64,000 nt of DNA from Desulfovibrio sp. UCD-KL4C (GTDB lineage: Bacteria > Desulfobacterota > Desulfovibrionia > Desulfovibrionales > Desulfovibrionaceae): contig NZ_VCNC01000004.1 in assembly GCF_006210265.1 (NCBI RefSeq), positions 372,001 through 436,000 of the forward strand, read 5' to 3'. The notes below the pieces were generated by a model. It made no database searches. It was given only the letters and a program-made list of their open reading frames with translations, and was not told the DNA's origin. A program made the position numbers and the translations under genes. Positions 1 through 64,000 of the stretch are shown piece after piece; within the stretch, counting starts at the first letter, position 1, and the number at the start of each line of letters is the position of its first letter.

Positions 1-1013
1 TTCTCGCAGTGGCGCACGGCAATGTTATTTTTTATCAGGTGTTCAATGAGACCTGTTGCATCCATGCCGACTCGCTGAACTTGGCAGAGCATAAAGTTTG
101 CCTGTGCAGGGAAAGTCTTAATGCCCGGTATTTTGGCGATTCCTTGAACAAGTTCTTCACGCAAGCGGGTGGTAGTTTCAATCGTCTGGCGCGCATACTC
201 TTCATCCTTGATGCATCTGAGTCCTACTGTCTGTGCGAGGAGGTTTACGGACCAGCAGGGCAGAATGTTTTTAAGTGCCATTATGATATCCGGTGAAGCA
301 AAAGCGAGGCCAAGGCGCAGTCCCGGGATGGCATAAAATTTGGTCAGCGAGAGAATCGTAATGACGTTGGGCGGGCGTTTGCCGGTGAGTCTTTCTAAAT
401 TTGGGATAAAGTCGGCAAAGGATTCATCAACGATAAAGCGTGAATCTGGATGGGCGCGTGCGATTTTTTTTAGTTCTTCTGGGTCAAATGCTGTACCTGT
501 GGGATTATTAGGCTGAGCCAAAAATACCAATGCAGGTGAAGCTGATAGGAAGGATGAAAGCTTATCGAAATCCGGCGCAAATCCTTTTTGCGGATCTAAA
601 GGAATTTGTTCTGTTTTAAGGCCTGCGATTGCGCAGGAACGCTCATAATCTACATAGCAAGGTACGGGGATTACAGCTCGCTTGTATCCGCCAAGGCGCG
701 TAATTGCGCTGATAAGTTCAGAAGCACCGTTTCCGGCAATACATTCTGTAGGCCATACGGAATACTTCTGACAGGCGGCAAGAGTAAGTTCAGCACTTTC
801 AGGATCAGGGTATTTGTCAACTTCATTAAGTGCGTTGATGACAACCTGCTGCAACCACGGCGGAGGTCCGAGTGGATTAATATTTGCGGAAAAATCAAGA
901 AGCTCGGACGAAGGGCATCCTGCCCGTTCAGCAAGTTTTTTAATGTTGCCGCCATGAGCGTACTTGGTTTCTTGTTTTGCCAGATTTGTGATATTGTCCT
1001 GTGTGGCCTGCAT
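1..1013 (-). CDS. cobD: CobD-like PLP aminotransferase / threonine-phosphate decarboxylase (partial, C-terminus off window)
   Basis: Class I/II PLP-dependent aminotransferase fold, cut by the left window edge. The N-terminus reads HGGNIKKLAERAG followed by LDFSANINPLGPP, the typical opening of CobD/CobC and of the related HisC group. The PLP lysine is seen in SLTKFYAIPGLRLG. CobD decarboxylates L-threonine phosphate to the aminopropanol phosphate linker of the cobalamin lower ligand; HisC instead makes histidinol phosphate. The HGGN opening favours CobD. The ATG at 1013 has a GGAGGG ribosome site just upstream on the minus strand. No other cobalamin gene is visible here, so the exact substrate is inferred. 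Confidence 0.8.
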   Translation of the reverse strand, partial: MQATQDNITNLAKQETKYAHGGNIKKLAERAGCPSSELLDFSANINPLGPPPWLQQVVINALNEVDKYPDPESAELTLAACQKYSVWPTECIAGNGASELISAITRLGGYKRAVIPVPCYVDYERSCAIAGLKTEQIPLDPQKGFAPDFDKLSSFLSASPALVFLAQPNNPTGTAFDPEELKKIARAHPDSRFIVDESFADFIPNLERLTGKRPPNVITILSLTKFYAIPGLRLGLAFASPDIIMALKNILPCWSVNLLAQTVGLRCIKDEEYARQTIETTTRLREELVQGIAKIPGIKTFPAQANFMLCQVQRVGMDATGLIEHLIKNNIAVRHCE

Positions 1014-1220
1014 CCGCTCCCTCCGTGGAGTGAAGATTCATGAATTTAATCTTCTATAGCGTTTATTGGAATTGGATTCAAACTAATCATTACTAGTGGA
1101 ATTTTAAAATAGTAAATCGCTAAGTTTATCAGATTGTTTACTATGTCTTTTATAGTGTTTTGAATTATGTTATAAAATTTAAGTAGTTCTTAAACTCCTT
1201 TGACCCTAATGGAAGAGTTA

Positions 1221-2024
1221 ATGAATAAAAAAAACATTATATTATATTTATTTATTTTTTTGGTTTTTTTGCCAATAAACAGTTACGCGGAAATTATTTG
1301 TTTGCGTATGTCTTCAACTGCTGACGGGAGGCATGAATACTTTTGTGAACTGCTTAAAACGGCTTTAGTTAATGACGGGCATGATGTTTATATTAAAAAA
1401 ATACCCGGACTACCTTTATTGCGTAAACTTAACATGCTTAAAAGTGGCGGGATAAGCATCGCTCGGCTTTTTAGAACTCCTGAACGTGATAAGGATTATA
1501 TTCCTATTCCGGTAAATCTGACAAACGGTTTAATTGGTAAAAGGGTGCTACTTATCCCTGCCGAGGATTTACATATTTATGAAAAGGTTAAAACTCTGGA
1601 TGAGTTTCGAAATATAAATAAAGTAGCTGCATTCGGTAAGAAGTGGTTTGATGTGGGGATTTGGAAGGAAAATGATTTGCCATATAAGGAAGTTGTGAAC
1701 GTTAACAATATATATAAAATGGTAGCTACAAAATCACGTGGTCTGGACTATTTTACTCGTGGATTTAACGAAGTTTTACAGTCTGTTAACAAGTATGATG
1801 CTTTAGTAATTGAGCCTCATTTGCTTCTGGAATATAATCATGATTTTATTTTTTATTTAAGCCCGCAGGAAGCCCGGCTAAAACCTGTTATTGGAAAGGC
1901 TCTTCTGCATGCAAAAAGTTCAGGGCTTATAGATAAATTAATCCATAAATACTGGAGTGTTAATTTTGAAGTTTTAAAGCCTGAAAATAGGACAGTCATT
2001 AAGCTTAAAAGTCTCACATACTAA
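1221..2024 (+). CDS. Periplasmic solute-binding protein, family 3 type, orphan
   Basis: A protein of about 267 residues with an N-terminal signal peptide (hydrophobic ILYLFIFLVFLPINSYA, likely cleaved before EIICL) and a body of the type II periplasmic-binding fold seen in amino-acid ABC receptors. The start at 1221 is chosen because GGAAG lies 5 bases upstream; an upstream in-frame TTG (1200) and ATG (1209) have no ribosome site and would put charged residues before the signal. No permease or ATPase gene is adjacent. Such single binding proteins are common in desulfovibrios and may feed sensors or remote transporters. The ligand cannot be named. Two similar lone genes lie at 4181 and 20954. 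Confidence 0.65.
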   Translation: MNKKNIILYLFIFLVFLPINSYAEIICLRMSSTADGRHEYFCELLKTALVNDGHDVYIKKIPGLPLLRKLNMLKSGGISIARLFRTPERDKDYIPIPVNLTNGLIGKRVLLIPAEDLHIYEKVKTLDEFRNINKVAAFGKKWFDVGIWKENDLPYKEVVNVNNIYKMVATKSRGLDYFTRGFNEVLQSVNKYDALVIEPHLLLEYNHDFIFYLSPQEARLKPVIGKALLHAKSSGLIDKLIHKYWSVNFEVLKPENRTVIKLKSLTY

Positions 2025-2077
2025 GATTTATTTTTTCCTCAGAAGTTCTTTTAAGAACTTCTGAGGAAAAATACTTT

Positions 2078-3073
2078 CTAGCCATTAACGCCTTTCATTC
2101 CTTCCTGGGTATATCTGTCACCAAGAACTTTATGTTCAATTAAAAGTTTATCGATAACTTGTAATTCTTTGTGAGAGAATGGCACTGTTAATGAATTTAT
2201 ATTTGAATCAAGATTTTTGATCTTGGTTGTACCAGGTATTGGAACAATGTTTTCACCTTGTGCCATTACCCATGCTAGCGAAAGCTGCGCAAGGGAACAG
2301 CCTTTTTTATCTGCGATTAAGCTAAGACTGTCTGCAATGGCTTTGTTGTTTTCATAAGCTTCCTTTTGAAAACGTGGCAGCATTTTTCTGACATCTGCGG
2401 GATTATCTTCAGCTAGTTTGCTGGAGCTTAAAAGGCCTCGGCAGATGGGGCTGTATGGAACAAAAGTTACACCCAGTTCCTTTGTCAGCGCCAGCATTTC
2501 CTTTTCAGGGTCACGGGTTAACATTGAATATTCAGACTGCAACGCAGAAACTGGATGAACTGCGTGTGCTCTGCGTAAAGTTTCCGCCGAAGCTTCGGAT
2601 ATTCCAATAGCTTTGATTTTGCCTTCTTTAACAAGTTTTGCCATTTCTCCGGTAGTTTCTTCAATCGGCGTATTCACATCAACTCGATGAATGTAATATA
2701 AATCAATGTAATCTGTGCCTAGTCTGCGTAAACTTTCATGGCAGGATTTGCGCACGTATTCAGGTTTACCGGATATGTCGCGGGCATATTCGCCGCTTGC
2801 TCGTACGATACCGAATTTTGTTGCGATAACGGCTTTATCGCGTCTATCTTTTAGAGCCGTAGCAAGCAGTTTTTCATTATGGCCTGCTCCGTACATATCT
2901 GCAGTATCAAAGAAATTCACTCCGCTTTCCAGAGCATGATGAATAAGTTTTGTGGCCTGTTCTTCGGAGGCAGGTTCTCCGTAGAATTCACTAAGTCCCA
3001 TACAGCCGAGTCCGAGTTTTGAAATTTTGATATCGCTGTTGCCTAATGTTTTAAAGTTTTTAATGCCAGACAT
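2078..3073 (-). CDS. Aldo/keto reductase
   Basis: 331 residues, the usual size for a single-domain NADPH-dependent aldo/keto reductase with a TIM-barrel fold. The opening LGNSDIKISKLGLGCMGLSEFYG and the motif FFDTADMYG are family hallmarks. The catalytic tetrad can be placed at Asp56, Tyr61, Lys86 and His129 (DLYYIHRVD). It resembles the AKR13-type group acting on diverse aldehydes and ketones; the real substrate is unknown. It is divergently transcribed from a LysR-type regulator 112 bases away, an arrangement that usually means the regulator controls the enzyme gene. Minus-strand ATG with a GGAGC-type ribosome site (read on that strand) just upstream. Confidence 0.88.
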   Translation of the reverse strand: MSGIKNFKTLGNSDIKISKLGLGCMGLSEFYGEPASEEQATKLIHHALESGVNFFDTADMYGAGHNEKLLATALKDRRDKAVIATKFGIVRASGEYARDISGKPEYVRKSCHESLRRLGTDYIDLYYIHRVDVNTPIEETTGEMAKLVKEGKIKAIGISEASAETLRRAHAVHPVSALQSEYSMLTRDPEKEMLALTKELGVTFVPYSPICRGLLSSSKLAEDNPADVRKMLPRFQKEAYENNKAIADSLSLIADKKGCSLAQLSLAWVMAQGENIVPIPGTTKIKNLDSNINSLTVPFSHKELQVIDKLLIEHKVLGDRYTQEGMKGVNG

Positions 3074-3185
3074 GTTGTGCTCCTTTTGTTTGAGTTAATT
3101 AGTAACTGAGTCCTTAAATATTCCTGTCATATAAATATGTCGAATATATCTTTTCAATTAGAGTAATATCTTTTATGTATTACTT

Positions 3186-4094
3186 ATGGAAACAAGACAA
3201 CTTCGATATTTTGTAACTGTGGCAGAGGAACTTCATTTCGGAAACGCGGCCAAGCGGCTTAACCTTTCTCAGCCGCCGCTTAGTCAGCAGATTATGAAGT
3301 TTGAAGATGAGCTTGGCGTGAAGCTTTTTGAACGGAATAAGCGTTCTGTAAAATTGACAGCCGCAGGTAAGTCTCTTTTGCAGGATGCTTATGCTATTTT
3401 AAAATCTATTGCTAAGGCAAAGCAGAATCTTCAGGAAGTCGCGTTAGGTAAGAAAGGTCAGCTACGTTTAGGGTATATTGGGCCTGCAATGGATGGAGCG
3501 CTTGCTGATATTATTCGTGAGTACAAGGCAAAGTATCCTGACGTGACTTTTATTTTGGATGAGATGTCGACAAACCTTCAGCTTAAAGAAGCTGCACAGG
3601 GTCGAATTGATGTAGGTGTGGTCAGACTTTTCAAGCATGATTTAGGTGATCTTAAAGGGAAGGTTTTTCATAAAGAACGGTATGCTGTTGCTGTTCCTTC
3701 CGCTCATAAATTTTCTAGTAAATCTGAGATAGATGTTGCGGAACTGGCTGGTGAACCTTTGATTTTCCAACCGCGGGAAAGTCAGCCTCGTCTTTATGAT
3801 GAATGGTTTAGGGTTTTTGCAGAAGCCGGATTCAGCCCTAGAGTGGTTCAGGAGTCTGTAACAAAATCAGCTTCCTTAGCGCTGGCTGCCGCAGGAATAG
3901 GGCTTGCCATTGTTCCGGAAAGTTTAGCAAAACGCAGACTTGCCGGAGTGCAGTTTAAGCCTCTTGCCGGAAATATTCCATCGCTTGAAATGCATATTAT
4001 TTATAATTCGAACCAAGTTTTTCCAGCATTGGAAAATTTTTTAAAAATTGTTAGTGAAATTTCTAGGTGTGATTTTTGGGATAATGTGCTGTAG
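3186..4094 (+). CDS. LysR-family transcriptional regulator
   Basis: 302 residues, standard LysR length. Residues 1-60 carry the winged helix-turn-helix (LRYFVTVAEELHFGNAAKRL, then SQPPLSQQI and ELGVKLFER); the remaining two thirds form the periplasmic-binding-like effector domain. The phrase AEELHFGNAAKRLNLSQPPLSQQI is typical of the BenM/CatM/AlsR-like branch. It is divergent from the aldo/keto reductase gene, and the shared 112-base gap presumably holds the operator. The co-inducer is not predictable. Ends with a short nondescript stretch before the next binding-protein gene. Confidence 0.9.
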   Translation: METRQLRYFVTVAEELHFGNAAKRLNLSQPPLSQQIMKFEDELGVKLFERNKRSVKLTAAGKSLLQDAYAILKSIAKAKQNLQEVALGKKGQLRLGYIGPAMDGALADIIREYKAKYPDVTFILDEMSTNLQLKEAAQGRIDVGVVRLFKHDLGDLKGKVFHKERYAVAVPSAHKFSSKSEIDVAELAGEPLIFQPRESQPRLYDEWFRVFAEAGFSPRVVQESVTKSASLALAAAGIGLAIVPESLAKRRLAGVQFKPLAGNIPSLEMHIIYNSNQVFPALENFLKIVSEISRCDFWDNVL

Positions 4095-4180
4095 TGCATT
4101 AATTGGTAAGTATAGAAATGGGTAAAAAACAATATGAAATAATTTTAATAGAGCTTTTTTGATAGTTATAAGGACGGGGC

Positions 4181-5008
4181 ATGGGGTTAACCATAATGAA
4201 AGAACTGGTATTAAGTTTTATAATTTTGGCTTTTTTTTGTTCAAATGTTTTTTCTTCTGCTGAATTACGAATTTCATCAATAGTATATCCTCCCATAGTC
4301 GCTGAACAAGTTCTTCCCGGGCTAGGTTATGGAATGTGCAGAGACATCGTGACAGAAGCGTTTAAGGCTGTTTCGGTAGGAACCTCTTATGATTTATTGC
4401 CTCTGACTAGAAGCGTTTGGTCTATTGTTCGGAGAAAAGATCCTGCATGTATAGGGACTATGGAATGGTTTAAAAAAGCTGGTCAAGATGATCTTGTTGA
4501 TTATGTTGATATTATTAATTTAAATTTTATGGGGTTTTATAAAAAAAGTAGTTTCCCCGATGGAGTCGCTTTTAACTCTTTGAATGAATTAAGGGATTAT
4601 CGGTTTGGAAATGTGCGTGGAAGTGGAAGCCAGAAAACCCTCGAAGCTGCGAAGCTTAAAGTCGATTTTGCACATGATATAAGATTAAATTTTTTGAAAT
4701 TGAATGCCGGGCGTACTGATTTTGCAGTGGCTTTCCGTGTGACTGGTAATTATCTGGTAAAAGAATTGTTTCCAAATAATGTTTTTGATTTTGCCTATAT
4801 GAAAAAACCGCTGCTTAACGCTCCCATTTCACTTATTTTCTTAAAAGATAAAGTGAAGATTAAAAAAAGATTTTTAGCCGGCTTAAAAATAATCGCAAAG
4901 AACGGCACATACCTCAGTATTTTAGAAAGATATTATGGCGAAGAAAGTATTCCTGCGGGGACTATACCGGAGTTTCTGCTGAAGGATATGGGGGCTGGAA
5001 AAAAATAA
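4181..5008 (+). CDS. Periplasmic solute-binding protein, family 3 type, orphan
   Basis: 275 residues. N-terminal signal peptide (LVLSFIILAFFCSNVFSSA) followed by a type II periplasmic-binding domain with the familiar pattern of a ligand-site region near residue 60 (PLTRSVW) and a mid-protein lobe crossing (LRDYRFGNVRGSG). An AGGACGGGG ribosome site precedes the ATG at 4181; a second in-frame ATG at 4196 would also leave an intact signal peptide. No ABC permease or ATPase is adjacent. The gene converges on the diguanylate cyclase gene, with 3 bases between the two stop codons. Ligand unknown. Confidence 0.68.
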   Translation: MGLTIMKELVLSFIILAFFCSNVFSSAELRISSIVYPPIVAEQVLPGLGYGMCRDIVTEAFKAVSVGTSYDLLPLTRSVWSIVRRKDPACIGTMEWFKKAGQDDLVDYVDIINLNFMGFYKKSSFPDGVAFNSLNELRDYRFGNVRGSGSQKTLEAAKLKVDFAHDIRLNFLKLNAGRTDFAVAFRVTGNYLVKELFPNNVFDFAYMKKPLLNAPISLIFLKDKVKIKKRFLAGLKIIAKNGTYLSILERYYGEESIPAGTIPEFLLKDMGAGKK

Positions 5009-5011
5009 TCT

Positions 5012-6019
5012 TTACTCTTCAAAAACAATCCTGTTTCGTCCGGCTTCTTTTGCAAGATAAAGTCTTTTATCTGCAATTCTCATCATATTATCGCCTAAGA
5101 TCAAATCACACTCGTTAAGGTTGGCTACACCTGCGCTTATGGTAACTGTTATTTCTCCGCCGGAAGTAAGTAGTTTTGTTCCAGCGCATCCCGCGCGCAT
5201 GCGTTCTGCTACTAACATTGCATCTTCTTTTTTAGATCCGGGCATAAGCACAGCGAATTCTTCTCCGCCGTATCTGCAAACGATATCCGCGCCTCGTCTG
5301 GAGTTTTGAAGCAGGATGTCTGCAACCTGCTTAAGTGCTTCATCGCCCACAGCATGACCGTAGGAGTCGTTGATCAGCTTGAAGAGGTCTATATCGATCA
5401 TTATTACGGAAAGCTCACCACCTCTACGTTTAATTCTTTGAGTTTCCTCGTCCATTCTTATGAAAAGATAACGGCGCATATATAGGCCCGTTAAACTGTC
5501 TTCTATTGTCTGACGGAACAGTTCCGAGTTTTCAAATGATATGGCGGCAACTGTTGAAACGATACCAAGCTGGAAAAGTTCTGAATTAGACCATGGCCTG
5601 AGACTGTCGCGGTGCAGAGTTACAAAGCCCTTAACCAAGTCGCGCGACCCTACTAGCGGAATACATAAACACGTCCCGCATTCCTCAATGCAGCCGTCAC
5701 CGGGCAATGGATAAAATGAATTTTTGCATTTTGCTCTGGCTACTGGAGCGCGGCTTTGCGCGGCTTCTGCCATTGCTTTAGTCATGGGGATTTCTTCGTC
5801 AGGAAATGTTCTTTCATGGTTTAAAGATGCAGCTTTTACAATCAGGCTATTGTCGCGGTCATACATCATTATTGCGGCTTCGTTGCATGATCCAAGATCA
5901 CAGAAAGCCTCTAAGGCACGGTCTAAAAGAGTGTCTCTGTCCATCTCCATTGCCAGAAGTCTGGTTGCAAAATTGACAGTCAGTAGCGTTGCATCAAAGT
6001 CAAATTTGTCTATATTCAT
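5012..6019 (-). CDS. GAF-GGDEF diguanylate cyclase
   Basis: 335 residues with an N-terminal GAF-like sensor domain (about 10-165) and a C-terminal GGDEF domain (about 170-335) that makes cyclic di-GMP from two GTP. The active-site signature GGEEF is at 251-255 and is intact, with the GTP/metal-binding DIDLFKLINDSYGH region near 209-222. An RxxD inhibitory site (R242-G-A-D245) sits exactly five residues before GGEEF, so product feedback inhibition is expected. The GAF part has several cysteines (CGTCLC at about 114-119), which may bind a cofactor or sense redox. No transmembrane segment is visible, so it should be cytoplasmic. Transcribed alone, away from the YheO-type regulator. Confidence 0.92.
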   Translation of the reverse strand: MNIDKFDFDATLLTVNFATRLLAMEMDRDTLLDRALEAFCDLGSCNEAAIMMYDRDNSLIVKAASLNHERTFPDEEIPMTKAMAEAAQSRAPVARAKCKNSFYPLPGDGCIEECGTCLCIPLVGSRDLVKGFVTLHRDSLRPWSNSELFQLGIVSTVAAISFENSELFRQTIEDSLTGLYMRRYLFIRMDEETQRIKRRGGELSVIMIDIDLFKLINDSYGHAVGDEALKQVADILLQNSRRGADIVCRYGGEEFAVLMPGSKKEDAMLVAERMRAGCAGTKLLTSGGEITVTISAGVANLNECDLILGDNMMRIADKRLYLAKEAGRNRIVFEE

Positions 6020-6213
6020 ATCTGTTCTCGTATTTATAGTGATTAATTTATTAATATTTTATTTATATATAATTATTACAAGTGACTTAATATCAATCTT
6101 AGTCAAATTATTCACTCAATTAATTCTTTTAATAATTCTGAAAAGATATGTCCATTCATAAAGAATTATTTAAAAACAGTTAATTGCCTACCTTAATGAT
6201 TCACTTTTAAAGA

Positions 6214-6241
6214 TTGACATTTTTCTAGACATGCGCATAAT
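6214..6241 (+). promoter_or_regulatory. Predicted sigma-70 promoter of the YheO-type regulator gene
   Basis: TTGACA at 6214-6219 and CATAAT at 6236-6241 with a 16-base spacer. The -10 element overlaps the first possible ATG (6231) of the downstream reading frame, which argues that translation begins later, at the TTG at 6285. Confidence 0.5.
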
Positions 6242-6284
6242 TTTTATGGCGGTGATAATTTTTTATTACGAAAGGGAGGGAAGT

Positions 6285-7007
6285 TTGGCGGGTAAGACAG
6301 GTTCAAAGCACGAGATTCTTAATGGGTATATTTCTTTTGTAAATTTTTTAGGGACTTTTCTCGGAGAGAATTGCGAAGTGGTTCTTCATGATACAAATAA
6401 TAAAGAGAAGTCTGTTCTTGCCATTGCTAACGATCATATTTCAGGCCGCCGTATAGGGGCTCCGTTGACAGATCTTGCTTTGAAGTTTGTTATAAATAAA
6501 GTTTATGAAAAGCAGGATTGGGTTATGGGATATACGACTAAGTCCCGTGATGGACGTGTCCTGCATTCTGCGACCTATTTTATAAGAGACGGAAATGGGG
6601 AACTTGTCGGTATGATTTGTATGAATATGGATACCTCAGATATCTTGGCTGCGCGAGATATTATGAACAGGTTTATAAGCAGCGCAGGATTCGAAAAGAC
6701 TCAAAAAAAAGAATTGTTTGCAACGTCTGACCCTATTGCTGAAGCTGATCGATCCGAGCCTGTGGAACATTTTGAAACTTTTCCGCATTCAATGGAAGAC
6801 CTTACTGAATCTCTTATCTCAAAAGTTGTAGAGGATACTAAAGTTCTCCCCGAGAGAATGACCTCTGATGAAAAATTGGCGGTGGTAGCAACACTGAACG
6901 ATCACGGTGTCTTTATGCTTAAAGGCACAATCCGGGTAGTTGCAAAACATTTGGCAGTATCAGAGGCTACATTATATCGGTATCTTCAAAAAATTAACGT
7001 AAAATAA
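6285..7007 (+). CDS. YheO/DauR-type PAS and helix-turn-helix transcriptional regulator
   Basis: About 240 residues. The N-terminal part (to about 120 residues) matches the YheO-type PAS sensor, with the stretch FLGENCEVVLHD and the VKNKxDGRxLxS-like region GYTTKSRDGRVLHSATYFI. The C-terminal 65 residues are a YheO-type helix-turn-helix (EKLAVVATLNDHGVFMLKG, then VAKHLAVSEATLYRYL). Family members such as DauR regulate amino-acid catabolism. The TTG at 6285 is preferred because GGGAGGG lies just upstream and the longer ATG start overlaps the promoter. It is followed by its own terminator and then the ridA-transporter-desulfidase operon, which it probably controls; the effector is unknown. Confidence 0.85.
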   Translation: MAGKTGSKHEILNGYISFVNFLGTFLGENCEVVLHDTNNKEKSVLAIANDHISGRRIGAPLTDLALKFVINKVYEKQDWVMGYTTKSRDGRVLHSATYFIRDGNGELVGMICMNMDTSDILAARDIMNRFISSAGFEKTQKKELFATSDPIAEADRSEPVEHFETFPHSMEDLTESLISKVVEDTKVLPERMTSDEKLAVVATLNDHGVFMLKGTIRVVAKHLAVSEATLYRYLQKINVK

Positions 7008-7024
7008 GCCTTTTTTTATAAGAA

Positions 7025-7058
7025 GCCTGAAAATGTCTGTTTTCAGGCATTTTTTTTT
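7025..7058 (+). terminator. Rho-independent terminator after the YheO-type regulator gene
   Basis: Perfect 9-bp stem GCCTGAAAA / TTTTCAGGC with loop TGTCTG, followed by A and eight T residues. Confidence 0.9.
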
Positions 7059-7101
7059 GCGAGATGTGATAATAAATTTTTATCAATAAGATAATTTCTT
7101 A

Positions 7102-7130
7102 TTGACGCACGGTTATTTTATTCCTATGAG
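7102..7130 (+). promoter_or_regulatory. Predicted sigma-70 promoter of the ridA operon
   Basis: TTGACG at 7102-7107 and TATGAG at 7125-7130 with a 17-base spacer. The terminator upstream means the operon needs its own promoter. Downstream (7140-7165) an imperfect dyad GCAATCA...GGTTGC could be a regulator site. Confidence 0.5.
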
Positions 7131-7201
7131 AAGGGCGTTGCAATCATTCTTTGGTTGCTTGGTCTAAATAAAATAAGAAATTAGTTATAAGGAGAAACAA
7201 A

Positions 7202-7576
7202 ATGAAGAAAGTTATCGTAAGCGAAAAGGCTCCAGCAGCAATCGGATGTTATTCTCATGCAATCGAAGCAGGAAATATGGTTTTCACATCTGGACAGCTG
7301 CCAATTGATGCTACCACAGGTAAAATGCCTGAAACAGCAGCTGAACAGGCAAAACAGTCTCTTGAAAATGTTAAGCATATTCTCGAAGCAGCAGGATTGA
7401 CCATGGATGATACTGTAAAAACTACTGTATACATCAAAAATATTGGAGATTTCCCTGCAATAAACGAAGTATATGCAACTTATTTCGCAGAACCTTTCCC
7501 AGCTAGAAGCTGTTTTGAAGTAGGTAATCTGCCTCTTGGAGCACTGGTTGAAATAGAGGTAATTGCTTCTAAATAA
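7202..7576 (+). CDS. ridA: RidA-family reactive enamine/imine deaminase
   Basis: 124 residues, the usual YjgF/YER057c/UK114 length. Family marks are visible: AIGCYSHAIEAGNMVFTSGQLP near the N-terminus, the arginine in PARSCFEVGNLP (about residue 103) that holds the substrate carboxylate, and the closing LGALVEIEVIA. RidA hydrolyses 2-aminoacrylate and related enamines to keto acids and ammonia, protecting PLP enzymes. Here it is the first gene of an operon whose last gene encodes a cysteine desulfidase-type enzyme, a reaction that releases 2-aminoacrylate, so it probably clears a local toxic intermediate. AAGGAG ribosome site 6 bases before the ATG. Confidence 0.95.
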   Translation: MKKVIVSEKAPAAIGCYSHAIEAGNMVFTSGQLPIDATTGKMPETAAEQAKQSLENVKHILEAAGLTMDDTVKTTVYIKNIGDFPAINEVYATYFAEPFPARSCFEVGNLPLGALVEIEVIASK

Positions 7577-7650
7577 TTTAGACTAGTGGCTGTGTGGTGA
7601 GTGGAAATTTAGAAAGATTGATTTGAAAAAGCATATTTATGGGGTGTAAA

Positions 7651-8865
7651 ATGTCTTCAGAATCACGGTTGAAAGAATTCGGCTTGATATTTAAGCTTCT
7701 CGTTGGGATTGCGGCAGGTGTTGTAATAGGACTATTTGCTAATGATGCTGTAATGGAAGTAATGGTTACAGTTAAATACGTAATCGGCCAGTTAATATAT
7801 TATACTGTTCCGCTTGTTGTTATTGGTTTTATTGCACCTGCTATTACAAGACTTGGTCATAACGCTCACAAAATGCTGGGCGCCGGAGTTGGTCTTGCGT
7901 ATCTTTCAGCGGCTGGAGCTGCCACAATGGCTACCATTGCTGGATATGCTATCATTCCACATCTTTCTATTGCTACTCAGATGGAAGGGCTGCAGGAACT
8001 TCCTAAGGTTGTTTTCCAGTTAAATATACCACCGATTATGTCTGTTATGACTGCGCTTGTCACAGCCATTATTATAGGAATTGCTACAATCTGGACTCAG
8101 GCTAAAAATTTTGAAAACATGTTGGGTGAATTTGAATCAATTATGATGCAGGTTGTTAATCGCATTATTATTCCTATTCTTCCTGTTTTCATTGCTGCAA
8201 CGTTTGCTGGACTTGCTTACGAAGGAAGCCTGACTCATCAGCTTCCCGTATTCCTTGAAGTTATCGTAATCGTTTTGATCGGGCATTTCATCTGGCTCAC
8301 AGTCCTTTACACAATTGCCGCTGTTATTTCTAAAAAGAACCCAATGGAAGTTGCAAAGCATTATTTCCCTGCATATCTGACAGCTGTCGGAACAATGTCC
8401 AGTGCTGCAACATTGCCGGTTTCACTGGAATGTGCCGGTAAATCAGAGGTTCTTTGTAAAGACACCGTTGAATTTATGGTTCCACTTGGAGCTACTATCC
8501 ATCTATGTGGTTCAGTTTTGACTGAAACATTTTTTGCCATGACTATCTCAATGATGCTTTACGGTCATATGCCAACAGTTGGAACAATGGCATTGTTTGT
8601 CGGTCTTTTCGGAATATTTGCAATCGGTGCTCCCGGCGTTCCCGGTGGAACTGTTATGGCTTCACTCGGAATCGTTGTTGGTGTTTTAGGGTTTGACCCT
8701 GCCGGTGTAGCTCTTCTTCTTGCAGTTTTTGCATTACAGGATAGCTTTGGAACGGCATGCAACGTTACTGGTGACGGAGCTCTTGCTCTGATGCTTGAAG
8801 GGATTTTTAACCGTCATGGTGAGCTGGATAAATTACATCTCAGCCCTGAAGGACAGGATATATAA
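7651..8865 (+). CDS. Dicarboxylate/amino acid:cation symporter (DAACS family)
   Basis: About 404 residues with eight or more hydrophobic segments, matching the glutamate/serine/dicarboxylate symporter family. The C-terminal half holds the substrate and ion-binding region with the serine-rich hairpin (TAVGTMSSAATLPVSLECA), the segment PLGATIHLCGSVLTETFFA and the late LQDSFGTACNVTGDGAL loop. The ATG at 7651 is chosen over 7639 because GGGGTG is correctly spaced before it. It sits between ridA and a desulfidase-type gene, overlapping the latter by one base, so it likely imports the amino acid that is broken down (cysteine, serine or a relative). Substrate inferred from context only. Confidence 0.85.
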   Translation: MSSESRLKEFGLIFKLLVGIAAGVVIGLFANDAVMEVMVTVKYVIGQLIYYTVPLVVIGFIAPAITRLGHNAHKMLGAGVGLAYLSAAGAATMATIAGYAIIPHLSIATQMEGLQELPKVVFQLNIPPIMSVMTALVTAIIIGIATIWTQAKNFENMLGEFESIMMQVVNRIIIPILPVFIAATFAGLAYEGSLTHQLPVFLEVIVIVLIGHFIWLTVLYTIAAVISKKNPMEVAKHYFPAYLTAVGTMSSAATLPVSLECAGKSEVLCKDTVEFMVPLGATIHLCGSVLTETFFAMTISMMLYGHMPTVGTMALFVGLFGIFAIGAPGVPGGTVMASLGIVVGVLGFDPAGVALLLAVFALQDSFGTACNVTGDGALALMLEGIFNRHGELDKLHLSPEGQDI

Positions 8866-10151
8866 TGAGTAAGCAGGATTGGTCTTGTTATGCAGATGTT
8901 ATCAACCGCGAAGTTGTGCCTGCACTTGGTTGTACAGAGCCTATAGCCATTGCTCTGGCGGCTGCAAAAGCTGTTGAAACTTTAGGCTGTCAGCCTGAAA
9001 AAACAATAGTTAAAATCAGCGGTAATCTGCTTAAAAACGGAATGGGAGTCGGCGTTCCCGGTACTGGAATGACTGGTTTGGATATCGCTGCTGCTGTCGG
9101 AATTACCGGCGGAAAGTCAGAGCTTGTTCTTGAAGTTTTGCGTGATCTGACAGAAGAGCAGGTCAGCGTTGCTAAGAAAATGCTTACAGATAACGTGTTA
9201 TCTGTTGAACTGGCTGAAACAGAAGAAACTTTGTACGCAGAAGTCCTTGTTCAGTCAGGTGAGAACTCTGCTCGTTGTGTACTGGCAAGATCTCATAGCG
9301 CAATCGTGCTTGTTGAGAAAAATGGAGTTGAAGTCTTTTCTGCTCCGTGGATCAGCGTTGAGGATGACGACAGCGATTGTAAGTTAACAATGAAAGATAT
9401 CTTTGAATATGCAACGAAGGCTCCGGTAGAATCGCTGAAGTTTATACTTGAAGCAGCTAAGATGAACGAAGCTGTTGCTTCTGAAGGGCTTACAAGTGAT
9501 TGGGGGCTGAAGGTCGGAAGGTCTATGGTGCGTGATATCGAAGACGGAGTTCGCTCTGACGACGTTATTTCATATGCTGTAAGGCTAACTGCCGCTGCTT
9601 CTGATGCTCGTATGGAAGGCATAAGCATGCCGGTAATGAGTAATTCAGGAAGCGGTAATCAGGGATTAACAGCAACTCTTCCGGTTGTAGCCTTTGCAAA
9701 ACACTATAAGTCTACCGAAGAGCAGTTGATCCGTTCTTTAATAATGAGCCATCTCACAGCTATTCATCTTAAGCATAGTCTTGGACGTTTATCAGCTTTG
9801 TGTGGTGCAAGCCTTGCCGCAACTGCTGCGGGATGCGGTATTATTTTGATTCTTGGCGGAGGACTTAGCGAAGTCGAAGGAACAATACGAAACACCTTGG
9901 GCGATATCGCAGGTATGGTTTGCGATGGAGCTAAAACTTCTTGTGCTCTTAAAGTTGCATCCGCAGTAGAAGCTGCAATAAGTGCAGCTTTCCTCTCAAT
10001 GAAAGGGATCTGCATCCCCGGTAAAGATGGTATTCTAGATGAGAATATTGAAACCTGTATTAAAAATATCGGCTATCTCGGGTCATTCGGTATGATCGGA
10101 GCTGATAAAGCTATCTTAAAAATTATGACCAGTAAAAAAGCTGCTGCATAA
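8865..10151 (+). CDS. CyuA/YhaM-family L-cysteine desulfidase-type Fe-S enzyme
   Basis: 428 residues, full length for the UPF0597/serine dehydratase alpha-related family. The start PALGCTEPIAIALAAAKA, the glycine-rich GNLLKNGMGVGVPGTGMTG, and the C-terminal pair MVCDGAKTSCALK supply the conserved cysteines expected to hold an Fe-S cluster. E. coli CyuA and the M. jannaschii homologue split L-cysteine into pyruvate (through 2-aminoacrylate), sulfide and ammonia. The ATG overlaps the transporter stop codon, showing tight coupling. Serine or D-amino acids cannot be excluded as substrates. Followed by a strong terminator. Confidence 0.85.
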   Translation: MSKQDWSCYADVINREVVPALGCTEPIAIALAAAKAVETLGCQPEKTIVKISGNLLKNGMGVGVPGTGMTGLDIAAAVGITGGKSELVLEVLRDLTEEQVSVAKKMLTDNVLSVELAETEETLYAEVLVQSGENSARCVLARSHSAIVLVEKNGVEVFSAPWISVEDDDSDCKLTMKDIFEYATKAPVESLKFILEAAKMNEAVASEGLTSDWGLKVGRSMVRDIEDGVRSDDVISYAVRLTAAASDARMEGISMPVMSNSGSGNQGLTATLPVVAFAKHYKSTEEQLIRSLIMSHLTAIHLKHSLGRLSALCGASLAATAAGCGIILILGGGLSEVEGTIRNTLGDIAGMVCDGAKTSCALKVASAVEAAISAAFLSMKGICIPGKDGILDENIETCIKNIGYLGSFGMIGADKAILKIMTSKKAAA

Positions 10152-10172
10152 GTCTGATATAAATTGTCTCAC

Positions 10173-10212
10173 AAAAAATCCCCCGTCAGAATTTCTGGCG
10201 GGGGATTTTTTT
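10173..10212. terminator. Bidirectional rho-independent terminator
   Basis: Stem built on CCCCCG and CGGGGG with inner pairs TCAGA/TCTGG, flanked by an A-run on the left and seven T residues on the right. It ends the ridA operon and, read on the minus strand, the nfn operon that converges on it. Confidence 0.9.
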
Positions 10213-10229
10213 GTTGTAGCTTAGTAATT

Positions 10230-11654
10230 TCATTCTAATTCTACTTTTAAGCGTTCTGCAATGGTTTTAGCAGCTTTTCTACCTGCGCCCATGGCGGAGA
10301 TTACAGTTGCTGAACCTCCTACAATGTCGCCTCCGGCAAAAACATTCGGAATAGAAGTTTCACCTGTTTCAGGATCAGCTTCAATATATCCGCGTTTGCT
10401 TAAGGATAGGCCGGGAGTTGCTTCAAGAAGCACCGGATTGGCGCCGGTTCCGACTGCAAGAATGACCATATCAACTTCGAGTTCTTTGGTCTTACCTTCA
10501 ACAGGTACAGGTCTGCAACGACCGGAGTCGTCAGGCTCACCAAGTTCCATTACCTGTAAGGTCATAGACTTAACATGCGAGTTTTCATCACCGTTGATGG
10601 AAATAGGGGAAGTGAGCAGTTCAAGCTTCACGCCTTCTTCAATTGCATGATGAAGTTCTTCACGTCTGGCAGGCATTTCATCCTGAGTACGACGATAAGT
10701 AATATAGACATTTTCCGCGCCGAGTCTAAGGGCCGTGCGGGCTGCGTCCATGGCAACGTTACCACCGCCGACAACCGCAACATTACGCGGTCTTGGGGCA
10801 GGAGTATCGTAGTTGGGGAAATCGTATGCACGGCCTAAATTGATGCGGGTTAAGTACTCGTTAGAAGAGTAAACGCCGACGAGATTTTCACCGGGGATGT
10901 TCAGGAACCATGGCAACCCAGCTCCTACACCGATAAAAATAGCATCGTAACCATCATCAAGAAGGTCTTGAATCGTGATAGTTTTACCGCCGACCCAGTT
11001 TGGAAGGAAGGTAACACCTTTAGCCCAGAGTGCTCCAACTTCGCGAGCGACAATGGATTTAGGGAGTCTGAATTCAGGAATACCATAAACAAGAACTCCA
11101 CCGATTTCATGTAGAGCTTCATATACTGTGACAGGTACGCCGCGGGCGGCAAGGTACCCGGAAACAGTAAGGCTGGATGGTCCTGAACCGATACATGCAA
11201 CTTTTACATGCTCGTTGGGCAGACTACACGCTGTGTCACCCGTGATCATTTCACAGGCAGAGTCGCTGTCGAAAGTATCGGCAACAAATCTTTCAAGGCG
11301 GCCGATGGCAACAGGCTCATGTTTTTTACCGAGAATACAGGAGCCTTCGCACTGATTCTCCTGCGGACAGACTCGTCCGCAGACTGCCGGCAGGGCATTA
11401 GTTTGTTTGATAACTTTATATGCGGAAGGAATGTCTCCTGCGGCCAGATGTCCGATGAATCCTTTAATATCAATTTCAACAGGACATCCTTTCTGGCACA
11501 TTGGGACTTTACACTGGATGCAGCGGTTTGCTTCTTCAATAGCCTGCTCGCGGCTGTAGCCAAGTGCGACTTCTTTGAAGTTTTTGTTACGAACATCTGC
11601 AGGTTGTTCCGGCATCGGAGTACGGGTAGGGTTGAACTTTTTTTTATTTACCAT
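10230..11654 (-). CDS. nfnB: NfnB-type large subunit of NADH-dependent reduced ferredoxin:NADP+ oxidoreductase (GltD-like)
   Basis: 474 residues. N-terminal Fe-S domain with CIQCKVPMCQKGC and CGRVCPQENQCEGSC (about residues 38-110), then two nucleotide-binding folds (GSGPSSLTVSGYLAARG for FAD; NVAVVGGGNVAMDAARTALRLGA for NAD(P)H). This matches the small-subunit-like chain of glutamate synthase, used in NfnB. Because NfnA overlaps it, the pair most likely forms cytoplasmic NfnAB, which couples NADH and reduced ferredoxin oxidation to NADPH formation by flavin bifurcation. The ATG at 11654 with AGGAGC upstream is preferred; a longer in-frame start at 11708 would run 65 bases into nfnA. No glutamate synthase large subunit gene is nearby. 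Confidence 0.9.
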   Translation of the reverse strand: MVNKKKFNPTRTPMPEQPADVRNKNFKEVALGYSREQAIEEANRCIQCKVPMCQKGCPVEIDIKGFIGHLAAGDIPSAYKVIKQTNALPAVCGRVCPQENQCEGSCILGKKHEPVAIGRLERFVADTFDSDSACEMITGDTACSLPNEHVKVACIGSGPSSLTVSGYLAARGVPVTVYEALHEIGGVLVYGIPEFRLPKSIVAREVGALWAKGVTFLPNWVGGKTITIQDLLDDGYDAIFIGVGAGLPWFLNIPGENLVGVYSSNEYLTRINLGRAYDFPNYDTPAPRPRNVAVVGGGNVAMDAARTALRLGAENVYITYRRTQDEMPARREELHHAIEEGVKLELLTSPISINGDENSHVKSMTLQVMELGEPDDSGRCRPVPVEGKTKELEVDMVILAVGTGANPVLLEATPGLSLSKRGYIEADPETGETSIPNVFAGGDIVGGSATVISAMGAGRKAAKTIAERLKVELE

Positions 11655-12483
11655 GCTCGCTCCTGAACAAATCCATTGATTCGTTCTCTTGGTTTTTATA
11701 CTGGGCAAGGCGCATTCTGAGTTCGTTAAAGTCTACTTTGTGTCCGTCGAATTCTGGGCCGTCAACACATGCAAAGCGAGTTTCTCCACCGACATTGCAA
11801 CGGCAAGCTCCGCACATTCCGACTCCGTCAACCATGATAGAGTTAAGACTTACTACGGTCCTGACTCCGAAAGGTTTTGTGACTTTGGAAACGGCTTCCA
11901 TCATAGGAACAGGGCCGATGGCGACAACTTCTGCAACGTCTTTATCTTTTTCAAGACGGTCGCGGAGAACTTCGGTGACAAATCCTTTATGCCCGGTACT
12001 TCCATCGTCAGTTGCGATCAGAAGTTCAGGACAGAATCCGCCTAGTTCATCACAGAACAGGAGCAGGTCTTTGCTTCTGGCACCGACAATTGCGACAACG
12101 TGATTGCCTGCTCTGTGGTGCCCTTTGGCGATATGATGCATGGCGGCAATTCCGGTTCCGCCGCCGACACAGATGACCGTACCGCACTTTTCAATATGAG
12201 TAGGTTTTCCGAGAGGTCCGCAGACGTCAAGGATGGTGTCGCCTTCTTTTAGTGTTTCAAGGAGTGCCGAACTTTTACCTACAACGAGGTAAACAATGGT
12301 AATTGTTCCGGCATTCTGGTCCGTATCAGCAATAGTCAGAGGGACTCGTTCCCCTTTACTATGGATACGAAGGATGACGAAGTTGCCCGGTTTTGCCTTT
12401 TTGGCAATTTGGGGTGCATGGATAACCAGCATGCTTGTTTGGCCTGGAATCAGCGCCTTTTTTCGAAGAATTTTGTTGCTCAT
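11644..12483 (-). CDS. nfnA: NfnA-type FAD/[2Fe-2S] subunit (sulfide dehydrogenase/dihydroorotate dehydrogenase electron-transfer-like)
   Basis: 279 residues: a ferredoxin reductase-like FAD domain (about 1-100), an NAD-binding domain (CVGGGTGIAAMHHIAKGHH at about 105-123) and a C-terminal [2Fe-2S] site (GVGMCGACRCNVGG, then FACVDGPEFDGH). The cysteine pattern is that of PyrK/SudB/NfnA. First gene of the leftward nfnAB operon; its last 11 bases overlap the nfnB start. In NfnAB this subunit binds NAD(H) and passes electrons through its cluster. Related SudAB complexes were first described as sulfide dehydrogenases, which remains an alternative name. Confidence 0.9.
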   Translation of the reverse strand: MSNKILRKKALIPGQTSMLVIHAPQIAKKAKPGNFVILRIHSKGERVPLTIADTDQNAGTITIVYLVVGKSSALLETLKEGDTILDVCGPLGKPTHIEKCGTVICVGGGTGIAAMHHIAKGHHRAGNHVVAIVGARSKDLLLFCDELGGFCPELLIATDDGSTGHKGFVTEVLRDRLEKDKDVAEVVAIGPVPMMEAVSKVTKPFGVRTVVSLNSIMVDGVGMCGACRCNVGGETRFACVDGPEFDGHKVDFNELRMRLAQYKNQENESMDLFRSEHGK

Positions 12484-12565
12484 AGTCTCCTACATCGCTT
12501 GAGTTTAGTGAGGAAAGATAAGTCGTTGGCCCTCATAAAGCAAGGAACTAAGTCCTTTACCGTAC

Positions 12566-12594
12566 TTGCCAAAAATAATTTAACGTATTATATT
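12566..12594 (+). promoter_or_regulatory. Predicted sigma-70 promoter for the GGA-rich leader and orphan gene
   Basis: TTGCCA at 12566-12571 and TATATT at 12589-12594 with a 17-base spacer. Transcription would start near 12601, giving a leader of about 163 bases. Confidence 0.5.
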
Positions 12595-12601
12595 TAAAAA
12601 A

Positions 12602-12764
12602 GTATTTTGGTACTTTGTTTTTAGCTGCTTCCACGGATGGAAGCCGAAAATCCCACATCTCCTTCATGGATGATTGCGGTAATGCCGCAGGAACGACGGG
12701 CTGCCTATGCAGGCAAGCTGTTGTTTTATGTTTTTGTGGATCGGTTTCTTTAGTGGAGAATTTA
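12602..12764 (+). promoter_or_regulatory. Structured 5' leader with five GGA motifs, possible CsrA target
   Basis: The leader holds a 6-bp stem GCTTCC/GGAAGC (12627-12644) whose six-base loop is ACGGAT, the arrangement preferred by CsrA. More GGA motifs are at 12668, 12690, 12738 and 12755, the last being the ribosome site itself (GTGGAGAA). Two further hairpins, TGCGG/CCGCA (12675-12689) and TGCCT/AGGCA (12702-12715), lie between them. Reading this as CsrA translational repression is inference. Confidence 0.45.
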
Positions 12765-13184
12765 ATGCGTATAGCAGCACAGTCCGTAAATTTATATGCA
12801 GAAAATGCCCAAAAATGGGCCGTACAAACTGACGCCGCACCAGAAAGCGTACAGGCACGTGTTAAAACACGTAGTTTTGGATTGAATCTGGGGAAGCTGG
12901 GCGTAAGTTTCACTGCAAAGGACCTCGAGTTTGAACCAAGCGAAGCACAAGTTGCGTCGCAGGAATTTCGGTCAAAATCATATCCTCGTACTCAGAGCGA
13001 AGAGAGTGATGTTCAAGATGTTGCAAAATATCTAATGCAAACTCAAGCAGCTCTTTCCGAGGATCTTGTACCATACACTTCAAATAATTCAGGTTATAAG
13101 TTAAGTCGAGCTATCTCGGCTTATACACAACAGTCTGATTCGCTGAACAGTTCACAGCCCGGAAGAGCGCTGGGCAAAGTCTAA
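12765..13184 (+). CDS. Hypothetical protein, unrecognised
   Basis: 139 residues; I do not recognise a family. The start MRIAAQSVNLYAENAQKW is favoured over the longer frame beginning at 12615 because GTGGAGAA precedes it and the upstream part lies in a hairpin-rich leader with cysteine-rich, implausible translation. The protein is polar, rich in Ser, Gln and Ala, has no signal peptide, transmembrane segment or cysteine, and a helical N-terminus with a Gln/Ser-rich low-complexity tail. It stands alone between nfnA (divergent) and lepA. Its GGA-rich leader suggests post-transcriptional control. A regulatory or motility-related role would fit CsrA control but is speculative. Confidence 0.6.
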   Translation: MRIAAQSVNLYAENAQKWAVQTDAAPESVQARVKTRSFGLNLGKLGVSFTAKDLEFEPSEAQVASQEFRSKSYPRTQSEESDVQDVAKYLMQTQAALSEDLVPYTSNNSGYKLSRAISAYTQQSDSLNSSQPGRALGKV

Positions 13185-13600
13185 TTCCTGAGTACCATAA
13201 ACTACGTCCTGCAAGAGTCTAGTTTTATAAACAAAAATGAGATTTAATGCGTTTTTCAATTGAAGATTTCTAGCAGCTTATATCTGAAGTACTGAGTGAT
13301 TAGTACATAAATTTTCCTTTGAGTACCTGATTTTATCACTAATGTAATTTGATGGATCAATCAATCTTTTTTGTAAAAAATATCAATCGAATTTATCAAG
13401 TTAAATCCATATCCTTTCGGCTTAGTTGTGAGTCTGCCTTATTCGGTAATTCTTTTGTTTGATTTGGAGTGGCATTACGTATTAGACAGTACGAAGCAAA
13501 TACCGTAATAAGGTCTCGCTTTAGGCCATACCCGTGTGGCAAAATAACGTTAAATTTAAGGAGCCGGCAGTTCTGCAATATGAACGTCGACCGTTTTAAT
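13185..13600. other. 416-base gene-free stretch before lepA
   Basis: AT-rich with no convincing gene or RNA. A weak stem TTGAT/ATCAA followed by a TCTTTTTT run at about 13349-13373 may end the orphan-gene transcript. An AAGGAG at 13558-13563 is 16 bases before an ATG at 13580, so it may not serve as the lepA ribosome site. Confidence 0.4.
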
Positions 13601-15406
13601 ATGGTAAAAATATCAAATATAAGAAATTTCAGTATTATCGCACATATCGATCACGGTAAGTCAACTTTGGCTGACCGTATTCTTGAAATCACTGGCCTTG
13701 TCGGTGATCGCGAAAAAAAAGCTCAATATCTTGATAAGATGGATCTTGAGCGTGAGCGTGGAATTACAATCAAAGCTCAGAGTGTTCGTATACCTTATAA
13801 AGGTTTAGATGGTGAGGATTATATCCTTAACCTGATCGATACTCCCGGTCATGTTGACTTCAGTTATGAAGTTTCGCGTAGTCTTGCCGCTTCTGACGGA
13901 GCCTTGCTTGTTGTTGACTCAACACAGGGTGTTGAAGCGCAGACTCTTGCTAATGTGTTTTTGGCTCTTGATCATGACCTTGAGATTATTCCTGTTTTAA
14001 ACAAGGTTGATTTGGCCAGTGCTGATGTTGACAGAGTTGCCAGTGAAATTGAAGAGATCATCGGTCTGGATTGTACTGATCCCCTCATGATAAGTGCGAA
14101 AACAGGACTTAATGTGGATAAGGTCCTTGAGTCAATTGTAACGAATCTGCCTGCTCCTACAGGAGATCCGAATAAGCCGCTTAAGGCTCTTATTTTTGAT
14201 TCTTGGTACGATTCATATCAAGGCGTGGTTGTTCTTTTCCGTATTTTGGACGGAACAATTAAAAAGGGAGACAAGATCCAAATCTTTTCTTCTAAGTCTA
14301 TTTTTGATGTCACGACCTTAGGAGTTTATTCTCCAGAAGCTCTTGGTGTTAAAAGTCTTAGTGCTGGTGAAGTAGGTTTTCTGTGCGCCAGCATGAAGGA
14401 GTTAAATGATGCTCCTGTAGGGGACACGATTACTCTCGCTTCTGATCCTGTTGAAGAGCCTTTTCCTGGTTTTCAGGAAGTTAAGGCAATGGTTTTTTGC
14501 GGACTCTATCCGGTTGAACCTGCCGAATACGAACCCTTAAAGGGCGCACTTGAAAAGTTGCAGCTTAATGATACTGCTTTTTCATACGAGCCTGAGTCCT
14601 CCACTGCTTTGGGATTTGGTTTCCGTTGTGGTTTTCTTGGGCTTTTGCACATGGAGATTATTCAGGAGCGGCTGGAGCGTGAATTTCAGGCTAAACTGAT
14701 TGCAACAGCTCCTTCAGTTATCTATCAGGCAAAGCTTATGAATGGCACTGTCCTTGAAATTGATAATCCTAGCAAAATGCCGGAAGCCACAGAGCTGGAA
14801 TCTCTTTCTGAGCCCTACTGCCGTCTGGAAATTCATGTTCCAAATGAATATGTCGGAGCAGTTCTTAAACTTTGTGAAGAAAAACGCGGTATTCAGAAGG
14901 ATATGCGCTATCTTTCTTCATCAAGAGTTATTATTACTTACGAAGTTCCTTTCGCGGAAATTATGTATGACTTCTTTGATAAGTTGAAGTCTCACACGAA
15001 AGGTTATGCCTCGCTTGACTATGAAATTATTGATTATCGTGTCTCGAATCTTGTTAAACTTGATATTTTGATTAACACTGATCCTGTTGATGCCTTTTCA
15101 GTGATTGTTCATAAAGATTCGGCATATTCACATGGTAGAAGTCTTGCTTTGAAGCTCAAAAGAGCTATTCCGCGTCAAATGTTTGAAGTTGTAATTCAGG
15201 CTGCAATCGCCAGAAAAATTATTGCGAAAGAACGAGTCGCCCCGTTTAGGAAAAACGTTATTGCCAAGTGTTACGGTGGAGATATTTCCCGTAAACGCAA
15301 ACTTCTTGAAAAACAGAAGGAAGGTAAGAAGCGTATGAAGAAAATGGGGAATATCGAAATCCCGCAGGAAGCTTTCCTTGTAGTACTAAAGGCCGGAGAC
15401 GAATAG
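13601..15406 (+). CDS. lepA: Elongation factor 4 (LepA) GTPase
   Basis: 601 residues from this ATG, the normal LepA length. The G1 motif is in [16 protein letters not shown], followed by the switch region [18 protein letters not shown] (G3) and NKVDL (G4). The C-terminal LepA-specific domain is present ([17 protein letters not shown]). LepA is a ribosome-bound GTPase that affects translocation and initiation-complex assembly. The start is uncertain: the ATG at 13580 adds seven residues and is nearer a good AAGGAG, but [13 protein letters not shown] matches the usual N-terminus. lepB follows after 65 bases, the common lepA-lepB order. Confidence 0.97.
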
Positions 15407-15471
15407 GTCACGGTTTTAAAAAATGATATTTCCAAGGGGGATACCTTTGGACTTTTATAAGGACGAACAGA

Positions 15472-16074
15472 ATGAATCCTAGATGGCAGAGTACCGTTAA
15501 AGAGTATATTGAGGCCCTTTTTATTGCCCTTTTATTGGCCCTTTTTATAAGAACTTTTATAGTTCAGGCCTTTAAAATCCCATCCGGTTCCATGTTGCAG
15601 ACTCTTCAGATCGGAGATCATCTTCTGGTAAAGAAGTTTACTTATGGAGTTAAGGTTCCGTTTACTTCAAAGGTTGTGATCAAGATGGGCGACCCTAAGT
15701 ATAAGGATATTATTGTATTTAGATATCCTGGTGATCCCAGCATAGATTATATTAAAAGAGTAATTGGTGTTCCTGGCGATACTGTTGAGATTAAAAATAA
15801 GAAAGTTTTTGTGAACGGTAAGGAACTGATTGAGCCGTATACACAGTTTATAGATAAGGATCATATCTCTGCGCTTAGAGATAATATGCCTCCGCGCCAT
15901 ATTCCAGAAGGTGAATATTTTGTAATGGGCGATAATAGAGACGGGTCCAATGATTCAAGATTCTGGGGGAATGTTCCTCGCGATAATATTTTGGGCAAGG
16001 CCTGGATTTTATATTGGTCATGGGGCGGACCTAATACCGTGCGCTGGGATCGTATAGGGCATATCCTCCACTAA
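15472..16074 (+). CDS. lepB: Signal peptidase I
   Basis: 200 residues. One N-terminal membrane anchor (ALFIALLLALFIRTFIVQAF, about 15-34) is followed at once by PSGSM with the nucleophile Ser40, and the general base Lys95 in YIKRVIGVPGD. The third block MGDNRDGSNDSRFWG is intact. The enzyme removes signal peptides from exported proteins on the outer face of the cytoplasmic membrane. It lies 65 bases after lepA and has an AAGGACGA ribosome site; a terminator follows. Confidence 0.97.
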   Translation: MNPRWQSTVKEYIEALFIALLLALFIRTFIVQAFKIPSGSMLQTLQIGDHLLVKKFTYGVKVPFTSKVVIKMGDPKYKDIIVFRYPGDPSIDYIKRVIGVPGDTVEIKNKKVFVNGKELIEPYTQFIDKDHISALRDNMPPRHIPEGEYFVMGDNRDGSNDSRFWGNVPRDNILGKAWILYWSWGGPNTVRWDRIGHILH

Positions 16075-16137
16075 ATATGACCGTGTAGTTATTTAGAATT
16101 AACCTTTTGGTTTTAAGATTTGTTTTGTATTTATTCT

Positions 16138-16173
16138 AGAGAGTCCGTCATTTGATGACGGGCTCTCTTTTTT
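16138..16173 (+). terminator. Rho-independent terminator after lepB
   Basis: Long stem AGAGAG..CCGTCAT / ATGACGG..CTCTCT with a TTG loop and one T-G wobble, followed by a run of six or more T. Confidence 0.9.
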
Positions 16174-16267
16174 ATGGAAACTAGTTGCTATGCTTCTGTT
16201 AGTTCGCCATATAATAATTTAGAGTGAAGTTTTTGTACGCTTAAATATTCGTCACGGAGCAGTTGTA

Positions 16268-16819
16268 GTGTCAAAAATAGCATGGAATGAATCATTAAGC
16301 CTAGGTGTTGCGGAATTAGATAAACATCATAAAGAGCTTTTATACATAATGAGTTTGCTCTTAGATGCCTTGCAGTATGAGCAGGACGAAGAAGCCATTT
16401 CGACAATACTTTCAAAGCTAAAGGAGTATACTCTTTTTCATTTCTCGGCAGAGGAAGCCTTTATGAAAGAAATTAAGTATCCTGAGCTTAATAAGCATAT
16501 AGCAAAACATTCTGAACTTAAAAAGAAAGTTAAGTCTTTTCAATATGCTCGTTTTTGTCATGAAAATTTGACACCTGAAGATTATAAAGAATTTATTTCA
16601 AACTGGTTGATTGAACATATCTTTCAGTATGATTTTAAGATCATAAAATATATGCAAGAAAACAAGAGTAGTCCTAAGAATTTTAAAGATAAGGTTAAAG
16701 CTGATTGGAAGAAGGTAAAGGCCAAAACTGAAACAGGTGGAAATATTAAAACTGATGAAAAGGTTGAGTCGGCAATTAAGACTGATACGAACGTAAAGGA
16801 TGAAAAAGAAGAATCTTGA
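16268..16819 (+). CDS. Bacteriohemerythrin with charged C-terminal tail
   Basis: 183 residues starting at GTG with CGGAGCAG upstream. Residues 1-132 form a four-helix hemerythrin domain with every di-iron ligand in place: His21 (LDKHHKELL), His58 and Glu62 (FHFSAEEAFM), His77 and His81 (HIAKH), His117 and Asp122 (EHIFQYD). These proteins bind O2 reversibly and in anaerobes serve oxygen scavenging, sensing or delivery. About 50 residues after the domain form an unusual Lys/Glu/Thr-rich tail (VKAKTETGGNIKTDEKVESA) likely to be disordered. Single-domain bacteriohemerythrins normally end near 135 residues. Monocistronic by appearance. Confidence 0.93.
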   Translation: MSKIAWNESLSLGVAELDKHHKELLYIMSLLLDALQYEQDEEAISTILSKLKEYTLFHFSAEEAFMKEIKYPELNKHIAKHSELKKKVKSFQYARFCHENLTPEDYKEFISNWLIEHIFQYDFKIIKYMQENKSSPKNFKDKVKADWKKVKAKTETGGNIKTDEKVESAIKTDTNVKDEKEES

Positions 16820-16901
16820 TTTTTGTAATTAAGCGTAGTTCTTTACATTATAACAGAGAGTATATAACTCACTTGGGGACTTGTAATTAAAGGAGTTCCC
16901 G

Positions 16902-18428
16902 TTGATATCCAAAGTTGCCTGTGCCGCCCTGATGGGCATTGATGCTTTTAAAGTTGATCTCGAAGTAGACCTTGCCAGACAGGGGATGCCTGCCTTTACT
17001 ATGGTAGGACTTGCCGAAGGAGCTGTTAAAGAAAGTAAGGAGCGTGTTTTTTCGGCTCTTAAGAACAGCGGGTATCGTCTTCCTCCATCACGAATTACTG
17101 TAAACTTAGCTCCTGCTGATATTCGAAAAGCCGGTTCTGCTTATGACCTGCCTTTGGCTGTGGCCTTGCTTGGCGCTGCAGGAATTATTGATCAGAATCT
17201 TCTTGAAGGTTGGTTTTTGGCAGGTGAACTTTCATTGGCTGGAGAAGTAAAACCTGTACACGGTGTTTTATCTTTAGCTCTTGAAGCACGCAAAAAAGAG
17301 GCAAAAGGGCTTATTGTAGGAACTTCTAATGCTCACGAAGCTGCAGTCGTAGAAGGGCTTGATGTTTATGGAATTTCATCTCTTTCACATCTAGTAAAAT
17401 TTTTGTTAAGTGAAGAACAACTTGAGCCCTCAGTTGTTGATACGAAAAAGCTTTGGGCCGGACGTCAGAGTTTCGAATTCGATTTTGCTGAGGTGAAAGG
17501 GCAAGAGCATGCTAAGCGGGCAATTGAAATTGGCGCAGCAGGCAATCATAATATACTTTTTATAGGTCCTCCCGGTAGTGGTAAAACCATGCTAGCCAAG
17601 AGGATTCCTACCGTTCTTCCTCCTCTTGTATTTGAAGAAGCTCTTGAAGTAACTAAGATCTACAGCGTGTCCGGTCAGCTTGATCGTGATAAAGCGCTGA
17701 TAGTTACTCGTCCATTTCGATCACCGCATCATACTATTTCAGATGCTGGGATGATTGGCGGAGGTGCATATCCTAAGCCCGGTGAAGTTTCGCTTGCGCA
17801 TCGCGGAGTGCTCTTTTTAGATGAACTGCCCGAGTTTAAGAAAAATGTGCTTGAAGTGCTTCGTCAGCCTCTTGAAGGTGGTGAAGTAACTATTTCCCGT
17901 GCGGCAATGTCTTTATCATACCCGGCAGATTTTATGCTCGTGGCAGCAATGAATCCGTGTCCGTGTGGATATTACACTGATGATAGACATGCTTGTACAT
18001 GTACCCCCGTAGCCGTGCAAAGGTATGCTTCTCGTTTATCCGGACCTCTTTTGGACCGTATCGATTTGCAGATAGAAGTTCCGGCTGTAGATTACAAAGA
18101 CTTGCGTGGAAATAAAGGGCTTGATTCTGCTACGATGCGTGAAAGCATTGAGCGAGTCAGGGCAATACAGGCAGAAAGGTACAAGGACTTAAGCATACTG
18201 ACTAATAGTGAACTTTCAGGTTCATCTCTTGAGAAATTTTGTAAGTTAACTGAAGCAGAACATACTTTTCTTGAGCAGGCGGTGCGGAGTCTAGGGCTTT
18301 CAGCAAGAGCATATACCCGCATACTGAGAATAGCCCGCACTATCGCAGATCTTGGCGAAGAGGAAACAATCAAAGTTCCTCATCTTGCGGAGGCAATTAA
18401 TTATCGGAGTATGGATAGGCAGAAGTAA
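16902..18428 (+). CDS. comM: ComM/YifB-family Mg-chelatase-like AAA+ ATPase
   Basis: 508 residues, normal family length, starting at a TTG with AAAGGAG six bases upstream. N-terminal Lon-protease-like S5 fold (about 20-170), then the AAA+ core with Walker A GPPGSGKTM (222-230) and Walker B GVLFLDELPEF (about 305), and the cysteine cluster NPCPCGYYTDDRHACTCTP before the C-terminal Mg-chelatase helical domain. ComM is a hexameric helicase that promotes branch migration during natural transformation; in non-competent species it may act in general recombination. Confidence 0.94.
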   Translation: MISKVACAALMGIDAFKVDLEVDLARQGMPAFTMVGLAEGAVKESKERVFSALKNSGYRLPPSRITVNLAPADIRKAGSAYDLPLAVALLGAAGIIDQNLLEGWFLAGELSLAGEVKPVHGVLSLALEARKKEAKGLIVGTSNAHEAAVVEGLDVYGISSLSHLVKFLLSEEQLEPSVVDTKKLWAGRQSFEFDFAEVKGQEHAKRAIEIGAAGNHNILFIGPPGSGKTMLAKRIPTVLPPLVFEEALEVTKIYSVSGQLDRDKALIVTRPFRSPHHTISDAGMIGGGAYPKPGEVSLAHRGVLFLDELPEFKKNVLEVLRQPLEGGEVTISRAAMSLSYPADFMLVAAMNPCPCGYYTDDRHACTCTPVAVQRYASRLSGPLLDRIDLQIEVPAVDYKDLRGNKGLDSATMRESIERVRAIQAERYKDLSILTNSELSGSSLEKFCKLTEAEHTFLEQAVRSLGLSARAYTRILRIARTIADLGEEETIKVPHLAEAINYRSMDRQK

Positions 18429-18431
18429 GTA

Positions 18432-18916
18432 TTATTTAGATATTTTTTTGAAGCATGGGATAAGAGCAGGAACATTTCTTTTGTAGTTAATGAATTCTTT
18501 TCCGAATATTTTCTCAAGTACTGTCTCTTCTTGCGGAATTAGTTTTGTAAACTTGTAATATGCTATCACTGGCATTCCGAAAATTAGCCAACTCTGTGAA
18601 ACAAGAGCTAGTCCGGGGAATAAAACGACTATCCATGCGCAATAAAGTGGATTTCTAACTACTGCAAATATTCCTGTAGTTTCTAATTTCCCAGAAGACA
18701 CTGCCCGTTTTATGGTTGGTCCTGCAATAAAAATTAAAGTAAGCCATCCCCTATAAGAATTCCTCCCAAAACATGAAAAACTGCATCTGGCAGAAAGTTC
18801 ATTCTAAAAAAAGATGGGTAAAATATAGTTAATAAAATAGCTATAACTCCGAAGGCTACAGTTGGTACCATTATTTTAGGTCCTACTCCATAGAAGTTCA
18901 TTTTTTGAGTTTTCAT
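18432..18916 (-). pseudogene. Isoprenylcysteine carboxyl methyltransferase-like membrane protein, frameshifted
   Basis: Two minus-strand reading frames join into one protein. The first (18916-18734) encodes MKTQKMNFYGVGPKIM and hydrophobic segments up to HVLGGILIG; the second (to 18432) encodes the conserved ICMT/PEMT core ETTGIFAVVRNPLYCAWIV and EETVLEKIFGKEFINYK. The break falls at a run of four G (plus-strand CCCC at 18748-18751). Five G would restore IGGWLTLIFIAGPTIKRAV and a complete protein of about 161 residues, which is the expected length. It is either a recent one-base deletion or a sequencing error. The family methylates small thiols or lipids in the membrane. Confidence 0.75.
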
Positions 18917-19045
18917 AAACTTATCCGCTTTCTGTAAGTGTTTTAAAAAAGAATATTTTAAAAGTGTTTAATTTATCAATAAATAGTAAACTTAATTGTT
19001 AATATTAAAATTATGCAGCAGGAAATACGTTATGAGTTGTATGGT

Positions 19046-19807
19046 TTAGATTTTCTTTACTAGATTGGTTCTGCGCTCAATCTCTTTCCAAAGGGCTAAG
19101 TAAGATTTGGCTGCATCTGAAGTTGGATCGAATGCATGAATTGGTGCTTGTTTAATCCCCATTCTTTCTATGTTAGCGCGAGCAGGTATCATTACATCAC
19201 AGAACTGACCTGGATATTGTTTTTTGTTTTTGAGTACCAGTGACCGGTGAAGACTTTTGCGCCTATCAAACATATTAAAGAAAGGGATTATTTCTATCTT
19301 TGATTTTCCCATCTCAGTGATGTATTCGCGAACTTTAATAAAAGTTTGTTCAGATAGTACAGCTGGAATCATAGGCATTATAATATAATCAGATGTCGCG
19401 AAAACAATATCTGAAAGAGAAGAAATACTTGGCGGGCAATCAAAAATAAACACATCGAAATTCTCTTTTAAAGAGTCAAGAATCTTATTGATATTTTTTT
19501 TACCTTTTTTGCTGTCATCAAGTACAATATCCATGTTGCGATATGCAAAGCCTGCGGGAATGATTTTTAAGTTCTTATATGGAGTGGGCTCTATTAAAGT
19601 GTGAATGAGTTTTCTGTTTTTAATTATTTTTTTAAGTTTTGTTTCTTGCAGCAGTTCAACCCCTAGATGAAATGTGGCTGCTCCTTGCGGATCAAGATCC
19701 CATACAAGAGTTCTGTAGCCATTATGCGCACTTAAATAAGCCATGTTTACAGCGGTAGTTGTTTTTCCAACGCCACCTTTCATATTATAGCACGCAATTG
19801 TCTTCAT
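19046..19807 (-). CDS. ParA/Soj-family ATPase, orphan
   Basis: 253 residues. Deviant Walker A KGGVGKTTTAVNMA at about residues 10-23, Walker A' aspartate in LVWDLDPQGAATFHLG, and Walker B FIFDCPPSISSLSDIV, with the late block VMIPARANIERMG. The ATG at 19807 is preferred to the longer frame from 19867 because MKTIACYNMKGGVGKTT is the standard N-terminus. There is no ParB or parS-like array adjacent, so this is not the chromosome-partition operon. Orphan ParA proteins position plasmids, chemoreceptors, flagella or other cargo. The adjacent gene is the frameshifted methyltransferase, which offers no clue. Confidence 0.85.
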   Translation of the reverse strand: MKTIACYNMKGGVGKTTTAVNMAYLSAHNGYRTLVWDLDPQGAATFHLGVELLQETKLKKIIKNRKLIHTLIEPTPYKNLKIIPAGFAYRNMDIVLDDSKKGKKNINKILDSLKENFDVFIFDCPPSISSLSDIVFATSDYIIMPMIPAVLSEQTFIKVREYITEMGKSKIEIIPFFNMFDRRKSLHRSLVLKNKKQYPGQFCDVMIPARANIERMGIKQAPIHAFDPTSDAAKSYLALWKEIERRTNLVKKI

Positions 19808-20066
19808 TGGTTTATCCCTTTTTACAAAATTTATAATTGTTAATTTTAAATGATATGTTATCAGCAAAACAATTTAGTTACACTGCAGTAGCAAAATTGT
19901 GACATTACTGATTCGTGTATTTGTTTTAAGTTTAGATGTTTATTGATGATACTTAAGAATAGTAAAATATTTACTTTACTAACTGTATATGGCTGGACTA
20001 CTCAGTGCTCGGCTATTTTGTGAATATACTTATTAAGCAATATAAATACGAGCAGGGGTTCTAAAG

Positions 20067-20897
20067 TTGTCTGTTAATAAATGTGATCAGCCCATAGGTG
20101 TTTTTGATTCAGGTGTTGGAGGTTTGACAGTTCTACGTGCTTTGAAAGATTTATTGCCTCATGAAAATTTCTTGTATTTAGGCGATACAGCTCGAGTTCC
20201 TTATGGAACTAAAAGTGCCGAGTCGGTAATTAAATATGCTCTGCAAGCTGGAGGAGCACTGGTCAAGGAAGGAATCAAGATGCTGGTGGTTGCGTGCAAT
20301 ACCGCCTCAGCTGTTTCAATCGACAGTCTTATGACTGCATATAGTCCGCTTCCTGTCGTCGGAGTCGTTAAACCTGGAGCTGAGGCCGCCTGTCTAGCAA
20401 GCAAAAACGGTAAAATCGCGGTTATAGCAACGGAAAGTACCGTGAAGGGCGGTGCTTATCAGAGAACTATCTGCCGCATGCATTCTGGCGCAAAAATAAT
20501 TGCTAAGGCGTGTCCTTTGTTTGTCGGGCTGGCAGAAGAGGGCTGGACTGAGGGCGAAATAGTTGAAGCCATTGTTGCCCGTTATTTGAAACCTTTGTTT
20601 GCAGAATTCGGTGAAGAAGGACCGGATACACTTGTTCTGGGTTGTACACATTTCCCAGTTCTTCACGGTGCGATTGCAAAGGTTGCAGGTGACAAAATTA
20701 CACTTGTTGATTCAGCAGAAACAACAGCTAATACGGTTAAGCGTATTCTTACTGAGTTAAGCTTACCTAATAACTCTGATGCCGCAGGCAGGCTTTCGTT
20801 TCTTGCAACTGATTCTGCTGAAAGATTTTCAGCCGTCGGTAGTGCCTTCTTAGGTGGTGCGATTAATTTAGCAGATGTCAGATCTATAGATTTATGA
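20067..20897 (+). CDS. murI: Glutamate racemase
   Basis: 276 residues from a TTG start with CAGGGG upstream. Shows PIGVFDSGVGGLTVLRAL, YLGDTARVPYGTKS, the first catalytic cysteine in VVACNTASA and the second in LGCTHFPVL. The enzyme interconverts L- and D-glutamate, supplying D-glutamate for peptidoglycan. Its end overlaps an in-frame ATG of the following binding-protein frame, but that gene probably starts further on at 20954. Confidence 0.96.
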   Translation: MSVNKCDQPIGVFDSGVGGLTVLRALKDLLPHENFLYLGDTARVPYGTKSAESVIKYALQAGGALVKEGIKMLVVACNTASAVSIDSLMTAYSPLPVVGVVKPGAEAACLASKNGKIAVIATESTVKGGAYQRTICRMHSGAKIIAKACPLFVGLAEEGWTEGEIVEAIVARYLKPLFAEFGEEGPDTLVLGCTHFPVLHGAIAKVAGDKITLVDSAETTANTVKRILTELSLPNNSDAAGRLSFLATDSAERFSAVGSAFLGGAINLADVRSIDL

Positions 20898-20953
20898 TTT
20901 TGTGCCGAACTGTTTCTATCAGTTCGTTTCTACCTATTTTAAGCGGGGCTATT

Positions 20954-21751
20954 ATGCCGAAGTTTTTAATTTCATTGTTTACCGTATTTGCTTTTTGCTG
21001 TGCAGAAGTTTCTTTTGCTCAAGATAAACTTGTTTTTGCATCAGGATCTTCAATGGATTCATATCAATCTATGATTATTTATCCTTTATTGAAAGAAGCA
21101 TTTCAGCGTAACGGGATTAAGTTTGAGGTGAAAAGTTTCCCTAGTCCCAGAGCATTGCTTATGTCTAATTCGGGTGCTCTTGATGGTGATCTTCATCGTG
21201 TTTATGAGTTTCACGAAGTCAGTAATGGTGACTTTCCTAATCTTGTAAGAATTGAGTGTCAGCTTTTGGTTTCATATATAGGAGTTTTTTCAAGCAAGCA
21301 TAATGCTAGAATAACAAGTTGGGCAGAGCTTAAAGGAGCAACAGTAGGTTATCGTGGTGGGAGGCAGAATGTTAAAAAGAATTTAAATGGTGTTTTGCAG
21401 GATAGTAATATTTTTATTGAAACGTCTGAACTCAGTTTGTTTAGAATGGCTGAAAAGGGACTTCTTGATTATATTATTTCTGAAAGTATTGAAGGTAAGA
21501 AATTTTTATATTTGTATCCAGATCTTAAAGACGTAAAGGAAGTCGGTAGGCTTAGCGAGATGAGAATTTATGCCTATATAAATAAAAAATATTCCGACCT
21601 TGCGCCTAAAATTGCGCGAACTCTTGACGCTATGAAGCGCGACGGATCTTTTCAGTCAATAATGGTAGCAGCTCGTAACTCTTATTGTGTCCCAAAAAAA
21701 TGTACATCTCATACTTGTGAGGAAGATTGGTCAGCACATGTGCATCATTAA
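20954..21751 (+). CDS. Periplasmic solute-binding protein with Cys/His-rich tail, orphan
   Basis: About 265 residues. Signal peptide LISLFTVFAFCCAEVSFA cleaved before QDKLVFA, then a type II periplasmic-binding domain (YQSMIIYPLLKEAFQRNG, SWAELKGATVGYRGG). The ATG at 20954 is chosen because the 20 residues before it (from 20894) lie inside the end of murI and lack signal character. The C-terminus ends in an odd cluster of three cysteines and three histidines (YCVPKKCTSHTC, then HVHH), which could bind metal or form disulfides; this is not typical of the family. No transporter partner is adjacent. Ligand unknown. Confidence 0.65.
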   Translation: MPKFLISLFTVFAFCCAEVSFAQDKLVFASGSSMDSYQSMIIYPLLKEAFQRNGIKFEVKSFPSPRALLMSNSGALDGDLHRVYEFHEVSNGDFPNLVRIECQLLVSYIGVFSSKHNARITSWAELKGATVGYRGGRQNVKKNLNGVLQDSNIFIETSELSLFRMAEKGLLDYIISESIEGKKFLYLYPDLKDVKEVGRLSEMRIYAYINKKYSDLAPKIARTLDAMKRDGSFQSIMVAARNSYCVPKKCTSHTCEEDWSAHVHH

Positions 21752-21776
21752 TGATTGATGTCTGTGAATGCTGAGG

Positions 21777-22385
21777 TCAGTCCGTAGGCTTAAATAAATA
21801 CCCTGTGCACATTTTAGTTAGTTCACTAAGCAAAGGTTCTGCGTCTTTCTCTAGCTTTTCAATATAGCAACGGTGCATGATTTCTTCTATTGCACTAGCA
21901 ACAAGTTTTGCCGCTGTGTTCGTATCCTGTACTCTTATTCTATTTCCACATTTTTTAAGTATTTTCTCAATCCCATTTTGAAATGATGTTGTAATCCGTT
22001 TGTCCAGTTTAGCCATTTCAGGTTTGCGGTTTTTTAGGGCTAACATTTCTCTGTGCAGTTCTGTTGAAAGCATATGTGCCTGTTTTGCTGAATTTACTAT
22101 GAATTCTATAATGGCCGTATTCTCTGCATGTACGGGGGCTTCGTTAGCAATATTTTCGTATATACCTTTAATTATGCTGTTTCCGTAAGCCTGTGAAACT
22201 TCGAGCAAAAGATCTTTTTTGTCTTTAAAGTATCCATAAAAAGAACCTACTGAGACTCCTGCTTTTGTGGCAATCTCACTTATGTTTGTTTTATGGAAAC
22301 CTTTGTCCGAGAATAACTTCATCCCTGATACAATTATTTTTCTCTTCTTGTCTTTGCTTCGAAGTTGCACTGGAGTTCTTGGCAT
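21777..22385 (-). CDS. TetR-family transcriptional regulator
   Basis: 202 residues. N-terminal TetR helix-turn-helix (KRKIIVSGMKLFSDKGFHKT, then AGVSVGSFYGYFKDKKDLL, about residues 13-60), followed by an all-helical ligand domain without recognisable family. Two inverted repeats sharing ATGAAT/ATTCAT arms lie 36-90 bases upstream and suggest autoregulation. It follows the DUF4911 gene on the same strand. Which other genes it controls is not evident, as no efflux pump is next to it. Confidence 0.9.
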   Translation of the reverse strand: MPRTPVQLRSKDKKRKIIVSGMKLFSDKGFHKTNISEIATKAGVSVGSFYGYFKDKKDLLLEVSQAYGNSIIKGIYENIANEAPVHAENTAIIEFIVNSAKQAHMLSTELHREMLALKNRKPEMAKLDKRITTSFQNGIEKILKKCGNRIRVQDTNTAAKLVASAIEEIMHRCYIEKLEKDAEPLLSELTKMCTGYLFKPTD

Positions 22386-22420
22386 TATTCACTCTTTCGG
22401 CTGATGTTTTATTGATAATT

Positions 22421-22473
22421 ATATGAATAAAAGTTCGTATTCATATTGTCAATAAATATGAATTAATATTCAT
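22421..22473. promoter_or_regulatory. Predicted TetR operators
   Basis: Perfect inverted repeat ATATGAATA / TATTCATAT with an 8-base centre (22421-22446), then a second one ATGAAT-TAAT-ATTCAT (22458-22473). Both lie directly upstream of the tetR start at 22385. Shared half-sites point to one regulator. Confidence 0.55.
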
Positions 22474-22515
22474 GTTTGAATTTAAGTATTGTGCAAGGAG
22501 GGATTAACCCTTGTA

Positions 22516-22797
22516 TTATGATGGAATAGAGGGATTTGGAAGAATCTTAATTTCGATCTCTTCCTTAAGTCCGTCCATAAACTCAAAGAATTCTCGTTCT
22601 TGATGAGCACTATAGCGGAGCATAAGGATTCCTTTGAATCTGTCAGCGACAGTAAAAAGTGCAAGGTTATCCATCGCCTCCAGAAAAAATCTGAAGAAAG
22701 CAATATCAGATGGAGCTATCTGGATATACATACGGCTTGAACACTTAGGCGGTGCCGGTAGTGGGCGCGGGCGTGGTTTTCTTTTTTTGCGGGCCAT
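22516..22797 (-). CDS. DUF4911-type small protein
   Basis: 93 residues. A basic, proline-rich N-terminus (ARKKRKPRPRPLPAPPK) precedes a compact domain containing SRMYIQIAPSDIAFFRFFLE and the closing EEIEIKILPNP. I recognise this as the DUF4911 pattern of short proteins found in desulfovibrios; its function is not known. No clear ribosome site is seen before the ATG. It lies between the M24 peptidase gene (terminated at 22842-22863) and tetR on the same strand. Confidence 0.6.
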   Translation of the reverse strand: MARKKRKPRPRPLPAPPKCSSRMYIQIAPSDIAFFRFFLEAMDNLALFTVADRFKGILMLRYSAHQEREFFEFMDGLKEEIEIKILPNPSIPS

Positions 22798-22841
22798 ATT
22801 TTAGTGTTTGAGATTTAACATGTTTTTTTTAAATAAATAAA

Positions 22842-22863
22842 GCAGGGTTCCGAAGAACCCTGC
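22842..22863 (-). terminator. Rho-independent terminator after the M24 peptidase gene
   Basis: Perfect 9-bp stem GCAGGGTTC / GAACCCTGC with a four-base loop, followed on the minus strand by a T-rich tail. Confidence 0.85.
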
Positions 22864-22870
22864 TGGTAAA

Positions 22871-23947
22871 TTAGAATACTTTGTGACCGTCTTCAGTGAT
22901 TAGAACCATATGCTCCCAGCGGATACCACCCCAATCGGCGTAGTAGAGGCCTGGTTCAATTGTAATAACCATACCAGGTTTAAGTTCGCCTTTTGCTATG
23001 GGACTTAAGCTAGGTTGTTCATGAGTTTCAAGTCCTACACCATGTCCGAGAGAGTGTGTAAAATATTTTTCAACGCCATATTTTTCAAAAACAGCTCTTG
23101 CTGTGTGGTATGCGTGTTGAATTGGAAGACCCGGGCGCAGAATATCTATTGCGGCCTTCTGCGCTTCCTGTACCTGACTAAGCACAGTCAAAAATCTTTC
23201 AGAAGGCTTGTCGCCGATAAAGAAAGTTCTAGTCTGGTCAGAGCAGTAATCGCCAAGTCTGCAACCCATATCAATGAGAATAAGTTCGCCTTCGCGAAGT
23301 TTTGTTTCACCGGGAATTGCGTGGGGAAGAGCTGCATTAGGGCCTACTCCGACAATGGTGGAAAAAGAAAGACCTGACGCCCCGTTGTTTCTGAAGAGCT
23401 GTTCAATTTCCCAAGCTATTTCTGCTTCAGTACGTCCTTCTTGAAGCTTAGGCTGGATGAGGTCGTATACTTTATGATTAAGAGCGCATGATTCTTCCAT
23501 CAGTTTGATTTCTTCATCATCTTTAATCAGACGTAAGTCTTCGATCAGTCCTGAAACAGCTTTAAGATTGCAAAGTTCATTAAGCTTTTCGTACTCAAAA
23601 AGATTAATAGATTTGGGATCATAAGCAAGGTCAGAAATAGAATTTAATTTGAAGAATTCTTTAAGTGCATCATATTTGTTACCGGAATAAATAAAGATAT
23701 TATCTTTGTTCCAGATTCTGAGAGCTGCGTCTAAGTATCTGGGGTCTGTCAAAAGAAAATCTTTTCCGTCAGGGCATACTATGATCCATCCTGCGGTTTC
23801 GTTGCACTGAGGATCATGAAGTTCAAATCCGCTAAGGTAGTAACGGTTAGCTGCAAAATTAACCAATAAAGGAGGCAGTTTGCGATCATTAAGACGTTTG
23901 CGGACATTTTCCCGCCTTTTCTCATAAGTAGCGGCAGATATGGTCAT
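22871..23947 (-). CDS. M24-family Xaa-Pro aminopeptidase
   Basis: 358 residues: an N-terminal creatinase-like domain (1-130) and a C-terminal pita-bread metalloprotease domain. The metal ligands are visible: Asp in LILIDMGCRLGDYCSDQTRT (two), His in HSLGHGVGLETHE, Glu in GMVITIEPGLY and Glu in RWEHMVLITEDG. The enzyme releases N-terminal residues before proline or cleaves X-Pro dipeptides in the cytoplasm; PepP and PepQ cannot be told apart by eye. It starts 4 bases after the stop of the UGM-like gene, so the two are cotranscribed despite unrelated roles. Confidence 0.9.
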   Translation of the reverse strand: MTISAATYEKRRENVRKRLNDRKLPPLLVNFAANRYYLSGFELHDPQCNETAGWIIVCPDGKDFLLTDPRYLDAALRIWNKDNIFIYSGNKYDALKEFFKLNSISDLAYDPKSINLFEYEKLNELCNLKAVSGLIEDLRLIKDDEEIKLMEESCALNHKVYDLIQPKLQEGRTEAEIAWEIEQLFRNNGASGLSFSTIVGVGPNAALPHAIPGETKLREGELILIDMGCRLGDYCSDQTRTFFIGDKPSERFLTVLSQVQEAQKAAIDILRPGLPIQHAYHTARAVFEKYGVEKYFTHSLGHGVGLETHEQPSLSPIAKGELKPGMVITIEPGLYYADWGGIRWEHMVLITEDGHKVF

Positions 23948-23951
23948 GTGA

Positions 23952-25304
23952 TTAACTTATCCTGTAAGTGGTTTCGGGCTGTCCTGTAATCATTCTTTCA
24001 GCCCATTCTACGCCCTGCATTACTGAATGATCCATGTTTGATACTTCGTATTTCCAGCCTCCAAAGCGGCCACGGGAATAAATATTCATAGATTCAAGCG
24101 CAGGCTGTACAATCTTTAACGCTTCATCGCGTTGCAGGCAAGGTATGGGATAGCCATAATCTACATTTATTGACCATCTAGAGATAATATCTTTTCTGTC
24201 TTCTTCGTCTATCATTGCTGAAGTGATGAGACCGTCTTCTACGTCACTAACTATTTTATTCTGATCAACAATTTTGTGTTTAGAATAAGAAACTTCACAC
24301 ATTAAAGCACGTCCCTGCCCTGGAACAGGTGTGTTGTTGGGTGAATAGTTGTGAAAATTTGTAACACGGTAAAAAGGACTGCTGTCATCAGGAAAATACA
24401 TCCAGCAGCGGGAATCATTTTTAGAAGTCGATAAGCCGATACCAACTACTATTACGCCGTTATGTTTCAGCATATCTGCGGCATTCACAAGTTTTTCAGG
24501 GGATTTCTCAAGCCATTTTGTAACTAAAATATCAACAGGAGCTGTGCTTAACAGAAATTCATATTCAAATGTATTTCCAGATGAATCTGTGATGATTTTA
24601 TTCTTTTGATCAATAGAAATTACGTTCGTGTTATATAAAATACGATTACTGAGTGTTTCTGCTAGTTTACGATAGATAGATCCAGTTCCGCCATTTAACG
24701 GGAATCTGAATGTATTGTTCGGCCCCCATGAAAGCTGATCACGCTCTAGAAGAATGTTTTTGATAACGGTTTTGAGGTCAACAATGCTTACTCTTTCACC
24801 AATCCATGAAAAAGACATCATTTCCGGATAGGTTGCCCATACTTTAAAATTGTAAGGCAGCATAAAATGTTTGGCTATACCTTCGCCAAAGGTATTGTTA
24901 ATCCATTCAAAAAAATTGGCCGGGTCTTCTTCTGACCGCACTCCAGGAAGAAGTCCCCGTACGCATTCCCATTTTTTTTGATTAGGTAAATATCTTATGT
25001 TATTTTGAAAAGGATATGGAACCCATGCTTTACCGGCTTTAACCCAAGACTCACGCTGATGTTCAAGATATTCTTCAGCAAGAATCTCTGCCAAAAGATT
25101 ATCGTAATATTCATAATGTGAAAAAACTACATGCCCTCCGATATCCCATGTGAAACCTTTTTTGTCGATAAAACTGGAACCGAGCCCACCTGCATAGGAA
25201 TTTTTTTCCAGTATAATGAATGATTTCTCACCAAGCTCATTCAGTCTTCTGGCTGCGCCAAGTCCCGTTGGACCCGCGCCAATTATGGCATATTTGATCT
25301 TCAC
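23952..25304 (-). CDS. UDP-galactopyranose mutase, eukaryotic-like type
   Basis: 450 residues, FAD flavoprotein with an N-terminal dinucleotide fold (IIGAGPTGLGAARRL). The body matches, from memory, the fungal/trypanosomal UDP-galactopyranose mutases rather than the short bacterial Glf: GGHVVFSHYEYYD (histidine loop, His58), WVPYPFQNNI, YNFKVWAT (Asn152, Trp156), GERVS (Arg171), WGPNNTFRFP (Asn197), PFYR (Arg313), YGYPIPCL (Tyr385), and SRGRFGGWKYEV (Arg411 to Tyr419). These are the substrate and pyrophosphate contacts in the Aspergillus enzyme. It would interconvert UDP-galactopyranose and UDP-galactofuranose for surface glycans. No galactofuranosyltransferase lies nearby. A general protoporphyrinogen-oxidase-like oxidoreductase is the looser alternative. 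Confidence 0.75.
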   Translation of the reverse strand: MKIKYAIIGAGPTGLGAARRLNELGEKSFIILEKNSYAGGLGSSFIDKKGFTWDIGGHVVFSHYEYYDNLLAEILAEEYLEHQRESWVKAGKAWVPYPFQNNIRYLPNQKKWECVRGLLPGVRSEEDPANFFEWINNTFGEGIAKHFMLPYNFKVWATYPEMMSFSWIGERVSIVDLKTVIKNILLERDQLSWGPNNTFRFPLNGGTGSIYRKLAETLSNRILYNTNVISIDQKNKIITDSSGNTFEYEFLLSTAPVDILVTKWLEKSPEKLVNAADMLKHNGVIVVGIGLSTSKNDSRCWMYFPDDSSPFYRVTNFHNYSPNNTPVPGQGRALMCEVSYSKHKIVDQNKIVSDVEDGLITSAMIDEEDRKDIISRWSINVDYGYPIPCLQRDEALKIVQPALESMNIYSRGRFGGWKYEVSNMDHSVMQGVEWAERMITGQPETTYRIS

Positions 25305-25462
25305 AGAAATTACTCCGACTTTTGGAATTAAAATTTAGTGAAAATTAAGCAATGAGTATGCCAGCCTCAGAAAAACAATTTTAAATATGCTGTGAATCTG
25401 CGTTTGTAGCATTCAGTATGGTACGGAGTTCTCGTAAAATTAATAAATGAAAATAAATTCTT

Positions 25463-25506
25463 CTGTCACGCACCTTTCTCTTGGCCGTAACAGGTTTGTA
25501 ACTAAG
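25463..25506 (+). promoter_or_regulatory. Tandem Pho box upstream of pstS
   Basis: Four 7-base units repeat at exact 11-base steps: CTGTCAC (25463), CTTTCTC (25474), CCGTAAC (25485) and TTGTAAC (25496). The E. coli PhoB box is two such CTGTCAT-like units 11 bases apart. Phosphate-starvation control of pstSCA by a PhoB homologue is expected. Confidence 0.7.
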
Positions 25507-25586
25507 TTCAGATAGACCATATTTCAACAACAAAAAACGGACACGGTGAAACTGCGTCTGCAAAAATCCAAATTCAGAGGGAAAAA

Positions 25587-26411
25587 ATGAAATCTAGAAT
25601 TATCGCCTTAGTTGCAATCATGGTAATGGCGTTTACAGGATCTGCTTTTGCAGGATCTCTGCAGGTTAAGGGATCTACTACTGTTCTTCCTTTAATGCAG
25701 AAAAGTGCAGAAACATTTATGGCTGCAAACCCTAGCGTATCCATCTCCATCTCAGGTGGCGGATCAAGTAATGGTGCAAAAGCACTTATCGACGGAACAA
25801 CTGACATTGCAATGATGTCTCGTGACATGAAATCTGCTGAAATTCAGAGAGCTACCGATAACGGTCGCAAACCAGTACAGTTTGTTGTTGCTCTTGACTG
25901 CATCGTTCCTGTTATAAACCCTGACAATTCTGTCTCTGCTCTTACTATCGCTCAGCTCAAAGATATTTACACCGGTAAAGTTACTAACTGGAAAGAACTT
26001 GGCGGAGCTGATGAGCCGATTGTTGTAATTTCACGTGATACTTCTTCTGGAACCTACGATTGTTGGAAAGATAAAATCATGCACTCTGGTGGTTCTAAAA
26101 GCCGTGTATTCCCTGGTGCTCTTCTTCAGGCCTCAAACGGTGCTGTTGCACAGGCTGTTTCCAAAAACAAAAAAGCAATCGGCTACGTAGGTCTTGCTTA
26201 CCTTAATAAAGAACTCAAAGGTGTTTCTGTAAATGGTGTTAGACCTTCTGTTAAAACAGCAAAAGACAAATCTTACCCGATTTCTCGCGGTCTCAATCTT
26301 TACACTCCAGGAACTCCTTCCGGTGAAGCAAAAGCTCTTATCGATTACATGATGAGCCCTGCCGGTCAGAAACAGGCTGCTGAAGTTGGTTTCATTCCAG
26401 TAACCGATTAG
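25587..26411 (+). CDS. pstS: Phosphate ABC transporter periplasmic binding protein
   Basis: 274 residues with a signal peptide (IIALVAIMVMAFTGSAFA) cleaved after about residue 22. The mature protein has the PstS anion site signatures VKGSTTVLPL, SGGGSSNG, MMSRDMK and SRDTSSGTYDCW. It captures inorganic phosphate in the periplasm and hands it to PstCA. First gene of the operon, behind the tandem Pho box, with AGAGGG upstream of the ATG. Length and motifs are complete. Confidence 0.96.
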   Translation: MKSRIIALVAIMVMAFTGSAFAGSLQVKGSTTVLPLMQKSAETFMAANPSVSISISGGGSSNGAKALIDGTTDIAMMSRDMKSAEIQRATDNGRKPVQFVVALDCIVPVINPDNSVSALTIAQLKDIYTGKVTNWKELGGADEPIVVISRDTSSGTYDCWKDKIMHSGGSKSRVFPGALLQASNGAVAQAVSKNKKAIGYVGLAYLNKELKGVSVNGVRPSVKTAKDKSYPISRGLNLYTPGTPSGEAKALIDYMMSPAGQKQAAEVGFIPVTD

Positions 26412-26545
26412 TAAGTAATTTAATCAGGACCTTATTAAATCCAAAACCAATTCTCCGGGAGATTCCTGCTCCCGGAGAATTTTCAGTCTAAAATTAAAAT
26501 TGCATAACTTTTACAAAGTTTAAAATTTTTATCAGGGGAATCGTC

Positions 26546-27904
26546 GTGATAACATCCCGAAACATCTGTTTCTTATTAATAATCCTTGCAGTTATGAGCG
26601 GGGCATATGCCTACAAACTCTCCAGCTCTACTGACGCAGAACAGATTTTTATTTCTTCCACTGAGAAAGTGGCTAAACGGGGAGACTATTCTATGAGCTC
26701 TGCCGGAGCTCTCAAGAAAGTCATGATGCTGTCGACTCATGAAGTTGCAGAAACCACTGAAAGTTCGAATCTGTCTAAAGCTGAGAAGGAAGTCAGAGTT
26801 AAGAATCTGAATTCTAAAATAAATAAAATTTATGCTTATGTTCGTACCGACCGCGCTTTTATGGATAAAAGCAAAGATGGCACCAATGCAGAACTGTTAA
26901 CAATAATAAAACAAAGTACTCAGGATATGATTACCTCAAGAGGTAAAGGATGGTACATTCTGAGCTCCATCCTTGGTTTTGCCGGGATAGTCCTCTTCAT
27001 TCTAAAAGCTTTAAACCTCAGCAGAAGATCAACTGAGCGGTTAATCCATTCAGTTTTTCTTGTTACAGCGTTCACTTCAATACTGGTTTTGTTTTTAATT
27101 ATGATGTTCTTATTTATTGAAGGGCTTCCTACTTTTAACTTTGTTTCGGTGAAAGACTTCATATTCGGATTTGAATGGTATCCGACAGACGACCCTGCTG
27201 CATTTGGAATCTGGCCGCTTATTGTAGGATCAGGTTCGGTCACATTGCTGTCTTCAATAATTGCAATACCGCTGGGAGTAATGACAGCTATTTATCTTGC
27301 CGAAATTGCTCCTGCAAAGGTTCGTAACATTGTTAAACCTGCTGTTGAAATGCTCGCGGCCCTTCCATCAGTTGTTATAGGTTTTTTCGGAATGGTTGTA
27401 GTTGCCCCGTTTTTACAGAACGTGTTTAACATCTCTGTCGGGCTGAACCTCTTCAATGCATCAGTCATGCTGGCATTTATGGCTGTTCCTACTATCACAA
27501 GTCTTTCAGAAGATGCTCTTTATTCTGTTCCACCGGAACTTAAAGAAGCTTCTCTTGCTCTAGGGGCTACTCATTGGCAGAGCATTTATAAGGTAATGGT
27601 TCCAGCTTCATTATCAGGAATTTCCACCGGAATAATTTTGGGAATGGCCCGTTCAATCGGTGAGACTATGGTTGTTTTGATGGTTGCTGGAGGAGCTGGA
27701 ATGCTGCCGCATTCGATCTTTGATCCGGTACGGCCAATGCCTGCATCCATTGCTGCTGAAATGGGCGAAGCTCCTTTTCATAGTGAACATTACCATGCAC
27801 TCTTTGCTATCGGCATGGTGTTGTTTTTATTCACAATGGTTTTCAACTTAATTGCCGATTATGTGGCCCACAAATATAAGCAGGTCGGATCAGCCACTCT
27901 TTAG
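26546..27904 (+). CDS. pstC: Phosphate ABC transporter permease PstC with N-terminal extracytoplasmic extension
   Basis: 452 residues, against about 300 for a common PstC. The core permease (about 165-452) holds six membrane segments and the ATPase-coupling loop EDALYSVPPELKEASLALGATHWQ. The extra 160 N-terminal residues form a membrane anchor (FLLIILAVMSGAYAY), a polar region of about 110 residues presumably in the periplasm, and a second membrane helix (WYILSSILGFAGIVLFILKAL). The extension is helical and charged with no motif I recognise. Starts at GTG with AGGGGAA upstream, 135 bases after pstS. Confidence 0.92.
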   Translation: MITSRNICFLLIILAVMSGAYAYKLSSSTDAEQIFISSTEKVAKRGDYSMSSAGALKKVMMLSTHEVAETTESSNLSKAEKEVRVKNLNSKINKIYAYVRTDRAFMDKSKDGTNAELLTIIKQSTQDMITSRGKGWYILSSILGFAGIVLFILKALNLSRRSTERLIHSVFLVTAFTSILVLFLIMMFLFIEGLPTFNFVSVKDFIFGFEWYPTDDPAAFGIWPLIVGSGSVTLLSSIIAIPLGVMTAIYLAEIAPAKVRNIVKPAVEMLAALPSVVIGFFGMVVVAPFLQNVFNISVGLNLFNASVMLAFMAVPTITSLSEDALYSVPPELKEASLALGATHWQSIYKVMVPASLSGISTGIILGMARSIGETMVVLMVAGGAGMLPHSIFDPVRPMPASIAAEMGEAPFHSEHYHALFAIGMVLFLFTMVFNLIADYVAHKYKQVGSATL

Positions 27905-27941
27905 TGGAAGTTGTCTGTAAATTAAATAATGAGGAATGATA

Positions 27942-28892
27942 ATGAATAATTCCGCTGAAACTTTAGAGCAGGTTGATTCAATGTTTAGTAGTGATTCTGC
28001 AGCAGGTGAAAATATGCTTGAGCCCGGTCACGGTAATTACTCTTTGCGAGAAAAAGTACAGAAATTCGTTTTCTTGCTGTTCAAAGGAGCTGCTGCAATT
28101 AACGGGTTGGCTTTGCTTATTATCTGTGGCTTTGTTCTATATTATGGGCTGCCAGCTATGAGCTGGGAGTTTCTGACTGAAAGTCCGAGAAATTCTATGA
28201 CTGAAGGTGGAATATTTCCATGTATCGTAGGTACAATTATTCTCAGTTACGGTGCGTTAATGATTGCTCTGCCTTGGGGAATTGCAACTGCAATTTACTT
28301 AAATGAGTATGCAACATCAGCAAAGCTGGTACGCATCCTCAGACTCGGAATCAATAACCTCGCCGGAGTTCCTTCGGTTGTGTTTGGACTTTTCGGACTG
28401 TCACTTTTTGTAACCGTGATGGGAATGGGCGTGAGTATTATGGCTGGGGTCTGTACGCTCGGTGCGCTGGCTTTACCACTTGTCATTGGTGCTTCTGAGG
28501 AAGCTCTTCGCTCTGTACCACAAACGTACAGGGAAGCGTCACTCGGCCTCGGCGCGACTAAATGGCAGACTATATACAGGGTTGTTCTTCCAGCTGCATT
28601 ACCCGGAATGCTCACAGGCGCAATATTGACTCTCTCTCGCGCGGCCGGAGAAACTGCTGCGATTATGTTTACTGCCGCAGTCTTTTTCACTCCTGAAATG
28701 CCTAAGACCATTTTTGACGATGTAATGGCTCTGCCCTATCATATATATGTGTTAGCTACCGCCGGAACAGAAATCGAAAAGACAAGACATATTCAATACG
28801 GAACATCGCTTGTTCTTATTGCCTTGGTTCTTGGTATGAATCTTCTGGCTATTTATATCAGAGCTAAAATGCAGAAAAAACTTTCTAGATAA
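27942..28892 (+). CDS. pstA: Phosphate ABC transporter permease PstA
   Basis: 316 residues with six membrane segments and the coupling loop EEALRSVPQTYREASLGLGATKWQTIYRVVLPAALPG. It pairs with PstC to form the inner-membrane channel of the phosphate importer. The ATG at 27942 is preferred over 27936 because GAGGA lies six bases before it. The first 35 residues are an acidic, soluble cytoplasmic lead. The operon ends here: the terminator follows, and pstB and phoU are not in the window. Confidence 0.94.
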   Translation: MNNSAETLEQVDSMFSSDSAAGENMLEPGHGNYSLREKVQKFVFLLFKGAAAINGLALLIICGFVLYYGLPAMSWEFLTESPRNSMTEGGIFPCIVGTIILSYGALMIALPWGIATAIYLNEYATSAKLVRILRLGINNLAGVPSVVFGLFGLSLFVTVMGMGVSIMAGVCTLGALALPLVIGASEEALRSVPQTYREASLGLGATKWQTIYRVVLPAALPGMLTGAILTLSRAAGETAAIMFTAAVFFTPEMPKTIFDDVMALPYHIYVLATAGTEIEKTRHIQYGTSLVLIALVLGMNLLAIYIRAKMQKKLSR

Positions 28893-28917
28893 TTTCATCC
28901 TCTACTTGTCCTCGCTT

Positions 28918-28954
28918 GAAAGCCCGTATCAAACCATTTTTGATGCGGGCTTTC
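28918..28954. terminator. Bidirectional terminator between pstA and the radical SAM gene
   Basis: Long stem GAAAGCCCGTATCAAA / TTTGATGCGGGCTTTC (one mismatch or wobble) between two convergent genes. Confidence 0.85.
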
Positions 28955-28957
28955 TAA

Positions 28958-29932
28958 TTATATTTTTCGCTTTCTGCCGGGTGGAAAATGATCAGGCCCA
29001 AACCATTCAGGCGGTTGAACCGGACCGTCCTCTCTTGCGCATCCCTGCCAGAGATCATTGTTCTCGAACATCATATCAATAGCGTTTTGCACATGTCTTT
29101 TGTGTTCAATCCAGTCCGGAGCGATGAGTTCTCCTGGTGTCGGGTCAGCATTAAGTCTGTGGATTACAATGTCAGGGCGCAGGATAGAAACGGCTTTTTC
29201 AAGCATCCCAATATATTCTTCCATGGAAAAAGGAGTAAATTCGCCTCGCTCAAACATTTTTTGTAATGGGGTGTTCCGGCTTATGTATAAGTTGTGAAAT
29301 TTGATGCCGGAAATAGGTAGATTGTTTAGAAATTCTACTGATGCTAGAAAGTCATCCTCCGTTTCTCCTGGTAACCCTGCTATAACGTGCGCGCAGACTT
29401 CTATTCCAAATGAATCTGCAAGCAGTGTTGCGTCGGCAAAGCATTTGGCATCATGCCCTCGGTTGATAAGTTTCAATGTACTTTCATTTGAGCTTTGAAG
29501 TCCCAGTTCAATCCAAGTTTCTTTTAGGTTTAGATCTTTTATCAATTTAAGCTTCTCAGCATCAATACAGTCAGGTCTGGTACCTATGCATATGCCGGTA
29601 AGTCCCGGGAGGTCATGGAGTTGATCAAAAGAGTTTTTTATTTGCTCTAATGTTCCATAGGTATTGGAATAGGATTGCAGGTAAGCCAAAAATAATTTTG
29701 CATGGTAAAGTCTTGTAAATTTTTTTGTCCAGAAATCCCATTGTTCTGAAATAGGTGTCGATTGCGAATGCATGCCTGAACCTGACCCTAAAGGATTGCA
29801 GAATATACATCCTTGCGAGGAAATTTTGCCATCACGGTTGGGGCATGAAAACCCGAAGTCCAATGGTACCTTTTGAACCCGTTTTCCGAAGTTTTGTCTC
29901 AAGCGGGCAGCAAGACCGTAAAACCGATGCAT
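28958..29932 (-). CDS. YhcC-type radical SAM protein (TIGR01212 family)
   Basis: 324 residues. The N-terminus has KVPLDFGFSCPNRDGKISSQGCIFCNP, the YhcC-type CX(n)CX2C cluster motif that holds a [4Fe-4S] and binds SAM. Next come the TIM-barrel-like segments ICIGTRPDCI, WIELGLQSSNESTLKLINRGH and VCAHVIAGLPGETEDDF. Members are linked to tRNA or sulfur-related modification, but the exact reaction of this family is not established. Monocistronic and convergent with pstA. Confidence 0.9.
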   Translation of the reverse strand: MHRFYGLAARLRQNFGKRVQKVPLDFGFSCPNRDGKISSQGCIFCNPLGSGSGMHSQSTPISEQWDFWTKKFTRLYHAKLFLAYLQSYSNTYGTLEQIKNSFDQLHDLPGLTGICIGTRPDCIDAEKLKLIKDLNLKETWIELGLQSSNESTLKLINRGHDAKCFADATLLADSFGIEVCAHVIAGLPGETEDDFLASVEFLNNLPISGIKFHNLYISRNTPLQKMFERGEFTPFSMEEYIGMLEKAVSILRPDIVIHRLNADPTPGELIAPDWIEHKRHVQNAIDMMFENNDLWQGCAREDGPVQPPEWFGPDHFPPGRKRKI

Positions 29933-30159
29933 AATGACTCCTTTAATTCATACTAATATTGTATATTAGGTGGATATTAATTATAGTAAAATTTACAGTA
30001 TGTTAACAGTTCTGATTAGCAGTTGTCGTAATTGGTGTAATATGTTGCCTGTAGCAATTTCTTCTGCTAGATAATACCGAGGAATTTCTTTTGATATAGG
30101 GAAAGTAAGCGTCTACTGAGACGCTGTTTGAATCACATTTTTTTTGGAGTTTCCAGTAG

Positions 30160-31203
<1,044 letters not shown>

Positions 31204-31251
31204 CTTTACTATCGCAGTTGGTTGGATTAACTGAGAGTGCATTTTTCAATA

Positions 31252-31299
31252 TTAAGAGCATAGTTTTGATGGGTAATTCCATCAAAACTATGCTCTTAA
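31252..31299. repeat. Perfect 21-bp inverted repeat between mreB and mreC
   Basis: Arms of 21 bases (31252-31272 and 31279-31299) are exact reverse complements around the loop GTAATT. There is no T-run afterwards (GAATATTTAG follows), so it is not a standard rho-independent terminator. It may be a partial terminator, an mRNA-stability stem or a short palindromic element. Confidence 0.7.
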
Positions 31300-31450
31300 G
31301 AATATTTAGTGCTGTGTCAGTCGGCAATAGTTTTTGTTGTATTTAATCAAAATACCTATAAAGCCAGTTCAATTATTTGATAACTAAATTTTTAAGAAAC
31401 AGTGGCGTGTGTTTGGTTTGGTATCTTTATATTAAGATAGAGGATTTAGT

Positions 31451-32296
31451 TTGAAGCTCAAGCGTACTGCTATAGCCATAATTGTGGGCTTATTTATCTA
31501 TCTCAGCCTTTATTCGTGGAATCTGCGATCAGGGCAGCTTGATCAATTGGCTGATTATTCAGGGCTTGAATTTGTTAAGTGGACACTTTGGCCAGGCGAG
31601 TGGGTTTTTGACGAGTCTACTGATTTTTGGAATAAGTATATTTATCTTGTCGGATTGAAAGAGCAGAACGATCTGCTTAGCTCTCAAAATGATTTGATGC
31701 GTCTTGAGATTATGACGCTTCGAGAAAAAGCCGATCAGGCTGAAAGGTTACGGGCTTTACTTTCCTTTTCACCGGAAGACGGTTGGTATGTAGACGGAGC
31801 ACGCGTCGTTGCCCATAGGATGGGACCATCTGCTGCTTTGGATACGATCATACTAAGTAAAGGCTCTACTTCAGGTGTCACTAAAGATACTCCTGTACTG
31901 ACTCCTTTAGGAGTTGTCGGTAGAGTTGTGCAACCCGGTTTTTCTTCTTCAAAAGCACTGCTTATTACTGACGTCAACAGCAGAATCTCAGTCAGAGGAC
32001 AACTTCATAGAACCACCGGATTATTAGTCGGCAGCGGTGCCGGTGAGCTTCTGGATGCAAAATATATGAAGCTTAATGCTCCTGTTTCTGAAGGAGAAAT
32101 TCTTGAAACTTCAGGGCTTGCAGGTCTTTATCCTCCGGGACTTCCTGTTGCAAAAGTTGTCTCTGTTGAACGGTCAGATATTTCTCTATTCCTAAATGTT
32201 GAAGCTGTTCCATTAGTTAACATGGAGAGCATGGAAGAAGTTCTATTGCTCCATAAAAAGATTATGGATAATTCAACTTCACCGGAAGGGAATTAA
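31451..32296 (+). CDS. mreC: Rod shape-determining protein MreC
   Basis: 281 residues starting at TTG with AGAGGA seven bases before. One N-terminal membrane helix (TAIAIIVGLFIYLSLYSW), a coiled-coil region (about 75-100: QNDLMRLEIMTLREKADQAERL) and the two MreC beta-barrel domains (TPVLTPLGVVGRVVQPGFSSSKALLITDVNSRI). MreC bridges MreB filaments to PBP2 in the periplasm. mreD follows after one base. Confidence 0.95.
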   Translation: MKLKRTAIAIIVGLFIYLSLYSWNLRSGQLDQLADYSGLEFVKWTLWPGEWVFDESTDFWNKYIYLVGLKEQNDLLSSQNDLMRLEIMTLREKADQAERLRALLSFSPEDGWYVDGARVVAHRMGPSAALDTIILSKGSTSGVTKDTPVLTPLGVVGRVVQPGFSSSKALLITDVNSRISVRGQLHRTTGLLVGSGAGELLDAKYMKLNAPVSEGEILETSGLAGLYPPGLPVAKVVSVERSDISLFLNVEAVPLVNMESMEEVLLLHKKIMDNSTSPEGN

Positions 32297-32297
32297 A

Positions 32298-32762
32298 ATG
32301 TTTTCTTTTCTGTGGTGGACTGCATTTACTGTTGTTGGGATATGGGCACAAAAGATGCTACCCGGAGTAGATTTTCTTGCCCCGGGACTTTTGCTTTGTA
32401 TTCAGATGGAACGGAAAACATTATTAATTTGGTTAATTATTTTTTGGTCTCTCATTCAGGAAGGGATCGGGGGATTGCCGTTCGGCTATTCTCTTCTCTG
32501 GTATTCTTCCATTTTTGCACTATATCGTTGCGGAGCCATGTTTTTTGATGTGCAGAGCTTGATGTTTGCTCTTCTTTGCGGCGCAGGGCTTGGTCTTTTA
32601 CATCCGTTTTTAATAGGTGTGATGACAATGCTTGCAGATATGAACTGGGCTCCTGACCGCTACCTTTATGAGGGAATTTTGCAATTTGTCATATTCCCAC
32701 TTGAGTGGCTTTTCATAAAATATATTTATCCGGAACGGTTAAAGCATGAGCTCTCTGTATGA
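32298..32762 (+). CDS. mreD: Rod shape-determining protein MreD
   Basis: 154 residues, small integral membrane protein with about five hydrophobic segments (FLWWTAFTVVGIWA; LLIWLIIFWSLI; LWYSSIFALY; LMFALLCGAGLGLL; ILQFVIFPLEWLFI). Sequence conservation of MreD is low, so the call leans on position between mreC and mrdA, size and topology. It is part of the elongasome in the inner membrane. Its final 17 bases overlap the mrdA start. Confidence 0.8.
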   Translation: MFSFLWWTAFTVVGIWAQKMLPGVDFLAPGLLLCIQMERKTLLIWLIIFWSLIQEGIGGLPFGYSLLWYSSIFALYRCGAMFFDVQSLMFALLCGAGLGLLHPFLIGVMTMLADMNWAPDRYLYEGILQFVIFPLEWLFIKYIYPERLKHELSV

Positions 32763-34557
32763 CTCGAAATCTCAGCAGCCGCCAAAGACCGGTCTGCTGT
32801 TGTTGCAGGGGTTGATACTCCTGCTTTTTTGTGTTTTTGCGCTTAGATTTTGGTTTTTGCAGATTCACAAAGGATCTTATTTCGCAGAGCAGGCTAAAAA
32901 TAATCAGCTCAGACAGGATAGGTTGTATGCTCCACGCGGGCTTATTCGTGATCGCAATGGAAATCTTTTAGCCTTGAATGAGCCTGCGTATGCTTTAGGG
33001 ATTGTACGTGAAGACTGTAAAGACTTAGATGGAACGCTGAAAACGGTTTCTGAATGGACTGGTGAAAATCTTTCTGACATCAAAAAAATATTTAAAAAAT
33101 CTCGTAAACGCGTCAAACCGTTTGAACCGCTTATTCTCGTTCCCAATCTCACTTTTAAACAGGTAGCTATGATTGAGGCAAATGCATTGCATTGGCCCGG
33201 TCTTGAAGTTGTAGTCCGCCCGCGAAGACGTTATTTGCAGGGTGCGCTTTTGTCGCATGTTCTCGGTTATGTTTCAGAGTGTGGTGAAAGCGAGCTGGAA
33301 GCCGACAGTGATCTTGCCGTAGGCGATTTTGTTGGAAAGCAGGGGCTTGAAGATGTTCTAGAAAAAAGATTCAGGGGAGTTAAGGGACGCAGGCAATGCG
33401 AAGTCGACGCAACGGGTAGGCGGCTTAAAGAGCGCATTATAAATCCTCCGATTGCGGGTGAGGATATTGACCTTTCGATTGATCTGGGCCTTCAGAAACT
33501 TGGTGGAAAACTTCTCCAAGGAAAAGCCGGAGCAGTTGTTGTCATGAATCCTGACAACGGCCAGATATTATCTTTCGTGAGTGCTCCTTCGTATGACAAT
33601 AATTCTTTTACTTCAGGGTTCAGTAAAAAAGAGTGGGCTAAACTGATCAATGATCCTATGCATCCGTTGCAAAATCGCGTCATTCAAAGTGTTTATCCAC
33701 CTGGCTCAGTCTTTAAGCTCGTAGTAGCGGCATGCGGTCTTCACAATAAGGTGGTCACTCCTAATGAAACATTTTACTGCCCCGGGTTTGTTAAGCTCGG
33801 AAAGTATATTTTTAGAGACTGGAAAAGAAGCGGGCATGGTGATGTTGATCTGAAAAAGGCCTTAGTAGAGTCATGTGATGTTTACTTTTATAAGCTTGGC
33901 ATAAAACTAGGTGTTGATCGGATCAGTGAATTTGCAAAAAAAGCCGGCTTTGGCAAGGTCACAGGTATTTCTTTACCACATGAAAAAGCAGGGTTGATTC
34001 CAACTCGTGCATGGAAAAGGAGGCGTTTCGGAGAGATTTGGCATCCTGGAGAGAATTTGAACTTGGCGATTGGGCAGGGATATACTCTCACTTCTCCCCT
34101 ACAGGTTGCTCGATTTATAGCTTCTCTTGTAAATGGTGGCAGGCTGCTTCGTCCACAACTTCTAGCAGGCGAACCGTCGGAAGAGCAAGGGCGGCTACCC
34201 ATGACAAAGAATCAGTTGGAGATCATAAAAAAAGCTATGATTGAAACTGTTGACGGGCCGCATGGGACAGCGCGAAGACTGAGAAAAAAAGGCATTGTTA
34301 TTGGCGGTAAGACGGGAACCGCGCAGGTTGTCAAACTTACCGATGAGATTCATAAAATGAAGGATAAAGATATCCCTTACAAATATAGAGACCATGCATG
34401 GATGGCCAGTTTTGCAGAAAGAGGAGACCAGCGTTATGTTGTCGTCTGCATGATTGAGCATGGACAGCATGGTGGTTCAGGGGCTGGACCGGTGGTTAAG
34501 GCGATATATGACTATCTTTTTGATAAAAAGCCAGATGGCAAAGGAGCGGTAAATTAA
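32746..34557 (+). CDS. mrdA: Penicillin-binding protein 2, elongasome transpeptidase
   Basis: 603 residues. N-terminal membrane anchor (LLLLQGLILLLFCVFALRFW, about 17-36), a dimerisation/pedestal domain (APRGLIRDRNGNLLALNE at 62-79), and a transpeptidase domain with Ser321-x-x-Lys324 (PPGSVFKL), Ser376-Cys-Asp and Lys522-Thr-Gly. The second motif is SCD, the usual PBP2 variant of SxN. It cross-links peptidoglycan during sidewall growth with RodA. The TAATG junction couples it to the next gene. Confidence 0.96.
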   Translation: MSSLYDSKSQQPPKTGLLLLQGLILLLFCVFALRFWFLQIHKGSYFAEQAKNNQLRQDRLYAPRGLIRDRNGNLLALNEPAYALGIVREDCKDLDGTLKTVSEWTGENLSDIKKIFKKSRKRVKPFEPLILVPNLTFKQVAMIEANALHWPGLEVVVRPRRRYLQGALLSHVLGYVSECGESELEADSDLAVGDFVGKQGLEDVLEKRFRGVKGRRQCEVDATGRRLKERIINPPIAGEDIDLSIDLGLQKLGGKLLQGKAGAVVVMNPDNGQILSFVSAPSYDNNSFTSGFSKKEWAKLINDPMHPLQNRVIQSVYPPGSVFKLVVAACGLHNKVVTPNETFYCPGFVKLGKYIFRDWKRSGHGDVDLKKALVESCDVYFYKLGIKLGVDRISEFAKKAGFGKVTGISLPHEKAGLIPTRAWKRRRFGEIWHPGENLNLAIGQGYTLTSPLQVARFIASLVNGGRLLRPQLLAGEPSEEQGRLPMTKNQLEIIKKAMIETVDGPHGTARRLRKKGIVIGGKTGTAQVVKLTDEIHKMKDKDIPYKYRDHAWMASFAERGDQRYVVVCMIEHGQHGGSGAGPVVKAIYDYLFDKKPDGKGAVN

Positions 34558-35672
34558 TGTCCCCAGTTGACAGAAGACTGCTCATTCACATGAACTGGTT
34601 ATTACTCGGACTTGCGGCTGTACTGTTTTTTGTTGGCGTATTGAATCTTTATTCAGCCAGCGGATTCAGAATGGAAGACGGCATGAGTGTTAATTCATTT
34701 TATCAAAAACAGTTGATCTGGGGGTTGGTTGGATTCGGCGGAATGCTGACCTTTATGCTCTTTGATTACAGGCATTTAAAGACTCTCGCATGGCCTTTAT
34801 TCTGGCTAACTGTATTGCTGCTGCTCGCTGTACCGTTTGCAGGTAAAACAATTTACGGTGCCCGCAGGTGGCTCGATCTTGGTTTTTTCAATTTTCAGCC
34901 GAGTGAGCTTGCCAAAATTACTATTCTTGTAATCGGCGCAAAAATATTATCAAGGGACACCGAACCACTTGGTTTTATGAAGCTGGGGTATGTCTTTGCC
35001 GTGGGGCTTCTTCCCGCGGGAATGATTATTTTGCAGCCAGACCTTGGATCAGGTCTGAATGCTCTTTTAATCCTTTGTGGAATGATTCTTTACAGAGGGC
35101 TTACGTCCAAAGTTTTTAAAACGATGGCTGTAGCTGTCCCATGTCTTATTCCACTTAGCTGGATTTTTATGCACGATTATCAAAAACGGAGAGTTATTTC
35201 GTTTATGAATCCTGCAAGCGATCCGTTAGGGTCAGGTTATCATATCATTCAGTCTGAAATTGCAATCGGTTCAGGCAGGCTTTGGGGAAAAGGTTTTCTC
35301 GGCGGAACTCAGAGTCAGTTACGTTTTTTACCGGAGAAACATACTGACTTTGCGATTGCTGTTTTCGGAGAGGAATGGGGCTTTGTCGGCGCAATGACCG
35401 TGCTTAGTCTTTTTTGTGTATTTTTATACCAGATGGTTGTAACTGCAAGAGATGCCAAAGATTTGTTCGGGAGTTACCTCGCTGCAGGCGTATTCTTTTA
35501 TTTCTTCTGGCAAATCTTAATCAATATGGGTATGGTCCTCGGACTAATGCCGGTAGTAGGCATACCTCTACCATTTATCAGCTATGGCGGCAGTGCCACT
35601 GTAGTTAATTTTTGTCTAATAGGACTCGTTTTAAATGTGTCCATGAGACGCTACGTATTCAAACAAGGGTAA
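34557..35672 (+). CDS. rodA: RodA peptidoglycan glycosyltransferase (SEDS family)
   Basis: 371 residues with about ten membrane segments. SEDS signatures: GARRWLDLGFFNFQPSELAKI, LQPDLGSGL (with the catalytic Asp region) and the C-terminal GIPLPFISYGGSA. RodA polymerises glycan strands from lipid II in the elongasome together with PBP2. Start ATG overlaps the mrdA stop by one base. Confidence 0.97.
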   Translation: MSPVDRRLLIHMNWLLLGLAAVLFFVGVLNLYSASGFRMEDGMSVNSFYQKQLIWGLVGFGGMLTFMLFDYRHLKTLAWPLFWLTVLLLLAVPFAGKTIYGARRWLDLGFFNFQPSELAKITILVIGAKILSRDTEPLGFMKLGYVFAVGLLPAGMIILQPDLGSGLNALLILCGMILYRGLTSKVFKTMAVAVPCLIPLSWIFMHDYQKRRVISFMNPASDPLGSGYHIIQSEIAIGSGRLWGKGFLGGTQSQLRFLPEKHTDFAIAVFGEEWGFVGAMTVLSLFCVFLYQMVVTARDAKDLFGSYLAAGVFFYFFWQILINMGMVLGLMPVVGIPLPFISYGGSATVVNFCLIGLVLNVSMRRYVFKQG

Positions 35673-35722
35673 GCCGTATGTTCGGACTCTCTAAAATCGG
35701 CATAAGTACAAAAGGAGCACAA

Positions 35723-36091
35723 ATGGCAAGAGATGAAATAAATGCTTTTCTAGGTAGTGGAACTGATTATCAAGGAAAGTTGAACTTCCAGGGCGCTGTG
35801 CGTATCGACGGCAACTTCAGTGGGGAAGTGGAGTCCGAGGGGACTCTCGTTGTTGGTAAAGATGCCCGGGTTGAAGGTGTCTTAAAGGTAGGCCAGCTCG
35901 TACTGAGCGGCAAAGTTACAGGTGAAGTTTTTGCTCGTGATAAGGCTGTACTGCACAAGACTGCAAATCTTCAAGGTAATTTGGTTACACCTGTCCTTGT
36001 TGTGGAAGAAGGAGCAGTTTTGGAAGGGCGCGTTACTATGAGTTCAACCGGAGTTGAGGCGGTTGAGACTGTAGCTGAAGAAATAAGTTAA
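35723..36091 (+). CDS. Bactofilin (polymer-forming cytoskeletal protein)
   Basis: 122 residues from the ATG at 35723, which has a strong AAAGGAG five bases before; an upstream ATG at 35678 (MFGLSKIGI) is possible and would add a membrane-touching N-terminus of 15 residues. The central beta-helix repeat region is clear: GAVRIDGNFSGEVESEGTL, ARVEGVLKVGQLVLSGKVTG and ANLQGNLVTPVLVVEEGAVLEG. Bactofilins assemble without nucleotide into filaments that organise cell-wall enzymes and shape. Its place right after the mre/mrd genes supports a morphogenetic role. Confidence 0.93.
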   Translation: MARDEINAFLGSGTDYQGKLNFQGAVRIDGNFSGEVESEGTLVVGKDARVEGVLKVGQLVLSGKVTGEVFARDKAVLHKTANLQGNLVTPVLVVEEGAVLEGRVTMSSTGVEAVETVAEEIS

Positions 36092-36159
36092 TTTTTTAAC
36101 AAGCCAGTGTTGACGGGGCTTGAAAAGGAAAAAGTAACCAGTTCAAATCGAAAAACCCT

Positions 36160-36188
36160 TTGACACGACCCTAAAAAAAAGTTAGAGG
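36160..36188 (+). promoter_or_regulatory. Predicted sigma-70 promoter of the ATP synthase operon
   Basis: TTGACA at 36160-36165 and TAGAGG at 36183-36188 with a 17-base spacer that carries a run of eight A. Confidence 0.4.
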
Positions 36189-36233
36189 GCGACAGACTTT
36201 GGACAAAAATTCACAACCTTTTCGGGAGCAGGC

Positions 36234-36650
36234 ATGATTGATTTAGATATTAGCTTTTTTATCCAGTTAGCAAACTTCATCATCACCCTTCTTGTTCTCA
36301 ACCTTCTTATGTTTCGTCCGATTCGTGAAATAATTAGAAAACGTTCGGAGCTTATGAGTGATCAGCTTTCGAAAGTGGAAAATTTCACAACCTCGGCTGA
36401 TTCGAAGGTGAAAGACTATGAGGCCGCTTTGGACAGTGCCCGTAAGCAGGGTATGGAAATCCGGAACGGCTTTAAAGAACAGGGTGCCAAAGAAGAGCAG
36501 GCAGTTCTTTCTGAAGCAGGTAAGGTCGCAGCTGTGACTTTGAAAAAAGCCCGCACAGAAGTCGCATCCGAAAAAGGTGCGGCCTTGAAAGTTCTTGATG
36601 GTGAGATCGAAGCTTTTGCTCAGAAGGTTACAGCCAAGGTTCTTGGCTAG
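36234..36650 (+). CDS. atpF': ATP synthase Fo subunit b' (AtpF')
   Basis: 138 residues. One N-terminal membrane helix (FFIQLANFIITLLVLNLLMF), then a long charged helix (about 30-138) that forms the peripheral stalk with subunit b. No signal peptide. Encoded just before atpF, the usual b'/b order in deltaproteobacteria and cyanobacteria. AGGCATG-type ribosome site (GGGAGCAGGC) before the ATG. Confidence 0.88.
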   Translation: MIDLDISFFIQLANFIITLLVLNLLMFRPIREIIRKRSELMSDQLSKVENFTTSADSKVKDYEAALDSARKQGMEIRNGFKEQGAKEEQAVLSEAGKVAAVTLKKARTEVASEKGAALKVLDGEIEAFAQKVTAKVLG

Positions 36651-36680
36651 TCCTAATCAATATCGAAGGGGGGTTTAGCC

Positions 36681-37256
36681 TTGAAGCGGAAACACATGAT
36701 CATGGCAATTGCCACTCTTACTGCACTACTGGTCGCGGGCACAGCCTTTGCCTCCGGACATGCAGCAGGGGAACATGAGATTCCTTGGATGAACTTTACT
36801 TGGCGCGTCCTTAACTTGATTTTGGTTCTTGGAATTCTTTATAAATTTGCTGGCAAGAAAATTGCCGGACTTTTTAAAGGACGTCAGGCCGGAATTAGGC
36901 AGGAGCTGAACGATTTGCAGGCTCGTAAAGAAGCTGCAGAAAAGAAGCTACAGGACGTGGAGAATAGTATTGCTAATCTGGAAAAGGAAAAGGAAGAAAT
37001 CCTTACCGAAGCCAGAAGCCAGGGCGAATCCATGAAAGCGGCAATTATCCAGAAGGCAGAACAGAGCGCTGAGCAGTTAAAAGCTCAGGCGAAAGTCTCC
37101 GCTGAGCAGGAATTCTTGATTGCTCGTGACGAAATGCGTGCTGAAATGGCTGATAAAGTCATTGAAGCAGCTGAGAAAATCGTCAAAAGCACACTCACTA
37201 AAGCTCAGCATGAGAATCTTGTGGATGAATACTTAACAAAGGTGGTGCTCAATTGA
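36681..37256 (+). CDS. atpF: ATP synthase Fo subunit b
   Basis: 191 residues from a TTG with AAGGGGGG upstream. It begins with a signal-like hydrophobic stretch (MIMAIATLTALLVAGTAFA) and then the true membrane anchor (WRVLNLILVLGILYKFAGKKI), followed by a coiled-coil stalk (ARKEAAEKKLQDVENSIANL and on). The extra N-terminal segment is seen in other sulfate reducers and may be cleaved. Its last four bases overlap the atpH start (TTGA). Confidence 0.92.
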   Translation: MKRKHMIMAIATLTALLVAGTAFASGHAAGEHEIPWMNFTWRVLNLILVLGILYKFAGKKIAGLFKGRQAGIRQELNDLQARKEAAEKKLQDVENSIANLEKEKEEILTEARSQGESMKAAIIQKAEQSAEQLKAQAKVSAEQEFLIARDEMRAEMADKVIEAAEKIVKSTLTKAQHENLVDEYLTKVVLN

Positions 37257-37804
37257 CCGGGAACATAGTCTCACGCAGATATGCAAAGGCGCTGTTCTCT
37301 GTTGGCCAGAAGCAGGGAGAAGCAGACCTCGCGGCGTATGGTAAGGCACTGACCGAGTTGTCCCAGATCCTGGAAGATTCCCCGGAGGCCCTGAGGCTCT
37401 TTCAGAATCCTGTTTTCAGCGCGGAAGAAAAGAAATCCGTGCTTGATAAACTGCTTGAAAAGACCTCGGCAGGACCTGTGGTAAAAAACTTTTGCAACCT
37501 TTTGGCCGACAAAGGAAGGCTTTCATATATTCCTGAAATAGCTAGTGACTATTCTGGAATGTTGGATGCTGTTCAGGGGGTCGTCCGGGGTAGACTCGTG
37601 ACTGCAATTAAGCTGACCCAGAAGCGTCAGTCTGAAATTAAAGAACGTCTTGAAGACCAGCTCAAGTGTAAAATAGAGCTTGAGTTTGCAATGAACAACG
37701 ATATCCTTGGTGGTGTGGTTCTTCAGGTTGGAGATAAAGTTCTTGATGCAAGCATTCGCGCACAGCTGCAAATGATGAAAGAACAGATTAAAAGGGGTGT
37801 GTAG
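37253..37804 (+). CDS. atpH: ATP synthase F1 subunit delta
   Basis: 183 residues, standard length. Recognised from the N-terminal [10 protein letters not shown]-like block ([15 protein letters not shown]) and the C-terminal signature [29 protein letters not shown]. It joins the b/b' stalk to the top of the alpha3beta3 ring. Starts at TTG overlapping the atpF stop. Confidence 0.95.
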
Positions 37805-37808
37805 GGCC

Positions 37809-39317
37809 ATGCAGATTAAAGCGGAAGAAATCAGCAAAATCATTGAAGATCAGATTCAGAATTATGAATCAAAGGTCGAGATGAGCGAAACAGGTACCGT
37901 TCTCTTAGTTGGTGATGGTATCGCTCGTGTACATGGTGTTGAGAACGCAATGGCTATGGAACTCCTCGAGTTTCCTGGTGGCCTTATGGGTATGGTTCTC
38001 AACCTTGAAGAAGATAACGTTGGTGTCGCTCTTCTCGGCGATGATACCGGCATTAAAGAAGGTGACCCGGTAAAACGTACCGGTAAACTGTTCTCTGTTC
38101 CTGTTGGACCAGCTGTTATGGGTCGTGTTGTTAACCCACTCGGTCAGCCTATTGACGGACTCGGACCAATTGAATCTGATGAAACTCGTCCTGTTGAGCT
38201 TAAAGCTCCCGGTATTATTGCTCGTAAATCTGTACATGAACCAATGTACACAGGCCTCAAGGCTATCGACGCAATGACTCCAGTTGGACGTGGACAGCGT
38301 GAACTTATCATCGGTGACCGTCAGGTTGGTAAAACCGCGATCTGCATCGATGCTATCCTTGCTCAGAAAGATTCCGGTATTCATTGTTTCTACGTAGCTA
38401 TCGGACAGAAGAAAGCAGCGGTTGCTCTTGTTGCTGACATTCTCCGTAAGCACGGCGCAATGGAATACACCACAATCATTTCTGCAACAGCTTCCGAACC
38501 AGCTCCACTGCAGTTTATTTCTGCATATACCGGAGCTACCATGGCTGAATACTACCGTGATGGTGGTAAACATGCCCTGATCGCATATGATGACCTTTCC
38601 AAGCAGGCAGTAGCATACAGACAGATGTCCCTCTTGCTTCGTCGTCCTCCAGGACGTGAGGCTTTCCCTGGTGACGTTTTCTACTTGCATTCACGTCTCC
38701 TTGAACGTTCTTGTAAAGTTAACGACAGCCTCGGCGCTGGTTCTTTGACAGCTTTGCCTATCATTGAAACTCAAGCCGGTGACGTTTCCGCATATATCCC
38801 GACCAACGTTATTTCCATTACTGACGGTCAGGTTTACCTTGAGCCAAACCTCTTCAACGCCGGTGTTCGTCCTGCTATTAACGTAGGTCTGTCCGTTTCC
38901 CGTGTTGGTGGTGCTGCTCAGATCAAGGCTATGAAACAGGTTGCCGGTACACTCCGTCTTGACCTTGCTCAGTATCGTGAACTTGCAGCATTTGCTGCTT
39001 TCGGTTCCGACCTTGATAAAGCGACTCAGCAGAAACTGAACCGCGGTGCCCGTATGGTTGAGCTTCTCAAGCAGTCACAGTTTAAACCTATGAACGTAAT
39101 GCAGCAGGTTATCTCCTTGTACGCCGGAACTCGCGGCCACATGGATGAAATTCCTGTTTCTGCTGTTCGTAAGTTTGAAGATGAGCTTGTTGAATTCATC
39201 GCAAGTGCTAAGCCTGAAATTATGGAAGGCATTAAGACTAAGCAGGCTCTTGATGATGAAATCGAAGGCAAGCTGAAGGCCGCTCTTGAAGAGTTTAAAA
39301 AAGGTTTCACAGCTTAA
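37809..39317 (+). CDS. atpA: ATP synthase F1 subunit alpha
   Basis: 502 residues from the ATG at 37809; an in-frame GTG at 37797 inside the atpH end is less likely. Walker [11 protein letters not shown] at about 170, and the alpha signature [17 protein letters not shown]. It forms the non-catalytic nucleotide sites and carries the arginine finger (SVSRVG). Part of the rotary F1 head. Confidence 0.98.
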
Positions 39318-39332
39318 TCCTGGGAGGTACTG

Positions 39333-40211
39333 ATGGCTTCTCTTAAGGATGTACAGAATCAAATAGTCAGTATTAAAAAGACTAAGCAGATTACCAAAGC
39401 GATGAACATGGTCGCGTCGGCTAAGTTGCGTGGTGCTCAATCAAGAATTGATCGCTTCCGCCCTTATGCAGACAAGTTCTATGAAATGCTTGGTGACCTT
39501 GCAGCCGGAGCGGACTCCAGTGTCCACCCTTTGCTTGAAGTCCATGAAGAGATCAAAACTGTCGGCATTATGCTCGTCACTTCTGATCGCGGACTTTGCG
39601 GTAGTTTTAATGCGAATATGATACAATCGGCCATGAAATTGGCTGAAGAAAAGAAGGCTGAAGGTAAAGCAGTAAAGTTCTACTGTGTAGGTAAAAGAGG
39701 GCGCGCAACTGTTAATAAAAGTGACTTTGAAATCATTGAATCATATTTAGATGAAATGAACTCATTTGACTTTAACCTCGCTATCTCTATCGGCAACAAA
39801 GTAATTGATGCTTACCTCGCTGAAGAACTTGATGAAGTTTACCTTGTCTATGGAAAGTTTGTAAGTGTTGCTTCTCAGGAACCTACTAGACTTAAACTTC
39901 TGCCCATGTCTTCGGATGTTGCGGCGGAAGAAGGTGAGTCTAATACTTCCAGCGAATACATTTACGAACCTTCTGTCGAAGGTCTTCTCGCGGAGCTTCT
40001 GCCCCGTTTTGTGAAGGTTCAGGTTTATCGCGGCTTACTCGATACATCCACTAGTGAACATGCTGCCCGCATGGCTGCTATGGATAACGCATCCAGAGCT
40101 TGCGACGACATGACTGAATCACTGACCTTGCTTTATAACAAAACTAGGCAGGCCGCTATTACCGCGGATCTTATGGACATTGTCGGCGGCGCAGAAGCGC
40201 TGAAAGGATAA
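39333..40211 (+). CDS. atpG: ATP synthase F1 subunit gamma
   Basis: 292 residues. N-terminal QIVSIKKTKQITKAMNMVA and C-terminal EHAARMAAMDNASRACDDMTE are the two conserved coiled-coil ends of the rotor shaft; the middle contains DRGLCGSFNAN. GGGAGG ribosome site. Lies between alpha and beta as usual. Confidence 0.97.
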   Translation: MASLKDVQNQIVSIKKTKQITKAMNMVASAKLRGAQSRIDRFRPYADKFYEMLGDLAAGADSSVHPLLEVHEEIKTVGIMLVTSDRGLCGSFNANMIQSAMKLAEEKKAEGKAVKFYCVGKRGRATVNKSDFEIIESYLDEMNSFDFNLAISIGNKVIDAYLAEELDEVYLVYGKFVSVASQEPTRLKLLPMSSDVAAEEGESNTSSEYIYEPSVEGLLAELLPRFVKVQVYRGLLDTSTSEHAARMAAMDNASRACDDMTESLTLLYNKTRQAAITADLMDIVGGAEALKG

Positions 40212-40216
40212 TATAG

Positions 40217-41632
<1,416 letters not shown>

Positions 41633-41646
41633 CATAGGACGCGATT

Positions 41647-42051
41647 ATGGCTAGTAAGCTCCTCTTGGAAATCGTTACTCCTGATCGCAAGGTCCTTTCT
41701 CAGGAAGTCGACTATGTCGGTGCTCCTGGGATTGAGGGTGAGTTTGGTATTATGGCCAATCACATACCCTTTCTTTCGGCTCTTGGCATAGGTAACCTTC
41801 ATTATAATGATGGTTCCCGCACTCACTATGTATTCGTTTCCGGCGGCTTTGCTGAAGTCGGGAATAACAAAGTGACTATTTTAGCCGAGGTTGCTGAAAA
41901 GGCCGTTGAGATCGATGTCGCTCGAGCTCAGAAAGCTCAGGAAAAAGCGAAAGCTCGTATGGCAAAAGCAAAGGATAGTCTCGAATCAGCTCGCGCGCAG
42001 GCTGCTCTTCACAGAGCGATTGCTCGCCTAAGCTGTAAAGATGCTGCCTAG
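41647..42051 (+). CDS. atpC: ATP synthase F1 subunit epsilon
   Basis: 134 residues: an N-terminal beta-sandwich ([36 protein letters not shown]) and a C-terminal two-helix hairpin ([20 protein letters not shown]) that can inhibit ATP hydrolysis. Last gene of the operon, which contains no atpB (a) or atpE (c); those are expected elsewhere on the chromosome. Confidence 0.95.
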
Positions 42052-42114
42052 TATGCCCGAAGCATAGGCTCGCAAGAGTTTATTTTTCAGGCTCAAAAGC
42101 CCCATGGCTACTCA

Positions 42115-42149
42115 GGAGCAGACTGTTTAACAGTCTGCTCCTTTTTTTT
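42115..42149 (+). terminator. Rho-independent terminator of the ATP synthase operon
   Basis: Perfect 11-bp stem GGAGCAGACTG / CAGTCTGCTCC with loop TTTAA, followed by eight T. Confidence 0.95.
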
Positions 42150-42429
42150 GTGGAAAGCGTATAAATAAGATAAATATTTTTTAGAATCGTAATTAAATGC
42201 CTGTTAATTTTTAATAAAATAAAAAACAAAATTAAATTTAGTTCCATTCTCATTATTTCTGGTAATTATTCAAATCATTTAAATCTAAAGTAATAGAGTA
42301 TAACTATCCGAAATCGTGAAGTTATCTTTTGAGGTTAAATATATTTTTTAAATTTTTAAATCTTTGTTCATTTACTCCGTTAATGCAACCTGATAACTAC
42401 TTGCCAGTAATAAATACGGAGAGATTATA

Positions 42430-43812
42430 ATGCATGATTTATTAGCTTGTGCCCTTGTTCTCGCAGGAGGAAAAGGGACACGTATGCACTCTGATAAACC
42501 TAAGGTCCTAAAGACTCTTCTAGGTGAATCGATGCTATATTATGTTTACAACGCATTGCGCCCATCCATCGGTGATGAGATATTTACAATAGTCGGGTTT
42601 GGCTCTGAGTATGTCGAAGATTCCTTTCCTCAAATGAAGGAAAGGTTTATTCTTCAAAAAGAGCAGCTTGGAACTGGGCATGCCCTGCAGCAAGGCTGGG
42701 ATTGCGTTAAGAATTCCGGTCATGAGTATTGTTTAGTTATAAACGGGGATACTCCACTTATAAGCGCAAAGGCTGTCAGTGATTTTCTTGATGCAGTAAA
42801 AGAAGACGGTGCCGACTTGTCTTTTGTTACGATTACTCCTCACGAACCCAATCAGTTCGGGAGAGTCATTCGCAATAAAGCAGGGCAGGTTACGGCAATT
42901 GTTGAAGCTAAAGATTATGACGAGTTTATACACGGACCTGCCAGCGGAGAAGTTAATGCTGGAATTTATTGTCTTAAAATCTCTGTTGTAGAAGATTTGT
43001 TGTTCAATCTTACCAATGAAAATAAAAGTGGTGAATATTATATCACGGATTTGGTAGATCTCGCCGTAGATCGGGGGATGCATGTAACAGCTGTTGATTG
43101 CGGTAATTCTGTTGACCTTATGGGAATTAACAGTCCTTATGAGCTTGCAAAGGCAGAATCAACACTCAAGATGAGAATGGCAGAAAATTGGTTGCGTTCC
43201 GGAGTGATAATTCATAATTGGGAATCCGCAGTTGTTGGCCCCCGTGTAAAGATTGAGCCGGGTGTGGAAATGACCGGACCATGTGAGCTTTATGGTGAAA
43301 CTTCAATTGCATCGGGCGCTGTAATTAAATCTCATGTTGTAATAATTGATAGCAATATCGGTGAAAATGCGGAAATTAAAGCGTACAGCCATCTTGAAGA
43401 CGCAAAGGTTGGACCTGAGTGTTCAGTTGGTCCTTACGGTCGTCTTCGTCCTGGGGCCGTGCTTGAAGAAGGGGCGAAGATAGGTAATTTTGTTGAGATG
43501 AAAAAAGCTATCCTTGGAAAAGGGGCAAAAGCAAGCCATCTTACCTATCTCGGAGACAGTGAAATCGGAGCAGGAACAAATATTGGTGCAGGAACTATTA
43601 CCTGCAATTACGATGGAAAAAATAAGTTTAAAACTATTATTGGTGAAAATGCTTTTATCGGCAGCAACACAGCTCTAGTAGCTCCCGTTACTGTCGGAAA
43701 CGGTGTGCTTATAGCCGCCGGATCAACTATTACTAAAAATGTGAATGACGGTGATTTAGCTGTCGCTAGATCAAGACAAGTCAACATTTCCCGGACTTCT
43801 CAGAAGTCTTGA
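42430..43812 (+). CDS. glmU: Bifunctional UDP-GlcNAc pyrophosphorylase / glucosamine-1-phosphate acetyltransferase
   Basis: 460 residues. Residues 1-230 are the uridyltransferase domain (LVLAGGKGTRMHSDKPKVL, QLGTGHAL, NGDTPL). The C-terminal half is a left-handed beta-helix acetyltransferase with hexapeptide repeats and the active-site area KASHLTYLGDSEIGAGTNIG and GTITCNYDG. It makes UDP-GlcNAc, the precursor for peptidoglycan and lipid A. GGAGA ribosome site. The 280 bases before it are AT-rich and carry nothing I can name. Confidence 0.97.
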   Translation: MHDLLACALVLAGGKGTRMHSDKPKVLKTLLGESMLYYVYNALRPSIGDEIFTIVGFGSEYVEDSFPQMKERFILQKEQLGTGHALQQGWDCVKNSGHEYCLVINGDTPLISAKAVSDFLDAVKEDGADLSFVTITPHEPNQFGRVIRNKAGQVTAIVEAKDYDEFIHGPASGEVNAGIYCLKISVVEDLLFNLTNENKSGEYYITDLVDLAVDRGMHVTAVDCGNSVDLMGINSPYELAKAESTLKMRMAENWLRSGVIIHNWESAVVGPRVKIEPGVEMTGPCELYGETSIASGAVIKSHVVIIDSNIGENAEIKAYSHLEDAKVGPECSVGPYGRLRPGAVLEEGAKIGNFVEMKKAILGKGAKASHLTYLGDSEIGAGTNIGAGTITCNYDGKNKFKTIIGENAFIGSNTALVAPVTVGNGVLIAAGSTITKNVNDGDLAVARSRQVNISRTSQKS

Positions 43813-43843
43813 TTTTGTAAAGATAAGGTATTAGGTTAGAAGA

Positions 43844-44020
43844 ATGGAAATAATCGCTCAATTGGAAGAACGTTTCGATAAAATGCTGCAGAAGATTAAA
43901 CAACTAGAAGAAGAAAATACGTTTCTTCTTGAAGAAGTCGAGCAAGAGAAACAACGTAAGGACGAAGTCCGTAATCGCATTGAGTTTCTTCTGAATAAAG
44001 TTGAAGGAAATCTTGAATAG
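43844..44020 (+). CDS. ZapB-like small coiled-coil protein
   Basis: 58 residues, almost entirely coiled coil: MEIIAQLEERFDKMLQKIKQ followed by LEEENTFLLEEVEQEKQRKD. Size, heptad pattern and position directly before zapA point to a ZapB-type cell-division factor, which bridges ZapA-bound FtsZ rings to the chromosome. Too short and low-complexity for a firm family call by eye. It lies 31 bases after glmU. Confidence 0.7.
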   Translation: MEIIAQLEERFDKMLQKIKQLEEENTFLLEEVEQEKQRKDEVRNRIEFLLNKVEGNLE

Positions 44021-44072
44021 GAATTTTTATTTTTCTGTTCGTGATTTAGCCCATTTTATGGTGTAAACTCGG

Positions 44073-44366
44073 ATGGATGATAATAAAATTCTAGAGGATG
44101 ATGGTAGTTATACAAATATGCCTCGTTACACTATACCGGTTCTAGGCCTTGAAATATCGTTCAAGACTGATGCGGACAAAATAAGAATAGAAGCCGCAAA
44201 GGATGTGCTTGAAGAACGGTTCGGTGAACTTACTCGAGGCGGAAAGGATGTAAGTAGGGAAAAGTTGCTGACTTGTTTAGCCTTAAGCCTTGCTGATGAC
44301 TATCTTGAAAACAGCCGCAAGCTAGAAATGATGGAAGAGAAGATAAACGCGCTATTAGAGAAGTGA
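44073..44366 (+). CDS. zapA: Cell division protein ZapA
   Basis: 97 residues. N-terminal strand-rich domain (YTIPVLGLEISFKTDADKIR) and a C-terminal helix (LTCLALSLADDYLENSRKLEMMEEKINALL) that forms the tetramer coiled coil. ZapA cross-links FtsZ filaments. The start may instead be the ATG at 44118 (MPRYTIPVLGL), which matches the commonest N-terminus; no good ribosome site separates the options. 6S RNA follows at once, the order seen in many proteobacteria. Confidence 0.88.
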   Translation: MDDNKILEDDGSYTNMPRYTIPVLGLEISFKTDADKIRIEAAKDVLEERFGELTRGGKDVSREKLLTCLALSLADDYLENSRKLEMMEEKINALLEK

Positions 44367-44407
44367 TTTGTAGTTGTTACGATGATTACAATTTAGGATA
44401 TAGATAT

Positions 44408-44588
44408 ATTTCCCTGGGGAGTTCGTGATTGCCCTATAGATTCTGAACCAATATATTGAAAAAGGGAGCAAGTATCATTGGAGTGGTGAGCATGCCCGGT
44501 TTACCGGGAAGCCTAAAACTTCAAGTACAGCGCCCACCTGTTAGACTAGGTTCTAACCTCTACGGCAACACGGCATCTCCGGGGTCCC
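44408..44588 (+). ncRNA. ssrS: 6S RNA
   Basis: About 181 bases. The ends ATTTCCCTGGGGAGTTCG and CGGCATCTCCGGGGTCCC pair to form the closing stem. The most conserved internal pieces of proteobacterial 6S RNA are present: GGTGAGCATGCCCGG, CCGGGAAGCCTAAAACTTC and ACGGCAACACGGCATCTCC. 6S RNA mimics an open promoter and sequesters sigma-70 RNA polymerase in stationary phase. The location directly after zapA is the conserved one. A 70-residue open frame inside it (44456) is spurious. Confidence 0.93.
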
Positions 44589-44605
44589 TAACAGGATTTC
44601 CAGAA

Positions 44606-44640
44606 TTTATGACAATTAAAGGGATATTAATTGTCATAAA
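44606..44640. repeat. Perfect 14-bp stem-loop between 6S RNA and rny
   Basis: Arms TTTATGACAATTAA / TTAATTGTCATAAA with loop AGGGATA. No T-run follows. It could be the 6S 3' processing or termination signal, or an operator before rny. Confidence 0.6.
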
Positions 44641-44780
44641 GCTGTTTAGTCCGCTACTCCTCTGCTAACAGCCTCCGTCTCTTTTCTATTCTCCATGGAA
44701 GATTGTTACCTCTGATCGTTTGATGATCGGTAGTGAAAAATCAGGTCTTAAAGGGCCTGTCAACATAAAAGGAGAATGGC

Positions 44781-46337
44781 ATGGTTGGGGATTTCTTTCT
44801 AATATTATTGGGAATGGCCCTGGGTGCCGCAGGCGGATATGCCCTGCACCGATATGTGAATTCTAAGCGCATAGCCGATTCACAAGGGTTAGCTGACAGG
44901 ATTGTGCAGGAGGCTCGTAAAGAAGCCGAAGCCATGAAAAAAGAACTCAGACTTCAAGCTCAGGCTGAAGTCTATTCTCTCAAAAAAGAGCAGGAAAATG
45001 AGTTCAAAGAAATTGAACGCGGCCTGAAAAAACAGGAAGAGCGTCTTCAGGAAAAAGAAGAGCGACTTGAGAAAAAGCTTGAAACTGTAGCAGGAAAAGA
45101 GTCTGAAGTACTGTCTCTTGAAAAGCGCATGATCAAGCAGGAAAAGAAACTCGAAGAACTTCGTGAAGGGCTTGAAAGAAGAAAGGATGAGCACGAGCGC
45201 AAATTGCAGGAAGTTTCAGGACTGACAGTTGAAGAAGCTCGTGAAAAGCTCATGACGGAAATAGAAAGCCGGACTCGTCACGAAGCCGGTAAAATGGTTC
45301 GTGCAATTGAAATGGAAGCAAAGGAAGAAGGCAGCCGTAAAGCTCGCAAAATTCTTGCTCTTGCTATTCAGCGTTACTCCGGTGACTACATCAATGAACA
45401 GACCGTTACAGCTGTAGGCTTGCCTTCAGAAGACATGAAAGGGCGTATTATTGGGCGTGAAGGTAGAAATATCAGAGCTCTCGAAGCAGCTACAGGAGTT
45501 GACCTCATCATTGATGATACACCTGAAACTGTTGTCCTTTCTGCATACAGTCCGCTTCGTAGAGAAATTGCAAAACAGGCTCTTGAACGGCTTATTCATG
45601 ATGGACGTATCCACCCTGCCCGCATTGAAGATGTGGTAAATAAAGTTGAGCAGGAAATGGATGTTAAGCTTCGTGAAATTGGTGAACAGGCTACATTTGA
45701 TGTAGGTGTCCATGGCATTCACCCTGAGATTGTAAAACTTCTCGGACAGTTGCAGTATAGAACCAGTTATTCACAGAATGTACTCCAGCATTCACTCGAA
45801 GTTGCATTTCTTTGCGGTATTATGGCTGCAGAACTTGGAGTGGATGAGAAAATTGCTAAACGTGCTGGTCTACTTCATGACATCGGTAAAGCTGTTGACC
45901 ATGAAATTGAAGGTCCACATGCTGTAATCGGTGCTGATCTTGCTAAAAAACATGGTGAATCCAAAGAGATTATCCATGCTATTCAAGCTCATCATGAAGA
46001 TATTCCTCCTCAGTCAATTCTGGCAACACTTGTTCAAGCAGCGGACAGCCTCTCCGGAGCACGTCCAGGAGCAAGAAAGGAACTTCTTGAAAACTACGTT
46101 AAGCGTCTTGAAGAACTTGAAAATGTTGCTACCGGATTTGACGGCGTATCAAAAGCTTACGCAATTCAGGCAGGTCGTGAGATCAGAGTTATGGTAGATG
46201 CTGAAAAAGTTACTGATGATAACACGCATATGCTCTGTAAAGACATTGCTACTAAGATTGAAAATAATATGACCTATCCAGGTCAGATTCGAGTAACCGT
46301 TATACGCGAACGTCGTTCCGTAGGTTATGCTAAATAG
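44781..46337 (+). CDS. rny: Ribonuclease Y
   Basis: 518 residues, standard length. N-terminal membrane anchor (LILLGMALGAAGGYAL), a long coiled coil (about 35-170), a KH domain (MKGRIIGREGRNIRALEAATG) and an HD domain with metal-binding QHSLEVAFL and LLHDIGKA. RNase Y is an endoribonuclease that starts mRNA decay at the membrane. AAAAGGAG six bases before this ATG decides the start over an out-of-frame ATG at 44776. Confidence 0.97.
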   Translation: MVGDFFLILLGMALGAAGGYALHRYVNSKRIADSQGLADRIVQEARKEAEAMKKELRLQAQAEVYSLKKEQENEFKEIERGLKKQEERLQEKEERLEKKLETVAGKESEVLSLEKRMIKQEKKLEELREGLERRKDEHERKLQEVSGLTVEEAREKLMTEIESRTRHEAGKMVRAIEMEAKEEGSRKARKILALAIQRYSGDYINEQTVTAVGLPSEDMKGRIIGREGRNIRALEAATGVDLIIDDTPETVVLSAYSPLRREIAKQALERLIHDGRIHPARIEDVVNKVEQEMDVKLREIGEQATFDVGVHGIHPEIVKLLGQLQYRTSYSQNVLQHSLEVAFLCGIMAAELGVDEKIAKRAGLLHDIGKAVDHEIEGPHAVIGADLAKKHGESKEIIHAIQAHHEDIPPQSILATLVQAADSLSGARPGARKELLENYVKRLEELENVATGFDGVSKAYAIQAGREIRVMVDAEKVTDDNTHMLCKDIATKIENNMTYPGQIRVTVIRERRSVGYAK

Positions 46338-46349
46338 ATGAGTTTTATA

Positions 46350-46381
46350 GCGGCCCGGAGGGTCTGTCCCTTCGGGCCGAC
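46350..46381. other. GC-rich stem-loop between rny and the YmdB-like gene
   Basis: CGGCCCG / CGGGCCG with inner AGGG/CCCT pairs, no T-run. May separate or stabilise the two messages. Confidence 0.5.
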
Positions 46382-46439
46382 CTTCCATCCGCTTCTTTCT
46401 TTCCTCTACAAATTTCAGATCAGCCACTAGGTGAGCATA

Positions 46440-47231
46440 GTGCGGATTCTTTTTCTCGGTGACATATTCGGCAGACCCGGACGCAAGGGGATTGCTTTAA
46501 AACTGACTGACCTCCGAAAGAAGCTCAGTCTTGATCTTATTGTGGCTAACGGAGAAAATGCCTCATCCGGTGTAGGGCTTTCTCTTAAAAATGCTAAAGA
46601 GCTTCTCGCAAGTGGGATTGATATTTTAACATCGGGAAATCATATTTGGAAATTTCAGAATTTATATTCGTATCTTAATTCAAACGATAGAATCGTCAGG
46701 CCTGCCAATGTCGCAGAAGGGGCTCCTGGGAGAGGTTGGACTTCTTTTAATATACGTGAAGGGTTATCGATAGCTGTCGTGAACCTTCAGGGGCGAACTT
46801 TCATGAGTGCTTGCGAGTGTCCGTTTCGCTGTGCTGACAAAGTTCTTGAAGAGCTTCCACCTGAGATAAAAATAATTTTAGTAGATTTTCACGCTGAAGC
46901 AACGTCTGAAAAACAGTGTCTAAGCAGATATCTTGATGGCCGTGTTTCGGCTGTTTTTGGAACGCATACCCATGTTCAGACCAATGACGCAAGAATACTT
47001 GAAAACGGTTGCGGGTATATTACGGATGCAGGAATGTGCGGTCCTGTTGATTCCTGTCTTGGACTGGCTCCTGGGCCGGTGATCAAGAGATTTGTGACAG
47101 GATTACCCCAGAAATGGCGAGTTGCAGGTGGACCTGTGGAACTGCAGGGCGTTTTGCTTGAGGTTGATGAGGCTACAGGAAGAACCATCTCCATTGACGC
47201 TTGGAAGACAGATCAGATTGTCGGATGTTAA
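46440..47231 (+). CDS. YmdB/TIGR00282-family metallophosphoesterase
   Basis: About 263 residues. Metal-site motifs: RILFLGDIFGRPGRKG, VANGENASSG, TSGNHIWK, VDFHAEATSEK and FGTHTHVQTND. In Bacillus YmdB hydrolyses cyclic nucleotides and influences biofilm and motility; its gene follows rny there too, a conserved neighbourhood. The GTG at 46440 has AGGTGAG before it; a GTG at 46431 would add three residues but lacks a ribosome site. Confidence 0.93.
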   Translation: MRILFLGDIFGRPGRKGIALKLTDLRKKLSLDLIVANGENASSGVGLSLKNAKELLASGIDILTSGNHIWKFQNLYSYLNSNDRIVRPANVAEGAPGRGWTSFNIREGLSIAVVNLQGRTFMSACECPFRCADKVLEELPPEIKIILVDFHAEATSEKQCLSRYLDGRVSAVFGTHTHVQTNDARILENGCGYITDAGMCGPVDSCLGLAPGPVIKRFVTGLPQKWRVAGGPVELQGVLLEVDEATGRTISIDAWKTDQIVGC

Positions 47232-47295
47232 AAATTACTAAGTTTAGATTTGTTTTTTTATAAGCAAATACAGTAAATTCAATAAAGAGGTTAAC

Positions 47296-48564
47296 ATGAA
47301 TATTTATGACGAACTTAAGTGGCGCGGTTTGGTTCATCAGGTTTCTGACGAAGATAAAGTACGTGAGTATTTGTCTACTCCCGGCAGAACCATGTATTGC
47401 GGCTTTGATCCCACTGCTGACAGTCTGCACATTGGTAATCTAGTACCTCTTCTTTGTCTTGTGCGTATGAAAAGAGCTGGTCATAATCCTTTGTTTGTTC
47501 TTGGCGGAGCAACAGGAAGAGTCGGCGATCCCAGTGGTAAAGATAAAGAACGCGAATTTTTAAGTTACGAAAAAATCGAAAGTCAGTCAGAGAATATCAA
47601 GTCTCAAATTGGAGCTTTCTGTGAGCGAAATTCTGGCGCTAAGGCAGATGTTGTTAATAACTATGACTGGACAAAAAATGTTTCATTTCTTGAGATGCTC
47701 CGTGATATCGGCAAACATTTTACTGTTAACTGGATGCTTGCCAAGGAATCCGTTAAAGGGCGTTTCGGTCGTGAAGATGTAGGTATCTCCTACACAGAAT
47801 TCAGCTATATGCTCCTTCAAGGATTTGATTTTTACCACCTCTATAAAGAATATGGGTGCCAGCTGCAGATTGGCGGAGGAGATCAATGGGGCAATATCAC
47901 TGCTGGTTGTGAACTTATCCGTCGTAAAGCTGCTGGTGAAGGCTTTGCGTTGACCTTTCCGCTCATTACCACTGCCTCCGGTAAGAAATTCGGTAAAAGT
48001 GAAAAGGGCGCAATTTTCCTTAATGCTGAAATGACTTCTCCTTATGCTTTCTATCAATTCTGGATTAATACAGATGACAGAGATGTGATTAACTTCCTTA
48101 AGTTTTTTACTTTCCTGACTGAACAAGAGATTACAGAGATTGAAAAAAGTCACGAAGAAGCTCCGCATATGCGTGTTGCTCACAAGCGTCTTGCTGAAGA
48201 AACAACCATTATGATTCACGGCAAGGAAGAACTTGAAAAAGTTCAGGCGGCAACAGTAGCTCTTTTTGGTGGTGGAGATGTGAAATCTGTAGATTCAGCT
48301 ACACTTCGCGAAGCAATGGAAGCAGCTCCTGGCGTAGAATACACTGCTGACGCTATTCCTGATATTCCCCAGATTCTTATTGATCTTGGGTTGTCAAAAT
48401 CAAAGGGGCAGGCCCGCAAGGATATCACTGCCGGAGGTCTTTATATAAATAATGAACGCGTCAGTGATTCTGAATATGTTCCGACTGAAGCTGATTTTAT
48501 TGGCGGAGAAGTTTTACTTATCCGTAAGGGAAAGAAAAACTACGGTCTTGTAACTCGCAACTAG
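47296..48564 (+). CDS. tyrS: Tyrosyl-tRNA synthetase
   Basis: 422 residues. Class I motif HIGN (in ADSLHIGNLVPL), the KMSKS-equivalent KFGKS (SGKKFGKSEKGA), tyrosine-site GGGDQWGNI, and a C-terminal S4 RNA-binding domain (SKGQARKDITAGGLYINNERV). It charges tRNA-Tyr. AAGAGG ribosome site. A terminator follows. Confidence 0.97.
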   Translation: MNIYDELKWRGLVHQVSDEDKVREYLSTPGRTMYCGFDPTADSLHIGNLVPLLCLVRMKRAGHNPLFVLGGATGRVGDPSGKDKEREFLSYEKIESQSENIKSQIGAFCERNSGAKADVVNNYDWTKNVSFLEMLRDIGKHFTVNWMLAKESVKGRFGREDVGISYTEFSYMLLQGFDFYHLYKEYGCQLQIGGGDQWGNITAGCELIRRKAAGEGFALTFPLITTASGKKFGKSEKGAIFLNAEMTSPYAFYQFWINTDDRDVINFLKFFTFLTEQEITEIEKSHEEAPHMRVAHKRLAEETTIMIHGKEELEKVQAATVALFGGGDVKSVDSATLREAMEAAPGVEYTADAIPDIPQILIDLGLSKSKGQARKDITAGGLYINNERVSDSEYVPTEADFIGGEVLLIRKGKKNYGLVTRN

Positions 48565-48583
48565 TTTTTTATATTATGTTCTT

Positions 48584-48629
48584 ATTGCGACCCGCTTAAG
48601 CTAACAGCTTTTACGGGTCGCAATTTTTT
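48584..48629 (+). terminator. Rho-independent terminator after tyrS
   Basis: Stem ATTGCGACCCG / CGGGTCGCAAT with an extended loop, followed by a T-run. Confidence 0.85.
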
Positions 48630-48718
48630 AAACGATACCGACTTTTCTTTGCAACCATGGTTAAGCGGGTTACTCTGTTGTCTTTTTACTTTATAGTTTC
48701 TTGAAAACAGGGGGTAAT

Positions 48719-49162
48719 ATGCGGCTGCTCTTCATCGCTTTTGCGGTTATTTTCGGAGCCTTGGCGCCGACTCAGGCCGGAGTGAACATGAAATTGAGAA
48801 ATTTTGTGGGTGACCCTGTTCTGGCTGCGACTATTTCTTTTGCTGTCGGCACGTTGGCTTTGATAGCATATGCTTACTTTACCAAAATTTCTGTTCCGGA
48901 AATCGGATCAACGTTGAGAGGTCCTTGGTGGATGTGGACCGGTGGGTTCATGGGAGCTTTTTTTGTGGCTTCTGCTGTGGTTATTGCACCTGTTCTCGGC
49001 GCGGGAACAATGATGTGCTGGATGATTGCAGGGCAGATGGCAGCATCAATTCTCTTGGATCACTTTGGCCTTATAGGATACGCCACGCGTGAAGCATCTC
49101 CCATGCGAATAGTTGGAGTTCTACTTGTTGTTGCAGGTGCTGTAATTATTGAAAAATTTTGA
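48719..49162 (+). CDS. DUF606/YdcZ-type DMT membrane protein
   Basis: 147 residues with five hydrophobic segments (LLFIAFAVIFGALAPTQAG; AATISFAVGTLALIAYAYF; WWMWTGGFMGAFFVASAVVI; GTMMCWMIAGQMAASILLD; IVGVLLVVAGAVII). The QAGVNMKL motif and the GAGTMMCWMIAGQMAASILLDHFG stretch are typical of the DUF606 half-size drug/metabolite transporter superfamily. Such proteins work as dimers; the substrate is unknown. AGGGGG five bases before the ATG at 48719 sets the start. Confidence 0.82.
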   Translation: MRLLFIAFAVIFGALAPTQAGVNMKLRNFVGDPVLAATISFAVGTLALIAYAYFTKISVPEIGSTLRGPWWMWTGGFMGAFFVASAVVIAPVLGAGTMMCWMIAGQMAASILLDHFGLIGYATREASPMRIVGVLLVVAGAVIIEKF

Positions 49163-49199
49163 CTAAATAAATAGCGGATTGACTGATAAGGAGTCTGTT

Positions 49200-50084
49200 T
49201 TGACTAATTTGTTGCGTAATAAATTAAAAGTTCTATGGGCTGATACTGCAATTGTATGCCGAATGATTAAAATTGAACATTCTATTTTTGCATTGCCGTT
49301 TGCCTACATGGGGCTTTTTCTTGCAGCAGGTGGATGGCCGGGATTTAAACCTTTTTTGCTGCTGACAATTGCAATGGTTGCGGTAAGATCTTTTGCTATG
49401 GCTTTTAACAGGCTTGTAGATATAAATATTGATAGTGAAAATCCCAGAACACGTACCCGTCCATTAGTTACGGGAGAATTATCATCTTTTTTTACTATAT
49501 TTTTTATTTTAATTTGCGGTGTGATTTTTGTAATTGCTTGTAAAAGTATGAATGAGCTTTGCTATAAATTGTCTTATTTTGCTCTTGCATGGTCAGCATT
49601 TTATTCTATTACCAAGCGTTTTACAAAGCTGTGCCATTTTGTACTGGGATCAGTTCTCGGGCTTGCTCCTCTTGCAGGTTGGCTCTTTGTTGATCCTCAG
49701 TTTACCTTACCAGCCATACTCTTTTTCACGGGAGTCCTTTTTTGGGTTGCAGGATTTGATATTCTTTACGCAACGCAGGACCGAAAATTTGACAGAAATC
49801 GCGGATTATTTTCCATTCCAGCCTGTCTGGGACTTCAAAGTTCTCTTACTATCTCCACATTCTGCCATGCAAACACCGTTATTTTCTTTCTGTTGGCCGG
49901 ACTTTCAGCAGGGTTGGGGTGGATATATTTCACCACAACTGCTATCGTAGGGGCAATCATGATTTTTGAGCATCAAGTTATCTCGGTTGATGATATGAGC
50001 CGTGTGAATATGGCATTTTTTGCTCTTAATGGGGTTGTTTCAGTAGTTCTATTTTTAGGAACATTATTGGATATTTTCTGCTAA
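49200..50084 (+). CDS. UbiA-family polyprenyltransferase (likely MqnP-type)
   Basis: About 294 residues with eight or so membrane segments. The two prenyl-diphosphate motifs are clear: FNRLVDINIDSENPRTRTRP and DILYATQDRKFDRNRG. The TTG at 49200 with AAGGAG six bases before it is preferred over a TTG at 49179. The family attaches a polyprenyl tail to an aromatic ring; since desulfovibrios make menaquinone by the futalosine route, MqnP-like function is the best guess, with 4-hydroxybenzoate prenyltransferase as an alternative. Confidence 0.85.
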   Translation: MTNLLRNKLKVLWADTAIVCRMIKIEHSIFALPFAYMGLFLAAGGWPGFKPFLLLTIAMVAVRSFAMAFNRLVDINIDSENPRTRTRPLVTGELSSFFTIFFILICGVIFVIACKSMNELCYKLSYFALAWSAFYSITKRFTKLCHFVLGSVLGLAPLAGWLFVDPQFTLPAILFFTGVLFWVAGFDILYATQDRKFDRNRGLFSIPACLGLQSSLTISTFCHANTVIFFLLAGLSAGLGWIYFTTTAIVGAIMIFEHQVISVDDMSRVNMAFFALNGVVSVVLFLGTLLDIFC

Positions 50085-50096
50085 AAAGGAAGTTTT

Positions 50097-51416
50097 ATGG
50101 ATATATCAACTGTTGAGAAATTTTTAAGAAATGACTTGATAAAATGGCTTAACGATCTGCAAAAATCTGTCGTTAAAGCTTTTTATTCATGGCATGGAGC
50201 AGTAGAGATAGTCCTCATTCCTTTAATTTTTCTGCTCGGAAGATTTTTTCATAAAAAAATAACTCCTAAGATTGAAGCGTCGTTACAAGGGAAGCTGCCA
50301 ACAGTTGTGTTGGAGAGCCTTTTTGTTAAGACAATTTTAAGAGAACTAGGGCTGGTTTTCAGTGTTCTTCTTTTTAAATTGTCGGTCTATATTCTTACTG
50401 CTCAAAATTATAAGCCGAGTTTACTTGTTATTGCAGGTTCCCTTACTGCTGCATGGGTAATTATTAAGATTGCTTCCAGCCTAGTTATGAATAGGTTTTG
50501 GGCCAGAGTTATTTCAACCACAGCCTGGGTCATGGCGGCTCTTAATGTTTTCGGATTACTTGGAAAAACTGTAGCGTTTCTTGATACTGTAGGATTTGTC
50601 TATAATGATAAGAACCTCTCGGTCATAGTTCTTTTCAAGGGAATAATCCTTCTTTTAGCTTTGATTCAAGTTGCTACTTTTTCGAATAAGATTGCTCAGG
50701 ACAGAATTGCAAAATCGAGATCTCTTTCCCCTTCACTGCAAGTATTGATCTCTAAAGCCTGTAAAGTCGGGTTTATGACCTTAGCTGTGTATTTGGGCTT
50801 GAAAGGAATAGGGGTAGACTTTACCGGTCTGACTATCTTTTCAGGAGCTGTAGGTGTTGGTGTCGGTTTCGGCTTGCAGAAGGTTATTTCAAATCTTGTC
50901 TGCGGGGTTATTCTGCTTCTTGAAAGATCTATTAAGCCCGGTGATATTATAGAAGTTGGAAATGCTCGAGGTAAGATTAAATCTCTCAATGCCCGTTTTA
51001 TATCAATGGAAACGTTTGATAAAAAAGAGTACTTGATTCCAAATGATTCTCTTATCACAGGGCAGGTTATAAACTGGACTTACGGTGACAGTTCCGTAAG
51101 GCTTAGAATTCCTTTTGGAGTTGCTTATTCCTCGGATGTTCGGGAAGCGATGAAGGTCAGCGAAGAGGTAGCTCTTACCGTGAAAGGAGTTCTTAAGAAC
51201 CCTGCTCCGGTATGTAGAATGACAGGATTCGGAGCAAGTTCCGTTGATTTTGAGTTAAGAATATGGATTGGAGATCCTGAAAAAGGGACTGGAAGGATAA
51301 AATCGGACACACTGCTTGCGATATGGGATGCATTTAAAGAAAAAGGCATTGAGTTTCCTTTTCCCCAGCAGGATATTTATATCAAAAACCTTCCGCAGAC
51401 GGTGAAAGAAAGTTAA
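50097..51416 (+). CDS. MscS-family mechanosensitive channel
   Basis: 439 residues. Several N-terminal membrane segments and then the MscS core: pore helix region GAVGVGVGFGLQKVISNLVCG, the beta domain VCGVILLLERSIKPGDIIEVG, and the C-terminal INWTYGDSSVRLRIPFGVAY. The family releases solutes on osmotic downshock. AAAAGGAAG ribosome site, 12 bases after the prenyltransferase gene. Longer than E. coli MscS (286) by extra N-terminal helices. Confidence 0.92.
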   Translation: MDISTVEKFLRNDLIKWLNDLQKSVVKAFYSWHGAVEIVLIPLIFLLGRFFHKKITPKIEASLQGKLPTVVLESLFVKTILRELGLVFSVLLFKLSVYILTAQNYKPSLLVIAGSLTAAWVIIKIASSLVMNRFWARVISTTAWVMAALNVFGLLGKTVAFLDTVGFVYNDKNLSVIVLFKGIILLLALIQVATFSNKIAQDRIAKSRSLSPSLQVLISKACKVGFMTLAVYLGLKGIGVDFTGLTIFSGAVGVGVGFGLQKVISNLVCGVILLLERSIKPGDIIEVGNARGKIKSLNARFISMETFDKKEYLIPNDSLITGQVINWTYGDSSVRLRIPFGVAYSSDVREAMKVSEEVALTVKGVLKNPAPVCRMTGFGASSVDFELRIWIGDPEKGTGRIKSDTLLAIWDAFKEKGIEFPFPQQDIYIKNLPQTVKES

Positions 51417-51438
51417 AGTTAATTTTCAAAATGAAAGC

Positions 51439-51473
51439 AAAAAGCCCGCAACAAGAATTGTTGCGGGCTTTTT
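51439..51473. terminator. Bidirectional terminator after the MscS gene
   Basis: Perfect 16-bp stem AAAAAGCCCGCAACAA / TTGTTGCGGGCTTTTT with loop GAA; lies between convergent genes. Confidence 0.92.
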
Positions 51474-51516
51474 GCGTTTTGTAGGCGCATTATCCTAATG
51501 GTCATTTCTTACGCTT

Positions 51517-52836
51517 TCAGAAACCGTAACGCAGGTATTCTTTTTCGCTGCGGTTAATCATCTGTATATAGCGATATTTGCTTTTGACCTGAGCTTCTTC
51601 CATAATAGAATAGCCAAGATTCCGGCACCTATCACAAGCTCCAATAGGAATCTCAATCCCGAAGCCAATGGGACCGTTTTCTTTTTGTGTTTCAACTTTA
51701 AGCAGTCCGCGGCAATGGTCACATAAAAATAAAGATTCCGTTTGTGACTCAGTAAAGCCTTCGGTGTCATAGAAAATATTACGGTGACGTACTGACCAGT
51801 CACCTTTTATTATTCCTTCGCTGCTTTGAGTCGGAGGGTTAAAATATATCTCAGGGAGAGTATCGCAAAGCATTTGAATATAGTTCAGAACATCGGCTGA
51901 TTCTTTGAGTGATTCAGGGTTCCATGCTGGTTCGCGCACATGGGAGTAATCAACTCCTGCCATAGCAAGGCTGATACCCAGATTTACATACGGTAATGCC
52001 CCTTGAATGGCGTAACCGCCTTCAAGTACAGCAATGTCCGGTTTTAGCATAGTGTTGAGCGCGGCGTACCCCTGTGCTGAAAAATTCATATTGGTAATAG
52101 GGTCAGTGAAATGATTATCCTGCCCTGCTGAGTTTATAATCAGGTCCGGCTTGAAGTCCTCCAGTAAGGGCATGACTATCTGCTCCATGACCATCATGAA
52201 TCCCGCGTCTGAAGTCCCGGGAGGCAGTGGAATATTGATGGTACGGCCCAGTGCTTTCGGTCCACCAGCATCTTTTGGAAAACCTGTTCCAGGATAAAGT
52301 GTTCGCCCATCCTGATGCATGGAAATGAAAAGAGTATTGGGATCGTGCCAGTATACATCCTGAGTGCCGTCACCGTGATGGCAATCTGTATCCACTATGG
52401 CTATGCGTTTTTGTCCGTATTTTTCACGGATATGTTCGCACATAATAGCTTCGACGTTGATTGTGCAGAACCCGCGGGAACCTTGGACTGTCTTCATTGC
52501 ATGATGCCCCGGAGGGCGCACCATGGCAAAGGCGCGGTCTCTTTTGCCCTGCATTATCAGTTCTGCTGCTTTAATGGCTCCGCCTGCTGAAATATAATGA
52601 GAACGTGTCGCGACTGCTTCCGTCTCCGGAAAGCAGAAGTGGACTCTTTCGATATCTTCTGTCTTTGCCACTTCTGGTTTGTATTCGCGTATTCCTTCAA
52701 TATCAAAAAGACCTTCTTCACGCAGTTGGTCCTGAGTGTATAAAAGACGTTCTTCTCTTTCCGGGTGCGTCGGCGAAATCGCCCAGTCAAATGCAGGGAA
52801 AAATATAATTCCCAGACTGTTTTTAGCTTTGAGCAT
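51517..52836 (-). CDS. Histone deacetylase-family amidohydrolase with C-terminal zinc-ribbon signature
   Basis: 439 residues. Residues 1-300 are an HDAC-fold domain with all key residues: His111-His112 (RPPGHHA), zinc ligands Asp151 and His153 (DTDCHHGDG) and Asp240 (SAGQD), and Tyr275 (LEGGYAI). Bacterial members deacetylate small amines, acetoin-related or other acyl-amide substrates. The last 80 residues are an addition with Cys372-x2-Cys375 and Cys401-x2-Cys404, resembling a zinc ribbon. Encoded 12 bases after the hydantoinase/oxoprolinase-family gene, so probably a shared pathway. Substrate unknown. Confidence 0.9.
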   Translation of the reverse strand: MLKAKNSLGIIFFPAFDWAISPTHPEREERLLYTQDQLREEGLFDIEGIREYKPEVAKTEDIERVHFCFPETEAVATRSHYISAGGAIKAAELIMQGKRDRAFAMVRPPGHHAMKTVQGSRGFCTINVEAIMCEHIREKYGQKRIAIVDTDCHHGDGTQDVYWHDPNTLFISMHQDGRTLYPGTGFPKDAGGPKALGRTINIPLPPGTSDAGFMMVMEQIVMPLLEDFKPDLIINSAGQDNHFTDPITNMNFSAQGYAALNTMLKPDIAVLEGGYAIQGALPYVNLGISLAMAGVDYSHVREPAWNPESLKESADVLNYIQMLCDTLPEIYFNPPTQSSEGIIKGDWSVRHRNIFYDTEGFTESQTESLFLCDHCRGLLKVETQKENGPIGFGIEIPIGACDRCRNLGYSIMEEAQVKSKYRYIQMINRSEKEYLRYGF

Positions 52837-52848
52837 AAAAACTCCGTT

Positions 52849-54513
52849 TTATGAATATGTCCGGATTACGCCGGGTTTAATCTGGCATTTAACTCTGATG
52901 TTTCTGCCCACTGTCGTATAGCCGTCCACCATGTTAAAAGATGAAGACGATGTTATGTGCGCGTTACCTCCGTCTGAAGCAACACTCATGTCACCAAGGT
53001 GAGCCAGCAGATGGTTCATAGCGTCTCGTTCTGCGTCCGCAAGCCTGTAATTGCGGGGAACGTTTTCTCTGTAACCGAGGGATGGGATGAACATAACACC
53101 GCGTTCTGTATCGGCAAAAAGTTCTATCTCAGTTGTTGTTCTGGTTAAAGCCGCGCCGATTGCATTGGCTACATCATAGTTTTCAGGCACTTCCGTTGCA
53201 AGTTTGAATTTGCGGAAGATATCCATTTTCAAGGCCTTAGCTGGCCCGCCCATCATATAAATTTTACGTGGAATTATACGTCTGTTTTCGAGTAATTCAT
53301 GGATGGTATAAACCGGTTGCTGATTAATTTCTTCAACAAGTTCGCGTGTTGCATCATGAATTTTATCAATAGCATTTTCGATAGCTTTGCCTGCCAGCTC
53401 GTCTGGTTCCATTTTATTTTGAGCGGCAAAAGCAGCAAATTTAGTTTTGGATTTTTCAATATTGCCGCAGTTACAGGAGTCTTTCCAAATAAGAGCATCC
53501 GTGAGAGTCGGTGTTTTCCCGCCGAAAGCAATTGAAGGGCCGAGTCGTGTAGGACCGACTTTAACGGTTCCTTCTAGAATGGAAATAGCTGAGTCTCCTC
53601 CGACACCAATGGAGTGGACTTTCAGCGCACGTACAAGTGTCGGATGAGAGCCTATGTTGATTCCTTCCTGTTCAATCAGAGGGGTTCCGTCGACAAATAT
53701 GGCAATGTCAGTAGTCGTCCCGCCGATATCGTAAATGATGGAGTCATGAGTTATTTTGCAGAGAGCAATAATGCCCATAACACTTGCAGCCGGACCTGAA
53801 AAAATAGATTGAACCGGAACTTTTCTTGATAAAGGCAGCGGCATGGTTCCGCCGTCTGCTTTAAGGATATTAACCTTTATATGGCTCAGTCCCATTTCAT
53901 CAAGAGTGCTGGAAATAGCATCTGCAAAGTTATTGAAAATACGCCAGACAGCGCAATTGTAGAAAGCCGTAGCAATACGTCTCGGGAAATTTAAACGCCC
54001 AGTGATTTGGTGTCCGAGGGTGATAAAATCCGCATTGTCGCCAATGGCCAGCTCTATTTCTTTTTCGTGAGAGGGATTACGTGGAGAAAATTTTGTGACT
54101 GCTGCGTAAACTTTAACGCCTGATTTACGGCAGGAAGAAATAGCTTCTTCCAGAGCAAGATTATCTAGTTGTCTTGTTTCCGATCCGCGGTGGTCTAAGG
54201 AGCCGGGGAGAACATGAAAGTCCTTGCAGAGCATAAAGGAGTGCGGATCTAATCCAGGGCCTGCGGAAATAATCATTCCGACGTCCTCAAATTTTCCTTC
54301 AACAATGGAATTTGTTGAGAGCGTGGTACTAAGGTTGAGCTGTTTTATGCGCGTGGGGTCTGTCTGGCTTACAATTGTTCCAAGCGCTCTTTTAATGGAT
54401 GAGAGAAGGTCCTCATGGTTAGTTGCAACTTTAACCTGAGCTTCTATCCGGTCCGGCCCAATAGCGACCGCATCAGTGTGTGTGCCGCCTACGTCTATTC
54501 CAAGAAGGAGCAT
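52849..54513 (-). CDS. Hydantoinase/oxoprolinase-family protein (HyuA-like)
   Basis: 554 residues. Opening LLGIDVGGTHTDAVAIG and internal IIYDIGGTTTDIAIFVDG are the two ATP-phosphate loops of the hydantoinase A/oxoprolinase fold, with MMGGPAKALK near the C-terminus. The family couples ATP hydrolysis to opening cyclic amides or to acetone/acetophenone carboxylation, normally with a HyuB partner. No hyuB is visible here; instead a histone-deacetylase-like gene follows. It is the first gene of the leftward pair, 212 bases after the activator gene on the same strand. No sigma-54 promoter could be found before it. Confidence 0.88.
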   Translation of the reverse strand: MLLLGIDVGGTHTDAVAIGPDRIEAQVKVATNHEDLLSSIKRALGTIVSQTDPTRIKQLNLSTTLSTNSIVEGKFEDVGMIISAGPGLDPHSFMLCKDFHVLPGSLDHRGSETRQLDNLALEEAISSCRKSGVKVYAAVTKFSPRNPSHEKEIELAIGDNADFITLGHQITGRLNFPRRIATAFYNCAVWRIFNNFADAISSTLDEMGLSHIKVNILKADGGTMPLPLSRKVPVQSIFSGPAASVMGIIALCKITHDSIIYDIGGTTTDIAIFVDGTPLIEQEGINIGSHPTLVRALKVHSIGVGGDSAISILEGTVKVGPTRLGPSIAFGGKTPTLTDALIWKDSCNCGNIEKSKTKFAAFAAQNKMEPDELAGKAIENAIDKIHDATRELVEEINQQPVYTIHELLENRRIIPRKIYMMGGPAKALKMDIFRKFKLATEVPENYDVANAIGAALTRTTTEIELFADTERGVMFIPSLGYRENVPRNYRLADAERDAMNHLLAHLGDMSVASDGGNAHITSSSSFNMVDGYTTVGRNIRVKCQIKPGVIRTYS

Positions 54514-54725
54514 TTGATAAATCCTTGAAGTGGGAATTAACCCAGCATTAAGTATGAGAAGTTTAAAATCTTTTATTACAATAGCTTTAGATCTGCAGAT
54601 TAGCGTATTAATATTGCTAAAATATAAAAGTTACAGGAATCTTAAGCGGTTTATGAATAACACCCCTCTGACTGACACGTCCAGATGTTTTACTGCAAGC
54701 GATATGAGCAGCCACTTAAACGTTG

Positions 54726-56273
54726 TTAATCGACTCTTTTAGTAATGCCGATCTTTTTCATACGTGAATCAAACGTGGAACGATTTATTCCTGCTGCTCG
54801 AGCTGCCTGACTTACGTTCCATTTATGTTTTTTTAAAAGCATCATGACATAATGAGACTCCAGCTCTGACCACGTCATTGACGCAAGATTAAGTGTAGAG
54901 TTTGCTTCGTCAGAAGAACTCTGTAATGAGTCTGCCTCCTGCCCTGTGAAGCTTGTCTCGGTTTTTGTTACCGGATTTGCAATGTGTGCAGGTAGCTCTG
55001 ATAACTGGATAGTATCCCCAGCAACCATGGCTTGAAATTGTTTAATAGTATTTTCCAGTTCTCGAATGTTTCCGGGCCATTTATGTGTCTTCATCGCAGA
55101 CATGGCTTCTGGAGTTAGTTGTTTAGGCAGCATGTGGTTGCTTGATGCTTCTCTAGTTAAGAAATATTCGGTCAGCAGGGGGATGTCTTCTTTTCTTTCG
55201 TGCAGGCTGGGCAGCTTAAGCGGCAAAACATTTAATCTGTAATAGAGATCTTCTCTGAATCTACCGGAGCGAACTTCTTCTTCTAATTTACGATTGGTTG
55301 CTGAGATTATACGGATATTTATTTTACGTGTGTTAGTTCCGCCAAGTGGCTTAATTTCATTTTCTTGCAGCACTCTAAGAAGTTTTGCCTGAAGGTTGAT
55401 ATCCATATCGCCTATTTCATCGAGAAAAACAGTACCTCCGTCAGCGGCTTCAAATAACCCTAATTTATTTGCAGATGCCCCAGTAAATGCTCCTTTTACA
55501 TATCCGAATAATTCACTCTCAAGAAGATTTTCCGGTATTGCACTACAGTTTTGGGTTAAAAAAGGCTTAGTCGCACGGTCGCTTTGAACATGGATTTCTT
55601 CAGCGAACAGCTCTTTACCGGTTCCTGATTCTCCGGAAATAAGAACAGGGTAATTTGTTGCAGCATAATTTTTAACAAGTTTAAGTGCTTTGCTGACAGA
55701 CGCACTCTTACCGACAATTGAGTTTTTACCGCGAAGGCTGCTTAAAGTCTGGCTTAGCTGTGTGTATTTAGTTTGCTGTTTTTGAAATTCTAAAGAGTTG
55801 CCTAAGGCTATAGCGCCAATGTCTACCATTTCCTGTAACATGTTGAGGTATTCGGGATTGAGGTTCAAGTGAGCCCCATCAGAGCTTGTATCAATAACCT
55901 GAACTGCGCCGTAAACCTCTTTCCCTTTAAGAAGGAGCGGAAAGCATAGAATATGCCTACTCTTTATTTCAAAATCCTGTTCAATTTTACTGAAATGTCT
56001 GTCATCTGCTCCAGCTTTTGCAATAGTCATTTCCCCATTCTGTATGACCCATCCCACAATACTTTTTTCATTTGGAGAAAGTTTAATACCTTTTATTGCT
56101 TCACTATGATGCCCTGATGATTCAACGCATTCATACATATTGTTGCGCTCAATCCAAAGAGACCCTCTTTCTACGTTTTGCAACTTTAAAAGTAGGTTTA
56201 GCATCGTTTTCTGTAGTTTTTTAGGGTCTAATTCTCGCGATAGTGCTTTATAATCGTCAATTGAGATAGTCAT
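54726..56273 (-). CDS. GAF-domain sigma-54-dependent transcriptional activator
   Basis: 515 residues: GAF sensor (about 20-165), AAA+ activator domain (about 190-420; Walker [16 protein letters not shown], sigma-54 contact loop GAFTGA, Walker [13 protein letters not shown]) and a C-terminal Fis-type helix-turn-helix ([24 protein letters not shown]). All elements needed to drive sigma-54 polymerase are intact. It is divergent from a clear sigma-54 promoter at 56442-56459, and runs in the same direction as the HyuA-HDAC pair. The GAF ligand is unknown. Confidence 0.94.
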
Positions 56274-56441
56274 ATATTTATTTGTTTTGTTGGGTTTAGT
56301 CGTGTTATTTTGTGTTTTTTATGATATATAGTAATATTTATGAATTGACAACGAGTGGTAGAAGGGTGTTGAAATTCGTTTTTTAACTCCTGAATGGCTA
56401 CCTGTCGGGGCTAACGGTTTTTTTTGCCAATAAAATTGTTT

Positions 56442-56459
56442 TTGGCACGGATGGTGCTT
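56442..56459 (+). promoter_or_regulatory. Sigma-54 promoter
   Basis: TTGGCAC-GGATG-GTGCTT: invariant GG at 56444-56445 and GC at 56456-56457 separated by exactly ten bases, matching TGGCAC-N5-TTGC closely. Transcription should begin near 56469, divergent from the sigma-54 activator gene. Confidence 0.85.
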
Positions 56460-56489
56460 TATAGAGATCAGCTTGTTAGTCAAGTATGG

Positions 56490-56547
56490 ACCGGGGGACC
56501 CACTCCACCTCCCCGACCCCTTCGGGTTCTCCGGTTCACAACTTTTT
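56490..56547 (+). ncRNA. C-rich stem-loop in the sigma-54 transcript (candidate small RNA or leader)
   Basis: Twelve base pairs, ACCGGGGGACCC (56490-56501) with GGGTTCTCCGGT (56524-56535), two of them G-U. The 22-base loop contains CTCCACCTCCCCGACCCC, which includes CACCTCC, complementary to Shine-Dalgarno sequences. A T-run of six at 56543-56548 follows after a seven-base gap, so it may be a weak terminator. The role is inferred. Confidence 0.5.
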
Positions 56548-56595
56548 TAAAACATATCGGTTTAATATCTATACATATGATGGAGTGATCTTTTC

Positions 56596-56829
56596 ATGAG
56601 TAATATTGAAAGTCTGCTTTCAGTGCACAGACGAGATATGGAAATGTTGCGCGGCGAATCTCGTCAGGCCAGATCTATTAGATCAAAAGAATACCGTGAA
56701 ATGAATAAAGAGTTTAATGCCCTTCGTTCAAAGCTATCAGCTGAACTGCCGCATTATGTTAAAGTATCTTCTTTGCTGCGCGGACCATTTGCTTTTATGC
56801 TTACTCTTCTTACTATACTCAGCTTCTAA
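56596..56829 (+). CDS. Small orphan protein downstream of sigma-54 promoter
   Basis: 77 residues; no family recognised. The first 50 residues are highly charged and helical (HRRDMEMLRGESRQARSIRS, then KEYREMNKEFNALRSKL), ending in a single hydrophobic stretch (PFAFMLTLLTILSF) that could be a C-terminal membrane tail. No signal peptide or cysteine. TGGAG lies 11-12 bases before the ATG. It is the first coding gene after the sigma-54 promoter at 56442 and appears to stand alone, so it may be the main product of that transcript. Confidence 0.65.
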   Translation: MSNIESLLSVHRRDMEMLRGESRQARSIRSKEYREMNKEFNALRSKLSAELPHYVKVSSLLRGPFAFMLTLLTILSF

Positions 56830-56971
56830 ATAAAAAGAAACGTTTTCTGGTGAATAAGGTTTTAGCGTTTTTTAGTGGCTTTGTGTTTAAAGAACGAGCC
56901 GGAATTTTTTGAAGTTCATCCGGCTCGCATTAGTTCTTTAATCCTTTTTTCTTCTTCCTCTTTCGTTCTGG

Positions 56972-57853
56972 CTACCGTGAGTTTCCAAGAAAAGCTTTAG
57001 CCGTTTCTCTTAAGTTCTCATCCCAATTAGCAGCTAGCGGGTCTGCGACCAGAATTTTTGCTCCTATTGAAGAGGCAATTGCCTGTGCGCTTTTTTTAGA
57101 GAACTGCGGCTGAATGAATATGGCGGAAACTGAATTCTTGCGTGCAAAGTCGATTATCTGAGCCATCTCTTTAGGGCTGGGTTCTTTTCCTTCTAATTCA
57201 ATCGGAATCTGCTTTAGTCCGTAAACTCTGGCGAAATATCCCCATGACGGGTGGTACACCATAAAGCTCTGCGGTTTAGACGAGTGTTTGAATACGTTAA
57301 TCAGTTCATGGTCCAGCTCATCAATTTCCCCAGCAAATTCATAATAGTTTTTTCTGTAAATTTCTTCGTGTTGAGGGTCTGCCTCTATCAGTGAGTCTCT
57401 AATCTGAAGGGACATGATTCTTACAAGGGGCGGAGCAAGCCAGATGTGCGGATCGGCGATATAGTTTTCACTGTGTCCGTGATGTTCTTCTCCATTATGT
57501 ATATGTTCCTGCATTGGCTGTCTTACTACAGAGTCATTTAGATGAACGATTTCTAAATTTGTGTTTGCTGATTTAAATCTCGGTAGCCATGCCTGTTCAA
57601 ACGGAACCCCTATGGCAAAGTAAATAGCAGAATGGCTCAGCTGGGTCATTTGCTTCGGTTGCGGTTCGTACACCGCCGGGCTGCTGCCGGGTCTGACCAT
57701 TACATTCACTTTTACTAAGTCTCCTCCTATTTTTTTAACAAAGAATTCCTGCGGAACAATAGAAACGGTAACCTGTAAGGGGGCTGCGTTCGCAATTGTT
57801 GAAATAAACAGAAATAGTATGGTAAGTATGAACTTTGATTTGTAGGCGGACAT
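56972..57853 (-). CDS. TroA/ZnuA-family metal-binding periplasmic protein, variant site
   Basis: About 293 residues with a signal peptide (FILTILFLFISTIANA). Cluster A-I binding fold. Expected metal ligands His136 (DPHIWLAP), His201 (YHPSWGYF) and Asp271 (VADPLAAN) are present, but the first ligand, normally His in a PHxYEP motif, is Ala60 (SSPAVYEPQP). A His-rich loop (EHIHNGEEHHGH, 117-128) fits zinc handling. No znuB or znuC is adjacent. The ATG at 57853 with GGAGAACC before it is preferred; longer frames (57919) precede the signal. A palindrome AATACGCGTATT lies at 57900-57911. Confidence 0.85.
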   Translation of the reverse strand: MSAYKSKFILTILFLFISTIANAAPLQVTVSIVPQEFFVKKIGGDLVKVNVMVRPGSSPAVYEPQPKQMTQLSHSAIYFAIGVPFEQAWLPRFKSANTNLEIVHLNDSVVRQPMQEHIHNGEEHHGHSENYIADPHIWLAPPLVRIMSLQIRDSLIEADPQHEEIYRKNYYEFAGEIDELDHELINVFKHSSKPQSFMVYHPSWGYFARVYGLKQIPIELEGKEPSPKEMAQIIDFARKNSVSAIFIQPQFSKKSAQAIASSIGAKILVADPLAANWDENLRETAKAFLGNSR

Positions 57854-58139
57854 AAGGTTCTCCATGTGTAAATAAAATTTAAGTTGTTCTATAGTTGTGA
57901 ATACGCGTATTGATGTCAATCCTTTTAAAGGTTGAGGGTTCTCGGTTTGTAGTGAGACTTTCTTTGTTTATTCTGTATAGAGTAACTCTGATTTGTTTTA
58001 TGGCAATAGGTGTAATTGTGCTCTCATTTCTTTAATAGATGAAGCTTCTTTCGCTTATTGGTATAATCTTATCGTCATTTGCTGTTTTTGATAATAATTA
58101 AATTTCAAATATGTATAATTTGCCTAAAAAAATATTTTT

Positions 58140-58157
58140 TTGGCACAAAGAGTGCTT
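58140..58157 (+). promoter_or_regulatory. Sigma-54 promoter of amtB-glnK-glnD
   Basis: TTGGCAC-AAAGA-GTGCTT: GG at 58142-58143 and GC at 58154-58155 with ten bases between, a near-consensus -24/-12 element, about 128 bases before the amtB start. The stretch 57854-58139 to its left is AT-rich and otherwise featureless. Confidence 0.9.
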
Positions 58158-58284
58158 AATGAGACTAAAATAGACTTTTTTAGGTGGAATTTTTTCAAAA
58201 ATGGCAAATAAAGTGTTTTTTGAGTGCATCGAAATACATAAATGTAAAAATAGTAAACAACGCAATGAGTGGGAGTAGTGGAAA

Positions 58285-59845
<1,561 letters not shown>

Positions 59846-59846
<1 letters not shown>

Positions 59847-62386
59847 TGACGAATTTGTCCGGTTTCGGGACTGCTACTCAAAATCTTCGTACCGGAAGAG
59901 ATCTTCTTCATGCGGCATGCTCTAAGAGTATGCCGCATGATTTCTCTCAACGTTTTGCTGCTTTGGTAGACAGTTATTTTAGAGAGAGACTTGCGGAAGC
60001 GGTTGCAGAGAGAATTATTTCTGACTGTGAAGACCTATGCGTGCTCGCCGTTGGTGGCTATGGGAGAGGAAAGCTTTCCCCGTTTTCAGATCTGGATGTT
60101 CTGGTTCTTACAGATCTATCCGATGCTAATCTTTTAGAAGGGCTGGCGGCATTTTTGTTTCACCCTTTGTGGGATTTGAAATTTGACGTAGGTCATGCTG
60201 TTCGCTCTGTTCAGCAGAATATTGAGCTTGCTAAAAGTGATTTTAAGGTTTTGGCTTCACTTCTGGATTTACGTTTTTTAGCCGGAAGTAATAATCTATA
60301 TAAAAATCTTTCCAGCAAATTTATTGAAGAAGTTCTTCCCGTTGCAGGCAGTTCATTTTGCAATACCCTGTGGGAAAATCGCCATACTGTGGGTGTCGGG
60401 ATGGATTCGGTGGTCCTTGAGCCTGACCTTAAAAATGGATGGGGCACTCTGCGCGATGTCCAGTTTGTGCATTGGTGCGCTTCTATAAAAGGTGACTATT
60501 TTCCCTTAAATGAAAAGGATCTTGATGTGTTGCGAGATGGCGAAGCTTTACTTATACGAGCTCGTTCCGCTCTGCATTTGACTGCCGGACGTAAAGTGGA
60601 TCGACTGGATATTGAAAGGCTTGCAGATGTGGCTGATCTTTGCGGAGTAAAAGGATATTCTCCGGCAAAGCGAGGTAACGACCTTTTAAATAAACTGCAC
60701 TTTGCAATGATTAACGCCCGTTCAATGGGGGATGCTCTCTACCGTGAATCCTTTAATAAAGATTCACGACAATTTATAGAATGGTCAGGGCCGATCAGTT
60801 TAAAATCAGCACTTGAACTTTTTGAACAAAAATCCAGAACAGGTAATCCGTTAACGCGTGAAGCCAGGCGAGCTGTTTCGAATATAAATAGCGAAATAGA
60901 TATTAGTCTAGGTGCCGCACTGACGTTATTGATAAAAATCTTTGAAGCTCCATACGGTTGGAGAACTTCGCTTGAAATGCTTGATAGCGGTCTGCTTGAT
61001 TCTTTTCTGCCTGAATTTGCAAAAGTTGCCGCTCTTATTCCGTATGATGGGTACCATCGTTATCCGCCGGGAAGGCATACACTCCTAACTGTGCAGAAAT
61101 GCTGCTCCATATATAGAGATGAATTTGAAAGTTTGGATAATTCAGATGAGAATGGGCTGACTCCTGCAGATTTCGATATTTTGATGCTCGGAGCTCTTTT
61201 TCATGACATAGGTAAAGGTGAACGTGCTCACAGTGAACGCGGTGCTAAAATTGCTTCAGGAATACTGTCACGAACTTCTTTTTCTGAAGCCTTTAAGGAT
61301 GATGTTATTTTTCTTGTGCGGGAGCATTTATCACTTATTAAAGCTGCAAGGCGCATTGATTTAAGTGATGGTGATTCGTTGCTTGAAGTTGCCCGCAAAG
61401 TGGGATCTCTCCGAAGGCTCAAGCTCCTTTTTATCTTATCCATGGCTGATTCAATGGCTACAGGGCCACGGGCTTGGAATTCTTGGAGCGGGTCTTTGCT
61501 CAGAGAGTTGTATTCAGGGCTTAATCAAGCTCTGGCTGAAGAGTCCATGCATAAGTTCGATAATGCTCAGACAATTGCTGAAACAAGAACTAAGGTTATG
61601 GTTTTAGCTTCTGCAACTATGACTGAAGATACAGCGAAGTCGATTATTGAAGCAATGCCTGACAGATATCTTTTGAGCGAAGAATCTGAAGAAATTGTAT
61701 GCCACATGGAGCAGGTTAAAGAGTTTAATCGTGCGTATGAAAAAGATCTTATCCGCAAGCCTGGCGGGAAGGGCGGAAAGGGGCTTACTCTTGTTCGCGC
61801 TGCTCAAAGCGGTTGTGAAGGCAGGACAAAAATTGTTATTGCCTCACGTGATCAGGATTTTCTCTTCGCTGCTCAGACCGGAGCCTTGTCACTACATTCA
61901 ATAAACATTCTTTCAGCAGATATTTTTTCATGGGCAGATGGAACAGCAGTAAATATTTTTACCGTTGAAACTCCTCCTGCTGAAACCACTCCTGCGGATA
62001 TTTGGGCGAGAGTGGAAAGGGCCATAATGTATTCTATGACCGGTAGACTTTCACTGGATTATAGACTGCACAAAAAACGAAATTCTTTGCTTGTGAGATC
62101 AAAATCTCAAAATGTCCCGACTCAGATTTTGGTGGATAATGAGTCCAGTGAATTATGCACTATTGTAGAGATTAGAACTGAGGATCGCTCTGGGATACTC
62201 TATGATATGGCTGTAACTTTCTCTCGAATGAATATTGATTTGCGCATGGCAAGAATTTCTACCACCGAAGACAGTGTCTTTGATGTTTTTCATGTGGAAA
62301 GTGCTGGCTATGGTAAAATTGAAGACCGTGAGTACTTGAAAGAATTAGTCGGGGCATTAGATTATGCCCTTGCGAGTGTAAAGTAA
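59846..62386 (+). CDS. glnD: [Protein-PII] uridylyltransferase / UMP-removing enzyme
   Basis: 846 residues, normal GlnD length. N-terminal nucleotidyltransferase domain (GGYGRGKLSPFSDLDVLVL at 70-88, metal Asp at 82 and 84), a central HD domain (LFHDIGKGERAHSERGAKIA) and two C-terminal ACT domains (IVIASRDQDFLFAAQTGAL; VEIRTEDRSGILYDMAVTFS) that sense glutamine. It adds UMP to PII when glutamine is low and removes it when high. Last gene of the amtB-glnK-glnD operon. Confidence 0.96.
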
Positions 62387-62632
62387 GTTAAGTTTAAAAA
62401 TATTTAAAAATAAAACTATTGGTTTATTGGGAGTTAGAGCGTTTGTAGCAGTTGATTCTACGCCGTTCTTAGTGGACGCATGCTTACCCTTGATGATATG
62501 ATGCGTATGCTCTTGTCGGGCTGTGACAGTGAGAAAACATGTATTCCTGCAATTATAATCGTAGTGCTTTTCTTGCCAAAATGCCGATATTTATCTAAGT
62601 GAGCCCTAGCTTAATCAGTGGAGAGAGAAATT

Positions 62633-63904
62633 ATGAAAGTACTTATAGTCGGTTCAGGCGGAAGGGAACATGCACTTGCCTGGAAGCTTGGACAGAGTCC
62701 GAAAGTTTCTGAAATTTTTATCGCACCGGGAAACGGTGGAACCCGTCTGGAAGGGACCAACGTTCCTATTAAAGACGATGATTTACCCGGACTGGTTAAA
62801 TTTGCTAAAGAAAATAAAATAGATCTCGTGGTTGCCGGACCTGAATTGCCGCTTGTCCTCGGCATAAAAGAAGCTCTTGCTAAAGAGGGTATTCCTTGTT
62901 TCGGTCCCGGCGCATATTCAGCTAATCTTGAAGGTAGTAAAGCTTTTTCAAAAATGGTTATGCGTGATTCAGGAGTTCCTACTGCCCCATTTCAGGTTTT
63001 TGATGAATTTGCGCGCGCTAAAGCTTTCGTTGAAAGCAAAGGTGCTCCGATAGTTATCAAGGCCGACGGACTTGCCGCAGGTAAAGGAGTCGTAGTTGCT
63101 TCCACAGTTGAAGAAGCTATTGAATCTCTTGAAGCAATGATGGTCACAAAAGAGTTCGGTTCTGCCGGAGAAAGAGTTGTTATTGAGGAAGCACTTAAAG
63201 GTGAAGAAGCTTCTTTTCTGGCATTTTGCTCCGGTGAAGAATACGCACTTCTTCCTTCTGCGCAGGATCATAAAGCTGTTGGCGAAGGTGATACAGGCCC
63301 TAATACCGGCGGTATGGGCGCATATAGCCCCGCACCTGTTTTGCCACGCGAAAAATATGAAGAAACAGCAGAACTGGTCATCAAACCTGTACTCAAACTT
63401 CTGGCGGAGAGAGGGGAACCTTTTGTTGGTATCCTTTACGCTGGGCTGATGTATACCCCTGATGGTCCTTCTGTTCTTGAATATAATGTTCGGTTCGGAG
63501 ATCCTGAATGTCAGCCGCTGTTAATGCGTCTGGACAGTGATCTTGCTGAAATTATGCTCGCTTGTGTTGAAAGCAGAATCTCCGAAGTTGAAGTTAAGCT
63601 GAAAGCAGAAACAACTTTATGCGTTGTAATGGCTGCCGGTGGTTATCCCGCTTCTTATGAAAAGGGAATGGAGATTACCGGATTTGAAAAAGCAGAGCAG
63701 GTTGAAGGTGTAAAAGTTTTTCAGGCCGGAACTACATACAAAGACGGCAAAACTCTTACCAACGGCGGACGTGTACTGGGTGTAACTGCTCTCGGATCTG
63801 ATCTAAAGGCGGCGCAGGCACGTGCATACGAAGCGGTAGCAAAGCTTTCCTTTAAGGATGCATATTACCGCCGTGACATAGGAAATAAAGGTTTTAAAAA
63901 ATGA
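62633..63904 (+). CDS. purD: Phosphoribosylamine--glycine ligase
   Basis: 423 residues from the ATG at 62633, with GGAGAGAG upstream; a GTG at 62618 would add five residues. ATP-grasp enzyme with VLIVGSGGREHALAW, the FGPGAYSANLEGSKAF segment, and NVRFGDPECQPLLMRL. It forms glycinamide ribonucleotide in the second step of purine synthesis. Its TGA overlaps the purE start. Confidence 0.97.
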   Translation: MKVLIVGSGGREHALAWKLGQSPKVSEIFIAPGNGGTRLEGTNVPIKDDDLPGLVKFAKENKIDLVVAGPELPLVLGIKEALAKEGIPCFGPGAYSANLEGSKAFSKMVMRDSGVPTAPFQVFDEFARAKAFVESKGAPIVIKADGLAAGKGVVVASTVEEAIESLEAMMVTKEFGSAGERVVIEEALKGEEASFLAFCSGEEYALLPSAQDHKAVGEGDTGPNTGGMGAYSPAPVLPREKYEETAELVIKPVLKLLAERGEPFVGILYAGLMYTPDGPSVLEYNVRFGDPECQPLLMRLDSDLAEIMLACVESRISEVEVKLKAETTLCVVMAAGGYPASYEKGMEITGFEKAEQVEGVKVFQAGTTYKDGKTLTNGGRVLGVTALGSDLKAAQARAYEAVAKLSFKDAYYRRDIGNKGFKK

Positions 63905-64000
63905 GTGTAAAAGTAGCAATTTTTATGGGATCCATCTCTGACAGGGATACAATGCAGCCCTGTTCTGATTTGTTGACCAGACTTGGTATTCCTCATGTGT
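63901..64000 (+). CDS. purE: 5-(carboxyamino)imidazole ribonucleotide mutase PurE (partial)
   Basis: First 33 residues, cut by the right window edge: MSVKVAIFMGSISDRDTMQP. The GS(I)SD nucleotide-site motif is characteristic of class I PurE, which moves the carboxylate in CAIR formation. The ATG overlaps the purD stop by four bases (ATGA), so the two genes are translationally coupled. Confidence 0.9.
   Translation, partial: MSVKVAIFMGSISDRDTMQPCSDLLTRLGIPHV

Follow-up and report, generated by a model that had tools for sequence, protein, structure and literature searches.

A conserved RNA with an invariant C-rich loop, apparently under sigma-54 control, upstream of a small-protein gene in one genus of sulfate-reducing bacteria

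What is transcribed from the sigma-54-type promoter that faces away from an activator gene on this Desulfovibrio contig: a regulatory small RNA, or a leader of the 77-residue protein encoded downstream? The original prediction, made from the letters of the window (the whole 64,000-nucleotide stretch of DNA analysed here), had offered both options. By comparison with related genomes, we consider it near certain that a conserved, structured plus-strand RNA is present at this place, and this RNA is apparently under sigma-54 control. Across the 17 genomes of the genus, the alignment reveals a folded plus-strand RNA with an invariant loop, a conserved promoter and a constant linkage to both the activator gene and a small reading frame, laid out in the window as follows.

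54726..56273, minus strand: divergent sigma-54 activator gene (GAF, AAA+ and Fis-type HTH by Pfam; 515 aa)
56321..56332, no strand: palindrome ATGATATATAGT, up to ACGATATATCGT in relatives, presumed activator binding site (alignment of 17 upstream regions)
56443..56458, plus strand: sigma-54 promoter TGGCAC-N6-TGC(T) (sequence; 17/17 genus genomes; mean identity 0.87 over 56442-56458)
56469..56470, plus strand: predicted transcript start (promoter spacing, 12 bases past the -12 C; conserved block from 56470)
56471..56485, plus strand: 5'-terminal hairpin GCUUG-UUAGU-CAAGU (5/5 pairs kept in 15/15 distinct alignment rows)
56487..56501, plus strand: main stem, 5' strand (both partners changed at six of the stem's pairs)
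56502..56523, plus strand: 22-base C-rich loop ACUCCACCUCCCCGACCCCUUC (21/22 positions invariant in 17 genomes)
56524..56538, plus strand: main stem, 3' strand (covariation and independent consensus fold)
56582..56585, plus strand: ribosome-binding site GGAG of the small gene (sequence; a GGAG-type site also precedes the start in relatives)
56596..56829, plus strand: 77-residue protein, charged in its N-terminal part and hydrophobic in its C-terminal tail (open in 17/17)

A conserved fold behind a conserved promoter

The pattern TGGCAC-N6-TGC, at 56443-56457 in the window, recurs at the element in every one of the 17 genus genomes, at the distance from the RNA that a sigma-54-dependent transcript would call for, so that the sigma-54 promoter first read from a single sequence is borne out. 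In one genome (G002) the spacing between promoter and RNA is four bases longer. Conservation in the 17-genome alignment sets in abruptly, at most one or two bases from the predicted sigma-54 transcript start, and this coincidence supports both the promoter and a start at about 56469/56470. A scan of 56270-56980 found no sigma-70-like promoter on either strand. Further upstream, mean identity reaches 0.75 over 56319-56336, against 0.35 between the palindrome and the promoter; the palindrome is presumably the binding site of the activator, which would in turn activate the sigma-54 promoter. Neither this palindrome nor the 5' hairpin formed part of the original prediction.

The main stem, 56487-56501 with 56524-56538, comprises 15 bp in the window, three of them G-U, and 16 bp in some relatives. 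The stem proposed earlier (12 bp, 56490-56501 with 56524-56535, two G-U pairs) thus had its pairs right and was too short, and the 22-base loop carrying CACCTCC and CCTCCCC lies at 56502-56523 as described. When folded on its own, 56469-56560 yields -29.6 kcal/mol, for a z of -2.59; 4 of 200 shuffles do equally well. This is only moderately unusual and, taken alone, is modest evidence. On the 15 distinct rows of the alignment, 96.8% of cells pair, six pairs have changed on both sides and 16 further pair types occur; only one pair of the 5' hairpin varies, from G-U to A-U. None of 500 shuffles reached the covariation score of 0.266 and 11 of 500 reached the count of six pairs changed on both sides, figures that overstate the case because the shuffles ignore how the genomes are related and because these same sequences had supplied the structure. 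The signal is lost when the partner is slid by one to three columns, and an independently computed consensus fold gives the same stems except for the outermost pair. G-U combinations fill 41 cells against a single A-C when the outermost pair is left out, and 41 against 8 when it is included. The tolerated changes therefore keep the plus-strand fold, which indicates that selection acts on the plus-strand RNA.

Conservation is uneven along the locus. Mean pairwise identity is 0.87 in the promoter, 0.48 in the spacer between promoter and RNA, 0.97 in the 5' hairpin, 0.85 and 0.77 in the two stem strands, 0.98 in the loop (measured over 56503-56524, one base off the true loop at 56502-56523, which is likewise invariant at 21 of 22 positions), 0.44 in the linker to the small gene and 0.50 in the 77-residue protein. 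The only variable loop position is the last, U or C; the loop holds one G only, and its mean unpaired probability is 0.95-0.98 in each of the 17 folded leaders. A loop this constant beside so variable a linker and protein argues that the loop letters themselves matter. The original prediction would have been weakened by relatives that lose the stem and loop and keep the 77-residue frame; we find the reverse, an RNA far more conserved than the frame.

Small gene, neighbourhood and range

The small frame is very probably a real gene, given that it is open in all 17 genomes and that third-codon-position changes are the commonest in each of seven pairs compared over 50 codons, one of which differs at a single base. 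Neither Pfam nor NCBIfam has a family for its product at E 0.001, and the protein is probably membrane-anchored. The distance from loop to start codon is nearly fixed (83-100 bases). Past the small gene, an inverted repeat CGAGCCGGA...TCCGGCTCG occupies 56895-56927 of the window; it is absent from the output of the terminator scan of 56270-56980 and is possibly a two-way terminator between the small gene and the ZnuA-like gene.

The activator gene lies beside the RNA in 16/16 relatives (64-92% identity), followed in all 16 by a hydantoinase/oxoprolinase-type gene and then a histone-deacetylase-like gene, which stand side by side on the minus strand at 51517-54513 in the window. On the other side, the fetched stretches show a ZnuA-like gene for 14 of the 16 relatives and an ammonium transporter gene for 15 of them. 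At the cut-off used, 110 of 149 family genomes have the hydantoinase-type gene; of 20 stretches fetched from other genera, 16 show it next to the histone-deacetylase-like gene, the activator not being there. None of these 20 stretches holds a relative of the activator beside the hydantoinase-type gene, with the qualification that one stretch ends early at a contig edge and that G256 has an activator relative about 4 kb off, outside its stretch. As far as this sample goes, activator, RNA and small gene thus occur as a unit at this place only in the genus.

Activators about 49-55% identical to this one are encoded in 30 genomes of nine other genera, and four members of the genus carry a second such activator. 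Seven of 20 upstream regions of related activators contain a CGA-NN-TATCG-type palindrome and seven, partly the same ones, a divergent sigma-54 promoter before a readable frame; the element RNA is in none of the 20, and the frames encode proteins that, by eye, are unlike the 77-residue protein. In L097, L099, L101, L102, L109, L110 and L111, relatives of the activator each have a divergent sigma-54 promoter too, but the frames behind these promoters are unrelated: one protein has 178 residues and is rich in repeats, one is long and looks secreted, and one, of about 120 residues, is shared. Since palindrome and divergent promoter occur at related activators without the RNA, this arrangement looks older than the RNA, which would be an addition at the level of the genus.

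The RNA itself has a sharply bounded range. A DNA search of 58 genomes found the element in 17, exactly the 17 members of the window's genus, with one match per genome and at the same chromosomal place in all. A covariance model (R1) built from these 17, the kind of search that the original prediction had proposed, was run at E 0.001 on 348 genomes from 59 genera of the order, using the stricter filters for large searches; it recovered the same 17 and none of the 331 others. As both searches return the same set, the element is universal in the sampled genus and was not detected outside it. A scan of genome contig records, which covered the genus in part (two members against the 17 of the genome set), gave four matches to the 21-base loop core: two Desulfovibrio MAGs, Sphaerisporangium and Sandaracinus. 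We set aside the last two, both high-GC, as chance, the model fitting the loop part only. The loop core had no match in viral contigs and the element no plasmid match, and a mobile origin was rejected on these grounds.

Homologous RNAs in other genera were likewise sought and rejected. A sigma-54 promoter followed by CACCTCC occurs at 42 places in 34 of the 331 other genomes, against about 52 matches (hand count) of the reversed control over all 348 genomes, so the pattern is not enriched outside the genus. No spoon shape appeared among the 15 places that were fetched and folded; the remaining 27 were judged from their letters, unfolded.

This survey also brought up other candidate RNAs. In three other genera (g31, g39 and g53), a stretch in common, GTCCGGCAGAC...CACCTCCA, comes after a sigma-54-type promoter and before a terminator-like hairpin with a T-run. 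This second candidate has no Rfam match at the gathering threshold, and an RNase D gene lies upstream of it in L177 and L180. Its places are these.

L177 from 3353, L178 from 3358 and L180 from 3251, plus strand: second candidate RNA
L179, reverse strand, at 3735 of the reverse complement: second candidate RNA
L190, reverse strand: less alike

Seven genomes (L181-L187) have a sigma-54-type promoter, a small hairpin and a long stem before a frame, with CACCTCC in the stem and not the loop: a similar layout with a different RNA. In L188 (plus strand, from 3286) and L189 (plus strand, from 3373), a sigma-54-type promoter and a small frame enclose a conserved leader, and a relative of the activator's domain is encoded 3 kb downstream.

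What the loop may do

We propose that the activator next door acts from the upstream palindrome to turn on the sigma-54 promoter, giving a transcript from about 56469/56470 that would open with a small protective hairpin, continue into a long stem displaying the 22-base single-stranded C-rich loop, and run on into the mRNA of the 77-residue, probably membrane-anchored protein. A 5' hairpin with one or two leading bases would shield a transcript end. The loop carries CCACCUCCCC, which overlaps the anti-Shine-Dalgarno sequence of 16S rRNA; ACCUCC is common to the loop and the 16S tail, so the loop could cover strong ribosome-binding sites. Conserved, complementary and predicted to be open in 17/17, it is the kind of loop expected of a C-rich, anti-Shine-Dalgarno-type RNA, and pairing with ribosome-binding sites is possible by sequence. 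The loop, as part of the intact leader or of a 5' fragment processed from it, would then act as a base-pairing surface that masks Shine-Dalgarno or G-rich stretches in other mRNAs. In the portions of the published accounts used here, C-rich loops that pair with mRNAs are described for other bacteria (PMC6234868, PMC8295292, PMC10746234).

A target search, also proposed with the original prediction, did not lend this idea a long partner. Complements of 11 loop bases outside the element number 43 in the 17 genomes against 41 in the reversed control, with none in the window's own genome, and 20-base complements with up to three mismatches number 15 against 23 in the genus genomes. As neither is commoner than its control, there is no sign of an extended conserved target, and no long conserved mRNA target was found. 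The 9-base GGGGAGGTG before ATG is found 50 times against 12 in the control, and these matches are probably for the most part ordinary strong ribosome-binding sites that would be expected anyway. Among the 30 of these 50 loci at which the downstream frame was read, two proteins recur. One is a 284-residue membrane protein, apparently a PotC-like permease, found in G000, G014, G009 and G008, and the string recurs identically or almost so in G016 and G003; an apparent overlap with the end of the gene upstream may be what has preserved this site. The other is a 79-residue protein in G014, G016, G015 and G013 with no Pfam family (one of them scanned). We treat both genes as candidate targets and no more. 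A duplex scan of the 14 kb around the element, run without a control, gave moderate matches only, to which we attach no weight. Hfq (PF17209) was not detected in 21/21 Desulfovibrionales genomes (G000-G012 and G034-G041, 13 of them of the genus) by a search that was positive in 5 of 14 known genomes when used as a control; pairing, if real, would thus do without Hfq.

We judge short-seed anti-Shine-Dalgarno action in trans to be the likeliest use of the loop, with a cis role or a protein partner as the main alternatives, and we give about an even chance to the reading that the element is a leader under sigma-54 control, or an RNA derived from one, with a loop that pairs in trans with Shine-Dalgarno sequences over short stretches. 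That it is at least a leader follows from promoter, RNA and frame occurring together in 17/17 with no conserved terminator between RNA and frame. The six T at 56543-56548, noted earlier as a T-run after the stem, are present in the window but are not conserved in the alignment, which means that they are not a terminator, and the scan of 56270-56980 found none; the RNA accordingly lacks the terminator of its own that would mark it as a separate transcript. An intrinsic terminator or attenuator, in which stem and T-run stop transcription, would fit the stable stem and the T-run of the window, and was rejected on the same two results as the least probable reading of all; termination needs no 22-base invariant loop. 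The missing terminator, the lack of any excess of complements and the constant link to the small gene weigh on the trans reading too, as the link fits a cis role equally well. In a purely cis-acting leader, the hairpins would set the stability or translation of the 77-residue mRNA and the loop would meet a ligand, the ribosome or a factor. Linkage in all 17 genomes, the nearly fixed spacing from loop to start, the lack of a conserved terminator and the failure to find an extended trans partner all agree with such a leader, yet its loop would be more conserved than the protein it serves, the linker from hairpin to ribosome-binding site is unconserved (0.44), and the small gene's GGAG shows no uniform occlusion, its unpaired probability ranging from 0.01 to 0.95 over the 17 leaders. 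Pairing of the loop with this site was rejected as the cause of loop invariance, for the surroundings of the site vary and the loop does not, which speaks against a purely local partner. We regard the purely cis-acting leader as somewhat unlikely, if a serious contender.

Invariance at 21 of 22 positions seems to exceed what short-seed pairing needs, and together with the single G and the lack of an extended conserved mRNA partner it could point to a protein-binding or titration site, at which a binder of C-rich RNA (Rho, ribosomal protein S1 or another factor) reads the loop letters. Rho loading sites tolerate changes, however, and 22 bases are short for one; we hold this reading to be decidedly unlikely. 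A structured leader followed by a small protein whose tail is hydrophobic also recalls a type I toxin-antitoxin system, with the protein as toxin and the leader held off by an antisense RNA, but the constant chromosomal place in 17/17, the sigma-54-type promoter with no sigma-70-like one on either strand of 56270-56980, and the G-U bias that marks selection on the plus-strand fold make this very improbable. Returning to short-stretch pairing in trans, a bolder form of it is a dual-function transcript launched by the sigma-54 activator, whose 5' spoon would mimic the 16S anti-Shine-Dalgarno tail and silence many mRNAs and whose 3' part would encode a small membrane-anchored protein for the same response. 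We consider this version rather unlikely; if it were true, translation would be regulated globally and without a chaperone by the invariant 22-base loop, throughout a genus with no detectable Hfq.

Relation to known RNAs and regulatory systems

The element is apparently an undescribed regulatory RNA. No Rfam 15 family scores above its gathering threshold in the element region, also when weaker matches are listed, or in the element regions of two relatives; the sole match at or above the gathering threshold within the window is a 6S RNA at 44408-44589 on the plus strand. The COG2827 RNA (RF02938), whose consensus opens with letters resembling the -12 box, was rejected at 19.5 bits in the window against a threshold of 49.1, and is absent in the two relatives tested. 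Titles and abstract openings of the literature on Desulfovibrio small RNAs and sigma-54 regulation (including PMC4641369, PMC3333781 and PMC11124144) do not describe it. The original view that no described family has this context therefore stands at the Rfam threshold, with one caveat. The sigma-54 regulome of D. vulgaris, in the part of the report considered here, includes four ncRNAs, one of them assigned to the divergent one-component activator DVU2359 (PMC4641369). D. vulgaris is of the same family by taxonomy, and in both cases a one-component activator diverges from a sigma-54 promoter, there assigned an ncRNA (PMC4641369, PMC3333781); a relation is possible on this likeness of context.

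The literature searched offers little about post-transcriptional regulation in sulfate-reducing bacteria. An RNA present in one copy, with a fixed loop, a defined promoter and, presumably, its own sigma-54 activator, would offer a clean case of how a C-rich loop works without Hfq, as well as a case of an RNA that also serves as the leader of a small-protein gene. In vibrios, Qrr1 is sigma-54-dependent and adjacent to LuxO, and the Qrr RNAs use Hfq. An activator that switches on a regulatory RNA is what the LuxO-Qrr1 pair has in common with our locus (PMC3843225, as far as the source was available), but LuxO is a response regulator, whereas the activator here has a GAF domain and Hfq was not detected in the genus genomes tested.

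For the loop, the closest likenesses, all drawn from parts of the published descriptions, lie in other groups. RepG of Helicobacter pylori pairs a C/U-rich loop with G-rich mRNA stretches, but that loop belongs to a terminator, of which the element has none that we could find (PMC8295292). The NfeR1/alpha-r14 RNAs of rhizobia have an unpaired anti-Shine-Dalgarno motif more conserved than their stems; they carry CCUCCUCCC in each of three hairpins, whereas the element has one C-rich loop with CCACCUCCCC and so falls outside the alpha-r14/cuckoo RNAs as described (PMC10746234). PmaR of Agrobacterium comes nearest in shape, the one feature compared, and from its description: a spoon, with a long stem and a single-stranded C-rich loop that engages targets, and with a similarly narrow range of one genus and a close relative (PMC6234868). 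Its loop is mainly cytosines and not an anti-Shine-Dalgarno stretch (PMC6234868), and the element differs further in its sigma-54-type promoter and its linked activator and small-protein genes.

In layout, the nearest counterpart, again from a partial description, is CcsR/CcaF1 at the CIN1 locus of Rhodobacter, where regulatory RNA and small-protein gene share one transcript unit (71 aa against 77 aa here; PMC10253847). That locus combines four RNAs with a DUF1127 protein, an RpoHI/RpoHII promoter and a terminator after them (PMC10253847), whereas the element places one RNA in front of a protein that is not DUF1127 (no Pfam match to it for the 77-residue protein or for the one relative scanned) and has a sigma-54-type promoter, so that it does not qualify as a CIN1-type locus. 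On the descriptions available, the element would thus combine a PmaR-like shape with a CcsR-CcaF1-like layout while belonging to neither.
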